A stretch of DNA of 40,704 nucleotides from IMG/VR virus record IMGVR_UViG_3300045119_000046, positions 1 through 40,704 of that record; one strand, written 5' to 3'. This stretch comes from a virus. Shown here in pieces: positions 1 to 40,704 of the stretch; within the stretch, counting starts at the first letter, position 1; each line of letters starts with the position of its first letter. The position numbers and the translations under genes are program-made. Below the pieces are notes generated by a model. It ran no database searches. It worked only from the letters and a program-made list of their open reading frames with translations, and was not told where the DNA came from.

Positions 1-230
1 GCGGGATTGAGCAATTGATCGTAACCCGAATACCACTGCGCGGATTGCTTGCCGATCTGCAGGGTCTGGCGCACCTTGGGACCGGAGTAGGTCTGCCAGA
101 GGCCTTTCCTTTTCATCACCGCCAACAATGCATTGTTGTTGCTGACGAGGTCTTGGTAATCTGACGATCGATCTTCGACCGCCATCGACAGGATCTGTTG
201 ATAGGCGGCAGTGCTGGCAATATTGGGCAT
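1..230 (-). CDS. Major capsid protein, N-terminal part (continues across the window ends)
   Basis: The first 76 codons of the coat protein start at ATG 230 and run off the left edge. Upstream on the minus strand is GTGGAG, a plausible ribosome site about 10 bases before the start. The visible protein begins MPNIASTAAYQQILSMAVED and has a segment like VSNNNALL and SGYDQLL, typical of HK97-fold podovirus coat proteins. The two leftover bases GC plus the T at 40704 make an Ala codon, and the frame continues without a stop into the C-terminal part at 39945-40704. The joined product is 329 residues. It follows the scaffold gene directly. Family assignment is by recalled similarity; the junction is read directly. 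Confidence 0.85.
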   Translation of the reverse strand, partial: MPNIASTAAYQQILSMAVEDRSSDYQDLVSNNNALLAVMKRKGLWQTYSGPKVRQTLQIGKQSAQWYSGYDQLLNP

Positions 231-259
231 GGGCTGTTAGCTCCACAAAGGGGTTCAGA

Positions 260-1540
260 TTAGAAGCCACCGTGAGCGCGCATGGCGTTCTGCAGTGCTT
301 CGCGTGCTGATCCACTCGGTTGTCTGCGCCTTGCCGCTCCGTTTGAGGGAGCCACGGCTGGCGAGCCAGATATCGAGCGATCGGTAAGTTGCCGGGTCTG
401 AGCCGATGTGGTGCGGGTCTGATCCGCATGTGTGGCAGGCTGGAGCAGCTCTGCCCTTCGATACGCCTGATCCAGATCGAAACCCAACGCGAGTTCCTGC
501 CTGATCAGTTCTCCAAGTTCATCCAGTCGCGGGTGAGTATCGGCGTATCTGTCGACCGCACTGCGCGTACTGACGAATTGCTGCTGATACTGCATCTGTT
601 GGACGTAGCTTTTCAAGCCCTGAATTTCCTGGTGCAGGGCGCCGATCTGCTGCCCCGCCGCACCCAGCTGGTTACCCTGCTGAACCTGCTGCAGCTGCTC
701 CGGGGACTGGCTCAGGATGTGATAGGCGACATCCCGCAGGGTCACCCTGGAGCCGTCCTGGCGCACCATGTTGAGATTGTTCACAATCACATCCAGCCCG
801 CCAACCACGTCCTGGCGCAGCTTGGCTTCCATGCTGATGTAGCTGTTGAGCGCCTTGTCGAGCGTGGTTCCCTGGCTGCGCGCCAGTTCGTGGAAGTGCC
901 GGATAGGCTGCATGGCCTCGTGATCGGCCCGGTAGCGCCGGTAGATGCCGTCCGCCTCCTGATGCAGGCGGTACATGTCGCCGCGGACTGTCTCAGGCGT
1001 ATCGGCCCAGTCGCGCCTGGCGCGCTCCGACACCCGCGGTGGAGGCGCCGCAAAGGGTGCATGCTCAGGCAGGGTTTTGTAAGGAGTATTGTATTGGGCG
1101 TTCTGGTTCTGTCCTTGCGCGCCCAAGTTTTTTTCATTTTGCGCGTTTGCGTTGTTGACGCGGGGCGCAAAATGACCGTGCTCTCCGCGCTCCCTTGCGC
1201 CAGGTGCCGCCTGCTCGTCCGGCCGCTTCTTGAGATCCAGCCGCGGCGTTTCCTCAGGAGGCTGGTTGTGGCCTGGCTTGGCCTCTGCCGGCTTCGGCGT
1301 GGCCCGCTGGGGCGGCCGTTCACCCTTGGGCGGGGGATTGGACGCCCGGTCATACGCCCTCTGCAGGCTATCCCTGGCACTCGGGGAACGCCCCTCTGGG
1401 GCCGCTGGGGCCTGGCTGCCGATCGGGTTGGGACTGGAGGTGGGGTTTTGATTGATCACCACCTCGCTCTGCTGCGGCGCAGGCGCTGCGGGGGCTGGCG
1501 TGGGCGCCTGGCTCGGCGGGGCTACTGTGACGTCTGACAT
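260..1540 (-). CDS. Capsid scaffolding protein
   Basis: A 426-residue protein that probably guides coat assembly inside the procapsid and is then lost. The N-terminal 130 residues are Pro/Ala/Gln-rich and disordered-looking. The middle is helical and charged (about residues 165-340), with a Gln-rich coiled-coil-like stretch. The C-terminus is basic, with RRRQPSGSAREALQNAM, fitting the coat-binding helix of scaffolds. A similar helix (SARDSLQRAYDRA) occurs near residue 55. It lies directly upstream of the capsid gene, the canonical scaffold position. It starts two bases after the preceding gene stops. No protease motif was seen. The role is inferred from composition and position. Confidence 0.75.
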   Translation of the reverse strand: MSDVTVAPPSQAPTPAPAAPAPQQSEVVINQNPTSSPNPIGSQAPAAPEGRSPSARDSLQRAYDRASNPPPKGERPPQRATPKPAEAKPGHNQPPEETPRLDLKKRPDEQAAPGARERGEHGHFAPRVNNANAQNEKNLGAQGQNQNAQYNTPYKTLPEHAPFAAPPPRVSERARRDWADTPETVRGDMYRLHQEADGIYRRYRADHEAMQPIRHFHELARSQGTTLDKALNSYISMEAKLRQDVVGGLDVIVNNLNMVRQDGSRVTLRDVAYHILSQSPEQLQQVQQGNQLGAAGQQIGALHQEIQGLKSYVQQMQYQQQFVSTRSAVDRYADTHPRLDELGELIRQELALGFDLDQAYRRAELLQPATHADQTRTTSAQTRQLTDRSISGSPAVAPSNGAARRRQPSGSAREALQNAMRAHGGF

Positions 1541-1542
1541 GG

Positions 1543-1848
1543 CTATATCCCTTTGACCTTTTGCACAGCACGCTTGATGGCCTCACGGCGCGCCTGCTTG
1601 GTTTTCGGCAAATCGGTTGACCGCCGCTTTGGCTTGAATTTCTGATCACCTACCTCGGTGAGGCCGAGCGCGCGCCCCACGGCGCGAAAGGCCCGCTTTG
1701 AGGTGTAAAACCGGCCGTCGACCTGCTCGGTGGGTTCCATGGTATCGCTGATGACGTAGGGCAGCGACAAATTGGAACGCGCTGTTTTTTGTGACGGCTT
1801 TTTCACTCGCCACCGGCCAGGCTCGATTTCCTCCAGCTCGATCGGCAT
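1543..1848 (-). CDS. Small basic virion-region protein of unknown function
   Basis: A 101-residue protein starting at ATG 1848 (MPIELEEIEPGRWRV); a GTG one codon upstream is the alternative. The N-terminus is acidic, and the C-terminal 40 residues are strongly basic (KPKRRS, KTKQARREAIKR), suggesting nucleic acid or scaffold contact. A middle part with GRFYTSKRAFR resembles small phage proteins found near capsid genes in rhizobial phages, by memory only. It lies seven bases after the preceding small gene and two before scaffold, so it is surely part of the head operon. Function is unknown. Confidence 0.7.
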   Translation of the reverse strand: MPIELEEIEPGRWRVKKPSQKTARSNLSLPYVISDTMEPTEQVDGRFYTSKRAFRAVGRALGLTEVGDQKFKPKRRSTDLPKTKQARREAIKRAVQKVKGI

Positions 1849-1855
1849 CACGCAC

Positions 1856-2059
1856 CTATTTCGGGTATCCGCCCGTCAGCGACACCACCACGAACGTCAC
1901 GGGCCGGCCGCCGCTCGTCACCTTGGTGACAGGCATGCCGTATTTGACCGTGCCAATCGCAATGGCCTCGGTCACGGGCATGCCCAAGCCTGGAAACGTC
2001 GCCGTCACGTCGACCACCGGCAGCCCGCCGGCGGCCACCGTCACCACGGCCATGCTCAT
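1856..2059 (-). CDS. Small beta-rich virion-region protein
   Basis: A 67-residue protein starting MSMAVVTVAAGGLPVVDV at ATG 2059, whose ATGA overlaps the stop of the upstream gene, so the longer upstream reading frame is not used. It is rich in Val, Gly, Thr and Pro with alternating hydrophobic residues and two GMPVT repeats (GLGMPVTEA and YGMPVTKV), suggesting a small all-beta protein such as a decoration or fibre-associated protein. No known domain was recognised. Its position between the IPT-like proteins and the scaffold gene supports a virion role, which is inference. Confidence 0.7.
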   Translation of the reverse strand: MSMAVVTVAAGGLPVVDVTATFPGLGMPVTEAIAIGTVKYGMPVTKVTSGGRPVTFVVVSLTGGYPK

Positions 2060-2508
2060 CGCTTCCTCGCCGATGACCTGGCGATCGGCAGGAACTCGAA
2101 GTTGACCGGTGTCGAGCTCTCCGGACCGTTCTTGACGAATACCTCGACCGTGGCCGGCTCGGTCCACAACGACGGCTTGACGCCGGTCGACAGCGTTCCC
2201 GCCTCGGCGTCGTGCGTGGTCGGCTCATCATGGCCGGCGAAGTTGATCACACTGTCGCCAAAGAAGTTGTCGCCAGTGACGGTCAAGGTGAAGTCCGGAT
2301 CACCGATCATGCACTCGTAGGGGTCGTAGCCGGTGATGGCAGGCTTTGGCACCTCGACACCGGCCGGCAGCGGTAAGCTGACTGTCTGCGGCTCGTTGAT
2401 GCTGGCCGAGTAGGGGAAGGCCTGCTGCAGTTCTTCCTTGGGTGCGGCCGCGGGTTCCACCTTGGGTCCGGTTTCAGCTTCTTCGTGTTCGCGCTCTTTT
2501 TTGCTCAT
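2056..2508 (-). CDS. IPT/TIG-like domain protein, probable capsid decoration or adhesin
   Basis: A 150-residue protein. The first 45 residues are charged and Pro/Ala-rich (MSKKEREHEEAETG). Residues about 52-140 look like an immunoglobulin-like IPT/TIG domain: a start like KPAITGYDPYECMIGDPDF, then FTLTVTGDNFFGDSVINFAG, then alternating beta strands to VEVFVKNGPESSTPVNFEF. Such domains are common in phage surface proteins. The C-terminus is basic (ARSSARKR). It overlaps the genes on both sides by four bases (ATGA), so the three are translationally coupled. A virion surface role is inferred; the domain call is from sequence pattern only. Confidence 0.7.
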   Translation of the reverse strand: MSKKEREHEEAETGPKVEPAAAPKEELQQAFPYSASINEPQTVSLPLPAGVEVPKPAITGYDPYECMIGDPDFTLTVTGDNFFGDSVINFAGHDEPTTHDAEAGTLSTGVKPSLWTEPATVEVFVKNGPESSTPVNFEFLPIARSSARKR

Positions 2509-3302
2509 GTGAATGTCCAGTTGACGGTTGCCGTGACGATGGATCCACCGGTGACGACATAAACCGGCAGCGTGCCGGCCGAGGCCCGCTTGGGAACACC
2601 CACGCCGGTGATCGAGGTGGCCGAGGTGAACGTCGTCGGATACGCCACGCCTGAGACATAGACCACGCTCTGCGGCGTAAAGCCGGTGCCGGTGCAGACC
2701 GCATTGCCGTTGCCGGCACCGCTCGCAATGCTCGCGATCGAGGTCAGCGTCGGCGCCACTGTCGGCGACAGTGTCGAGGCGTGGCTGGCGTTGGGACCGG
2801 CCGCGATCGTCGCCGCCGTCTGGGTCGGCCCCGATCCAACCGTCACCATGGGAATAGGCACCAGCACATTCGGCCCGTACTTCTTGGGGTCGACGCCGTA
2901 GTCGGCCGCGGTGCCTACTGACTTGGTCCAGTTGGTTTCCGTACCCGCACCCTCGGCCGTGGCACTGCTCGAAGCCGGCACGGCGCCAAGGAAATTGCCG
3001 CCCGTGCCAGGGCCGGTATTGCCGCCCGTGCCCGGATAGGTGTTCTCGGTGCCGCCCGAAGTGGCTCCGGTACCGGACGCCAGCGCCGCGGTGGAGGCCT
3101 GGAACGTCAGCCCGGCGCCAACACCGCCAGCCGCGTCGTCGTAGTAAGGCGGTGGTGCAGTGTTGAAAATCATGTTGTCCTGCATGTCGGCGTAGGTCGC
3201 CTTGGTGTAGTTGGGCGGGTTGGGCGCCGAGGTGCCCGTGGAACTCATGTTGGTGGGCGGCGTCGGGTTGGGTGGTGTGACGGTTACTGCGCTCTGGGCC
3301 AT
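2505..3302 (-). CDS. Virion protein with C-terminal IPT/TIG-like domain
   Basis: A 265-residue protein. Its leader MAQSAVTVTPPNPTPPTNMS is nearly repeated in the small gene at 5205. The middle is Gly/Thr/Pro-rich and low in complexity (about residues 60-170, with GTGGNTGPGTGGNF). Residues about 180-265 form an IPT/TIG-like domain: PTLTSIASIASG, CTGTGFTPQSVVYVSGVA, then GTLPVYVVTGGS. The architecture of a short leader, flexible spacer and Ig-like head suits a decoration or receptor-contact protein. The gene ends in a four-base overlap with the next IPT-like gene. Domain call is by pattern; the surface role is inference. Confidence 0.7.
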   Translation of the reverse strand: MAQSAVTVTPPNPTPPTNMSSTGTSAPNPPNYTKATYADMQDNMIFNTAPPPYYDDAAGGVGAGLTFQASTAALASGTGATSGGTENTYPGTGGNTGPGTGGNFLGAVPASSSATAEGAGTETNWTKSVGTAADYGVDPKKYGPNVLVPIPMVTVGSGPTQTAATIAAGPNASHASTLSPTVAPTLTSIASIASGAGNGNAVCTGTGFTPQSVVYVSGVAYPTTFTSATSITGVGVPKRASAGTLPVYVVTGGSIVTATVNWTFT

Positions 3303-3318
3303 GCTGGTCTCCCTGGGG

Positions 3319-4521
3319 TTAGTGGTGGGGCGGATCTCCTGGATAGGCCTTCCACAGTCCTATAACGACGCGCCGGCCCATCTGCAGCGCGCCCGGTCCA
3401 ATATCCATCGGTGGTGCCTCGACAACGCGCAGGTTTGCCCACCGCCCCGTCAGCAGGACAGAACCCGCCTCGGCCGCCATCACCACGCTGCCGCCGATCG
3501 GAATACCTGGCGTGTAGACCAGGCCGGCGGCATTGCCGCTCAGCAGGATCGAGCCAGTAGCGGCCGTCAGGCGGTAGCCGGATGTCAGTGCCAGACCAGC
3601 TGGATAGCCCGTCAGGACAATCGAACCAGACACCGCCGGCATTGCGCGCGCCGTCGACATGCCCGTAGGCAAACCACTCAGAACGATGGCGCTGGGATCC
3701 GCAGCGATGTTGCGCGCGGTTATTCCACCTGCCGCCGTGCCCGCCAGATTGATGGCGCCAGGCGAGGCAATCAGCACCTTGGCGCCAACCGTCAGCAATC
3801 CAACCGGAACGCCGGTCAGGACGATCGCACCGGGAGAGGCCGTCAGAGACAGATTGACCTTGAGATTGGTGGTCGCAACCGGAGTGACAACAATCGAGCC
3901 CGTCACCGCTGTCAGATTGCGCGCTACCGCTGGTCCGGTTGGATAGCCCGTCAGCAGGACAGATCCCGCTGTTGCCGGCATCACGCGGCCAAGCAGCGTC
4001 CCTACCGCGTTGCCGCTCAGCGTAATGGCGCCAGCCGTCGCCGGCATCGAGCGCGCCGCTATCGTGCCCGTAGCTGTTCCCGCCACGACGATCGAGCCCG
4101 CGGTGGCAAACATGCCCCTGCCAGCCGCTGCGCCCTGTCCCGTCAGCGTAACGGCGCCAGTCGCCGCCGGCATCACCCTGCCGTAGTTCAGCGCAGCCGC
4201 GCTGCCCGACAGCGTAACCGAGCCCGCCGTTGCGGGCATCGTCAGGCCTACCTTGAGGTTGGTAGTAGCAACTGGCGTGACAACGATCGAGCCAGTCGAC
4301 GCCAGCATCGCCTCGCCAATGCTCAGCGAGACCTGGTATCCGGTCAATACGATCGAGCCAGCCGTGGCCGGCATGTTGCGCTTGACGAGCAGATTGGCCG
4401 TCGTACCAGCGACCACCAGCGCGCCCGCGCCGGCCAGCATGCCCAGCTGGCCGTCCCAGTGCGCCTGATCCCATTTGCCTACGTCCCATCGCTCCGGGAC
4501 CGGCGGCGGTACATAGCTCAT
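3319..4521 (-). CDS. Fifteen-fold ~22-residue repeat beta protein, probable fibre or adhesin
   Basis: A 400-residue protein. After a 25-residue Pro/Trp-containing head (PPPVPERWDVGKWDQAHWDG), residues about 28-370 are some 15 tandem repeats of 21-24 residues. The consensus is roughly MPATAGSIVLTGxxAxLxx, with G, S/A, I/V and L at fixed places. Copies containing VVTPVATTNLKV occur twice, at the third and ninth repeats, as if a larger unit was duplicated. Such repeats suggest a stacked beta solenoid or filament. The C-terminus (DIGPGALQMGRRVVIGLW) breaks the pattern. It is flanked by other beta-rich genes between portal and scaffold. Function is unknown; a fibre or surface role is inference. 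Confidence 0.75.
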   Translation of the reverse strand: MSYVPPPVPERWDVGKWDQAHWDGQLGMLAGAGALVVAGTTANLLVKRNMPATAGSIVLTGYQVSLSIGEAMLASTGSIVVTPVATTNLKVGLTMPATAGSVTLSGSAAALNYGRVMPAATGAVTLTGQGAAAGRGMFATAGSIVVAGTATGTIAARSMPATAGAITLSGNAVGTLLGRVMPATAGSVLLTGYPTGPAVARNLTAVTGSIVVTPVATTNLKVNLSLTASPGAIVLTGVPVGLLTVGAKVLIASPGAINLAGTAAGGITARNIAADPSAIVLSGLPTGMSTARAMPAVSGSIVLTGYPAGLALTSGYRLTAATGSILLSGNAAGLVYTPGIPIGGSVVMAAEAGSVLLTGRWANLRVVEAPPMDIGPGALQMGRRVVIGLWKAYPGDPPHH

Positions 4522-4524
4522 ACA

Positions 4525-4950
4525 TTAGCTCACCGTGAACGCACCGTTTGCAGCGTCGAAGTCAACCGTGAACGTGTCCGTCGCGTTCAACGTGATGCTC
4601 GAGCCATAGTCGTAGTAGCCAACCAGCTTGTTGGTGGCACTTGAGTTGTAAAGAATGGCGTAGCGGAACGGACCGATGCCGCCAGCGGTTGCGGTAAACA
4701 CCGTGTCGACCAGGATCACCTTCATGACGCCCGCGGTCGTGGTTGCGCTCGTTGTGGTGATGGTGTTGCCTCCGGCGGTGTAGCCGTTGGCAGCAACAGG
4801 CGCCGGCGCCACCGTGGTGTTCCACACCGTGTCCGTCGCCTGCGTCGGCGCCGTGTTGGTCAGCGCCAGCTTGTAGACGCATGTCGCCAGGTTGTGGCCG
4901 GCCTTGCTCAACTCATCGATGAAGAAGAAGTATTTGTTGAAGGCGGCCAT
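4525..4950 (-). CDS. Conserved beta-rich phage protein, putative virion component
   Basis: A 141-residue protein beginning MAAFNKYFFFIDELSKAGHN. The first 30 residues include a helix; the rest alternates hydrophobic and Thr/Ala/Gly residues (TAGGNTITTTSATTTAGVMK), then FRYAILYNSSATNKLVGYYD and TFTVDFDAANGAFTVS, a clear beta-sandwich-like pattern. I recall proteins of this type in many tailed phages near structural genes, without a known function. Upstream GGGGATACCAG is a weak ribosome site. It is 11 bases after the small frameshifted gene and three before the repeat protein, so all belong to one operon. Confidence 0.7.
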   Translation of the reverse strand: MAAFNKYFFFIDELSKAGHNLATCVYKLALTNTAPTQATDTVWNTTVAPAPVAANGYTAGGNTITTTSATTTAGVMKVILVDTVFTATAGGIGPFRYAILYNSSATNKLVGYYDYGSSITLNATDTFTVDFDAANGAFTVS

Positions 4951-4961
4951 CTGGTATCCCC

Positions 4962-5087
4962 TTATCCATACTTGCTTTGGTTGTCGTCCTCGAGCAGGGA
5001 ATGCTGCTCACCACGCAATACCTGGTCGCGGAAATCCTGCGGATCGATACCGAGCTTCTGCGCACGTTCCCACATCTGCTTGGACAT
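4962..5087 (-). other. Out-of-frame C-terminal continuation of the gene at 5205
   Basis: A frame starting at ATG 5087 encodes 41 residues (MSKQMWERAQKLGIDPQD, then FRDQVLRGEQHSLLEDDNQS) and ends at 4962. It looks like genuine helical, charged protein and has no good ribosome site of its own. It most likely is the true C-terminus of the gene whose start lies at 5205, shifted by one base. It might also be translated by itself from the internal ATG. Confidence 0.45.
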
Positions 5088-5205
5088 CAGTTCGATAGGT
5101 CAGCTTGGTGTAGTTCGGCACGTTCGGCGGCGTGGCGCCGGTGAAGCTCATGTTGGTGGGCGGTGTCGGGTTCGGGGTCGTGACGGTCAGCGCGCTCTGG
5201 GCCAT
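5008..5205 (-). CDS. Small protein with leader duplicated from the IPT gene; apparent frameshift
   Basis: The open frame encodes 65 residues from ATG 5205, preceded by AGGAGA. The first 37 residues (MAQSALTVTTPNPTPPTNMS and on to PNYTKLTY) closely match the leader of the 265-residue protein at 3302. After KLTY the reading frame becomes Arg/Ala/Cys-rich and unlike a normal protein. In the next frame, sensible protein continues (ELMSKQMWERAQKLGIDPQD) to a TAA at 4962. Skipping one base around 5103 would give an 80-residue product. This may be a sequencing indel, a decayed gene or a programmed +1 shift. The start and N-terminus are well supported; the C-terminus is not. Confidence 0.6.
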   Translation of the reverse strand: MAQSALTVTTPNPTPPTNMSFTGATPPNVPNYTKLTYRTDVQADVGTCAEARYRSAGFPRPGIAW

Positions 5206-5324
5206 CTTGCATTCTCCTGGTTGGAACGGTAGAACTCACTTGCGGGTGCGGCAGCGATACTCATGCCTACAGCCTTAATGGCCGTTGTGGAGAGACCATC
5301 GACCCTGCCGGCCCGCGATCCCCT

Positions 5325-7520
5325 TCACATCCTGTCCTGTTCATCGGCCCCGCCGAGCAGGCCGCCTGCGAGCGCACCGCCGCCGATCACGCCGGGGATG
5401 CCGAGATAGCCCATCCTTGATGGCGAGCCCTGCAGCGGCCGCGTCGGGCGCAGCGCGCCTTCGGGATCCTTGCCATAGGTCTTGTGGCCAGTGGCGCGGT
5501 GGGCGGCGTCGACCTCGCGCATCTGTTCGACCGACATCGCCGGCAGGTTCGACAGCCCAGGAAACATATTTTCATGGGGTTCGAAGCGGTTGCGGATGCG
5601 GTCCCATTCCATCCATTGCGACATGAACAGATTGAGCCCGGCCTCGTCGGCGAGTTTCTGGTTGAGGTCGAGCGCCTGGCGGTAGGCGCGGCCCATCTTG
5701 AACACCGCTTGCGGCTCGTTGACCCAGTTGGCTTGCGCCAGGTGCTGTGGGATCTGCGGGTTGACGTTGCCGGTGGCGAGCCTGAACTTCGGCGTCAGCG
5801 CCTTGCCGACGTGATCGAGCAGCATCTCGCCCATGAAGCCGTCGGCGCCGCTCTTGCCCTGCAGGTCTTCGAAGCTGGTTGCGATGTCGGCCGGCCGCTT
5901 CACTTCGCCGGTCTTCTTCAGCTCGGCAATCTGGCGGGTGTGTTCGCGGCTGTTCCACAAGTTGACGCTGCGGTCTTCCCAGGCGCTGCGCTCGGCCGGC
6001 GAGGCAAAGATGCCACCGCGCTTGTCGAGCTCGCGCGCCATGTGGCGATCGATTGCGCTGATCGCGGCATGGGCGGGATCCTGCCACACCGTGCCGAAGC
6101 TGCCGGTCTTCATCGACAGTCCCTGCAGCTGGCTCGAGATCCGCTCCACCGCTTGCGCCCAACTCTCGCTCGGGTCCTTGCGGAAGAAACTCGGGTCTTT
6201 CCTGAACAGCTGCGCCATCTCGGCCACGCGGGTGTAGTCGGCGGTGCCGCGGGTGCCGAGCCCGCCGCTCTTCTCGAACCCGCCGAGGCCATAGCGGTTG
6301 GCGATCGCGTCACTGTGCTGCTTGCGCACTGCGGCCGGCACCGCATCGCCTGGCTTCCACGGGATCATCGAGGAGAGATCATCGAGCATCTCGGGCGTGC
6401 GCAGCCGCAACCGCGAGGCGGTTGCCTGGTTCGGGAATAGCGGGTTGTTCGGTGAGGTCATGCCGAAGATCAGCCCGTTCCAGACGTCGGCATCGCTGAG
6501 GTCTGTCGGCGTCATGGTGCGGCCGAGCTTCTTCTGCATCTCGGCATGCAGTCCGCGATCGACATTGGCCGGGTTGATCGGGTTTGCCTTCATGTGCAGC
6601 GCGTCGAGATAGGTCCACTTGCCCTCGAGCCCGCCGGGGATCTGGAACGGCTTGCCGTTCATGTCGGTGAAGGTCTGCAGCGGCGACAACGGCCCGAGGT
6701 TCGACACGCCGTAGTGCTCGCCGAATGCCTGCCAGTCCTCCGGTGTGAACTCGCGCGGCTGCTTGCCGCGGAACGTGACCGGGATGTTGTCGAGCGGGTT
6801 GAGGCTGCCGGTCGGGGCCAGGTTGTGGCCCACCGTCGGGGCGCGCTCGATCGCCTGCACTGCCGCCGGCGCTTCCTGTTCGAACAGCGAGCCAATCCCC
6901 TTGACCACTTTCTTCGCACCAGCGGCGACTGGCCTGGCGGCTGCGGCCGGCACGATCGGCACGGCCATCGCGGTGTTCAGCGCAGCGGTGCCGTAGTCGC
7001 CGCGGCCGTAGGCCTCTTTGGCCTCGCCCCAGTTGATGGCGCTGCCGGTGCCAGGCAGCATGCCGAGCGTGCTCTTGATGTTCTCGCCGCGCTCGTAGGC
7101 CTTGCTGGCCGGCACGCCGAGCTGCTCGAGCGCGCGGCCGGTGTCGTAGATCAGGTTGCCGACGCCGGGTGTGAGTGAGCTCGAGAGCGGCCGCGCCTCT
7201 TCCACCTTCGGGATGAAATCCCAGCTGCGCGGGGTGGGGTCGGAGCCCAGTGCCATCTTGCTGTCGTCGGGCACAGGCGGCGGGGTGCCGAGCACGCTGG
7301 TGCGCTCGTCGGGCCGGCCGCCGATATAGACGCGCTGCACCTGCTGTGGGATCGGCGCCGGCTCTGGCACGTCGCCGGGCAGTGGCGGCACGATCGGCGG
7401 TTCGCGCACCTCCTGCGGCCGCCACGGCTGGATCGACATATTGCTGGCGTTGGCGTCAGGGTCATAGGCGGCGGGGTCGGTGGTGGCACCCAGGATCCAG
7501 TCCGCCTCGCGTTGATCCAT
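5325..7520 (-). CDS. Large conserved phage protein next to portal, unknown function
   Basis: A 731-residue protein whose ATG overlaps the portal stop (ATGA), so it is translated with portal. The N-terminal 130 residues are Pro-rich. A hydrophobic Ala/Val/Pro patch (about residues 180-205, AMAVPIVPAAAARPVAAGAK) and a C-terminal Gly-zipper-like patch (GIPGVIGGGALAGGLLGG) could contact membrane or form a helix bundle. The middle 350-600 residues are globular, with FGMTSPNNPLFPNQA and WNSREHTRQIAELKK. I recall similar large proteins in related podoviruses without a function. Possibilities include an ejected or internal head protein; no catalytic motif was recognised. Confidence 0.7.
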   Translation of the reverse strand: MDQREADWILGATTDPAAYDPDANASNMSIQPWRPQEVREPPIVPPLPGDVPEPAPIPQQVQRVYIGGRPDERTSVLGTPPPVPDDSKMALGSDPTPRSWDFIPKVEEARPLSSSLTPGVGNLIYDTGRALEQLGVPASKAYERGENIKSTLGMLPGTGSAINWGEAKEAYGRGDYGTAALNTAMAVPIVPAAAARPVAAGAKKVVKGIGSLFEQEAPAAVQAIERAPTVGHNLAPTGSLNPLDNIPVTFRGKQPREFTPEDWQAFGEHYGVSNLGPLSPLQTFTDMNGKPFQIPGGLEGKWTYLDALHMKANPINPANVDRGLHAEMQKKLGRTMTPTDLSDADVWNGLIFGMTSPNNPLFPNQATASRLRLRTPEMLDDLSSMIPWKPGDAVPAAVRKQHSDAIANRYGLGGFEKSGGLGTRGTADYTRVAEMAQLFRKDPSFFRKDPSESWAQAVERISSQLQGLSMKTGSFGTVWQDPAHAAISAIDRHMARELDKRGGIFASPAERSAWEDRSVNLWNSREHTRQIAELKKTGEVKRPADIATSFEDLQGKSGADGFMGEMLLDHVGKALTPKFRLATGNVNPQIPQHLAQANWVNEPQAVFKMGRAYRQALDLNQKLADEAGLNLFMSQWMEWDRIRNRFEPHENMFPGLSNLPAMSVEQMREVDAAHRATGHKTYGKDPEGALRPTRPLQGSPSRMGYLGIPGVIGGGALAGGLLGGADEQDRM

Positions 7521-9838
7521 CAGATCCCTCCCATGCCGGTCTGCGCGGCCTTGAGCTGCGCCGCCTGCTGGCGCTCGCCTTGCCGTTGCGCGAGGTCGCT
7601 GGCCTTGAGGTTGTGGGTCTGGATCGCGAGGTCGGCCTTCTGCCGGTTGAGCTGCATGTCCTGCTGGCTCTTCATCATGTCGGCCTGGTGGCTCTCGCGA
7701 TCGTGCATGGCCTGCTGACTGGTGCGCACCATCTCGGCCTGCTGATCGCCCTGCTGCGCCTGCAGCTCCGCCATCTTGATGTCGCGGTCGTTCTGCAGCT
7801 CAAGCTTCTTGTGCTGGTCCTTCATCTGCAGCTCCTGGGCCTGCAACTGCAACTTGCCCTTGTCCGTCTGCTGCTGCGCCTGCACCTTCATCTGCTCGAT
7901 CTGAATAGCCACCTTGCCCTGCGCCGTCTGCGGATCGTCGCCGCGCGGCTGCTTGCCCTTGTCCTCCATCTGCTGCACGAACTCGTCAATGGCGCCATCG
8001 AGCGCCCGCCCCGCCCGGAACGGCGCCACCGAAAACTTCAGCACCTCGCCAAGGAACGGCCCCGTGGTCGGATCGGCCGCATACATCTGCGACATCTGCT
8101 GCAGCAGTCCGGACAGCATCTGCACGAACTCGGTGCGCCGCTGCTTCTCGGCGTTCTCGTCCTGCAGGATGGTGCTGTCGGTCTCGATGTCAAGCACAAA
8201 ACTCTTGGCGCGGTTGTCCTTGAGAAACTTGAATACTTGGTCGGTGGTCGGCTTCTGGCTGATCTCCTGCATCTTCTGCTGCAGCTGCGTCATCTGCTGC
8301 TGCAGCGCCTGATTGGGATCCTGCTGCGGCGGCTGACCCGGTTGCTGCGGCGGAGGCGGTGGCTGCTGCGCCTGCTGCTGCATCTGCTGCATCAGCTGCG
8401 TGGCCTGCATCTGCAGCATCTGCAGCGCCTCTCGCTTCATCTTGTCGGTCGGCAATTGCGACTGCGACATCTCGATCATGGTTTCGGGCTTGAATTTCTC
8501 GGTGATGATCTCGAGCGTAATCTCGACCAGGTCGCGCGCGATGCGAACCATTTCCTGTTGCTTGTCCCTGATGCGCGTCGAGCCGTACTGCGTCTTGAGC
8601 TGCTGCGCGCCCAGCGTTTCGTTTGGATCGGTGGCGCCGCGCATGATGTCGCTCAGGCCCATGATCTGGTAGATGTCGCTGATGACTTCTTTCCGCAGCG
8701 CCACCAGCTGCGTGATGGTCTGCGCGATCTGGTCGATCGGCAGCCAGATGATGACGTCCTTGGTGCCGCCGAACGCCGCCCAGTTTGCGATCGGCACCAG
8801 CAATCTTCCAGGCGTCTTGATCTGGATCGCGCTCTGGATCGCGTCCGATAGCTCCGCGCCGCCGGCCGGATAAAAACCCTTGACCTCGAGCGCATCGCTG
8901 AGTGCGTGAATGCGCGACGTCAGCAGATTAATCTCCTCCAGTTGGTCGCGATACTGCAGGACATCGGGAACCGGGATGAGGCTCCCCCGTTGCACCGTTC
9001 CATAGACCGGCTTCGGACACGGGAAAAACTCACGCAGCTCGAGGTGGGCATCGTCCTCGTCAAGAATGTTTTCGCAGCCCTCGGCCACCCACACCACGCG
9101 CCGGTTGGACTTGTCCCAGATTTCCCAGATCTTGGCCCGCTCGCGCGCATCGGCGCCCCCTATTTCCTGGCTGTCCTTGTCGACCCGGTACTCGGCCCGC
9201 TGGTACTCGTCGCCGGAATACTTACGGAAGCGAGCGCGCGCCTGAGAGCGAGTAAGGTAGCTTGCCGCGGCGACCCAGGTGACTTCCCTCCAGTTTCTGG
9301 AGATGCTGTGGAGGAAGTCGCGCCGGTTCTTGAAGTCGATGCAGACTTTTTCGTGCTCATAGTAGCTGTCTCCTCCGCCGCTCTCGTATCGGCACCACGC
9401 TACGCCGCGGCTCGCCATCGACAGGTCGTCACGCACCAGCGTCATCAGCTCGTTAATGCCGGCGAGGTCGAATGCCACCACGGCGCACCGCTCCGCCATC
9501 TCGCTGGCCTGCTGATAGACCGGCCGCCTGTCATTGAATTTTGGAACGACGACGGGAACGGGTGGCTTGGCGTAGATGCTTGGCTTCAACACCTCGCAGT
9601 TGGCCCAGTACATCGAGAACTCTTTCTCGCGCGCCAGCTGCGATAACCGCTCGAGCGAGGCAAATTGCTTGTCGATGCGATCGCAATGCTTGTTCCAGTC
9701 CTCGAATGCGTCCTCGCTTTCCTGCAGCAGGTTCAACCAGGCCTTGGCCGACTGCGGCTCGAGCGTGGGATTGAACTCGAGATCGTCGTGCCGCTCGTCC
9801 TCTTCGATCGGCGCCGAGGTCGTATTGTACTCAGACAT
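7520..9838 (-). CDS. Portal protein
   Basis: A 772-residue portal forming the DNA channel at one capsid vertex. I take ATG 9838 (MSEYNTTSAPIEEDERHDDL) because the longer frame upstream is Arg/Thr-rich noise overlapping the previous gene; the true start overlaps it by eight bases. Residues about 30-480 have the podovirus portal pattern (FSMYWANCEVLKPSIYAKPP, VYQQASEMAERC, LREFFPCPKPV, IPVPDVLQYRDQLEEINLL, IYQIMGLSDIMRG). The C-terminal 280 residues are Gln-rich coiled coil with a poly-Pro/Gln stretch (about 510-535), fitting the helical barrel of P22-type portals. Order terminase, sigma-like, portal supports the call. Confidence 0.88.
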   Translation of the reverse strand: MSEYNTTSAPIEEDERHDDLEFNPTLEPQSAKAWLNLLQESEDAFEDWNKHCDRIDKQFASLERLSQLAREKEFSMYWANCEVLKPSIYAKPPVPVVVPKFNDRRPVYQQASEMAERCAVVAFDLAGINELMTLVRDDLSMASRGVAWCRYESGGGDSYYEHEKVCIDFKNRRDFLHSISRNWREVTWVAAASYLTRSQARARFRKYSGDEYQRAEYRVDKDSQEIGGADARERAKIWEIWDKSNRRVVWVAEGCENILDEDDAHLELREFFPCPKPVYGTVQRGSLIPVPDVLQYRDQLEEINLLTSRIHALSDALEVKGFYPAGGAELSDAIQSAIQIKTPGRLLVPIANWAAFGGTKDVIIWLPIDQIAQTITQLVALRKEVISDIYQIMGLSDIMRGATDPNETLGAQQLKTQYGSTRIRDKQQEMVRIARDLVEITLEIITEKFKPETMIEMSQSQLPTDKMKREALQMLQMQATQLMQQMQQQAQQPPPPPQQPGQPPQQDPNQALQQQMTQLQQKMQEISQKPTTDQVFKFLKDNRAKSFVLDIETDSTILQDENAEKQRRTEFVQMLSGLLQQMSQMYAADPTTGPFLGEVLKFSVAPFRAGRALDGAIDEFVQQMEDKGKQPRGDDPQTAQGKVAIQIEQMKVQAQQQTDKGKLQLQAQELQMKDQHKKLELQNDRDIKMAELQAQQGDQQAEMVRTSQQAMHDRESHQADMMKSQQDMQLNRQKADLAIQTHNLKASDLAQRQGERQQAAQLKAAQTGMGGI

Positions 9839-10712
9839 GATGCGGCCCCTTCTCCCAGGCTCGGCGCGCCAGCTGGTGCAGGTAAATCGCGTTGACGTAT
9901 TCCTTGTAGCAGGCCTCTTCGTGGGCCCCGCCGAGGCTGGCGACATAGGCCAGGCGTGATCGCTCGAACCGCTTCACGGCATCGTCCAGCATCGTATTGT
10001 AGGCCAGGCTTATGGCCTCGTTGTGCTCCTGCCGCGCTATCTCCTGCGCTACCTGGGCACGATGCGCCCTGGCCTGCGCCTCTTTACGTTTTGCTTTACG
10101 CTCACGCTCTTCGTGCGCAGCCAGCATCCCGGCCGTGTATTCTTCCTGCTCCATCCTGCTGAACGCCGCGCGCATGGCATCGCGTTCTTCCACAGTCTTG
10201 CGCCAGATCTCGGCCTGACGCGCCCTGTGCTCGGCCTGCTCCACCTCAAATGCAGCGTCACGCTCGGCCTGGCGCTGATTTATCTCGCGCTGCTGCTCCC
10301 TGATGAACGCATTCTTACGTTCCTCGGCCTCACGTACCTCACGCTGCTGCCTGGTGATGACCTGCTGCGCCTTGGGAAACACGGTACGCAGCTTGCTGCG
10401 TAATCTGGTAACGCCCTTGTATTCGATCTGCCGGACACGCTCGCGCGTGACGCCGAGGTTTTTACCGGCCTCCTCAAGCGATGCGCCCCTGAACCAACGC
10501 TGACGCATCACGCGCTCAACCCGCGCCGGCAGCTCCAGCATGGCGTTGTGCAGGATGGCGGCGCGCTCCCGCTCCAGCAGGATGTCCTCGGGCGTCTGCA
10601 CCGCGTCGTACTGCATCGACAGCCCGTAGCTGTCGAGCATCTCCTCCTGGCGCAGGCGCTGATTGCGATCCTTGATGTATGCATCGCGCTTGCCAGCGTA
10701 GGCGTAGGTCAT
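9831..10712 (-). CDS. Sigma-70 region 4 fused to a long coiled coil
   Basis: A 293-residue protein. Residues about 40-107 read like sigma-70 region 4 of a primary sigma factor: TPEDILLERERAAIL, a helix ending LPARVERVMRQRWF, then the helix-turn-helix SLEEAGKNLGVTRERVRQIE and a basic VTRLRSKLR. Regions 1-3 are absent, so it cannot melt promoters on its own. Residues 110-240 are a continuous charged coiled coil (EAEERKNAFIREQQREINQR). The start ATG overlaps the terminase stop by four bases, and its end overlaps portal. It may bind RNA polymerase or promoter -35 elements, or may be a DNA-binding packaging factor. The domain call is strong; the role is inferred. Confidence 0.8.
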   Translation of the reverse strand: MTYAYAGKRDAYIKDRNQRLRQEEMLDSYGLSMQYDAVQTPEDILLERERAAILHNAMLELPARVERVMRQRWFRGASLEEAGKNLGVTRERVRQIEYKGVTRLRSKLRTVFPKAQQVITRQQREVREAEERKNAFIREQQREINQRQAERDAAFEVEQAEHRARQAEIWRKTVEERDAMRAAFSRMEQEEYTAGMLAAHEERERKAKRKEAQARAHRAQVAQEIARQEHNEAISLAYNTMLDDAVKRFERSRLAYVASLGGAHEEACYKEYVNAIYLHQLARRAWEKGPHHV

Positions 10713-12091
10713 AACCGCAGTCCTCCACGGCCAGGCTCACGCGGCGGCGGTATGCGCCAGCCGTCCATGGCAGGCTCGGCCGGCCTGATCCGCGGCGCCG
10801 GCTTCCAGCTCATTGCGAGATATCGGAAGGCGTCCGCGGGATGCGAGGTCCAGTCATGGACGGCCGAGGCGCGGAAGCACTTTTTATCGTCGTCCCATTC
10901 CCTGCGGTACTGCTCGAGCGCAGCGATGCCACCATCCTCACAGCGCTGGTGAAACACGCATAGAGGCAGCGCTCTTCGTGCGGCGTTAATCCCATCGTCC
11001 ACGGTTGCCATAGGGACAAGTATTGGTTTGAGACCGATCGATGCCATGGTCTCGACCCGCGTTCGTCCCGATCCCCATTCCTTGACCTTGGCGTCATGTG
11101 GCACCCAATCGTCGCCGTGGATCCAGCCGTGTTCCTGTTCTTTTTTCTTGATGATGTCGGCGTAGTGCTCCAAACCCACCCCGGACGCACTGTAAAAATC
11201 AAGCAGCACCAGTTGTGCGCCCTGAGCCTGCCAGAACCAGATGGCGGTATCGTCCGACACGCCGAGATCCCAGCATGTATTGACCGGCCTGCCCTCGAGC
11301 GCCACCACGTCGGTGCGCACGCGCTCCTGCTTGCGCACGTCGGCCATCTCTCGCGCGTAGAACGAGCCGAGGATGGCGGCGTTAAAGCTACACATCAGCT
11401 CCTGATCGAACATCGCCTGGCCGGCCTCGCCGTACAGCGCGACGTATTCGGCTAAGGCTTCGGCAAGAGCCTCTGGTGAAATAGCGCCGGTGTCCTCGGC
11501 GGTGAGGAGCTCTGCGAACCATCCTGGTGTTCGCTGGGCATGCTGAAATAGGGTGAGCGCATGATTGCGTCCTCTGGGAGTAGTGACGAACGCCGCCCAG
11601 CCGTTGTTTTCCTCCAAAATGGGCCTGTAGTAGCCCCAGGCTGATGGGTTGGCGAGCGCGTATTCCGAAAATACGAAACCCGCGACACTTGAACCGATAC
11701 CAGTTCCTGAGACGACGCCGTCACTGCCGGCGACTGCGAAGGTTGACTGATTGTGGAAACGGATTTGCATGGTGTCGTCGCGAGTATTGGCTCGCATTTC
11801 GTGGGGAAACGCTTCATCGATCCTTCGCCTTCCTGTATGCGGATTGACGCTGTCCCATATGCCGCGGCGGGCATCGGTAAACCGCGGAAACATGTAGACG
11901 TAGTTGGCTGGCCGCTCGAGCATTGCGACCGCAGTCGCATGCAGCATGATTTCATCCTTGCCGGCGCGTCTGTGCCAGATGGCGACTGCGCGTTTGCCTC
12001 CGCGCATCATGTAACGCCACAGTGCTTTCTGATGCGGCCGAGGCTTCCAGCCTAGCTGCGGCAGGTGCATCTTGAGATCGATGGCGTTCAT
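10709..12091 (-). CDS. terL: Terminase large subunit (ATPase-nuclease)
   Basis: A 460-residue motor that cuts and pumps DNA into the procapsid. The Walker A-like motif WHRRAGKDE lies near residues 39-47. The Walker B-type AGFVFSEYALAN follows near 137-148, and the coupling motif FVTTPRGRNH near residue 168. The RNase H-fold nuclease is marked by VNTCWDLGVSDDTAI (acidic Asp near 272), HDAKVKEWGSGRTR, and a C-terminal HDWTSHPADAFRY. Length is typical. It starts at ATG 12091, overlapping the stop of a tiny membrane-peptide gene (ATGA), and is followed by the sigma-like gene. The closed circular sequence is consistent with headful packaging, but other end types are not excluded. Confidence 0.93.
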   Translation of the reverse strand: MNAIDLKMHLPQLGWKPRPHQKALWRYMMRGGKRAVAIWHRRAGKDEIMLHATAVAMLERPANYVYMFPRFTDARRGIWDSVNPHTGRRRIDEAFPHEMRANTRDDTMQIRFHNQSTFAVAGSDGVVSGTGIGSSVAGFVFSEYALANPSAWGYYRPILEENNGWAAFVTTPRGRNHALTLFQHAQRTPGWFAELLTAEDTGAISPEALAEALAEYVALYGEAGQAMFDQELMCSFNAAILGSFYAREMADVRKQERVRTDVVALEGRPVNTCWDLGVSDDTAIWFWQAQGAQLVLLDFYSASGVGLEHYADIIKKKEQEHGWIHGDDWVPHDAKVKEWGSGRTRVETMASIGLKPILVPMATVDDGINAARRALPLCVFHQRCEDGGIAALEQYRREWDDDKKCFRASAVHDWTSHPADAFRYLAMSWKPAPRIRPAEPAMDGWRIPPPREPGRGGLRL

Positions 12092-12177
12092 TTGAGTGGC
12101 CGTGTCATTAACGCCAGACAGAAGCCGATCATGAACGTGATGAGGATCGCAGTCATGATGGTGCCGGCGTCATCCAT
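12088..12177 (-). CDS. Tiny single-helix membrane peptide upstream of terL
   Basis: A 29-residue frame, MDDAGTIMTAILITFMIGFC followed by LALMTRPLK, is one hydrophobic helix with an acidic head and basic tail. It overlaps the small terminase candidate at its start and terL at its end (ATGA), so it fits the coupled operon exactly. No homologue is known to me. It could be a real peptide or only a translational coupler. Confidence 0.5.
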   Translation of the reverse strand: MDDAGTIMTAILITFMIGFCLALMTRPLK

Positions 12178-12421
12178 CGTTATCGTCCTCCAGCATCTTG
12201 CGCAGGATGACTTTGATTTCGCCTTTGACTTCGTGCGTGGTGTCTTGCGTTGGCCTGCCCCAGCCGCGGTCGAGCAGTGCGATTGAAGCAGCAACGCGCG
12301 AGGCTTCCTGCTTACCGTCTTTAGCGATGCCGCCGAGTGTTCTGAGCGATAGATCACTGTAGCCGCGCGCGAGCGATTTTATGTCGGCCGGAACTAATCT
12401 TTTTGGTTTGGGGTCAGGCAC
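12170..12421 (-). CDS. terS: Putative terminase small subunit
   Basis: An 83-residue protein from GTG 12421, overlapping the previous gene by eight bases. It reads DIKSLARGYSDLSLRTLGGI then a segment with EASRVAASIALLDRGWGRP, a helical pattern that I recall from small terminase-like proteins of alphaproteobacterial phages and genomic islands. These recognise the packaging site and form a ring with the large subunit. Position two genes before terL supports this. The C-terminus (KVILRKMLEDDNDG) is acidic. It is shorter than typical TerS (130-200), so the call is moderate. Confidence 0.6.
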   Translation of the reverse strand: MPDPKPKRLVPADIKSLARGYSDLSLRTLGGIAKDGKQEASRVAASIALLDRGWGRPTQDTTHEVKGEIKVILRKMLEDDNDG

Positions 12422-12584
12422 TTACTTCAGGCACTCCCCCCTCCTCTAATACCTTTACGCGATCGGCCAGGGCGGCGATCTTTTCCTCGAGCATGTTGAC
12501 ATAGGCCTTGAGGTCGGCGCGGATGCCGTCCTCGAGCTTCCTGGAGGCTTCTGCCACCATGGCTTCGGTTTTCATATTGGCCAT
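12414..12584 (-). CDS. Small coiled-coil protein
   Basis: A 56-residue helix-forming protein from ATG 12584 (MANMKTEAMVAEASRKLEDG), with a heptad-like run YVNMLEEKIAALADRVKVLE. I reject the longer upstream frame, which is Pro/Arg-rich. The ribosome site is weak. It sits directly before the small terminase candidate and overlaps its GTG start. Function unknown; it may be an oligomerising accessory factor. Confidence 0.6.
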   Translation of the reverse strand: MANMKTEAMVAEASRKLEDGIRADLKAYVNMLEEKIAALADRVKVLEEGGVPEVSA

Positions 12585-12678
12585 AGGGGAAGCTAGCACC
12601 GGTGCTGGATGGGGTCTAGGCGCGTCGCGGGGGCATGGTAGAGCGATTTTAAGAGCTGGCCGCCACCTACCTAGCCCT

Positions 12679-12957
12679 CTACCGGGAACGCCCGTGTGGG
12701 CGCCAGGCCCGGACGTACGGCCCATCCCTAACGGTCTCCTCGACTACATGCCGCCGCCCCCAGCCGAGCTGGCAGGACATTTCGAGCCTGCCTTGACGGT
12801 ATAGGCCCACCACTTCTTGATCTGACTTACCGGCGGCGTGCAGCGCTCGGCAGCCGTCGAGCAGGGGCTGACGGGAAAGGCCCCGGAGGTTTCCCTCCGA
12901 GGCCCATATGAATTTACCGTGGCCTTTTGGTTCGCCGAGGATATCAATCCGGATCAT
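12679..12957 (-). CDS. Small hypothetical phage protein
   Basis: A 92-residue protein starting MIRIDILGEPKGHGKFIWAS. A central motif LSRQPLLDGCRALHAAGKSD resembles small proteins scattered in rhizobial phages, by memory. The C-terminal 30 residues are basic (RRHVVEETVRDGPYVRAWRP). The start overlaps the end of the tiny peptide gene at 12944-13030. The 94 bases downstream (12585-12678) hold no gene, only a perfect 12-base palindrome at 12595-12606. Function unknown. Confidence 0.55.
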   Translation of the reverse strand: MIRIDILGEPKGHGKFIWASEGNLRGLSRQPLLDGCRALHAAGKSDQEVVGLYRQGRLEMSCQLGWGRRHVVEETVRDGPYVRAWRPHGRSR

Positions 12958-13030
12958 TGTGCTTTTCCGATGAGGTATCCATCCATGCCATGGCGAATAT
13001 AACCAACAAAACGACTATGCCGTACATCAT
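12944..13030 (-). CDS. Tiny membrane peptide
   Basis: A 28-residue frame, MMYGIVVLLVIFAMAWMDTS followed by SEKHNDPD, has one clear transmembrane helix. Its ATG overlaps the stop of the helix-turn-helix gene (ATGA), and its end overlaps the next start by 14 bases. The fit between neighbours suggests real translation. Function unknown. Confidence 0.5.
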   Translation of the reverse strand: MMYGIVVLLVIFAMAWMDTSSEKHNDPD

Positions 13031-13251
13031 TTTACACTTTCCGGTCTGATCCCGGTTTTAGCTATCAGGCGCAGCAGCATGGCGACGGCCGCGGGTGGTC
13101 CGCGGGAGGCATAGAGCTGGGCGGTTCGTGGCTTGACGCCGAGCCAGGCGCCGGCCTCGATCTGGGTGAGGCCGAAGCTGGCGATGATTTTCTTGTACTG
13201 CTCGGGGGTCATTGGCCTTGAGCCAGCTGCGTAGGTGCGCGGCTGTTTCAT
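13027..13251 (-). CDS. Small helix-turn-helix DNA-binding protein
   Basis: A 74-residue protein. Residues about 14-62 form an XRE-like helix-turn-helix: MTPEQYKKIIASFGLTQIEA, GAWLGVKPRTAQLYASRG, then AVAMLLRLIAK. It likely controls phage or host promoters. A start at the second Met (MTPEQY) would leave only the HTH, but ATG 13251 is placed in an ATGA overlap with the previous tiny gene and is preferred. Target sites are unknown; the palindromic operators found at 14070-14086 and 22518-22529 are candidates. Confidence 0.75.
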   Translation of the reverse strand: MKQPRTYAAGSRPMTPEQYKKIIASFGLTQIEAGAWLGVKPRTAQLYASRGPPAAVAMLLRLIAKTGIRPESVK

Positions 13252-13319
13252 CGGCTTTCAACCCAGACAAGAAGGACGAACACGGCGGTACCGGCGAGAA
13301 AGCCGCAGATGACTGCCAT
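13248..13319 (-). CDS. Tiny membrane peptide
   Basis: A 23-residue frame, MAVICGFLAGTAVFVLLVWV ending ESR, is nearly all one hydrophobic helix. It ends in an ATGA overlap with the helix-turn-helix gene and begins two bases after the previous stop. It is one of several such peptides in this operon. It may be functional or simply a coupling device. Confidence 0.45.
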   Translation of the reverse strand: MAVICGFLAGTAVFVLLVWVESR

Positions 13320-13321
13320 CG

Positions 13322-13636
13322 TCAAATCTCCACCTCGGGGACGTCGTCCTTGATGGCGGTGCGCAGCGTGCGGATGGGCGGCAGCTCATCGGTATTTGCA
13401 TCGATGAGTTTTTGCGAGGCCTTGAGTTTACGCGCGATGGTTTCCCAATTGATTTTCCTCCGCGGGTTTTCCGGCATGATGACGGTGAGCTTGTACTTGT
13501 CGCCCTCGTAGGTACCGGCGACGAGGGAAGCGAGAGCTTCCTTGATTTCCTTATCCTTGGCTTCGAGGGCTGCCATCTGGGCGCGCACGGTGCCGAGCGC
13601 GTCGATGAGGGGCGAGAGGTTGTTCTGGGTAGTCAT
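13322..13636 (-). CDS. Conserved small phage protein, early operon
   Basis: A 104-residue protein, MTTQNNLSPLIDALGTVRAQ then MAALEAKDKEIKEALASLV, a coiled-coil N-terminus, followed by GTYEGDKYKLTVIMPENPRR and a C-terminus with LRTAIKDDVPEVEI. I recall proteins with this GTYEGD pattern in alphaproteobacterial phages; function unknown. Upstream is a leader GTTCATCACACAAACGGAG shared with the gene at 14028, containing the ribosome site CGGAG. Confidence 0.65.
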   Translation of the reverse strand: MTTQNNLSPLIDALGTVRAQMAALEAKDKEIKEALASLVAGTYEGDKYKLTVIMPENPRRKINWETIARKLKASQKLIDANTDELPPIRTLRTAIKDDVPEVEI

Positions 13637-13669
13637 GATTTAGTGCTCCGTTTGTGTGATGAACGTGGG

Positions 13670-13849
13670 TTAGACTTCGGTGCAGTCATCGAGAATAACG
13701 CGGATGACACCGCGCGACTTGTCGAGTTTTACGGTAGCTATCTCGTATTTGAAGTTGTCGAGATGCCTGTGCTTGGTGATTTTGACGACTTCGCCGTAGC
13801 GATCGCCGCGCATCCAGCGATCGGTGTAGGCGGGGATCTGGACGCGCAT
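13670..13849 (-). CDS. Small beta-rich hypothetical protein
   Basis: A 59-residue protein, MRVQIPAYTDRWMRGDRYGE followed by VVKITKHRHLDNFKYEIATV, then KLDKSRGVIRVILDDCTEV. The alternation of hydrophobic and charged residues, with GDRYGEVVKI, suggests a small SH3-like beta barrel. It starts three bases after the previous stop with GGAGAGTAACC as ribosome site. The overlapping frame in another phase is Arg/Ser-rich and is rejected. Function unknown. Confidence 0.6.
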   Translation of the reverse strand: MRVQIPAYTDRWMRGDRYGEVVKITKHRHLDNFKYEIATVKLDKSRGVIRVILDDCTEV

Positions 13850-13851
13850 GG

Positions 13852-14028
13852 TTACTCTCCTGCCAGTGCTTCGACGAGGTCGGCGATCGCCGACAACTCG
13901 GTGTCGCCGGTGCCGTATTCCGGCGAGTTCTCGCCGTCGTCCAGAATGAGGCGGGCGACGTAGACGCCTGCCGCGGTGCGATCCATCTGGACCGTGTCGC
14001 CACTGTCGGGGAAGTGGATGATCTGCAT
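13852..14028 (-). CDS. Small acidic hypothetical protein, first gene after an early promoter
   Basis: A 58-residue acidic protein: MQIIHFPDSGDTVQMDRTAA, GVYVARLILDDGENSPEYG, ELSAIADLVEALAGE. It starts at ATG 14028 behind the leader GTTCATCACGCAAACGGAG. A likely promoter lies upstream: TTGACA at 14094-14089, a 17-base spacer that is an inverted repeat, and TATGTA at 14071-14066. So this gene probably heads a transcript reading left. Its small acidic form resembles host-takeover peptides, but no function can be assigned. Confidence 0.6.
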   Translation of the reverse strand: MQIIHFPDSGDTVQMDRTAAGVYVARLILDDGENSPEYGTGDTELSAIADLVEALAGE

Positions 14029-14035
14029 TGAGTAA

Positions 14036-14094
14036 CTCCGTTTGCGTGATGAACTCAGTGACGGATACATACGCATACTTTGCGTAGGTGTCAA
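14036..14094 (-). promoter_or_regulatory. Early promoter with operator-like spacer and TTCATCAC leader
   Basis: On the minus strand TTGACA (14094-14089) is followed after 17 bases by TATGTA (14071-14066). The spacer includes the inverted repeat TACGCA-N5-TGCGTA (14070-14086), a possible operator. Downstream is the leader GTTCATCACGCAAACGGAG (14054-14036), 18 of 19 bases identical to the one at 13664-13646. The -10 match is weak, so this is a prediction. Confidence 0.45.
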
Positions 14095-14113
14095 CAGTCT
14101 CCCGGAATTATTT

Positions 14114-14728
14114 TCAGGAAAAGGTTGGGATGTCGTCGTCGAGGTCCTGGTCGAGGTCTTTGGCGTCCCGGATGGCGTCGAGCGGATCCGGGATGGACTG
14201 GCACCGGAGCTGGGTGACGGTGGCGCCGGGGAAGGCTTCCTTGACCCTGGTGACCTCCTGGTAGACCTCGAGCATGCGGCCGAGTTCCTCCAGCGTGTAG
14301 GTGACCAGCCGGCGGCCGTCGACCAGCACCCGCCTGGCGCCGGCGTTGTCCTTGACGATCGCCACTGCGGTGCCATCCGCCAGTGCCAGCTCCCAGACCT
14401 CTGGCGGCAGCTCTGGCGCGCCAGTGGCCTCGGCTGCGCCATCCAGGGCCACCCAGGCCTTGACCATGCGTTCGCTTTCGACGCGGACGGTCTCCAGCTC
14501 GCCATGCCAGATGGCGGCGTTCAGCTTGAAGCGCTGGCGGTCGAACTTTTCCCGCAAGTCAGGGGAGACCAGGAGGCGGAGGCGATCGGCGCCCCATTTG
14601 CGTTCCATGGCGATCGCCATGGCGTCTGCGCCATCGATGTGGGCCTGGCCTGAGATGTAGGTTCCAGGTGTCCTGGCCCAGCTCTGGGGTGAGCCGAGGG
14701 GACGGAGATCTTCCTTAATTTTTGCCAC
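14114..14728 (-). CDS. Conserved hypothetical protein of the replication region
   Basis: A 204-residue protein from GTG 14728 (VAKIKEDLRPLGSPQSWART), overlapping the previous gene by 14 bases; the upstream frame is Arg/Ser-rich and rejected. It has a segment HIDGADAMAIAMERKWGADR then LVSPDLREKFDRQRFKLNAA, a helical part, and a beta-like middle with WELALADGTAVAIVKDNAGA. The C-terminus is very acidic (DAKDLDQDLDDDIPTFS), resembling SSB-type or clamp-interaction tails. I cannot name the family. Replication or recombination involvement is inferred only from position and tail. Confidence 0.6.
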   Translation of the reverse strand: MAKIKEDLRPLGSPQSWARTPGTYISGQAHIDGADAMAIAMERKWGADRLRLLVSPDLREKFDRQRFKLNAAIWHGELETVRVESERMVKAWVALDGAAEATGAPELPPEVWELALADGTAVAIVKDNAGARRVLVDGRRLVTYTLEELGRMLEVYQEVTRVKEAFPGATVTQLRCQSIPDPLDAIRDAKDLDQDLDDDIPTFS

Positions 14729-14921
14729 GGGTATTCTCCACGATGTTGAGGAAGCTGGCTGTCTCCTGCATGTCGTAACCAAACTCGCGGCCGATCGCCG
14801 TGATCGCCAGCAGTCTGCGTCCCTCAGCATCCATGACCATTGCTTCCGCCGTTTTTTTTGCCCGACAGGCGTCCCTGTATTCCGCGACCAGTTCTCCGAG
14901 TTCCGTCATCTTTATCGCCAT
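14715..14921 (-). CDS. Small helical hypothetical protein
   Basis: A 68-residue protein from ATG 14921, well placed behind GGAGATTTCA. It reads MAIKMTELGELVAEYRDACR, AKKTAEAMVMDAEGRRLLA and GREFGYDMQETASFLNIVEN, probably all helical. The longer upstream frame crosses the repeat region and is rejected. It is the first gene after the iteron-like repeats. Function unknown. Confidence 0.6.
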   Translation of the reverse strand: MAIKMTELGELVAEYRDACRAKKTAEAMVMDAEGRRLLAITAIGREFGYDMQETASFLNIVENTRGKN

Positions 14922-14970
14922 TGAAATCTCCTCTAGTCTAGGTTGCATGACCCTCACGGGGTATAGGGGC

Positions 14971-15145
14971 GGCGAAAGTGACCGCCCCCCCGTAGGGGGC
15001 TCACTTTTCACTTTCGCCAATTCAATGATATCAACAACTTACAATACAACTTCCGGTCACTTTCGCCCACTTTCGCTTTTCACATTCCTCAGCAATATCA
15101 ATGGGTTTTGCAAATGAAATGTTGCTGCACCTGCTCACTTTCGCC
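14971..15145 (-). repeat. Iteron-like array of GGCGAAAGTG boxes
   Basis: The minus-strand sequence GGCGAAAGTG (one copy AGCGAAAGTG) occurs at 15145-15136, 15077-15068, 15067-15058 and 15018-15009, and once inverted at 14971-14980. Two copies are exactly adjacent. A truncated box (AAAAGTG) lies at 15002-15008. The stretch 14922-15145 has no gene. The inverted copy lies in the loop of a hairpin (GGGGCGG/CCGCCCC), beside a second hairpin GCCCCC-N5-GGGGGC. It directly follows the primase-helicase gene, so it may be a replication origin or a regulator-binding region. Confidence 0.6.
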
Positions 15146-17248
15146 CTACAAATCTTTCATTTTCCGATATCCCTTGACCCTTCCCTTGGTGCTGAACACG
15201 GCCTCTTCGATGATTTCCTTTGCCAGCCAGGTGTCCAAAATCCCCTTCGCAATTTTACGGTTCAGCCCCCATCGTTTCATCAGTACGTTGACCGCCGCGC
15301 GCGCGGTATTTTCGGCATGCGACCACGGCTTCCCGGCGCACCACGCCTTGTCCAGCTCCCGCAGGATCTGCTCGCGGATATCGAACGGGGCGCTGTCTTT
15401 GTTGTCTCCCTCCCGCTGCTCTGGAACCGCATCGCTGTCCACCACCAGCGAGGTGCGGGGCACGATGCCGGCAAGATTGACCTTGGTGACCTTGAACGTC
15501 TGTTCCCAGCCGTCCTCGTCGTCCTTGATCTTCTGGGCATAGACCGATCCCACCATGGCCCCCGGCTCGCGCCGCACCTCCACCAGGAAGTCACCGGCGC
15601 CAGGCATGACGGTAGAGCCGCGGAACCCGCCATTGGCATTGGTATGGTGGAGGCCGATGACAGTGGCACCGAAGGTCTGCCGCACGGCATCGCAGGCGGC
15701 GACAAACAGGGTCATGTCCTTTTGCAGGTTCTCCTCGGCGCCGGGCAGCACCCTGGACACGGTATCCACGAACACGGCCGCGACGGGCCCCACCCGATCG
15801 ACCGCGGCCTGCACTGTATGCAGCAGCTTGAGGACATCGTCGCCCTGCATGAAATTGATATTCTGGCGAATTACCAGGAACGGGCTATCGTCGGCCGACA
15901 CCTTGAAGTGCCGTTCCCATGCCTCGATGCGGAACTTGAGGCTTTTGGTGCCCTCCGAGCAGATGTAGATGACGGCACCCTTGCGCTGGACCGATCGGCC
16001 CCACCATGTGGGCCGGCCGGCGGTAAGCGACAGCGCCATGCCGAGCGCGATGAAGGTCTTGAGACATCCTGGCGGGCCGAAGATGAACCCCATGGATTGC
16101 TCGACCACCATGCCGGTGACCAGCCAGGCCGGATCGGGCAGGGCCTTGAGATCGCGCACCGACAGCAGCTCATACAGGCCGGCTGGGGGTGGCGGGGCTG
16201 TCTTGGCCTTGGCGAACTCCTCCGACCAGTCACGGGCGCGGGCGCCGCTATCGTCATCCTTAGGCTTTGCAGCTTCCTCGGCTATTTTGGTGTTCCACGA
16301 CCGCATGGCGTACTGCCATTTCACGTGAAACAACCAGCGACCGCGGCCTTCCCGATCGAGCATTTCCGACTTGGTGAGGGAGGGATCGAACAGCCGGGGC
16401 GCCACCTTGTCCTCGTAGAGCGGGTACTTTTCTGCCTCCTTGGCAAGTTGGAATTTCAAATCGGGTATTTCGGATCCAGCTTCCCGGCGCCAGTCGATGA
16501 GGGCGGCCCATATCAGGTCGACCATGATCTGCTCGCGCATGTCGGTGGCGTGGCCGAAGCCGTCGGTGGCCTGACCATTGCCGCCGGCGCCCGATCGGTG
16601 CTCCTGCCGGGGCGCGCCGGTGTCGCCGCCGTGCTCGGCCACCAGCTTTTCTATCTCGCGCAACAGCCAGTCCGGGGCCACCATGATGCCGGCCTCGTCC
16701 CACGGTGCAAGGCCGTCCTTCCAGGCGTAGGCTGCACCGCTGTCGTGGATGGACGGAGCCACCACGGCAAAGCCACCCTGGCCGCGGATATCGACGCCTA
16801 TGGAGGTCTTGCAGGTGGGGGTGCGGTAACCGGCAGGCGCATAAAACAATATCTGCCGCCCACCGCCGCCGGTGCGCTGCTCGGCGGTCTCCAGCGCCAT
16901 GCGGTTGTTGTGGGTGGCCATGATGCCTTCCCACCACACTGCTGCTTCCGGCTTCTTGTGAACGTCGAGGTCGATGACGAAGAGGTTGCCGGAGGCCTTG
17001 CCGCAGATGAACCCCATGTTGGGGCGCTGCCGGTATTGACCCAGCGGTCCGTACCACGGCGCAAACACCTCGTCGGTAACCAGCACGTCCTGATACTGGG
17101 TCCACTGCTTTAACAGCGGCCGCTTCCATGGTCCCTTGCTTTCGCCCGGCATGAAGCCGGGAACGATCTGCAGCGCCAGCGAGCGGTACTGGCGCGCGTA
17201 TTCGCCAGGGGTGGCGAACTCGTCATCGAAGTAGGGGCGCGCTACCAT
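15146..17248 (-). CDS. Bifunctional primase-polymerase / RepA-like replicative helicase
   Basis: A 700-residue replication protein. Residues about 20-200 are a prim-pol (AEP) domain with VIDLDVH (catalytic Asp pair 93/95), RTGGGGRQILFYAP (about 125-138) and VDIRGQGGFAVVAPS. Residues about 365-600 are a RecA-fold RepA/AAA_25-type helicase with Walker A FGPPGCLKTF (391-398), Walker B AVFVDT (491-496), and GLHHTNANGGFRGST. The C-terminal 80 residues look like a winged-helix DNA-binding part. It would make primers and unwind DNA at the phage origin. It overlaps the previous gene by seven bases and is followed by the iteron-like repeats. No separate DNA polymerase gene was seen, so host polymerase is probably used. 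Confidence 0.88.
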   Translation of the reverse strand: MVARPYFDDEFATPGEYARQYRSLALQIVPGFMPGESKGPWKRPLLKQWTQYQDVLVTDEVFAPWYGPLGQYRQRPNMGFICGKASGNLFVIDLDVHKKPEAAVWWEGIMATHNNRMALETAEQRTGGGGRQILFYAPAGYRTPTCKTSIGVDIRGQGGFAVVAPSIHDSGAAYAWKDGLAPWDEAGIMVAPDWLLREIEKLVAEHGGDTGAPRQEHRSGAGGNGQATDGFGHATDMREQIMVDLIWAALIDWRREAGSEIPDLKFQLAKEAEKYPLYEDKVAPRLFDPSLTKSEMLDREGRGRWLFHVKWQYAMRSWNTKIAEEAAKPKDDDSGARARDWSEEFAKAKTAPPPPAGLYELLSVRDLKALPDPAWLVTGMVVEQSMGFIFGPPGCLKTFIALGMALSLTAGRPTWWGRSVQRKGAVIYICSEGTKSLKFRIEAWERHFKVSADDSPFLVIRQNINFMQGDDVLKLLHTVQAAVDRVGPVAAVFVDTVSRVLPGAEENLQKDMTLFVAACDAVRQTFGATVIGLHHTNANGGFRGSTVMPGAGDFLVEVRREPGAMVGSVYAQKIKDDEDGWEQTFKVTKVNLAGIVPRTSLVVDSDAVPEQREGDNKDSAPFDIREQILRELDKAWCAGKPWSHAENTARAAVNVLMKRWGLNRKIAKGILDTWLAKEIIEEAVFSTKGRVKGYRKMKDL

Positions 17249-17685
17249 GTGAACAGCCTCGAGGCCTTGACCAGCACGCGCTCGACAATGACCAGCTGTT
17301 TGTCGGACAGTTCACGGTCATACTCGTAGCGGCCGGACACGTCGGTAATGAAGTTGAGCTCCCACTGGGTCAGCACGCGCGAGGCAATGGCCGGCTTGGC
17401 GGCCACGTCCTTCATGCGCTGCAGCAGGGGGCTGTCGACATCGGTGAAGGCGGGTTCAGGCTCAGGCGGGGGCCGATCGCGGAATACTTCCCTGACCACG
17501 ATTTTCTCTTTGTAGACCACCTTTGGAGCGCTGCCGCCCACCTGGCCCATCAGCTCGGTGATGGTCATCTTGTACCTGGCGGCCATTTTCTGCAGAAACG
17601 CCGCTGCGTTTGCGCGCTCGCCGTCGTGCTCGGAACCGAGCATGCCTATGAGCTTTATCAACCGTTCCTTATCGGCTATATCCAT
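17242..17685 (-). CDS. DUF2786-like small protein, replication operon
   Basis: A 147-residue protein from ATG 17685 (MDIADKERLIKLIGMLGSEH). The N-terminal helices DGERANAAAFLQKMAARYK and MTITELMG resemble DUF2786-type domains found in phages. The middle has a Pro-rich linker (DRPPPEPEPAF). The C-terminus VLTQWELNFITDVSGRYEYD looks like the short helical segment seen in phage proteins that accompany helicases. It overlaps the start of the prim-pol/helicase gene, so it may assist replication. Function unknown. Confidence 0.65.
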   Translation of the reverse strand: MDIADKERLIKLIGMLGSEHDGERANAAAFLQKMAARYKMTITELMGQVGGSAPKVVYKEKIVVREVFRDRPPPEPEPAFTDVDSPLLQRMKDVAAKPAIASRVLTQWELNFITDVSGRYEYDRELSDKQLVIVERVLVKASRLFTW

Positions 17686-17722
17686 GGAACACCTGTGATG
17701 CGGGTAATGACAAATCATGGGT

Positions 17723-17764
17723 AGACCGGGAGGGGATGACGCACCCTCCCGGTCTTTTTGTTTT
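17723..17764 (+). terminator. Strong intrinsic terminator in the plus direction
   Basis: A perfect 11-base stem, GACCGGGAGGG (17724-17734) and CCCTCCCGGTC (17744-17754) with a nine-base loop, is followed on the plus strand by TTTTTGTTTTA. The flanking genes are both on the minus strand, so it would end antisense transcripts, not theirs. In minus-strand RNA the hairpin has no U-run after it. Confidence 0.75.
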
Positions 17765-17772
17765 AGACCCGA

Positions 17773-18507
17773 TCAGCCGAAGTCGTCAGCCAAATTCGGC
17801 TTGGCGGCCGTAAAATCCGGCGGCGGCGGAACAGCAGTCGACCCGGTAGCAGGTGCGGCACCAGGTGTAGCAGGTGCGGCAGCAGGCGCCGCCATGTGGA
17901 TCAGATCCTCGGGCCGCGGCACCCATCCATCGATCTTCCATGTCGGCCGGTAGTTGGTCGATTTCTGCGCACCGCTACCGGTAGTCACCGGCTCGGTCTT
18001 GAGCAGCGACACCACCGGCAACTGATACTTGCCTTGCGGATCCTTGTTCTTCTCGCGCTCGTCCAGATAGGTCAGGAACAATTGCTCGATGGCGCCAAGG
18101 AACGCCTTCGACACGCCGGCAATCTCCCGTACCGGCTTGTCGCCGCCGCAATTCTTGGCAAGCTTGAGCAGCATGCGGACGCCCTGCTTGTGATTAACAG
18201 AGGGCTGTGCCGGGTACGGCTGTCCGGCATGAAGCGCCGCCAGCGGTATCAGCGCCATTGACGGCGCCGAGCCGGCGACAAATTGCATCCAGCCCACCTC
18301 GACGTTCTCAAGGTCGAACACGGCGCGAAACAGCTGCGTGATGTCGACCTGCTCGCCGGTGAAGCCGTCAGTGCCCTGCACCCGATCGACGCGAAACACG
18401 CGGCCGGCCCTGGCGTCGTATTTGATGATGGGAGTGAAGTCGCCGCCGGTGGAGGGAGCGGTTGAAAAACCAAAGATGTTTTTGGTCTGTCCGTTCGTTG
18501 TATTCAT
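17773..18507 (-). CDS. Putative ssDNA-binding or recombination-associated phage protein
   Basis: A 244-residue protein from ATG 18507 with GAGAGAAACG as ribosome site. It reads NIFGFSTAPSTGGDFTPIIK, YDARAGRVFRVDRVQG, then a conserved-looking core VGWMQFVAGSAPSMALIPLA and QGVRMLLKLAKNCGGDKPVR. The C-terminal 45 residues are Ala/Pro-rich and disordered, ending PNLADDFG. A flexible tail with an acidic tip is typical of single-strand DNA-binding proteins. No OB fold could be proven by eye. Neighbours are a nuclease and the helicase. Function is an inference. Confidence 0.55.
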   Translation of the reverse strand: MNTTNGQTKNIFGFSTAPSTGGDFTPIIKYDARAGRVFRVDRVQGTDGFTGEQVDITQLFRAVFDLENVEVGWMQFVAGSAPSMALIPLAALHAGQPYPAQPSVNHKQGVRMLLKLAKNCGGDKPVREIAGVSKAFLGAIEQLFLTYLDEREKNKDPQGKYQLPVVSLLKTEPVTTGSGAQKSTNYRPTWKIDGWVPRPEDLIHMAAPAAAPATPGAAPATGSTAVPPPPDFTAAKPNLADDFG

Positions 18508-18577
18508 AGCGTTTCTCTCTTTCACATACCTCAATAAGGTCTGAGGCAGAACCAATCCGGCTAACCCGGAATTAGGA

Positions 18578-18817
18578 TTATTTCGATAGTACTGTAACTG
18601 TCCAACCGCTGTCGATCAGCCTCTGCACTTGATCCCTTGATAAGGCGAAGCCTGGTCTATAGTCGATGCTGTTTGTCACCCTTGTAATGCGGTATCCCCA
18701 CGGGCCGCTCCAGTCTTGCCAGTGACGATGTTCAGCTTCTGTCGGGTATCTAACGCGACCATTATCGATAACGATTGGACTAGGATGCACCGACATAGAT
18801 TTTTTTATGTCGACCAT
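18578..18817 (-). CDS. Small hypothetical protein
   Basis: A 79-residue protein from ATG 18817, overlapping the nuclease stop by one base (TGATG). It reads MVDIKKSMSVHPSPIVIDNG, EAEHRHWQDWSGPWGYRITR, DYRPGFALSRDQVQRLIDSG. The last segment looks like a helix followed by a strand. No family recognised. The 70 bases downstream (18508-18577) hold no gene but contain CCTCA-N8-TGAGG, a short hairpin before the next gene. Confidence 0.55.
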   Translation of the reverse strand: MVDIKKSMSVHPSPIVIDNGRVRYPTEAEHRHWQDWSGPWGYRITRVTNSIDYRPGFALSRDQVQRLIDSGWTVTVLSK

Positions 18818-19551
18818 CACACGCGCCAAAACTTGTAAGCCATTTGTCGAGCAGCAGGCGCGTTCCAGTAAAAACTGTCAAGGTCCGGGATGGTGTGATC
18901 GACAAAAAACTGTGGGTCGTCGCTCTTCGACAGAAACCGCTCGACAGTAAGAGCGATGTTCACCAGCGCCTGGCGGTGCTCGCGGACGTTCTCGAGCTGG
19001 TATGTCTCACACTTCTTCGGCGTGACGTAAGTCAGTCGCGTGTCGAGGTTGTCGCTAGAAGTATAGAACGCTGCCTGTCTGGCGTGAGGAAATTTGATCT
19101 TGCTCGGCATCTTGTCGGTGGTCTTGAACTCCACCAGAGCTCCCTTATGCGACCATTTGAAGTCAAAGAACCCCATGATGGGAAACTTGAGCTCGTCCGG
19201 CTTCCACTCGACTTTGCCCTGTGCGTCCGAGGGCTCGCCATACGGCCGCAGCGCCTTGAGGCCGGCCATGACCATGGGAGAGATGTCGCTGCGATAGGCC
19301 TGCTTCCTGGCGTCGGGAGACAGCGCCATCAGCGCGTCATACTTGCCCTGCGCCACCTTGATGCAATCAGGCAGATCGGCCTTGAGATCCTTGAGACCGT
19401 GCGCCACGCCTGCCTCGGTAGCAGTGCCACGGTGCATGGTGGCGGAGGCCGGCCGCTTTTCGCCCAGTATCTTTTCCGCCACCCACATGGCAGGTGCCGC
19501 GGCGAACAGGTTAAGCGATGAGGGGCTGTGGTGATCGTATTCGATGGTCAT
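18817..19551 (-). CDS. PD-(D/E)XK superfamily exonuclease
   Basis: A 244-residue nuclease of the RecB/Cas4-like class. The N-terminus HHSPSSLNLFAAAPAMWVAE is the usual helix of this family, followed by MHRGTATEAGVAHGL (conserved Glu). The active site reads IMGFFDFKW and LVEFKTTDKMPS, the D-x(n)-ExK signature, then HARQAAFYTS, the trailing Gln motif. It would trim DNA ends in recombination or degrade DNA. There is no four-Cys cluster, unlike Cas4. The neighbouring possible ssDNA-binding protein suggests a recombination pair. Start ATG 19551 overlaps the previous stop by four bases. Confidence 0.8.
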   Translation of the reverse strand: MTIEYDHHSPSSLNLFAAAPAMWVAEKILGEKRPASATMHRGTATEAGVAHGLKDLKADLPDCIKVAQGKYDALMALSPDARKQAYRSDISPMVMAGLKALRPYGEPSDAQGKVEWKPDELKFPIMGFFDFKWSHKGALVEFKTTDKMPSKIKFPHARQAAFYTSSDNLDTRLTYVTPKKCETYQLENVREHRQALVNIALTVERFLSKSDDPQFFVDHTIPDLDSFYWNAPAARQMAYKFWRV

Positions 19552-19982
19552 TTGGATCCCCGTGCTGGTGTTGTTTGATCACTGAATTGACGGTGGGCCG
19601 CGCCATCACACCAGCCCTCAACATATTCATGAGCACGCATCATCTTGTCGCGGCGCTCGGCATCGTTGGCATAGCTCCATCCGCGAAGTTCATGGCCGTC
19701 GAATTTGACGGTGATTTCCCCGTGATCGTTGTCTGTCACACGCGGGTTAGTCATGGCTTCCCTGTCTCTGGTGCGAGGGGGAAGTAAACGCCCTCGCCGT
19801 TGACCCAACTCCAAAGCATCTTCAATGGCGTAATGGATATCGTCTACGATGGCGTGTTTGTCGGCAAACCCATACTTGGCCGCGATCCGTTCAGCGACAA
19901 CAGACGCGGGTTCAATCTTGTTTTCTGCATCAAAAGCATAGAGCGCATCATATTCTGGCTGAGGGGTTATCTTTTCACTCAT
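19548..19982 (-). CDS. Hypothetical protein, possibly two joined small domains
   Basis: A 144-residue protein from ATG 19982, behind AGGGAG. The first 75 residues (PASVVAERIAAKYGFADKHA, IVDDIHYAIEDALELGQRRG) are helical. The last 68 (MTNPRVTDNDHGEITVKFDG, HELRGWSYANDAERRDKMMR) look like a separate small domain. An internal ATG at 19754 is preceded by AGGGAAG, so the C-terminal domain may also be made on its own. I recall small rhizobial phage proteins resembling the second half. Function unknown. Confidence 0.6.
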   Translation of the reverse strand: MSEKITPQPEYDALYAFDAENKIEPASVVAERIAAKYGFADKHAIVDDIHYAIEDALELGQRRGRLLPPRTRDREAMTNPRVTDNDHGEITVKFDGHELRGWSYANDAERRDKMMRAHEYVEGWCDGAAHRQFSDQTTPARGSK

Positions 19983-20013
19983 GGCGGTTGGGCTCCCTAG
20001 TGTTGTTCGAGCA

Positions 20014-20484
20014 CTACGCACGCATAGCCTGTTGTGAAGCATAGACCGCCAGCAGTGCCGCCTCGGCTCGGCCGGCGTCTTTCTTGCGCGCAAAGTGGTC
20101 TGCGCACGCCGGAAACATCCGCAGCGCCATGGCGCGGCATTCTTCCTTGCCGTCGGCGCCGCCGCCTACCTTCATGGCTTTCTTCCAGCTGCCGGGCGTC
20201 ACCAGCACGGTTGGAATATTCAGCAAGGCAACGGCCACGCGAGCGGCCGTGTAGGCTGAAGCAAACCGCCACGCCTGGCGCACGCCATCGCGCGGCATTG
20301 GACCAACACGCTCGATGTAGGCAATGTCCGGTTTCCATGTCTTGAGCAGGCTGAAGAGCTGGTGATAGTTGATCTCGCCATCGACCACCGGCATGTCGTA
20401 GACACCGACATGATGTGGGGTTTCGGGATGGTAGAGTGCCAGGGCGCCGGTGAGGCCTGGATCGATGGCGAGGATGATGGTCAT
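20014..20484 (-). CDS. RuvC-like Holliday junction resolvase
   Basis: A 156-residue RNase H-fold nuclease from ATG 20484, in an ATGA overlap with the methyltransferase stop. The first acidic residue is in ILAIDPGLTGALALY (Asp 7). Then come DIAYIERVGPMPRDGVRQAW (Glu) and a C-terminal helix HFARKKDAGRAEAALLA with the closing acidic pair. It would resolve branched DNA before packaging, or act in recombination. Length is typical for phage RuvC-like proteins. The longer upstream frame lies inside the methyltransferase and is rejected. Confidence 0.85.
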   Translation of the reverse strand: MTIILAIDPGLTGALALYHPETPHHVGVYDMPVVDGEINYHQLFSLLKTWKPDIAYIERVGPMPRDGVRQAWRFASAYTAARVAVALLNIPTVLVTPGSWKKAMKVGGGADGKEECRAMALRMFPACADHFARKKDAGRAEAALLAVYASQQAMRA

Positions 20485-21188
20485 GTGATGTTTCTGCGAA
20501 ACGTCGCGGCGATGTAGCGCGACAGCGGCAGCGGGATCTTCGCGATCATGGCGGATGCGGCCTTGCGCTGCGGTGATCTGGAACCAAAGCTGGCCGATGT
20601 TCCGCCCACACCACCCTTGCGCGCTTCCGCGAACCAGTCGCCGCCCTGCTTGCGGCCAGCTTCCACAATCCAGTGCGGCGATACTTCGCCGGTCTGCTTG
20701 AACCTGTTCCGGTCCTGGCCCGATCCCTTTATTCCCCTGAACGCAATCGGCATCAGCGCCGGCACGTCGCCCCACAGATAGAACGAGCCGTAATTCCAGC
20801 GGGCACGGCCCACCCATGGCTGCGCGCCGCGGACGTTCTCGACAATCATCGGCACGTGCCGGCCGGCCGCCTCGCAGGCTTCGCGCTGGATGCGAAAGCA
20901 GGCCTCGAACAGTGCGTTATCCGGCGGCGGCAACGCCTTGGCGCGCTTCCACGGCATCGCCCGGTAGCTGTAGCCCTGGCACGGTGGCGAGGCGACGATC
21001 AGCGTGGCATCCTTGAATTGCGAGCCGTGCAGGGACAGCACATCCTGGATGACGAGCTTGCCCGGATAGCGGTGATCGCCGTATTCGTGCCGCTCGATGT
21101 CGAACCCGATGACGTCATAGCCCTCCGCTAGCAAACCCTCGGTCCAGCCGCCGAGGCCGCAGAAAAGATCGATGGCGCGCACAATCAT
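20481..21188 (-). CDS. C5-cytosine DNA methyltransferase
   Basis: A 235-residue enzyme from ATG 21188. It has motif I AIDLFCGLGGWTEGLLAEGY (SAM binding), motif IV LIVASPPCQGYSY with the catalytic Cys, motif VI MIVENVRGAQPWVG, a QDRNRF segment, and a C-terminal KAASAMIAKIPLPLSRYIA like motifs IX-X. It is short for the family (usually over 300), so the target recognition region is small. No partner restriction enzyme lies nearby, so it is an orphan, likely for protection from host restriction or for marking phage DNA. It overlaps the resolvase start and lies four bases after gcrA. Confidence 0.88.
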   Translation of the reverse strand: MIVRAIDLFCGLGGWTEGLLAEGYDVIGFDIERHEYGDHRYPGKLVIQDVLSLHGSQFKDATLIVASPPCQGYSYRAMPWKRAKALPPPDNALFEACFRIQREACEAAGRHVPMIVENVRGAQPWVGRARWNYGSFYLWGDVPALMPIAFRGIKGSGQDRNRFKQTGEVSPHWIVEAGRKQGGDWFAEARKGGVGGTSASFGSRSPQRKAASAMIAKIPLPLSRYIAATFRRNIT

Positions 21189-21192
21189 TTTG

Positions 21193-21651
21193 TTATGACC
21201 AGGTTTTACTTGGAGAATTATAGGCCATCCTGCTGTGTGTCTTGCAGAACGGACAGCCGATCGGCGTTGGATGGCCGCAGTACAGGTATGGCGGATAATC
21301 CTCCACCTCGCCCAGCGGCCATTTGCAGTCACCCTCGCGGGTTTCGTAAATGGTCAGGTTGAATGTGCCATTGATCTGCCTGCGCGCCGGCTTGGGCGGG
21401 ATGGGGGCGTCGACGCGGATCTTGATCATCCTGGGCTTCTCCCCTCCCTTGCGCGGTATGCCCTCGTTGCTGCGCATCGGAAAGCCTAATCGTCTGGCTT
21501 TTCCGATGCAGGCGTTGCGTGTCAACTCAATGTCAAACGCCGCGGACATCTCCGCGGCGATCCTGGCGAACGACAGTGGCGGCTGCTGGCGATGCAGCTT
21601 GTTGAACTGTTTAACCATCTCCGCGGTCCATTCGTGAACCTTGTCGTTCAC
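21193..21651 (-). CDS. gcrA: GcrA-like cell-cycle regulator
   Basis: A 152-residue homologue of GcrA, the alphaproteobacterial sigma-70 cofactor that activates promoters with methylated GANTC sites. It shows the N-terminal DNA-binding part (EWTAEMVKQFNKLH, SFARIAAEMSAAF, LTRNACIGKARRLGF) and the C-terminal zinc-like motif GDCKWPLGEVEDYPPYLYCG then GCPFCKTHSRMAY. It uses GTG 21651, which overlaps the previous stop (GTGA) and retains the conserved Trp-Thr. In the phage it may redirect host RNA polymerase or cell-cycle genes. No CcrM-type adenine methylase is encoded here, so host methylation would be relied on. Confidence 0.85.
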   Translation of the reverse strand: MNDKVHEWTAEMVKQFNKLHRQQPPLSFARIAAEMSAAFDIELTRNACIGKARRLGFPMRSNEGIPRKGGEKPRMIKIRVDAPIPPKPARRQINGTFNLTIYETREGDCKWPLGEVEDYPPYLYCGHPTPIGCPFCKTHSRMAYNSPSKTWS

Positions 21652-21902
21652 TTGGCTGCCCCGTTGAGGAACTTGTTGTGGGCATCGAGCACGCTCTTGC
21701 CGAAGTCGCGCACCTTCTCGTCCATCTCGTTAAGCAGTTTCTCGTGCTCGCCGAGCTGGGCAACGATATGCTCCGCCAGCGTGGTGACCGATGCCAGCAG
21801 ATTGTTTGCCTCGACCACCCGATCCTCGCCGGCCTTCTTTAAGGTAGCGACGATCTGCTCGCCGAGCTTGGCGAAGTCTGCTTTTTCCCTGACATTGTTC
21901 AT
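21648..21902 (-). CDS. Small helical protein of unknown function
   Basis: An 84-residue protein from ATG 21902, in ATGA overlap with the previous stop and GTGA overlap with gcrA. It reads MNNVREKADFAKLGEQIVAT, DRVVEANNLLASVTTLAEHI and LLNEMDEKVRDFGKSVLDAH, probably a helical hairpin or coiled coil. No family recognised. Tight coupling with gcrA makes a regulatory accessory role possible but unproven. Confidence 0.6.
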   Translation of the reverse strand: MNNVREKADFAKLGEQIVATLKKAGEDRVVEANNLLASVTTLAEHIVAQLGEHEKLLNEMDEKVRDFGKSVLDAHNKFLNGAAK

Positions 21903-22243
21903 CGCTTGCACCTCCAGCTTGACCCGGTGATCACCTTGTGCATGCCGTGCCTGGTGCAGACATCGCCAGCCGGCTTCGCCACCGGCGTGGGCACGGGGGC
22001 CGGAATTTCAACCGTCATTTTCTCGGTCTTGACCACCACTGAGAACGGCTTTTCCTTCGACAGGTCGATCATCTTGTCGTAGCCAACCATCGAGTTGCCG
22101 TTGAGCTGGTAGGCGCGCTTCAGTGCCCAGTTGATGACTTCGCGATCGGGAATGTCCGGGAAGAAATACGCGGTCTGGTCGTCTGTCTCCTGAGCGACCG
22201 CTGGCGAGGCCAGCAGTGCTGCCAGCAATATCAATCGTTTCAC
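21899..22243 (-). CDS. Secreted or periplasmic small protein with signal peptide
   Basis: A 114-residue protein from GTG 22243. The signal peptide MKRLILLAALLASPAVAQ is clear, probably cut after AVA. The mature part has DIPDREVINWALKRAYQLNG, a Pro-rich linker (IPAPVPTPVAKPAG), and a C-terminal motif DVCTRHGMHKVITGSSWRCK with two Cys that may form a disulfide. I recall this kind of C-terminus in Bradyrhizobium proteins, unnamed. An early secreted protein may alter the envelope, for example for superinfection exclusion; that is inference. Ribosome site GGAGAGAAG lies inside the end of the preceding gene. Confidence 0.65.
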   Translation of the reverse strand: MKRLILLAALLASPAVAQETDDQTAYFFPDIPDREVINWALKRAYQLNGNSMVGYDKMIDLSKEKPFSVVVKTEKMTVEIPAPVPTPVAKPAGDVCTRHGMHKVITGSSWRCKR

Positions 22244-22485
22244 TTTCTTCTCTCCTGTGTGATGAACTCTGACTTACGCTGCACGGCTTTGGTCTTGCGA
22301 TCCATGTAGCGGTAGACGCGCTCGATAGTATCGAGCCTTGGCTGTTTGCCACGCTCGATCCTGCTGATGAAATGCCCATCGCCTACAGCATCGTTGCCGA
22401 AGGTGGAGCGGGAAATATCGAACCGGGCACAGTAGGCCTCGATGTCGACAAGCAACTTGGTAACCACGGGGTGTAATTTGTTCAT
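22240..22485 (-). CDS. Small Cro/CI-like regulator
   Basis: An 81-residue helix-turn-helix protein. Residues 20-60 read FDISRSTFGNDAVGDGHFIS, RIERGKQPRLDTIERVYRY, the pattern of small phage-like repressors. It is the first gene of the minus-strand early region. A perfect TATAAT -10 (22534-22529, minus strand) and an adjoining palindrome TGTCAATTGACA (22529-22518) lie upstream, so it may repress itself and the opposing plus-strand genes. Its last codons overlap the leader of the next gene. Whether it controls lysogeny is unknown, as no integrase is present. Confidence 0.75.
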   Translation of the reverse strand: MNKLHPVVTKLLVDIEAYCARFDISRSTFGNDAVGDGHFISRIERGKQPRLDTIERVYRYMDRKTKAVQRKSEFITQERRK

Positions 22486-22517
22486 GGTCCATTAAGGTTA
22501 TGCACCGTATTTAAAAT

Positions 22518-22534
22518 TGTCAATTGACATTATA
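22518..22534. promoter_or_regulatory. Divergent promoter and palindromic operator
   Basis: The 92-base divergent gap holds TGTCAATTGACA, a perfect 12-base palindrome (22518-22529), which also contains TTGACA on both strands. On the minus strand TATAAT (22534-22529) abuts it, so the operator would cover the transcription start of the regulator. The plus-strand -35 TTGACA has a poor -10 at the usual distance. This is a predicted control site. Confidence 0.5.
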
Positions 22535-22577
22535 CAAACGCTGCCTCAGTCTTGGGCACATTCAACGGAGCATTATT

Positions 22578-22769
22578 ATGGACCAAACGGAAGTAGCCCG
22601 CGTTATTGCCGCCCAGCGGCACGTCAGGCGCGGAAAACTGGAGATCGATCCTGGCTGCGAGGTAGCCGCCGTGCCCACCGGCATCTGGGTGGCGGCGTGG
22701 GTATTTGTCGACAAGGACGACATCAATGCGGAGATCCTCGAAAACTTTCCCAAGGAACTGGAGCTGTGA
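22578..22769 (+). CDS. Small hypothetical protein, first gene of the plus-strand island
   Basis: A 63-residue protein, MDQTEVARVIAAQRHVRRGK followed by PGCEVAAVPTGIWVAAWVFV and DKDDINAEILENFPKELEL, with a mixed helix and strand pattern. Ribosome site GGAG lies eight bases before ATG 22578. It is transcribed away from the Cro-like regulator. Its stop overlaps the next GTG start (GTGA). Function unknown. Confidence 0.6.
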   Translation: MDQTEVARVIAAQRHVRRGKLEIDPGCEVAAVPTGIWVAAWVFVDKDDINAEILENFPKELEL

Positions 22770-22861
22770 ACGATTTCATTTATATCGTCGCTGCCACATT
22801 CACAGTCACCAGTCTGATCGCGATCTATGCTTGCATCGTTTCGCACCGGGGCGGGCTGTGA
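22766..22861 (+). CDS. Tiny membrane peptide, plus-strand island
   Basis: A 31-residue frame from GTG 22766, VNDFIYIVAATFTVTSLIAI then YACIVSHRGGL, is a single membrane helix. It overlaps its neighbours by four bases on each side (GTGA), so it is translationally coupled. Function unknown. Confidence 0.5.
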   Translation: MNDFIYIVAATFTVTSLIAIYACIVSHRGGL

Positions 22862-23025
22862 CCCAGTACGTCACCGTCGAGATCTTCACCGGCTGCTACG
22901 AGGTCTGGCGCATCGACAACCACGGCGTCAGGCCGGTGCAGACCAACATCAGGACGCGGGAGAAGGCGCAGCGTGCCAGGGAGATCTGGGAAAATCGCGA
23001 GGAGGCGAGGAGGGCACATGACTGA
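22858..23025 (+). CDS. Small basic hypothetical protein
   Basis: A 55-residue protein from GTG 22858: VTQYVTVEIFTGCYEVWRID, NHGVRPVQTNIRTREKAQRA, with a highly charged helical end (REIWENREEARRAHD). Its start overlaps the previous stop, and its end overlaps the next start by eight bases. No family recognised. Confidence 0.55.
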   Translation: MTQYVTVEIFTGCYEVWRIDNHGVRPVQTNIRTREKAQRAREIWENREEARRAHD

Positions 23026-23299
23026 CAAGGAAGAAATCGATCTGGTTGAGCGTCTGCGCGAGTTTGGCGCATATCAGCGGACGACAACGATGGAATTAGC
23101 CGTCATCTGTCGCGAAGCCGCCGACGAGATCGAGCGGTTGCGAAGGGCGCTAGAACTTCTCACTGACGAACTACCTGAAGAGATGCACGCCCTTGACGAG
23201 CCCGACGAGGATTGGGAGGTCATTGTGAAAATGCGCGCTATTGCCCGTGAAGCGGTCTCCTCAAAGGACGCTTCAGAGGATCGTGGAGGTAGCCAATGA
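23018..23299 (+). CDS. Small acidic helical hypothetical protein
   Basis: A 93-residue protein from ATG 23018, with strong upstream GGAGG. It reads DKEEIDLVERLREFGAYQRT, EAADEIERLRRALELLTDEL and an acidic run ALDEPDEDWEVIVKMRA, likely a helical hairpin. The pattern VERLRE..EAADEIERLR is common in small phage proteins, by memory. Its end overlaps the next start by four bases. Function unknown. Confidence 0.6.
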   Translation: MTDKEEIDLVERLREFGAYQRTTTMELAVICREAADEIERLRRALELLTDELPEEMHALDEPDEDWEVIVKMRAIAREAVSSKDASEDRGGSQ

Positions 23300-23514
23300 C
23301 CGGATACCGCTTAAAGCCTCCGTTTGAAATTTATAATGCCGGCATGGATATTTGTGACCGCGACGGACATCTCTGCTCGGCCGAGAATCCAGAGATCGCC
23401 AAAGCTATTTTAGCTGCGCTGAATGCCAATTGCCCGCGCGCTTCATGGTGCGCGCCGGTCGTTGATGACCTCATATCCCCGGTATCCTCAAAGGACCAAC
23501 AGAAGCTGAAATAA
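23296..23514 (+). CDS. Small hypothetical protein
   Basis: A 72-residue protein, MTGYRLKPPFEIYNAGMDIC, DRDGHLCSAENPEIAKAILA, ALNANCPRASWCAP. The central part with NPEIAKAILAALNA fits the small beta-strand plus helix proteins seen in many phages. It starts in an ATGA overlap with the previous gene. The TAA is part of the A-tract of the downstream hairpin. Function unknown. Confidence 0.55.
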   Translation: MTGYRLKPPFEIYNAGMDICDRDGHLCSAENPEIAKAILAALNANCPRASWCAPVVDDLISPVSSKDQQKLK

Positions 23515-23555
23515 AAAAACGCCTGCCGGGGGCAGGGGGTGCTGGCCGGCAGGCG
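23511..23555 (-). terminator. Intrinsic terminator in the minus direction
   Basis: A ten-base stem, CGCCTGCCGG (23520-23529) and CCGGCAGGCG (23546-23555), is followed on the minus strand by GTTTTTTTAT. It would stop leftward transcripts from the lysis genes before the early region. In the plus direction there is no U-run, so it is not an ordinary terminator for the gene ending at 23514. Confidence 0.65.
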
Positions 23556-23640
23556 CTACGCATCGATGACTGAACTCGATACAATGCCCGTTCATCACAA
23601 CAGAGCGCCGTCAGGATAGCGGCAGAGAGGTCGGAATGCA

Positions 23641-23892
23641 ATGATGCTCGATGACATGGATGAGCTGTTCCGGACACGCCTGCGCCAGCTGATGCGAGAC
23701 CACTTCGATACCTGCCTGCGCGCCGATCTGGCCCAGCGCGATGCTGCCGAGATAATACTCCGCGCATTACTGGCCGAGACGGTCTGGGGTTCGATGGCAA
23801 TCCGCATGGAGCGGGAAGCCTTTACGGCGATGTGCAGCGAGGCCTACCGGATACTGCGGCCGCAATTCGAGAAGCACGTGAAGCCGCACTAG
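23641..23892 (+). CDS. Small helical hypothetical protein
   Basis: An 83-residue protein, MMLDDMDELFRTRLRQLMRD, RADLAQRDAAEIILRALLAE, MEREAFTAMCSEAYRILRPQ, all predicted helix. Upstream are GAGAGG as ribosome site, the GTTCATCAC motif (23590-23598) and TACAAT (23580-23585), a possible -10. The start could be the first or second ATG. No family recognised. The gap 23515-23640 otherwise holds only the terminator. Confidence 0.55.
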   Translation: MMLDDMDELFRTRLRQLMRDHFDTCLRADLAQRDAAEIILRALLAETVWGSMAIRMEREAFTAMCSEAYRILRPQFEKHVKPH

Positions 23893-23963
23893 GCAGTTGC
23901 GGCACGCCATGGAACAGGCGTAGGCTAGGCGCATTGCTTCATCACATTTACCTGGAGCCTCCC

Positions 23964-24641
23964 ATGAAAAAACTGCTGATTGCCACAGCCGCCCTGCTCG
24001 CGACTGCCGGACTGGCGCGCGCCGACGTCATCGTCGACAACCACCTGAGCGGTACTGGCGACAATGTTATCTTCAATTCGATTAACGGCGATCTGGCACT
24101 CGCCACACTCAACAGTCCGAACCACCTCGACGTCGTTCGCTTCCAGGACTTGACTGGCAGCACCACGTTCGGCGCGTCAGCCAACGGTAACGACATCAAG
24201 ATTGTCGGCACCCAGAACCTGTTCATTCAGGTGTTCGACCCGACCAACATCACCGTAGTCGGCACCACCACGCAGGTGTTCTCCATCACCGGCACCGGCG
24301 ACGTCACGGCCTTCGTGCAGGCCAACGATCAGTTCGGCAACGCCGAGGCCATTCAGGTCTTTGACCTTACCACGCTGTTCGGCGCGCTCGGGCCGGGGCA
24401 GAACGGGTTCACCTTCAATGCGATCAACGGCGAGACGATGACTTCGCTGCGGCTGCTCGACGTCAACGGCACCATCACCGATTTCGAGCATTACCGGATC
24501 GACGTTGCGCTGGCCGTTCCCGCCCCCATCGTCGGTGCCGGTATTCCCGGCCTGCTGGCCGCCGCCTTCGGCCTGTTCATGCTGAACCGCTACCGCCGCA
24601 ACAAGCGCGACGGCGGTGCCTTCCATGCTGCGATGGCTTAA
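23964..24641 (+). CDS. Secreted protein with PEP-CTERM-like C-terminal sorting signal
   Basis: A 225-residue protein from ATG 23964 with GGAG in front. It has a classic signal peptide (MKKLLIATAALLATAGLARA). The mature part is an all-beta, Gly/Asn/Thr-rich domain (NHLSGTGDNVIFNSINGD, NLFIQVFDPTNITVVGTTTQ, NGFTFNAINGETMTSLRL). The end has VPAPIVGAGIPGL, a membrane helix LLAAAFGLFMLN, and basic RYRRNKR. This tripartite tail matches PEP-CTERM-like signals processed by exosortase in envelope or exopolysaccharide systems. It may coat the host surface during infection. The upstream frame from 23832 overlaps the previous gene and is rejected. Confidence 0.75.
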   Translation: MKKLLIATAALLATAGLARADVIVDNHLSGTGDNVIFNSINGDLALATLNSPNHLDVVRFQDLTGSTTFGASANGNDIKIVGTQNLFIQVFDPTNITVVGTTTQVFSITGTGDVTAFVQANDQFGNAEAIQVFDLTTLFGALGPGQNGFTFNAINGETMTSLRLLDVNGTITDFEHYRIDVALAVPAPIVGAGIPGLLAAAFGLFMLNRYRRNKRDGGAFHAAMA

Positions 24642-24867
24642 ACGAAAACTTCGCCCGCCTCTCCCGGCGGGCGAACCCTATCTGAGCGACCCGACGCCGG
24701 AGAACCTCTACCAGCTCGTCAAGCGACGCTGCCCGGTGTGTGGCCTGTCGCCGCCGGAGTGGTTGGAGGTCGAAAGGCCCGACGACGCGGTCTGCGCCCG
24801 CTGCGCCGCGCACTACAAGGTGCCGCAGCCGGGCAACAAGGCGTGGCGCGTCAATCGGATGCGCTAG
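24625..24867 (+). CDS. Small zinc-ribbon protein
   Basis: An 80-residue protein from ATG 24625 (a GTG at 24616 would add three residues). Two Cys pairs, CPVCG and CARC, spaced by about 19 residues form a likely zinc ribbon, after a basic N-terminus (MLRWLKRKLRPPLPAGEPY). It overlaps the end of the secreted-protein gene by 17 bases, and its own end overlaps the amidase gene tail to tail. The plus-strand island ends here. Function unknown. Confidence 0.6.
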   Translation: MLRWLKRKLRPPLPAGEPYLSDPTPENLYQLVKRRCPVCGLSPPEWLEVERPDDAVCARCAAHYKVPQPGNKAWRVNRMR

Positions 24868-25813
24868 GGTGCGGGAAGATCACTTCTACCTCGTCGTCCG
24901 TCTCCAGTCCGAGGTCGGCCAGCAGGCCGGGCGACAGATCCGCGATCCGGCCTGTATCCTCATGCGGCCCCCAATCGGCCGGGAAGGCCGCCAGCTCCTG
25001 CCCTGTCGATGGCACCCGCACCAGCGCCACGCCTTCCGCCAGCATGCTCTTGGACGTGATGTCGTAATTCCAGCGGCAGGCGATGTAGTGGACGTAAGGA
25101 TTGAGGCGCCGCGCCAGACCTGAGCTGCCGGACGGCTGGTAGGGCAGGAATAAATGCTGGTTGTCGGCGGTGATGTCGAAGTGCAGCGCCAGCCCCTCGT
25201 CCGACGTGACGCCAATGTCCTCCGGCCCGCCGAACTCCGAGCAGGCGCCGATCGCGTGGAACAGCGCCTCGCCGCCCGGCGGCTCGAAGATGTCCTCGCC
25301 ATCCTCGCCACCGGCTACGTCAGCGAGACTGTCGCAGATGTCCTCGAAGTTTTCGCTATAGATCTCGACGTCGGCGAGACTATCCACAAAGCAAATTTCC
25401 AGAAGCACGCACGGTTCTGACGTTTGCGACAGCACGAAAAGGTCGGGGCGATGCTTGGCACCCCTGTCTATGAAGCCGCAAATGGCGATCGCCGCCGATA
25501 GTTTTGCGGCCAGCGCCTGCTGGCTGTAGTAGAGCACCTCGGTGCCCATTGGCTTGTCGGTTTCGACATAGGCGTTGAAATGGACGCTGATGTCGAGATC
25601 CCGCGCGTGGCTGTTGTGCCAGTCGACGATCCTGTTCAGGTTCTCATTCTGGCTGGTCGAGACCGTGTCGTGGTAGGTCTTTACGTCGTGGCCGCGATCG
25701 CGCAGGTCGATCGCGAGCTGGTTGACGACGCGGGTGGCCTCGGTGACTTCGTTGAGGATGCCGCTGGCGCCCTGGCACTCGGTGGAGTGGCCCGATGAAA
25801 TACATATCCTCAT
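24851..25813 (-). CDS. Endolysin: N-acetylmuramoyl-L-alanine amidase with DPBB-like tail
   Basis: A 320-residue lysis enzyme. The N-terminal 180 residues are an Amidase_3 domain: zinc ligands His 9 (ICISSGHS), Glu 22 (NEVTEATR) and His 78 (DISVHFNAY), and catalytic Glu near 139 (VLLEICFVDS). An acidic linker follows (AGGEDGEDIFEPPGGE). Residues about 235-318 resemble a double-psi beta barrel, with VRVPSTGQELAAFPADWG, TGRIADLSPGLLADLGL and TDDEVEVIF, as in RlpA-like proteins. No signal peptide, so a holin is needed. ATG 25813 overlaps the previous stop (TAATG). Confidence 0.85.
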   Translation of the reverse strand: MRICISSGHSTECQGASGILNEVTEATRVVNQLAIDLRDRGHDVKTYHDTVSTSQNENLNRIVDWHNSHARDLDISVHFNAYVETDKPMGTEVLYYSQQALAAKLSAAIAICGFIDRGAKHRPDLFVLSQTSEPCVLLEICFVDSLADVEIYSENFEDICDSLADVAGGEDGEDIFEPPGGEALFHAIGACSEFGGPEDIGVTSDEGLALHFDITADNQHLFLPYQPSGSSGLARRLNPYVHYIACRWNYDITSKSMLAEGVALVRVPSTGQELAAFPADWGPHEDTGRIADLSPGLLADLGLETDDEVEVIFPHPSASD

Positions 25814-25989
25814 TACAGTGGCCCTGACACAGTTGCTTTTCGCATGGCGGCCAGAATATGGTCAGCCAACTCAGCGCGTACTTCTTCGCTCCACATGCAG
25901 CAATCCAGTTCCGTATCACCTAGCGCTTCGATGATGATGTCGCGCCAAGTCGGCTTGTCACCCAGCAAATCCCTGAAACCATCCGGCAT
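25813..25989 (-). CDS. Small acidic hypothetical protein in the lysis region
   Basis: A 58-residue protein from ATG 25989: MPDGFRDLLGDKPTWRDIII, EALGDTELDCCMWSEEVRAE, LADHILAAMRKATVSGPL. It overlaps the amidase start by one base. The frame upstream of this ATG lies over the tiny membrane gene and is rejected. I recall small proteins with W-R-DIIIEAL patterns in rhizobial phages; function unknown. Confidence 0.55.
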   Translation of the reverse strand: MPDGFRDLLGDKPTWRDIIIEALGDTELDCCMWSEEVRAELADHILAAMRKATVSGPL

Positions 25990-25991
25990 AA

Positions 25992-26093
25992 TCACCCCCA
26001 CAATATCTGCACCAGCAGCGCCAGCAGCGCGATCGTTGTAACAGCCATCAGCACCAGCCACCAGTCGCTGCGCTGGATCACGTCAGCAACCAC
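25992..26093 (-). CDS. Possible tiny membrane peptide of the lysis cassette
   Basis: An open frame from GTG 26093 encodes 33 residues, VVADVIQRSDWWLVLMAVTT followed by IALLALLVQILWG, a Trp-anchored single membrane helix. It ends two bases before the next start. The start is uncertain and no strong ribosome site was found. It might be a holin partner or spanin part. Confidence 0.4.
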   Translation of the reverse strand: MVADVIQRSDWWLVLMAVTTIALLALLVQILWG

Positions 26094-26134
26094 GACATAT
26101 CTTGGGTTGACCGGTGTCCAGCGGAGGCATCGGA

Positions 26135-26356
26135 TCAATGCCCGAGGCTGTGAAAGGGATTGGAGCCGCCACCTACCAGGACGGTAATCAGTGCGATCAA
26201 CGCCAGTAGCAGAACAATCACCCAGATCCCCTTTTTGACCTGTTCGGGGATCGGGAAGATGAAACTCTCGATCACCCAGATCGCGAGGTAGATCACGCCT
26301 GCAAGGACAATAAGTCCGATCAGGAACCAGAGCACAGAGATTGCCATGCCAGCCAT
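26135..26356 (-). CDS. Two-helix membrane protein, holin candidate
   Basis: A 73-residue protein from ATG 26356 with the strong ribosome site AGGAGG. It has two hydrophobic helices (about residues 5-30, ISVLWFLIGLIVLAGVIYLA, and 42-62, GIWVIVLLLALIALITVLVG) split by a short polar loop with PIPEQVKK. Size and topology fit class II holins, which let the endolysin reach the wall. It lies between the fibre-region genes and the amidase. Holin role is inferred; a plain membrane protein is possible. Confidence 0.6.
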   Translation of the reverse strand: MAGMAISVLWFLIGLIVLAGVIYLAIWVIESFIFPIPEQVKKGIWVIVLLLALIALITVLVGGGSNPFHSLGH

Positions 26357-26365
26357 CGTCGCCTC

Positions 26366-26581
26366 CTAGTACCTGTTAACCTCCATCAATCGCCGCACCT
26401 CGGCGCAGGTTTCCTTGACGGTGACGTACTTGCCGTCGCTCATGTTGACCACGCACTTGACGTTTCCGGTGAACAACTGGTTGTGCGGCTCCGGGTTGCG
26501 CAGATTGGTGATGCTGTCGGTCTGGAGATCGATCTCAGCGCCTGAGCCTGAGTGCAGGATGATCATCACCAGCAGGATCAT
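26366..26581 (-). CDS. Small exported protein near lysis genes
   Basis: A 71-residue protein from ATG 26581, in ATGA overlap with the tail-fibre stop. The N-terminus MILLVMIILHSGSGA is hydrophobic, like a signal anchor; the rest has QLFTGNVKCVVNMSDGKYVT and KETCAEVRRLMEVNRY with two Cys. It may be envelope-located and part of lysis, for example spanin-like. The longer frame to 26821 lies over the fibre gene and is rejected. Function unknown. Confidence 0.6.
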   Translation of the reverse strand: MILLVMIILHSGSGAEIDLQTDSITNLRNPEPHNQLFTGNVKCVVNMSDGKYVTVKETCAEVRRLMEVNRY

Positions 26582-28230
26582 CGCCGCTGCGCCGTTTTGC
26601 CGTCCACGGCCAGATGCCCTGTCACGCCTTCCAACGCGGCGACCCTTGCCCGCAGCGCCTTCAACTCTTGCAGCAGCACCGGGACGTACTTGGAATAGTC
26701 CACGCCCCAGAACTCGCCGCCTTCGGCTTCCTTCACCTGCATGTGCGTCACCGCCATCGGATAGATGTCGATGGCCTGCTGCGCGATCACGCCATAGGAC
26801 CGCTCGCCGGTTTTCTTCCACGCGAAATCATAAACGTTGGTCTGGTCGATGATGTTGCCCGCGTCGAAGGACTTCAGATCCTCCTTCAGTTCGCCGCTGG
26901 AGGCGGTGTTATAGGACGTCGCCGTAGTGCTGCCGCCGATCGAGCCAACCGAGTTGGAGATCGTGCCTTGCGTGAAATAGGCATATAGATTGGAAGCGGA
27001 CGTCGATAAAAACAATATGCCACGATCAACGCCTGAGACACCTGCCGGGAATACCGTTGCAACAGTAGCCCCCGCCGCCAACGGTGCGTCTACCGATGCG
27101 GCGGGCGAGCCGTGCCAGACGTTGCCGCCAGCAAAAATAAATTTGCTGCCATCGAAGGTAAGGTATTTGGTGCCGCCGGTGCCAAAGCCATAAGTGCCTG
27201 AAGTTGCTGTAGCGGCGGCATTGATGGATGCACCGACCACCAGCGGAGCGCCGCTGAATATAAAATTGGCGTTATCGAAGGTAAGGTATTTGGTGCCGCT
27301 GTTGCCGAAGTAGTAGGTGCCGGTGGTGGCTGACACCACTGACATGACGTAATTGTTGACGACACACGGGCCGCCGTTCAGGATAAAATTTCCCCCGCCG
27401 TAAGTGAGATAGGCGGAACCGCTGTTGCCAAAGTAGCAGGTGCCGGTGGTGCTCGACGTGCCCACCGTGATGGTGCCAGCCAGTGAAGCTCCGCCGTTGG
27501 CGCGGTTGATCGCCAGCGCATTGCCAAGCAGTACGCCCGCATCGGTGTAGCGGGTGATGATAAAGTCGCTGCCTGCGTTGCTGCCGCTTTCCGGCGTGCT
27601 ATCGCCAAGCGACATCGACCAACGCTGCGCGCCCGCCGACGTGCCGTAGATGACGCTGGCGTTAGTGCTCCCCGACTTGTTCAACGAGAGGATCGGGTTG
27701 GGCATCGTGATGTCGAGCCGCCCCGTCATGCTGTCGCCAACCACGTTGACGTAGGCGGCGTCGAGGGCGGCAGTGCCACCCGCCTGCTGCGCCCACGCGC
27801 CCCACACGCCTGCCGTCTTTTGCCGCAGGTAACTCAGCCCCGTCGTGACGTCGCGCGCCTCGATGAACATATTCTGCCCGGCAGGCACCGCAGGCGGCAC
27901 CACCGCTGGATCGGAGGTGTAGCATTGCCCAATGAAGGCGTTGCCGGTCGGCGCGGAAGTGGCACCGGCTGCGGAATAGAACGATCCGGACACGAACGCA
28001 TAGCTGTCGTAGTTGGTCACCACCTGATAGGCGACATCGCCCTGCAACGATGTCATCGCATCGCGCGCGTTGTTGGCTCCGGTGCCACCGGCCACGATCG
28101 GCCGCGGCGTGTTCAGGTCGGTCTCAACATCAACCACATTCGCATTATATTTTGCGCTCTCGATCGTATTGTTTGGAATGGCGTCCGTTCCCGTCGGACG
28201 GTGATAGACGTTTGAACCATCGCGCGGCAT
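26578..28230 (-). CDS. Tail fibre/spike with C-terminal S74 intramolecular chaperone
   Basis: A 550-residue receptor-binding protein. The N-terminus (MPRDGSNVYHRPTGTDAIPN, then PIVAGGTGANNARDAM) is the usual fibre shaft start with the GGTGA motif. The middle, about residues 260-385, has three repeats with YFGNSGxKYLTF. The last 110 residues form an S74 domain: SSGELKEDLKSFDAGNIIDQ, YDFAWKKTGERSYGVIAQQA, VDYSKYVPVLLQELKALRAR. This chaperone helps trimerise the fibre and then cleaves itself off near the Ser before the ELKED motif. It is the last large virion gene before lysis. Confidence 0.85.
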   Translation of the reverse strand: MPRDGSNVYHRPTGTDAIPNNTIESAKYNANVVDVETDLNTPRPIVAGGTGANNARDAMTSLQGDVAYQVVTNYDSYAFVSGSFYSAAGATSAPTGNAFIGQCYTSDPAVVPPAVPAGQNMFIEARDVTTGLSYLRQKTAGVWGAWAQQAGGTAALDAAYVNVVGDSMTGRLDITMPNPILSLNKSGSTNASVIYGTSAGAQRWSMSLGDSTPESGSNAGSDFIITRYTDAGVLLGNALAINRANGGASLAGTITVGTSSTTGTCYFGNSGSAYLTYGGGNFILNGGPCVVNNYVMSVVSATTGTYYFGNSGTKYLTFDNANFIFSGAPLVVGASINAAATATSGTYGFGTGGTKYLTFDGSKFIFAGGNVWHGSPAASVDAPLAAGATVATVFPAGVSGVDRGILFLSTSASNLYAYFTQGTISNSVGSIGGSTTATSYNTASSGELKEDLKSFDAGNIIDQTNVYDFAWKKTGERSYGVIAQQAIDIYPMAVTHMQVKEAEGGEFWGVDYSKYVPVLLQELKALRARVAALEGVTGHLAVDGKTAQRR

Positions 28231-28232
28231 TG

Positions 28233-30023
28233 CTATCTCCCGGTAATATAGATGCGCCTCAGTTCATCCTGCTTGCGCTTGTTCTCATAGGCACTATCGG
28301 CTGCCTGCTGTCGCGCTATTCCGCTCGGCTGCGATGCTGCTTGCTGCATCATGGTTTGAGCCAGAATATCACGCGCATTCTGCGGCATGGCTTGATTGCC
28401 GAGCCAGGCCTGCCCTGGCCGCGATACAATAAATCTGGATGCTACCATTGGAGCAGCAGCACCAGCCGCAGCGCCTGCCATGGCTCCAAGGGGACCAAAC
28501 GGTAGCCCTGCGACACCGCCTGCCGTAGCGCCTGCGCCACCGGCAAACGCCCATTTTGGAAGATCGAATAATTTCTGGGCGCCAAGTCGAGCCGCCGTGC
28601 CGCTATTTGGTATTGGTTTAAGCACCCGTGTGGCTGCCTGTGTCAGCTCATCGAGGTCGCCTTGCTGTGCGGAATATTGCGCACCCCTGCGCGATTTTAG
28701 CCCCTGCGCTACCTTATCTGGCGACAGATGACCCGTGGCTTGTCCGGCAGCCACGGCATCCTCTGTCTGCTTCATAAGCCGATAGCGATTATTGTTTTCC
28801 ACCCATGCACGCGCCTCGGCCGGCGGCAGGCCCGCCTGCATGGCCTCATCCATGGCGCGCTTCATCTCGGTAAGTGCGCGGGTTTCTTGCGGGTTGGTGG
28901 CGTTCTTGGCGTTCTTGCCGAGCTGCGACCGAATAGCCTGATACTCGTCGCCGGCCATCTGCCCTTGTTGAGCAACCAGGCGATCTACAATGTTGTCGCG
29001 GGTTTGCTGGATCCTTGGCGAACGATCTGGCGGCAGCACCAGGCGCTCATATTCGTTCTGCGCGCGGGTCATGCGATTAAGCATTTGCGGATTAGATTGC
29101 ATCGGATTTTGCGACAGCTGAGTGTATCTGTCTCCGAGGCTCGCAGGGCCATGTGTCGCTACTATTGGATCCGGCAGATTAACATCTTGAGGGACGCCTC
29201 GATTAGTCAGCTCACCACGATCGTACACGCGATTGGTTACAGCGCGATCGAACCCGCTCGCCTGATTGGCCTGCAAATCAGTCGCGGCACGAGATGAAAA
29301 CGGCATATCGATGGCGTTGCTCTCAGCCGTCTGCAACGCCTTGCTGCCAGTGCGCCGGCCAGCGGTTAGAGGAACACCGGCTGCGTCCAGTATGGCAACA
29401 TCGGCCTGGTGAGCGGCCGAGGCTGGCGCCATCGGCGTAATGGCCTTACCGGCAGCAAACGGCGTGAGAATGCCGCCCATGAACCGCGCGTAGGGTTCGG
29501 CCTTTGTGCCCTTGGTAATCTGGCCGGCCGTTTCAGATCCAAGCGCTCCCACTGCAGTATTGACCAGGCGAGGCACGATACCGCCACCACCAGGCACCAC
29601 CATGCCTGGCGCGAACTCGCCGAGTGTGGATGCATACTGACCGGCAACTGTCTTGGGCTCATAAAACTTTCCGGTAACGCTCTCCATACTCTTCTGCATG
29701 TCGCCGGCGTCCGGCCCGGTAAGCAATGCCGCCGCGGGCATTGCGTAGCCCAATGTTCGCACGGCCGCAGCGCCTTTGTTGAGGTATTCATCAGGAACGC
29801 CGGCATAACTCAGTCCCGACCGCACCAGGCCTCCAACAGTGCCGCCAATGCCAGTAAGACCTGCTGTGCCGCGGCCGAGGCCTCCGACAAAACCTTTGCC
29901 TATGTCCTCGGCCTGGCCCACCTCCGGATCGTAGATAGACGCTGCACCACCTCCTACTGCTGCGCCAGTAGATGTCTGTGGTGGCTCCTGAGGGCCTACC
30001 GCTCCATAGCCTACGAATGTCAT
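28233..30023 (-). CDS. Internal virion protein, probably ejected with DNA
   Basis: A 596-residue protein starting in ATGA overlap with the transglycosylase gene. It is rich in Gly/Ala with hydrophobic patches, including AGGAGATAGGVAGLPFGPLG and AMAGAAAGAAAPMVASRF near residues 505-545, Gly-zipper helices fit for crossing the cell envelope. The N-terminal third is Gly-rich (GFVGGLGRGTAGLTGIGGTV), the middle helical (RTGSKALQTAESNAIDM). The C-terminus has NARDILAQTMMQQAAS, like motifs in neighbouring genes. It lies in the position of podovirus internal core or ejection proteins. Role inferred. Confidence 0.65.
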   Translation of the reverse strand: MTFVGYGAVGPQEPPQTSTGAAVGGGAASIYDPEVGQAEDIGKGFVGGLGRGTAGLTGIGGTVGGLVRSGLSYAGVPDEYLNKGAAAVRTLGYAMPAAALLTGPDAGDMQKSMESVTGKFYEPKTVAGQYASTLGEFAPGMVVPGGGGIVPRLVNTAVGALGSETAGQITKGTKAEPYARFMGGILTPFAAGKAITPMAPASAAHQADVAILDAAGVPLTAGRRTGSKALQTAESNAIDMPFSSRAATDLQANQASGFDRAVTNRVYDRGELTNRGVPQDVNLPDPIVATHGPASLGDRYTQLSQNPMQSNPQMLNRMTRAQNEYERLVLPPDRSPRIQQTRDNIVDRLVAQQGQMAGDEYQAIRSQLGKNAKNATNPQETRALTEMKRAMDEAMQAGLPPAEARAWVENNNRYRLMKQTEDAVAAGQATGHLSPDKVAQGLKSRRGAQYSAQQGDLDELTQAATRVLKPIPNSGTAARLGAQKLFDLPKWAFAGGAGATAGGVAGLPFGPLGAMAGAAAGAAAPMVASRFIVSRPGQAWLGNQAMPQNARDILAQTMMQQAASQPSGIARQQAADSAYENKRKQDELRRIYITGR

Positions 30024-32128
30024 TTTACATCCATGTAGCTGCTGTCTTTTTTAGGATCGCCGCCTATGTAGCGTTGCAATTTTCCAGTTTTCTGGTCCGG
30101 CTCAATCTGACCGATATCCGGTGCAGGTTTTTCGTTGGGTGACGTTTGCCACGCCGTTACCGGCCGATTGGCTTTGCGCTGCGCCATCTCGACATTGCCG
30201 CGCAGCGTGTCCTCGAGCCGCTGCAGGGCGGCGTCATAGTGTTCCTTCTTCATGTTCGGATCTATATTGGCCTGCGCCTCTTCGGCCTTCTCGCCTTCCT
30301 TCTGGCCAATTGCGCCGGCGCCGCGCAGATCCTGGTAGCCAGCCATGAAATTCTTGCCTTTGATCTGCTTGTTGATGGCGCCAAAGGCGTAAGCATCGCC
30401 GGCCCACGGACTGTCCCTCAAATAGGCCCCTGTACCGCCGAGGCCCCATTCCCTGCCAGGATGCGTCTTGGCAAGCTTGATCAACTCGAGCGACTGCTGC
30501 AGCTGTTGTGTCCCCTTATCGACGGCATCGTTGATGGCGGACATTTTCTTTTGCTGATCCGCCGCATGTGCAGCTGGCGTAACGCCTGGCTGTATAGGCT
30601 CGGGTGTCGGAATGCCGGTGCGCTGCGGGCTGGCATCGGTGCCGAGCAGACGGGGATCGAAATTGCGCGGTGTATTGGCGTAAGAGCCAGGAACGTAAGG
30701 AGCGCCGCCGCCCTGCAGTATGCCAGACGATGGCACGCCAGCCGTGCCGGTGATCAGATCCTGGGACGCTTTTTGATATTCCTGGACGGCTTTGGCCTGG
30801 CCTCTTTGAGCCTCGATGCGCTGGGTATCCTGCACATTGCCCTTGGCTATCTCCGCCTCATACCACTTGTTGGCCTCGGCCTGCCGGATCTCGCGCGCCT
30901 TCTGTAACGGCCCAAGTTCCGCCGCCACCTTAGCTGCAGCATAAGGATTGCCTCTTGCAGTCTGTTGGGCAGCCCAGGTGCTCAGCTCCACCTCACGCGG
31001 TGTCGGTTGGATGACAGGCGCGCCCTGGGGCCTCTGTGCCGGCGGCGGAACATAGCCGGCCGGGTACTGCTGTTGCGGTGGCGCCGGCTGGATGTCGGTA
31101 ACCGTCCGCTGCGGGTTCCGGGGCTGTAATTGCGCCTGCGCCACCTGTACCGGCGCCGGCTGCACTGGAGGTGTGCCAGGACCGTTTGCAGCGCCCGTGG
31201 GTGCGAATGCCGAGGCTTGGCTGGGTTGGGGCTGCCCGGCGCCGCGGGCCATCACCTGGGACGTTATGGCGTTCCTGGGGTCGCCTCCGTTCAGGCGGTT
31301 GAGGTAGTCCTGGCCATAGCCGGCCACGGTAAGGCGGCCGTGCTGGTCGGTGGCGTTGGGGTTGTTCATGCCACCCTCGCCGGCGTACCAAGCCCTGGCG
31401 GCGCCCTCCTCGCCATACTTGTTGGCGTAGCTGCCGAATTGGTTGTCGAAGGTTTTATCCTGGGCGTCCCGATCGGCCAGGAACTGTTGCGGCGTCAGCG
31501 GTCGCCCCAGCGCATCCTTAGTCCAGGGGCCGATGTTGGCGCCCATGACCTGATACTTGCCGTAGGCGCGATCGCCGCCTGGCGTAGTGGCGCCGAGCGT
31601 GGCGTAGGGATCCCGCGCCCCGCCGCTCTCGATCCCGGCAACCGCGCGCCGGCGGCCAAAGGTGGGATCGATGTTGGCGTCCAGCTCATTGGGCTGAGAT
31701 TGATCGCTCGCCTGCCCTCCAACGAGACCTCGGGTATCCGTCTGTGGGATGGGGCCAAGCGAGGCAGGCTGCTGCGCAATGGCTGACGGCGCCACAGGCG
31801 AGATCGACGGCCCGCTGGCAGCGTTAATGGCCTTGACGCCAGGTTCGTCCTGGATGTGGACGTCGGCATAGGACTGCGGCGCTGTACCTCCTGCCGCCGG
31901 CGGATTAAGGCCCTGCAGCGCCAGATCCTGCTGGCTCAATTCGTTGGCTATGCGCCGGTCGCCGAGCGCATCGCCGATCGCCGACAAACCCTCGCCGATC
32001 GTTTTGGGGAACTTGCTCCCGGACGCCATCATCTGCAGGGCGATGCGCTTGCGCAGCTCCATGTTGACATTGGGGTCGTTCTGCCAGAAGTAGCTGGAGA
32101 GCGGATTGGAGGCTTCGGGGAGTGCCAT
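30020..32128 (-). CDS. Internal virion protein with lytic transglycosylase domain
   Basis: A 702-residue protein. Residues about 155-285 form a lysozyme-like transglycosylase domain: RRAVAGIESGGARDPYATLG with the catalytic Glu, DRAYGKYQVMGANIGPW, AARAWYAGEGGMN, VAGYGQDYLNRLNGG. It would open the peptidoglycan during DNA entry. Before it are disordered segments (AGGTAPQSYADVHIQDEPGV); after it a long Pro/Gln-rich linker (about 300-390) and a helical C-terminal half with KMSAINDAVDKGTQQLQQSL. This matches ejected internal proteins of T7- and P22-type phages. Genes on either side are also internal-protein candidates. Confidence 0.8.
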   Translation of the reverse strand: MALPEASNPLSSYFWQNDPNVNMELRKRIALQMMASGSKFPKTIGEGLSAIGDALGDRRIANELSQQDLALQGLNPPAAGGTAPQSYADVHIQDEPGVKAINAASGPSISPVAPSAIAQQPASLGPIPQTDTRGLVGGQASDQSQPNELDANIDPTFGRRRAVAGIESGGARDPYATLGATTPGGDRAYGKYQVMGANIGPWTKDALGRPLTPQQFLADRDAQDKTFDNQFGSYANKYGEEGAARAWYAGEGGMNNPNATDQHGRLTVAGYGQDYLNRLNGGDPRNAITSQVMARGAGQPQPSQASAFAPTGAANGPGTPPVQPAPVQVAQAQLQPRNPQRTVTDIQPAPPQQQYPAGYVPPPAQRPQGAPVIQPTPREVELSTWAAQQTARGNPYAAAKVAAELGPLQKAREIRQAEANKWYEAEIAKGNVQDTQRIEAQRGQAKAVQEYQKASQDLITGTAGVPSSGILQGGGAPYVPGSYANTPRNFDPRLLGTDASPQRTGIPTPEPIQPGVTPAAHAADQQKKMSAINDAVDKGTQQLQQSLELIKLAKTHPGREWGLGGTGAYLRDSPWAGDAYAFGAINKQIKGKNFMAGYQDLRGAGAIGQKEGEKAEEAQANIDPNMKKEHYDAALQRLEDTLRGNVEMAQRKANRPVTAWQTSPNEKPAPDIGQIEPDQKTGKLQRYIGGDPKKDSSYMDVK

Positions 32129-33535
32129 TTACGCTGCCCTCAGTATGCTGCCCATGACACGTCGCGGATTGATGTACTTGGTGCCCTCGCGCTCGGCGAC
32201 GGCCCTGGGCTCGATCTGTTCGACATCCTGCGCCATCGGGCCAATGTGTCGCGTCGACGTCGGGTCGTCCTTGTAGCTGTATTGATAAATCGGCAGCTCC
32301 CGCTTTTCGTTTTCGTCGGTGGCGGCAAACACCGTGCCCATCTTGCGGATGTTTTCCTTCGACCGCCGATCGGACTTGAGGTAGCCGGCCCCCAGGCCGA
32401 GGATGCCGCCGATCAGGTTGTTGGTATTGGCTGAACTCTGCTGGTAGTTCTGCATCTGCTGATTGAAATTGGTATTGATCAGCCCACCCACGTCGGTGGT
32501 GGCAATCTGCGACTGCGGCGCATTGAGCCAGCTGGGCTGGCTCACCTGCGAGCCCGACATCAGCGATGAAATCTCATTGATGGGCTGGTTGCGCTGCGCG
32601 TATTGCTCCTGCATCCACTGATTACGCTGGGTCTGCGCGGCGTTGAAGGCGGCCTGCTGCTGCGCCATCTGCTGCGCCAGGCCGGTGTTCTGGAACGAGG
32701 CCAGTGCTCCCGCCTGCCCGAATTGCTGGCCCTGCGCGGCGTTGGCGAAGGTGCCGGCGCCGAGCGCCTGCTGGTAGCCCTGGTTCTGCGCCGCGTTCTG
32801 GAACTCGGCTTGCGCCTGCGCCTCCTGCGTCATGCGCTGCTGTTCTTGTCCGGCCTGGCTGATGGCGCCAAACCGCGCGTCGTTGGCCTGACGGTTGTAG
32901 TTGTCCATGGCGGAAGAGTAAGCCTGCGAGCCGTAGCGAATGCCCTGGTCTGCGAGCTGCTGCTGCACCCGCTGCTGCTCGATCTGCAGCTGCGGGTTCA
33001 TCCGCTGCATCAGGCTGTCCTCGACCCGCTGCCGATCGGCCGAGAAGCCATCGGACGGGCCGTAGGATTGTGTGATGGCGCCCTGGGGGCCGAGCGAGGT
33101 CTGGAGCGGGCCGCCGGCATCGAACGAGGTCGCAGCCTTGCCGACATTGGCGATGTTCTGCGCGTTGCCTCCCGCCGGCCCACCGGTGGGATTGAAGGCG
33201 GTATTAAGCAAATTGGAGACACTCGCCGACTGTGAATTGGCCAGCCCCGCCAGGTTCATTTTTGCGGCGTCGGTCTGGCTCTTGATTGCCTGTTGCTGCG
33301 GCGACAGCGACTGTGTCGAGGTGAACGTCGGCAGGTTGTACTGGCTGCCCGTCGACGGGTCGGTCCAGCCGTAGTTGCCGGTGACGTCATAGCGCAGCGA
33401 TCCATCAGGCGTGTTCTGGTTGACGTTGTTGAGGAAGGCGTTGGCAACGCCAGTCGAGACGTTGGTGCCGGTCTGGGCAGCCGCGGTCTGCAGCGGGTTG
33501 GGTGGCGTCGGCTGATCGCCAAACAGGAAAGACAT
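32129..33535 (-). CDS. Gln-rich virion protein with S74-like C-terminal domain
   Basis: A 468-residue protein. The N-terminal 90 residues include QTGTNVSTGVANAFLNNVNQ. Residues about 160-330 are a Gln/Ala-rich coiled coil (RQRVEDSLMQRMNPQLQIEQ, QQRMTQEAQAQAEFQNAAQN). A short hydrophobic Gly patch (NNLIGGILGLGAGYL) is followed by SDRRSKENIRKMG, LPIYQYSYKDDPTSTRHIGP and MAQDVEQIEPRAV, an S74-type chaperone domain. It resembles internal or tail proteins of rhizobial podoviruses, by memory. It is the second S74 protein of this genome. Function inferred. Confidence 0.75.
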   Translation of the reverse strand: MSFLFGDQPTPPNPLQTAAAQTGTNVSTGVANAFLNNVNQNTPDGSLRYDVTGNYGWTDPSTGSQYNLPTFTSTQSLSPQQQAIKSQTDAAKMNLAGLANSQSASVSNLLNTAFNPTGGPAGGNAQNIANVGKAATSFDAGGPLQTSLGPQGAITQSYGPSDGFSADRQRVEDSLMQRMNPQLQIEQQRVQQQLADQGIRYGSQAYSSAMDNYNRQANDARFGAISQAGQEQQRMTQEAQAQAEFQNAAQNQGYQQALGAGTFANAAQGQQFGQAGALASFQNTGLAQQMAQQQAAFNAAQTQRNQWMQEQYAQRNQPINEISSLMSGSQVSQPSWLNAPQSQIATTDVGGLINTNFNQQMQNYQQSSANTNNLIGGILGLGAGYLKSDRRSKENIRKMGTVFAATDENEKRELPIYQYSYKDDPTSTRHIGPMAQDVEQIEPRAVAEREGTKYINPRRVMGSILRAA

Positions 33536-33538
33536 GGT

Positions 33539-33880
33539 CTACCTCTGCATCGGTTGCTGCATTGGCTGTTGCATTGGTTGCTGCGGTTGCGCCATCGGCT
33601 GCTGCATGGGTTGCTGCGGCATCCCTTGCTGTGGCATCTGCGGCGCCATCCCCTGCGGCGGCATTCCCTGCCCGATAGGCGCCCCCTGGGGCGGCATTCC
33701 ACCTGGGGCGGGCATACCCTGCTGCGGAATGCCGCCACCGCCCATCATCCCTTGCTGCGGCATTTGAGGCATCTGCGGCATGGGTGTCTGCGGCGGGGGG
33801 TTGGCGATATTCATCAGCGCCGCGGTAATGCCATCACGGCTCTGGTTGGCGCCTGGACTGAGATAGGGGACTGGCATCAT
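33539..33880 (-). CDS. Low-complexity Pro/Gln/Met-rich virion protein
   Basis: A 113-residue protein from ATG 33880 (ATGA overlap with the previous stop). After MMPVPYLSPGANQSRDGITA and ALMNIAN, the remaining 85 residues are repeats of PQQGM and PMQQ with no fold expected. The short helix NQSRDGITAALM is like those in the three proteins around 34359-36726. It lies next to the GNAT-like gene. The Met/Gln repeats resemble flexible linkers. Function unknown. Confidence 0.6.
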   Translation of the reverse strand: MMPVPYLSPGANQSRDGITAALMNIANPPPQTPMPQMPQMPQQGMMGGGGIPQQGMPAPGGMPPQGAPIGQGMPPQGMAPQMPQQGMPQQPMQQPMAQPQQPMQQPMQQPMQR

Positions 33881-34359
33881 GCGGCCTTTTCTGTTGTCGC
33901 AACGTGGAGCACGTCACGCTTGCGATTGAACTTGTTGGCTTCCCACGCCTCGCGCGTCAGGCGGCACACTACCAGGTCGCGGTCGCGACCGAGCATGCGC
34001 GGCAGCAGGGTTGGCGCATAATTGAAGGCGATCAGCTGCCGCAACTGGCTCTTGTCATCTGCCGGCACGCGATTGACCACCATCTGGCAGTCGAGCTGCA
34101 GGAACGGATACTGGTAGGCGCGCCACATGGTTTCGCGCGTCAGCCACCTGGCGCCAGGCAGCGCCGCTCCGCTCATCTCGATGACGCCTGCCTGCTTGTC
34201 GTAGTTGTTGTAGAGGATGCCGGCGACCAGGTGGCCGTCCTTGTCGATAACGCCGATCGTCGCCATCATGGGCGGCATCTCGCGGCCATGCCACGCCGGC
34301 ACCAGGTCGGCGACAAAGCGCGAGATAATCTCGTCATAGCCATAAACGTAGTCGAGCAT
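33877..34359 (-). CDS. GNAT-like acetyltransferase-related protein in the tail region
   Basis: A 160-residue protein, with EIISRFVADLVPAWHGREMP, IGVIDKDGHLVAGILYNNYD, KQAGVIEMSGAALPGARWLT, TRETMWRAYQYPFLQLDCQM. The order of strands and helices follows GNAT proteins, which are often present among podovirus virion genes. No clear acetyl-CoA loop (Q/RxxGxG/A) was found, so it may be a structural relative without activity. It starts in overlap with the upstream stop and overlaps the next gene by four bases. Substrate unknown. Confidence 0.65.
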   Translation of the reverse strand: MLDYVYGYDEIISRFVADLVPAWHGREMPPMMATIGVIDKDGHLVAGILYNNYDKQAGVIEMSGAALPGARWLTRETMWRAYQYPFLQLDCQMVVNRVPADDKSQLRQLIAFNYAPTLLPRMLGRDRDLVVCRLTREAWEANKFNRKRDVLHVATTEKAA

Positions 34360-35354
34360 CAGTCGTCATCTCCCGCCGCCGCCGCCGCTGCTGCTGCTGC
34401 CGCCGCCGCTGCCGCCTGTCCATCAAATCCGCCGTAGCCCGGCCCCACGGAATTTGGACCGAGGCCGCCGAATGTGGCGGTGCCGCCCCAGCCGCCTGGG
34501 CCTGAAGGTCCAGCGTCGGGACCGAAACTCATCGTGTTGTTGCCGTAGTCGGTGAAGCCTACGCTGGTGGGTCCGGTGACGGCGTTGCCGTTGACGGACT
34601 GCCCGTTGAACCCGGTCGCGCCGTAGCCAAAGCTGCCGGGACCGTTGACGCCTTGGCCGGGCGTGCCGATGGTGCCGGTGCCGAAGCCGATGCCGCTGCC
34701 GGCAGGGCCCTGACCTCCGCCTCCGCCGCCGCCGGGGCCCTGACCTCCGCCTCCGCCGCCACCGCCGCCACCGCCGCCACCGCCGCCACCTCCATCGCCG
34801 CCACCGGCATCACCGCCACCGGCATCACCGCTGTTGCCCGGCCCGCCGCCCTGCTGGTTCAGCCACGCATTGGCGGCATCCTTCCCGACAATACCGGAGA
34901 ATGTCGCCCAGTCGCTCGCTGACATGCCCGCCGCCAGCGGATTGCCTCCGCCACCACCACCCTGTCGCATCCAGTAATCGGGATTGGCGTAGGCCATCGA
35001 ACCGCCGCCGATCCACGGGTTGTTGACCGGCGTTCCCGGCTGGCCGCCGACGGTGACGCCGCCCTGCCACGGTTGCAGCGCGTTCATCCAGCCGACGTCG
35101 GTGACGGAGCCACTGGGTTGGCTCTGAGGCTGGAAGTATTGCGCATAGTCGCCGTAGGGACTGCCCTGTTGTGGCTGTTGCGCCTGCTGCGCCATCACCG
35201 CCTGCGCGATCGCGTCGCGCGTCGCATCATGTTGCTGCTGCAGGGCCGCGTAGTAGCCGGACATATCCGACGCCGCGCCGCCGCCTGTGTCTACGGGCTG
35301 ATCGGGAATATCGACGCCGGGGCCGTCCGTCACTGAACCTGATTGCACGCGCAT
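34359..35354 (-). CDS. Gly-rich low-complexity virion protein
   Basis: A 331-residue protein. Residues about 40-58 form a helix (ATRDAIAQAVMAQQAQQ). A short motif GMSASDWATFSGIVGKDAAN lies near 142-161 and is nearly repeated in the upstream gene. Then comes a run of about 18 Gly near residue 190, further Gly/Ser/Thr-rich segments (GTGTIGTPGQGVNGPG), and a C-terminal run of about 15 Ala ending GDDD. The DNA holds two 26-base direct repeats (34705-34730 and 34735-34760). It appears to be a flexible virion component or linker; exact role unknown. Confidence 0.6.
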   Translation of the reverse strand: MRVQSGSVTDGPGVDIPDQPVDTGGGAASDMSGYYAALQQQHDATRDAIAQAVMAQQAQQPQQGSPYGDYAQYFQPQSQPSGSVTDVGWMNALQPWQGGVTVGGQPGTPVNNPWIGGGSMAYANPDYWMRQGGGGGGNPLAAGMSASDWATFSGIVGKDAANAWLNQQGGGPGNSGDAGGGDAGGGDGGGGGGGGGGGGGGGGGQGPGGGGGGGQGPAGSGIGFGTGTIGTPGQGVNGPGSFGYGATGFNGQSVNGNAVTGPTSVGFTDYGNNTMSFGPDAGPSGPGGWGGTATFGGLGPNSVGPGYGGFDGQAAAAAAAAAAAAAAGDDD

Positions 35355-35356
35355 GA

Positions 35357-36307
35357 CTAGCTCCTAGGCGTTTGTGCGAAAATCCGCTGCTGCTCGGCAG
35401 CGTTGAGCGCGCCGTTCGGGTCGTCGGGTCCAAATTGCGTCTGGAACCCCTGCGGCATATTCGGCTGGAAGGTCTGGCCCTGCACGTTGGTGTAGGGCGA
35501 TCCGGTGTATTGGCTCGGCGTGCCCGCGTTGGGAAAGCCCATGCCGAACATATTCTGGAAATTCTGGCCGCCGCCGGTGGCGAAATTGCTTCCGAAGCCC
35601 GGATTGTAGCCGAGATTGGTCGGCATCTGCATGCTCGGCGGGCTGCTGCCGCCGGTCAGGCTCGACGGCACTTCATTGCCGCGACCGGCCGCCTGCATCG
35701 CCCGGGTCCACGTCGCGAGATCGCCCTGCGACATGCCCGCGAACAGGTCCTGGCCTCCCCCGCCTGACGGCGGAGCCTGCTGCTGGGGCGCGGTGACGGT
35801 GCTGAAGTATTTGCTCCAGTCCTGCGTCAGCGGCTGCTGCGGTGGCTTGACCGGCGGATTGTACGGATCGGAAGTTGGAGGAGGTATGTTGCCGAACCTC
35901 TGATCAAACGTATCGCCTCCACCGCCGCTTTGCTGCTTGGCCCAGTCCTGCGCGGCATTGGCCCCAACCGCGTTGGAGAACGTCGCCCAGTCCTGCGGGG
36001 AAAGGCCGCCATAGAAGCCGCCCTGCTGCGCCATCGACGTCGGCGACATCAGGCCCGCCTCGCCTTGCTGCGACATCAGTGCACGCGTAATGGCGTCACG
36101 ACTATCGCCACCGGACAAAGCGCCACCATTGAACCCGCCGGTGGCACGACCGTAGGCGGCCCCCAGGCCGGAGTAGTAATCGGTCTGCTGGCCGAAATTG
36201 CCAAAGTTGTTGTTGAGCTGCGCCTGGCCCTGCGCGCCAACACCACCAGGACCGAAGCCCATCGAGGCGTTGATCTGGTCGGCGCTCATGCCACCGAAGT
36301 CAGCCAT
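35357..36307 (-). CDS. Gly/Gln-rich virion protein, relative of the next gene
   Basis: A 316-residue protein from ATG 36307 (TAATG overlap). It has a Gly/Asn-rich N-terminus (GVGAQGQAQLNNNFGNFGQQ), the helix SGGDSRDAITRALMSQQ (about 66-81), then GLSPQDWATFSNAVGANAAQ (about 100-119), a degenerate second copy GMSQGDLATWTRAMQ, and a Pro/Gly/Asn-rich C-terminus (NMFGMGFPNAGTPSQYTGSP). The shared motifs show it is related to the 331-residue protein. No enzymatic domain. It probably belongs to the tail or internal core; role unknown. Confidence 0.6.
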   Translation of the reverse strand: MADFGGMSADQINASMGFGPGGVGAQGQAQLNNNFGNFGQQTDYYSGLGAAYGRATGGFNGGALSGGDSRDAITRALMSQQGEAGLMSPTSMAQQGGFYGGLSPQDWATFSNAVGANAAQDWAKQQSGGGGDTFDQRFGNIPPPTSDPYNPPVKPPQQPLTQDWSKYFSTVTAPQQQAPPSGGGGQDLFAGMSQGDLATWTRAMQAAGRGNEVPSSLTGGSSPPSMQMPTNLGYNPGFGSNFATGGGQNFQNMFGMGFPNAGTPSQYTGSPYTNVQGQTFQPNMPQGFQTQFGPDDPNGALNAAEQQRIFAQTPRS

Positions 36308-36726
36308 TACGATACTCCGAGCATGACTTGTGGCGGCGTCAGACCGGCCGCGACCGGACCGCCGCCGGAATACGGCCCGCCTGATGGTCCACCCAGGCCG
36401 CCGCCAAAAGCGCCACCCACACCGCTGCCACCGCCGGTATCTTGCGCTTGCGCTTGCGCTTGCGCTTGTTGCTGCGCTACCACGGCTGCGATCGCATTAC
36501 GCCGCGCGTCGAAGTCATACGGACCTCCCATCGCACGCACCCGCAGCGCCTCAGGATCGAGCTCGCCGGCCGGGTTGCCAGTATTGAACGACACCGGCAT
36601 TCGCGTCTGCTCGATGTTCTGATCGTTGACATTAAAAACGCGGTTCTGCCAGTCGTTCACCGCCTGCATCGCAGCAGGATCTCCCGCTCTCCAGGCTGGC
36701 GCAAACAAATCGCCCATTGCAGGCAT
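36307..36726 (-). CDS. Small virion protein with Gln-Ala repeat tract
   Basis: A 139-residue protein: MPAMGDLFAPAWRAGDPAAM, QAVNDWQNRVFNVNDQNIEQ, then DARRNAIAAVVAQQ and a QAQAQAQAQ tract, ending in a Gly-rich tail (GGGSGVGGAFGGGLGG). The tract is encoded by a 6-base tandem repeat (36441-36468) that keeps frame if its copy number changes. It lies directly after the tail-hub candidate. Function unknown. Confidence 0.6.
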   Translation of the reverse strand: MPAMGDLFAPAWRAGDPAAMQAVNDWQNRVFNVNDQNIEQTRMPVSFNTGNPAGELDPEALRVRAMGGPYDFDARRNAIAAVVAQQQAQAQAQAQDTGGGSGVGGAFGGGLGGPSGGPYSGGGPVAAGLTPPQVMLGVS

Positions 36727-36737
36727 CTCACATCTCC

Positions 36738-38411
36738 CTAGACGTTGACGCCACAGACTTCATACGTCGCTGCGATCGAAATCAATTCCACATCCGGCAC
36801 AGCCCGCTGCGCCACCGTCACCTGGCAGATAGGCGCATGTGAAAATCCGGTGTAGCCGATCGATACCCACATGGTATTGCGCACTGTTGGCACACCTGGC
36901 GCCGGCTGGTCCCACTGCGCATAGGCGTCCTTCTCAGCTGGTGTCGGCGGTATGGCGACCCCTGCCGGTCCCCACAACCCCTGATCCCAGACGTCGAGCA
37001 CACCGGGGTCGAAGCCTGCCTGCGGCGGCTGCGGAATGACAATGACGTAATCGGTGGTGGCACTGAGCTGCGGCTGAAACGGCTCGCCGGATCTTGCCAC
37101 GAACGAGGCTCGCGACTGCCGCCACACAATCGTCATCGACTGCGAATTGAACATCTCCCAGCCGCCAACCATCGTCGCCGAATAAGACATGCCATTGTCG
37201 TAGCCGGTGCGATCGGCCTGCATGATCTGGCCGGTTTGCGTACCGAAAAACATATTCACGCCAATGCGCCCGAAGCACATCGCATCCCAGCCGACAAACC
37301 TGGCCCAGGCGCCGGTGGCGATATTGACAACGGCGCAGTACCAGGCGCCAGGCATGCCGCCCGGCCAGGTGACAAACATGCCGCCGTACTCGTCCCATTT
37401 CTGCATGGTCCACGGCCATGTGCGGCGCTGGTTCACCATGTCACGCCACATCGGCTTGATGGCGCGCGTGATGGCGGCGAGCTCGAGCTGCGCGCTGTCC
37501 TTGGTGATCGATGCGCTGATGGGGATGATACCGTCGACTGTAATAATGAGCACATCGCCACCCACCGCGATATGACCGTTCATGCCAATCGGGATTGAGG
37601 TCTGGTAGCGGCCTTCCTGGCGCCAGTTCGCGACAGTCGTGGGGTCCGAGCCAGTAAAGATCAACAGCTCACCCTGGTCCGTCATAAACACACACTTATC
37701 GTCTATGCCGTCGCCAGCATCGAGGCTCCACGTGAAACCACAGAGCAGTTTTCCGCCTTTGGTCGCGGCACCGGCCAGGGGGATATACTCGAGCTGCCCC
37801 TGAAATGCGTTGGTTGGCAGGCACCATGCATTCATGGTGCCTCCCTCAACGAAGAAATAGCGGCCGCGATACTTCCACACATACGTCAAATTATGCCCGG
37901 TCGCACACGTTGGCGGCGGCGTCACGACTGGGTTGGTGGTGATCTGGCTGGCGTTGAGCGTGGTCCAGGTGGTGCCATCGAAGTGCAGCAGATAATCGCC
38001 GGCGTCGTTTGCCACCAGCATGTGGTCGCCGCTCTGATTGGCGAGCTGAGAGGCGACGTAATTACCCGATCCCTGTCCTGACTTGATCATGGTCGGCACA
38101 GGCGCCGTGACATCATAAAGCTTGTTGGCGTTGCCGGCGTACATGCGCTGGGTATTGATGCCGTAAAACGAAAACATGGAAATGACAGGCGTTGTCTCCG
38201 GTAGCGTGCCCCACAACGTGCATCCGCCTCGCAGCGCCAGCCCCTTCATGGTCGGCTTCCAGTTGTCCAGCACCAGTGCAGCGCCAGGCTGTGTGAAGCT
38301 TTCGTTCTCGGTCAGGATCAGCCCTCTGGTCGGCGCCGGTATGGTAATGGTCTGCAGCCGCTGCGCGGTCTGCGGATCGACGGCCGATCGTCGGAATGCC
38401 TGGTAGGTCAT
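36738..38411 (-). CDS. Tail hub / tail tubular protein B-like (P22 gp10-like)
   Basis: A 557-residue beta-rich protein, overlapping the adaptor gene's end by four bases. The N-terminus (TITIPAPTRGLILTENESFT, ALVLDNWKPTMKGLALRGGC) fits the nozzle or hub proteins of podoviruses. Repeated blade-like segments follow: MLVANDAGDYLLHFDGTTW, CVFMTDQGELLIFTGSDPTT and MFFGTQTGQIMQADRTGYDN, a beta-propeller pattern. It would close the tail tube below the adaptor. Position after capsid and adaptor supports this. Family call by pattern and gene order. Confidence 0.65.
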   Translation of the reverse strand: MTYQAFRRSAVDPQTAQRLQTITIPAPTRGLILTENESFTQPGAALVLDNWKPTMKGLALRGGCTLWGTLPETTPVISMFSFYGINTQRMYAGNANKLYDVTAPVPTMIKSGQGSGNYVASQLANQSGDHMLVANDAGDYLLHFDGTTWTTLNASQITTNPVVTPPPTCATGHNLTYVWKYRGRYFFVEGGTMNAWCLPTNAFQGQLEYIPLAGAATKGGKLLCGFTWSLDAGDGIDDKCVFMTDQGELLIFTGSDPTTVANWRQEGRYQTSIPIGMNGHIAVGGDVLIITVDGIIPISASITKDSAQLELAAITRAIKPMWRDMVNQRRTWPWTMQKWDEYGGMFVTWPGGMPGAWYCAVVNIATGAWARFVGWDAMCFGRIGVNMFFGTQTGQIMQADRTGYDNGMSYSATMVGGWEMFNSQSMTIVWRQSRASFVARSGEPFQPQLSATTDYVIVIPQPPQAGFDPGVLDVWDQGLWGPAGVAIPPTPAEKDAYAQWDQPAPGVPTVRNTMWVSIGYTGFSHAPICQVTVAQRAVPDVELISIAATYEVCGVNV

Positions 38412-39127
38412 GGCGGCCCCGGCACATAGATGGTCTGGCTCGGGATAGCCAGGCGCGCATTATTGGATATCGGAGTTCTTCCGACGATGATTGGCGATGG
38501 ACTATCGCGCCCCATCACATTGGTCAGGGCATCACCGTAGTTGGAAAGATCTTCGGAGTATGGCGATCCTTTTTGCGCCTTCCATTGCCAGATCATGCCT
38601 AATTTCAAGGTGCGTTCGTCAAGCGCAAACGTGTCTCCATCCGCCATGAATGCATCGCCGCGGCCGCCAGACGTCAGGTTGATGCAGTTCTTGTCGAGAT
38701 ACAGAAACGTGGCTGTCACGGCATTGCCCATGATGGGCCAGATCAGCATCTTGCCTCCCATCATGGTCCACTCGCCGTAGGCCTCCGAGTAATTCATGGC
38801 GCGGCGATGCAGCCACTCGTCGGCGTCCGGAACGAACCGCATCGGCACCAGCTGCGACGTCGATCGCCACACGTTGGCTGTCAGCAACATCCTCTTGTAA
38901 TTGGATGGCAAGGCAAAACGATCGGCTACGCCGTCGCCTGTGAATGTCGCGATGGTCTTGAACATAGTCCAGTCGCGGGTGTCGTAGGCGATGCGCTGCG
39001 CCATCTCGTCGGCGAGTGTGAGCATCTCCTGCATGGTGCGGTTGCCGGAGATGCTGGAAAACACCGATTGCGGGACCAGAACGCCCACCGTCGCGCAGAC
39101 ATCCTTCACCACCGACAACAGCGTCAT
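38408..39127 (-). CDS. Head-tail adaptor (gp4/gp11-like)
   Basis: A 239-residue protein: MTLLSVVKDVCATVGVLVPQ, then a helical part QEMLTLADEMAQRIAYDTRD, then beta-rich TMFKTIATFTGDGVADRFAL, PSNYKRMLLTANVWR, YGEWTMMGGKMLIWPIMGNA. This helix-then-beta order is like podovirus adaptors that bind the portal and hold the tail hub. It begins one base after the 235-residue gene and overlaps the hub gene by four bases. By memory it matches DUF6682-like phage proteins. Call from pattern and position. Confidence 0.7.
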   Translation of the reverse strand: MTLLSVVKDVCATVGVLVPQSVFSSISGNRTMQEMLTLADEMAQRIAYDTRDWTMFKTIATFTGDGVADRFALPSNYKRMLLTANVWRSTSQLVPMRFVPDADEWLHRRAMNYSEAYGEWTMMGGKMLIWPIMGNAVTATFLYLDKNCINLTSGGRGDAFMADGDTFALDERTLKLGMIWQWKAQKGSPYSEDLSNYGDALTNVMGRDSPSPIIVGRTPISNNARLAIPSQTIYVPGPP

Positions 39128-39128
39128 G

Positions 39129-39836
39129 TCAGGCCACCTTCTGTGGCCGGCACTCCTGCGCCATTCGCACCAGCGTCTTGCGATTGCAGTTGCCCTGCGG
39201 AGGCATGCCGGTGTGGGTCTTGATGAACTCGCGAAGGCCTTCGAGCGTCATGCCTGCGAACTCGCCCTCCTCGGCCTCGCGTACTTTCTTGTCCTGGAAA
39301 TCCTCCTCGAGCAGCGCGTTGCGCGCCCGTAGCGCCTCCAGCTCGGCCTGCAGCTGCATGGTCGGGGCGTTCAACTTACTCTCAGCAATGTACGCCTCGG
39401 CCAGGTTTTTCATGTCACGGCCGCCAGGGCCGAGGTTCTTCAGCTCGGCACCCTCGACAAAGGCGAGCTGCTCGACCGTGTAGATGCTCTGTGCCCGCAA
39501 CTCGGCCCGGCGCCCCTCGGTCAGGAATGGCGCCTTCTCGAGCGGTGTGCCGGTCTTGGTCTGCGCCGCGTGCTCGAGGAACTGGTGGTACTGGTGCCTG
39601 AACCGCTCGGCGTAGGTCCACATTCGCTGCCGGCCGGTGAATTGATCGGTGACCCAGCCGCAAAATTCCTTGGCCGGAAACACCTTGACGTCCTTGTTGG
39701 CGCCGGAACGGATCTCGACATGCTCGACATCATCGAAAATCGGCCGGCCTTCCTGGCGTGACTTCGCCTCGTTCTCGACTGCGACGTGCTTGAACAGCAC
39801 GACGAGCATCTCGTCCGGGTCGCGGTATACAGGCAT
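39129..39836 (-). CDS. Phage protein downstream of capsid, unknown function
   Basis: A 235-residue protein, MPVYRDPDEMLVVLFKHVAV with FDDVEHVEIRSGANKDVKVF, then FLTEGRRAELRAQSIYTVEQ and LAFVEGAELKNLGPGGRDMK, which resembles a helix-hairpin-helix pattern. A coiled coil follows (AELEALRARNALLEEDFQDK), and a C-terminal GLREFIKTHTGMPPQGNCNR like a SAP-type motif. Similar proteins follow the coat gene in podoviruses, by memory. Head completion is possible. The 108-base gap to capsid (39837-39944) holds only a short hairpin at 39869-39886. Confidence 0.65.
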   Translation of the reverse strand: MPVYRDPDEMLVVLFKHVAVENEAKSRQEGRPIFDDVEHVEIRSGANKDVKVFPAKEFCGWVTDQFTGRQRMWTYAERFRHQYHQFLEHAAQTKTGTPLEKAPFLTEGRRAELRAQSIYTVEQLAFVEGAELKNLGPGGRDMKNLAEAYIAESKLNAPTMQLQAELEALRARNALLEEDFQDKKVREAEEGEFAGMTLEGLREFIKTHTGMPPQGNCNRKTLVRMAQECRPQKVA

Positions 39837-39944
39837 AGTTTTCCCTCACTGTTGAAATGGTCCTGACCGCCTCCGCGGAAGGAGGCTTGAAACCTACACG
39901 TCGGCGGCCAGGTTACTCGGCATCCTGTCTGCTGTTCGGCTAGC

Positions 39945-40704
39945 TCAGGTACCGGGTACGCTGTCGTACAGTCTCCAGTTGAACAATGGGTTGGTCATCG
40001 TCAACTCACCCATCCAACCAATAAATTGCGCAATCGCATCTTTATCAACTGGCATCTGCCCGCCTTCGTCAAACAGCTTATCGAAGTTGCGCGAGGGGTG
40101 ATAACGCATGCGGAGACTGTCGGTGTTGATCCCAAAGGTAGTGTTCGGCGGCATGTTAGATCCAATGCCGCCATCGAGCACGATCTCGGCCCGCTTGCCG
40201 CCACCGATGTATTCGAGCGCCGAGAAGCCGAGCTTGCCGAGAGAAGTCTCGTTGGTCTGCCGCTGTATCAGCACCGTCGCTGCGTCATACGCCGCATAAT
40301 GTTCAGGCGACATGATGAGAAGATCGGCGTAGTCGCGACCGCGCGATTGCTTCGTCATTACGACGTTGAGCATGGTGCGCGCCGTTGTCGAGTTGAACTG
40401 CGTTGAGCCGGCCACGAAACTGTTGGCGTCGAAGGTTGCCGTGCGCCAGATGATCGCCGAGCCGCGATCGATACCGCCATAGATGCCGGTGGTGTTCGCG
40501 ATCGGCACTGCCGTCGCCAATCCGGTGATCTGTTTGTTGCCGTTGGCGGTGCCGTCGGAATAAATGCCGGCGTCCATGGCGTCCTCGAGCGCCTTCTCGG
40601 CCGCCTCGAGATAGGTCTGCATCACATCGAGCAGCTGCGCCTCGCCCTGGTTGTTGAGGATCTCCTGCATCGACAGAATGATCGGGACCACCACTTGCTT
40701 AGGA
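39945..40704 (-). CDS. Major capsid protein, C-terminal part (continues across the window ends)
   Basis: The last 253 codons of the coat protein run in from the right edge, with no start needed: the frame reads PKQVVVPIILSMQEILNNQG upstream of an internal GTG. It includes EAAEKALEDAMDAGIYSDGT, GGIDRGSAIIWRTATFDANS, RDYADLLIMSPEHYAAYDAA and ends LFNWRLYDSVPGT. The SDGT and GGIDR motifs are typical of HK97-fold coat proteins of podoviruses. It joins the N-terminal part at 1-230 through a shared Ala codon. Its downstream neighbours are adaptor and hub. Confidence 0.85.
   Translation of the reverse strand, partial: PKQVVVPIILSMQEILNNQGEAQLLDVMQTYLEAAEKALEDAMDAGIYSDGTANGNKQITGLATAVPIANTTGIYGGIDRGSAIIWRTATFDANSFVAGSTQFNSTTARTMLNVVMTKQSRGRDYADLLIMSPEHYAAYDAATVLIQRQTNETSLGKLGFSALEYIGGGKRAEIVLDGGIGSNMPPNTTFGINTDSLRMRYHPSRNFDKLFDEGGQMPVDKDAIAQFIGWMGELTMTNPLFNWRLYDSVPGT

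Follow-up and report, generated by a model that had tools for sequence, protein, structure and literature searches.

NCBI 'choice-of-anchor' domains are known from cellular proteins in which one ectodomain is joined to different C-terminal sorting signals. Phage proteins that exclude superinfection or mask receptors at the host surface, such as Llp of phage T5, are outer-membrane lipoproteins. Sorting by exosortase has been described for the PEP-CTERM/exosortase system (EpsH, XrtA; Haft et al. 2006, PMC1569441), in which substrates with a signal peptide end in a motif, a transmembrane (TM) helix and a basic cluster, several diverse substrates occur per host genome together with an exopolysaccharide (EPS) locus, and the enzyme has a Cys, NxxR and HxxxG triad and PrsT as a neighbour. 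The phage gene described here and the Bradyrhizobium genomes with the same tail share these traits with the PEP-CTERM system. However, its motif is VP[GA]PxxGAGxPG and not PEP, substrates are phage-encoded, and the enzyme is detected by TIGR04178 only (near the cutoff) and not by PF09721. In contrast to choice-of-anchor proteins, the tagged proteins are phage-encoded, and the choice-of-anchor models are unmatched. The likeness to Llp-type lipoproteins is confined to the proposed role as a phage-encoded protein on the host surface, the proposed route here being the host exosortase. No report of phage-encoded exosortase substrates was found in open-licence papers, and this widespread phage gene class is apparently so far unreported.

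The window, by which we mean the whole stretch of DNA analysed, is an entire virus record of 40,704 bases encoding a portal, major head protein, terminase, DNA primase/polymerase, tail fibre and endolysin, with no integrase among the window proteins scanned. Its terminase is nearest to those of Rhizobium phage RHph_I3_18 (56%) and Bradyrhizobium phage ppBjS10J-1 (55%), which makes a rhizobial host probable; judging from the terminase and the sorting-tail class, this soil phage probably infects Bradyrhizobium-like bacteria. The gene under study lies on the strand opposite to the structural genes (Table 1). Terminator-like hairpins were as numerous in the scan as in shuffled sequence, so the hairpin that follows this gene is weak.

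Table 1. Features of the sorting-tail gene and its surroundings in the window, with host loci of the WW tail subtype in the last row.
Feature	Position	Strand	Basis
CDS, 225 aa, exported phage protein ending in an exosortase-type sorting tail	23964..24641	+	ATG start; relatives; dN/dS
GGAG ribosome-binding site, 6 nt 5' of ATG	23954..23957	+	sequence reading
Signal peptide, residues 1-20, AxA|D cleavage, lipobox absent	23964..24023	+	sequence; A18, A20 and D21 conserved
Ectodomain family A, residues 21-184, beta-sandwich, exchangeable module	24024..24515	+	AF2 pLDDT mostly >90
Sorting tail, residues 185-225: VPAPIVGAGIPG motif, TM helix, basic cluster, short end	24516..24638	+	sequence, alignments, AF2
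Basic cluster RYRRNKR, predicted cytoplasmic stop	24588..24608	+	sequence
Overlapping downstream ORF, 83 aa, CPVC..CARC zinc-ribbon-like	24616..24867	+	conserved with locus; cluster near tail genes in related loci
Terminator-like hairpin, end of leftward endolysin transcript, right after tail gene	24650..24675	-	weak
Endolysin (phrog_435), convergent neighbour of tail gene	24851..25813	-	E 2e-48
73-aa two-TM holin-like protein	26135..26356	-	sequence reading; PHROG: no significant match
WW-subtype tail loci of G003, G690	L133, L135, L137, L139, L141, L293		

At its N-terminus, MKKLLIATAALLATAGLARA|D, the encoded protein has a type-I signal peptide that contains an AxA site but no lipobox cysteine, as called from the sequence and from the conservation of AxA|D in the alignment. 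At the other end, VPAPIVGAGIPG-LLAAAFGLFMLN-RYRRNKR occupies residues 185-215 and is followed by DGGAFHAAMA. An AlphaFold2 model built with 68 homologues (mean pLDDT 87.5) contains a beta-sandwich at residues 22-181 and a C-terminal helix at residues 194-217, such that the sorting tail is tripartite, with motif, helix and basic cluster in that order. The layout that the first-pass annotation had read, of a signal peptide, a beta-rich domain and a motif/helix/RYRRNKR tail, is confirmed. Comparison of the window gene with four relatives yielded dN/dS values of 0.14-0.26, and values among those relatives were 0.08-0.20, indicating that the gene is maintained. The window protein hit no family in Pfam and NCBIfam (up to an E-value of 10) or in PHROG, and matched no curated sorting-signal model. 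Its tail has VPAP in place of PEP; as neither the PEP motif nor a curated-model match is found, the tail is classed as PEP-CTERM-like and not as PEP-CTERM sensu stricto (TIGR02595 / PF07589).

Relatives of the ectodomain, termed family A, numbered 44 in IMG/VR with a single-sequence query and 100 with an alignment query, and share the conserved blocks GTGDNVIF, NGNDIKI, VFSLKGTG and DFEHYRID. Their C-terminal ends fall into three classes: VP[GA]PxxGAGxPG (the majority, including the window), PEPxxWA and VPLPA. When 35 members were searched with sorting-signal models, six matched PEPxxWA-CTERM (NF035944, best 4.1e-9) and PEP-CTERM (PF07589, 6.5e-7), and one matched VPLPA-CTERM (TIGR03370, 5.4e-5); the window's own tail belongs to neither of these types. 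One ectodomain is thus joined to interchangeable sorting signals, and this strongly supports a sorting function for the window tail as well. No relative of the ectodomain was found in bacterial genomes by a pattern scan of 84,980 species, and a family-A profile run over 398 genomes of the order matched a single host protein, in its tail only. By tblastn, none of five family members searched had a match among isolated phages (INPHARED), nor did the window protein among plasmids (PLSDB). By these comparisons the ectodomain is probably phage-specific, in what would be a modular surface-display gene that probably uses a host sorting enzyme.

A scan of IMG/VR with the tail only returned 154 virus contigs. 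Among the 80 contigs kept, approximately one quarter bear the window's ectodomain. The ectodomains of the remainder are unrelated to it, prominent among them a CIICG...NDGPDSFF family and a FVDVGxxGFGN family. The 12-residue motif preceding the TM helix is conserved over these unrelated ectodomains, in phage and host proteins alike. Tagged genes are located near RecT/RecE, DNA helicase, DNA polymerase, integrase, terminase, head or endolysin genes, and these varied contexts indicate that they are tied neither to the structural nor to the lysis genes. In phages with two tagged genes, both were found to end in a single tail type in 18 of 19 distinct pairs, a result that 100,000 permutations never equalled. 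Such agreement would follow if each tail had to fit a single host enzyme, and duplication or gene conversion inside a phage could contribute. The presence of such tags in more than 100 uncultured phages, on varied and sometimes exchanged ectodomains, suggests phage proteins that would dress the surface of the infected cell. Separately, an ORF for a probable membrane protein of about 80 residues, without a PHROG match, has the orientation of the tagged gene and lies some 500 bases downstream of it at L114:1566-1808 and in 28 other loci.

A comparison of the window with locus L236 reveals homology over 23916-24035, ending just past the signal peptide, followed by an ectodomain without any homology; homology resumes at 24512, four bases before the tail, and continues through the endolysin at 83%. 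L236 carries a family-B ectodomain on the window's tail at a homologous, syntenic locus. By sequence alignment, the middle of the gene is replaced exactly between a retained signal peptide and a retained tail in these related phages. L230 has the window's tail on another family-B variant, and a separate set (L074/L084/L110 versus L217) repeats the A-to-B ectodomain pattern. Several further same-tail pairs, among them L084/L120, L205/L232, L175/L241 and L240/L245, appear to represent divergence within one family and were not counted as swaps.

Bacterial genomes also contain the tail. Two Bradyrhizobium genomes and one alphaproteobacterial MAG together gave nine loci, in which diverse proteins with signal peptides bear it, and in one of these loci (L046) the tail is identical to the consensus query over 29 of 29 residues. 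A strict tail pattern occurs in 4 of 149 Bradyrhizobium genomes, with 7, 6, 3 and 1 matches respectively, and the reversed pattern gave none, placing the motif beyond chance. The translated host matches have the same architecture as the phage proteins. Several diverse proteins per host genome thus bear one tail, as is the case for PEP-CTERM-type substrates. In three of the four tail-bearing Bradyrhizobium genomes the tail genes lie inside an EPS locus, which encodes a sugar transferase (TIGR03023) and an exopolysaccharide-transport/Wzc-like protein (TIGR01005), both above cutoff, as well as glycosyltransferases, export lipoproteins and an asparagine synthase. That the real motif is looser than the one searched is suggested by two other variants of the tail in this Bradyrhizobium locus (VPGPTVGAGAASF... 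at L163:8942-9571 and VPLGNPTLPSVV... at L165:15877-16599).

In the three tail-bearing genomes found first, TIGR02602 and PF09721 gave no convincing exosortase; indeed, the classical exosortase/EpsH (PF09721) is present in 19 of the 149 Bradyrhizobium genomes and in none of the four with tails. All four, however, contain a divergent exosortase that scores above the TIGR04178 cutoff in the genome search, and in three of them it shares the EPS locus with the tail genes, at a distance of about 30-40 kb. The copy in genome G127 (G127:C1:1139956-1140831, corresponding to L268:9849-10835) scored 24.1 bits against a cutoff of 23, and two divergent homologues fell just below it at 22.7 and 21.0. Across nine homologues C235, N278VxR281 and H296 are invariant, and the HxxxG glycine is found in all except L263, in agreement with the triad of Haft et al. 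2006 (PMC1569441). The gene adjoins one for PrsT (TIGR02917, 350 against a cutoff of 312), and an EPS-transport protein is encoded next but one downstream. Homologues occur in 20 of the 149 genomes, including all four with tails (Fisher p 2.5e-4), and the four closest copies (100, 96, 87 and 57% identity) are exactly those of the tail-bearing genomes. Of the 16 other carriers, ten have a small PGP[IV]xGAG-hydrophobic-basic ORF near the enzyme, with none in reversed or shuffled controls. These short ORFs (L274, L275, L277, L279-L284 and L286) consist of a signal-like start and an APGP[IV]xGAG-TM-basic tail with little else, and on sequence grounds might be dedicated minimal substrates. The exosortase recognised by TIGR04178 only, together with the VPGPxxGAG or APGPxxGAG tail, apparently constitutes an un-modelled enzyme/signal pair.

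In a 399-genome family sample, the exosortase profile was found in 16 genomes and the strict tail pattern in four, with both only in G001. The tail match in G614 was checked and is spurious. G003 (five pattern matches) and G690 (one) have real tails of a WW subtype, GLLGWWRRRxK. No exosortase was found in either of these fragmented MAGs, with three family models in the case of G003; the gene may have been missed in these incomplete assemblies, or a different enzyme possibly serves the WW subtype. The first-pass annotation had proposed an exosortase-type substrate as phage cargo, to be checked by profile search and by looking for exosortase in hosts. Both lines support it, through the sorting-signal matches of the family-A relatives and through the exosortase of tail-bearing Bradyrhizobium, so that neither of the outcomes it had named as refuting came about. 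It called such a gene unusual in a phage without integrase. No integrase was detected in this phage, but the gene is no rarity: it belongs to a widespread class in uncultured soil phages, some with an integrase nearby and others with none detected. Its further suggestion, that the protein may modify the host surface or EPS, draws some slight favour from a weakly carbohydrate-binding-module-like fold.

We consider it likely that the gene encodes a phage surface-display protein that exploits the host exosortase. The protein would be exported by Sec and retained in the inner membrane by the TM helix and basic end, after which the host exosortase would cut at the VPxPxxGAG motif and pass the ectodomain outside, where it would probably associate with EPS. 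More speculatively, the ectodomain may bind a surface glycan or EPS. Foldseek matches to the PDB are weak (E 1e-4 to 5e-3, TM up to ~0.44), the best being flagellar sheath protein FlaA1 and CBM29, ahead of CBM8 and CBM4; equally weak are the tail-fibre and CenC-like domains matched among viral structures. The three CBM families have the beta-sandwich in common with the window ectodomain, at E 3e-4 to 5e-3, TM ~0.4 and 6-12% identity; with the best TM of ~0.44 below the criterion of >0.5 and no Pfam match, this falls short of demonstrating CBM membership. A glycan-binding beta-sandwich is hence a weak, model-based lead and not a result. For a carbohydrate-binding protein at an EPS-bearing surface, the simplest role would be receptor masking or a change of EPS, and masking of a receptor or of EPS is our leading guess. 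Masking might exclude further phages or spare progeny from adsorption to debris; alternatively, EPS might be altered. Phages may also diversify the ectodomain by cassette exchange, which would suit an arms race.

Retention in the membrane does not of itself require sorting, as any TM helix with a basic end would hold the protein there, and the window tail matches no curated model. The product could accordingly be an ordinary bitopic protein with an uncleaved anchor and a periplasmic ectodomain, acting for example in superinfection exclusion at DNA entry. However, a plain anchor needs neither motif nor enzyme, whereas the 12-residue motif is conserved over unrelated phage and host ectodomains, is replaced by other known sorting motifs as opposed to random TM segments, and co-occurs with exosortase; we regard a simple anchor as unlikely. 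Unimolecular spanins (u-spanins) also resemble the layout of N-terminal signal, beta domain and C-terminal TM helix. The convergent neighbour of the gene is an endolysin, and about 20 loci have an opposite-strand relative of this endolysin close to the tail gene, as might suit a spanin. Yet no family-A member has a lipobox cysteine near the cleavage site and hence an outer-membrane anchor, and on this ground the u-spanin identity was rejected. It is rendered very improbable, too, by the tail types that match PEPxxWA and VPLPA sorting signals, by the use of this tail on secreted proteins of the hosts themselves, and by the many relatives whose neighbours are recombination, DNA polymerase or integrase genes.

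The identity of phage and host tails, and the orientation opposite to the structural genes, might also reflect chance pickup of a host gene, as a moron or an assembly chimera without a phage role. This is extremely unlikely given that the ectodomain is absent in both bacterial-genome tests (84,980 species; 398 genomes) and has 100 relatives on virus contigs, and that the locus is syntenic among related phages with dN/dS of 0.08-0.26. Surface display by way of the host exosortase would mean that phages borrow an entire host sorting pathway and remodel the exterior of the infected cell. It would provide a testable handle on the purpose of PEP-CTERM-type proteins, and likely a new layer of phage-phage competition in soil. 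A broader scheme, which we offer tentatively and as somewhat less than an even prospect, is that alphaproteobacterial soil phages possess a modular display system in which at least three unrelated ectodomain families serve as cassettes between a constant signal peptide and a constant, exosortase-matched tail, are displayed on the surface or EPS of the infected cell and control the access of rival phages. Exosortase would then be a phage route for proteins outside the cell, and the exchange a form of phage-driven surface variation. The un-modelled sorting signal and divergent Bradyrhizobium exosortase form a pair that could be converted into annotation models.

Elsewhere in the window, an ORF at 21193-21651 (minus strand) resembles by eye a GcrA-like cell-cycle regulator, with a weak PHROG match of unknown function. 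It adjoins a DNA methyltransferase at 20481-21332 (minus strand), a pairing expected in alphaproteobacterial phages. A second small exported protein, encoded at 21899-22243 (minus strand), has a signal peptide and a C-terminal CxxH...C but no sorting tail, and relatives of it occur in about ten related loci.
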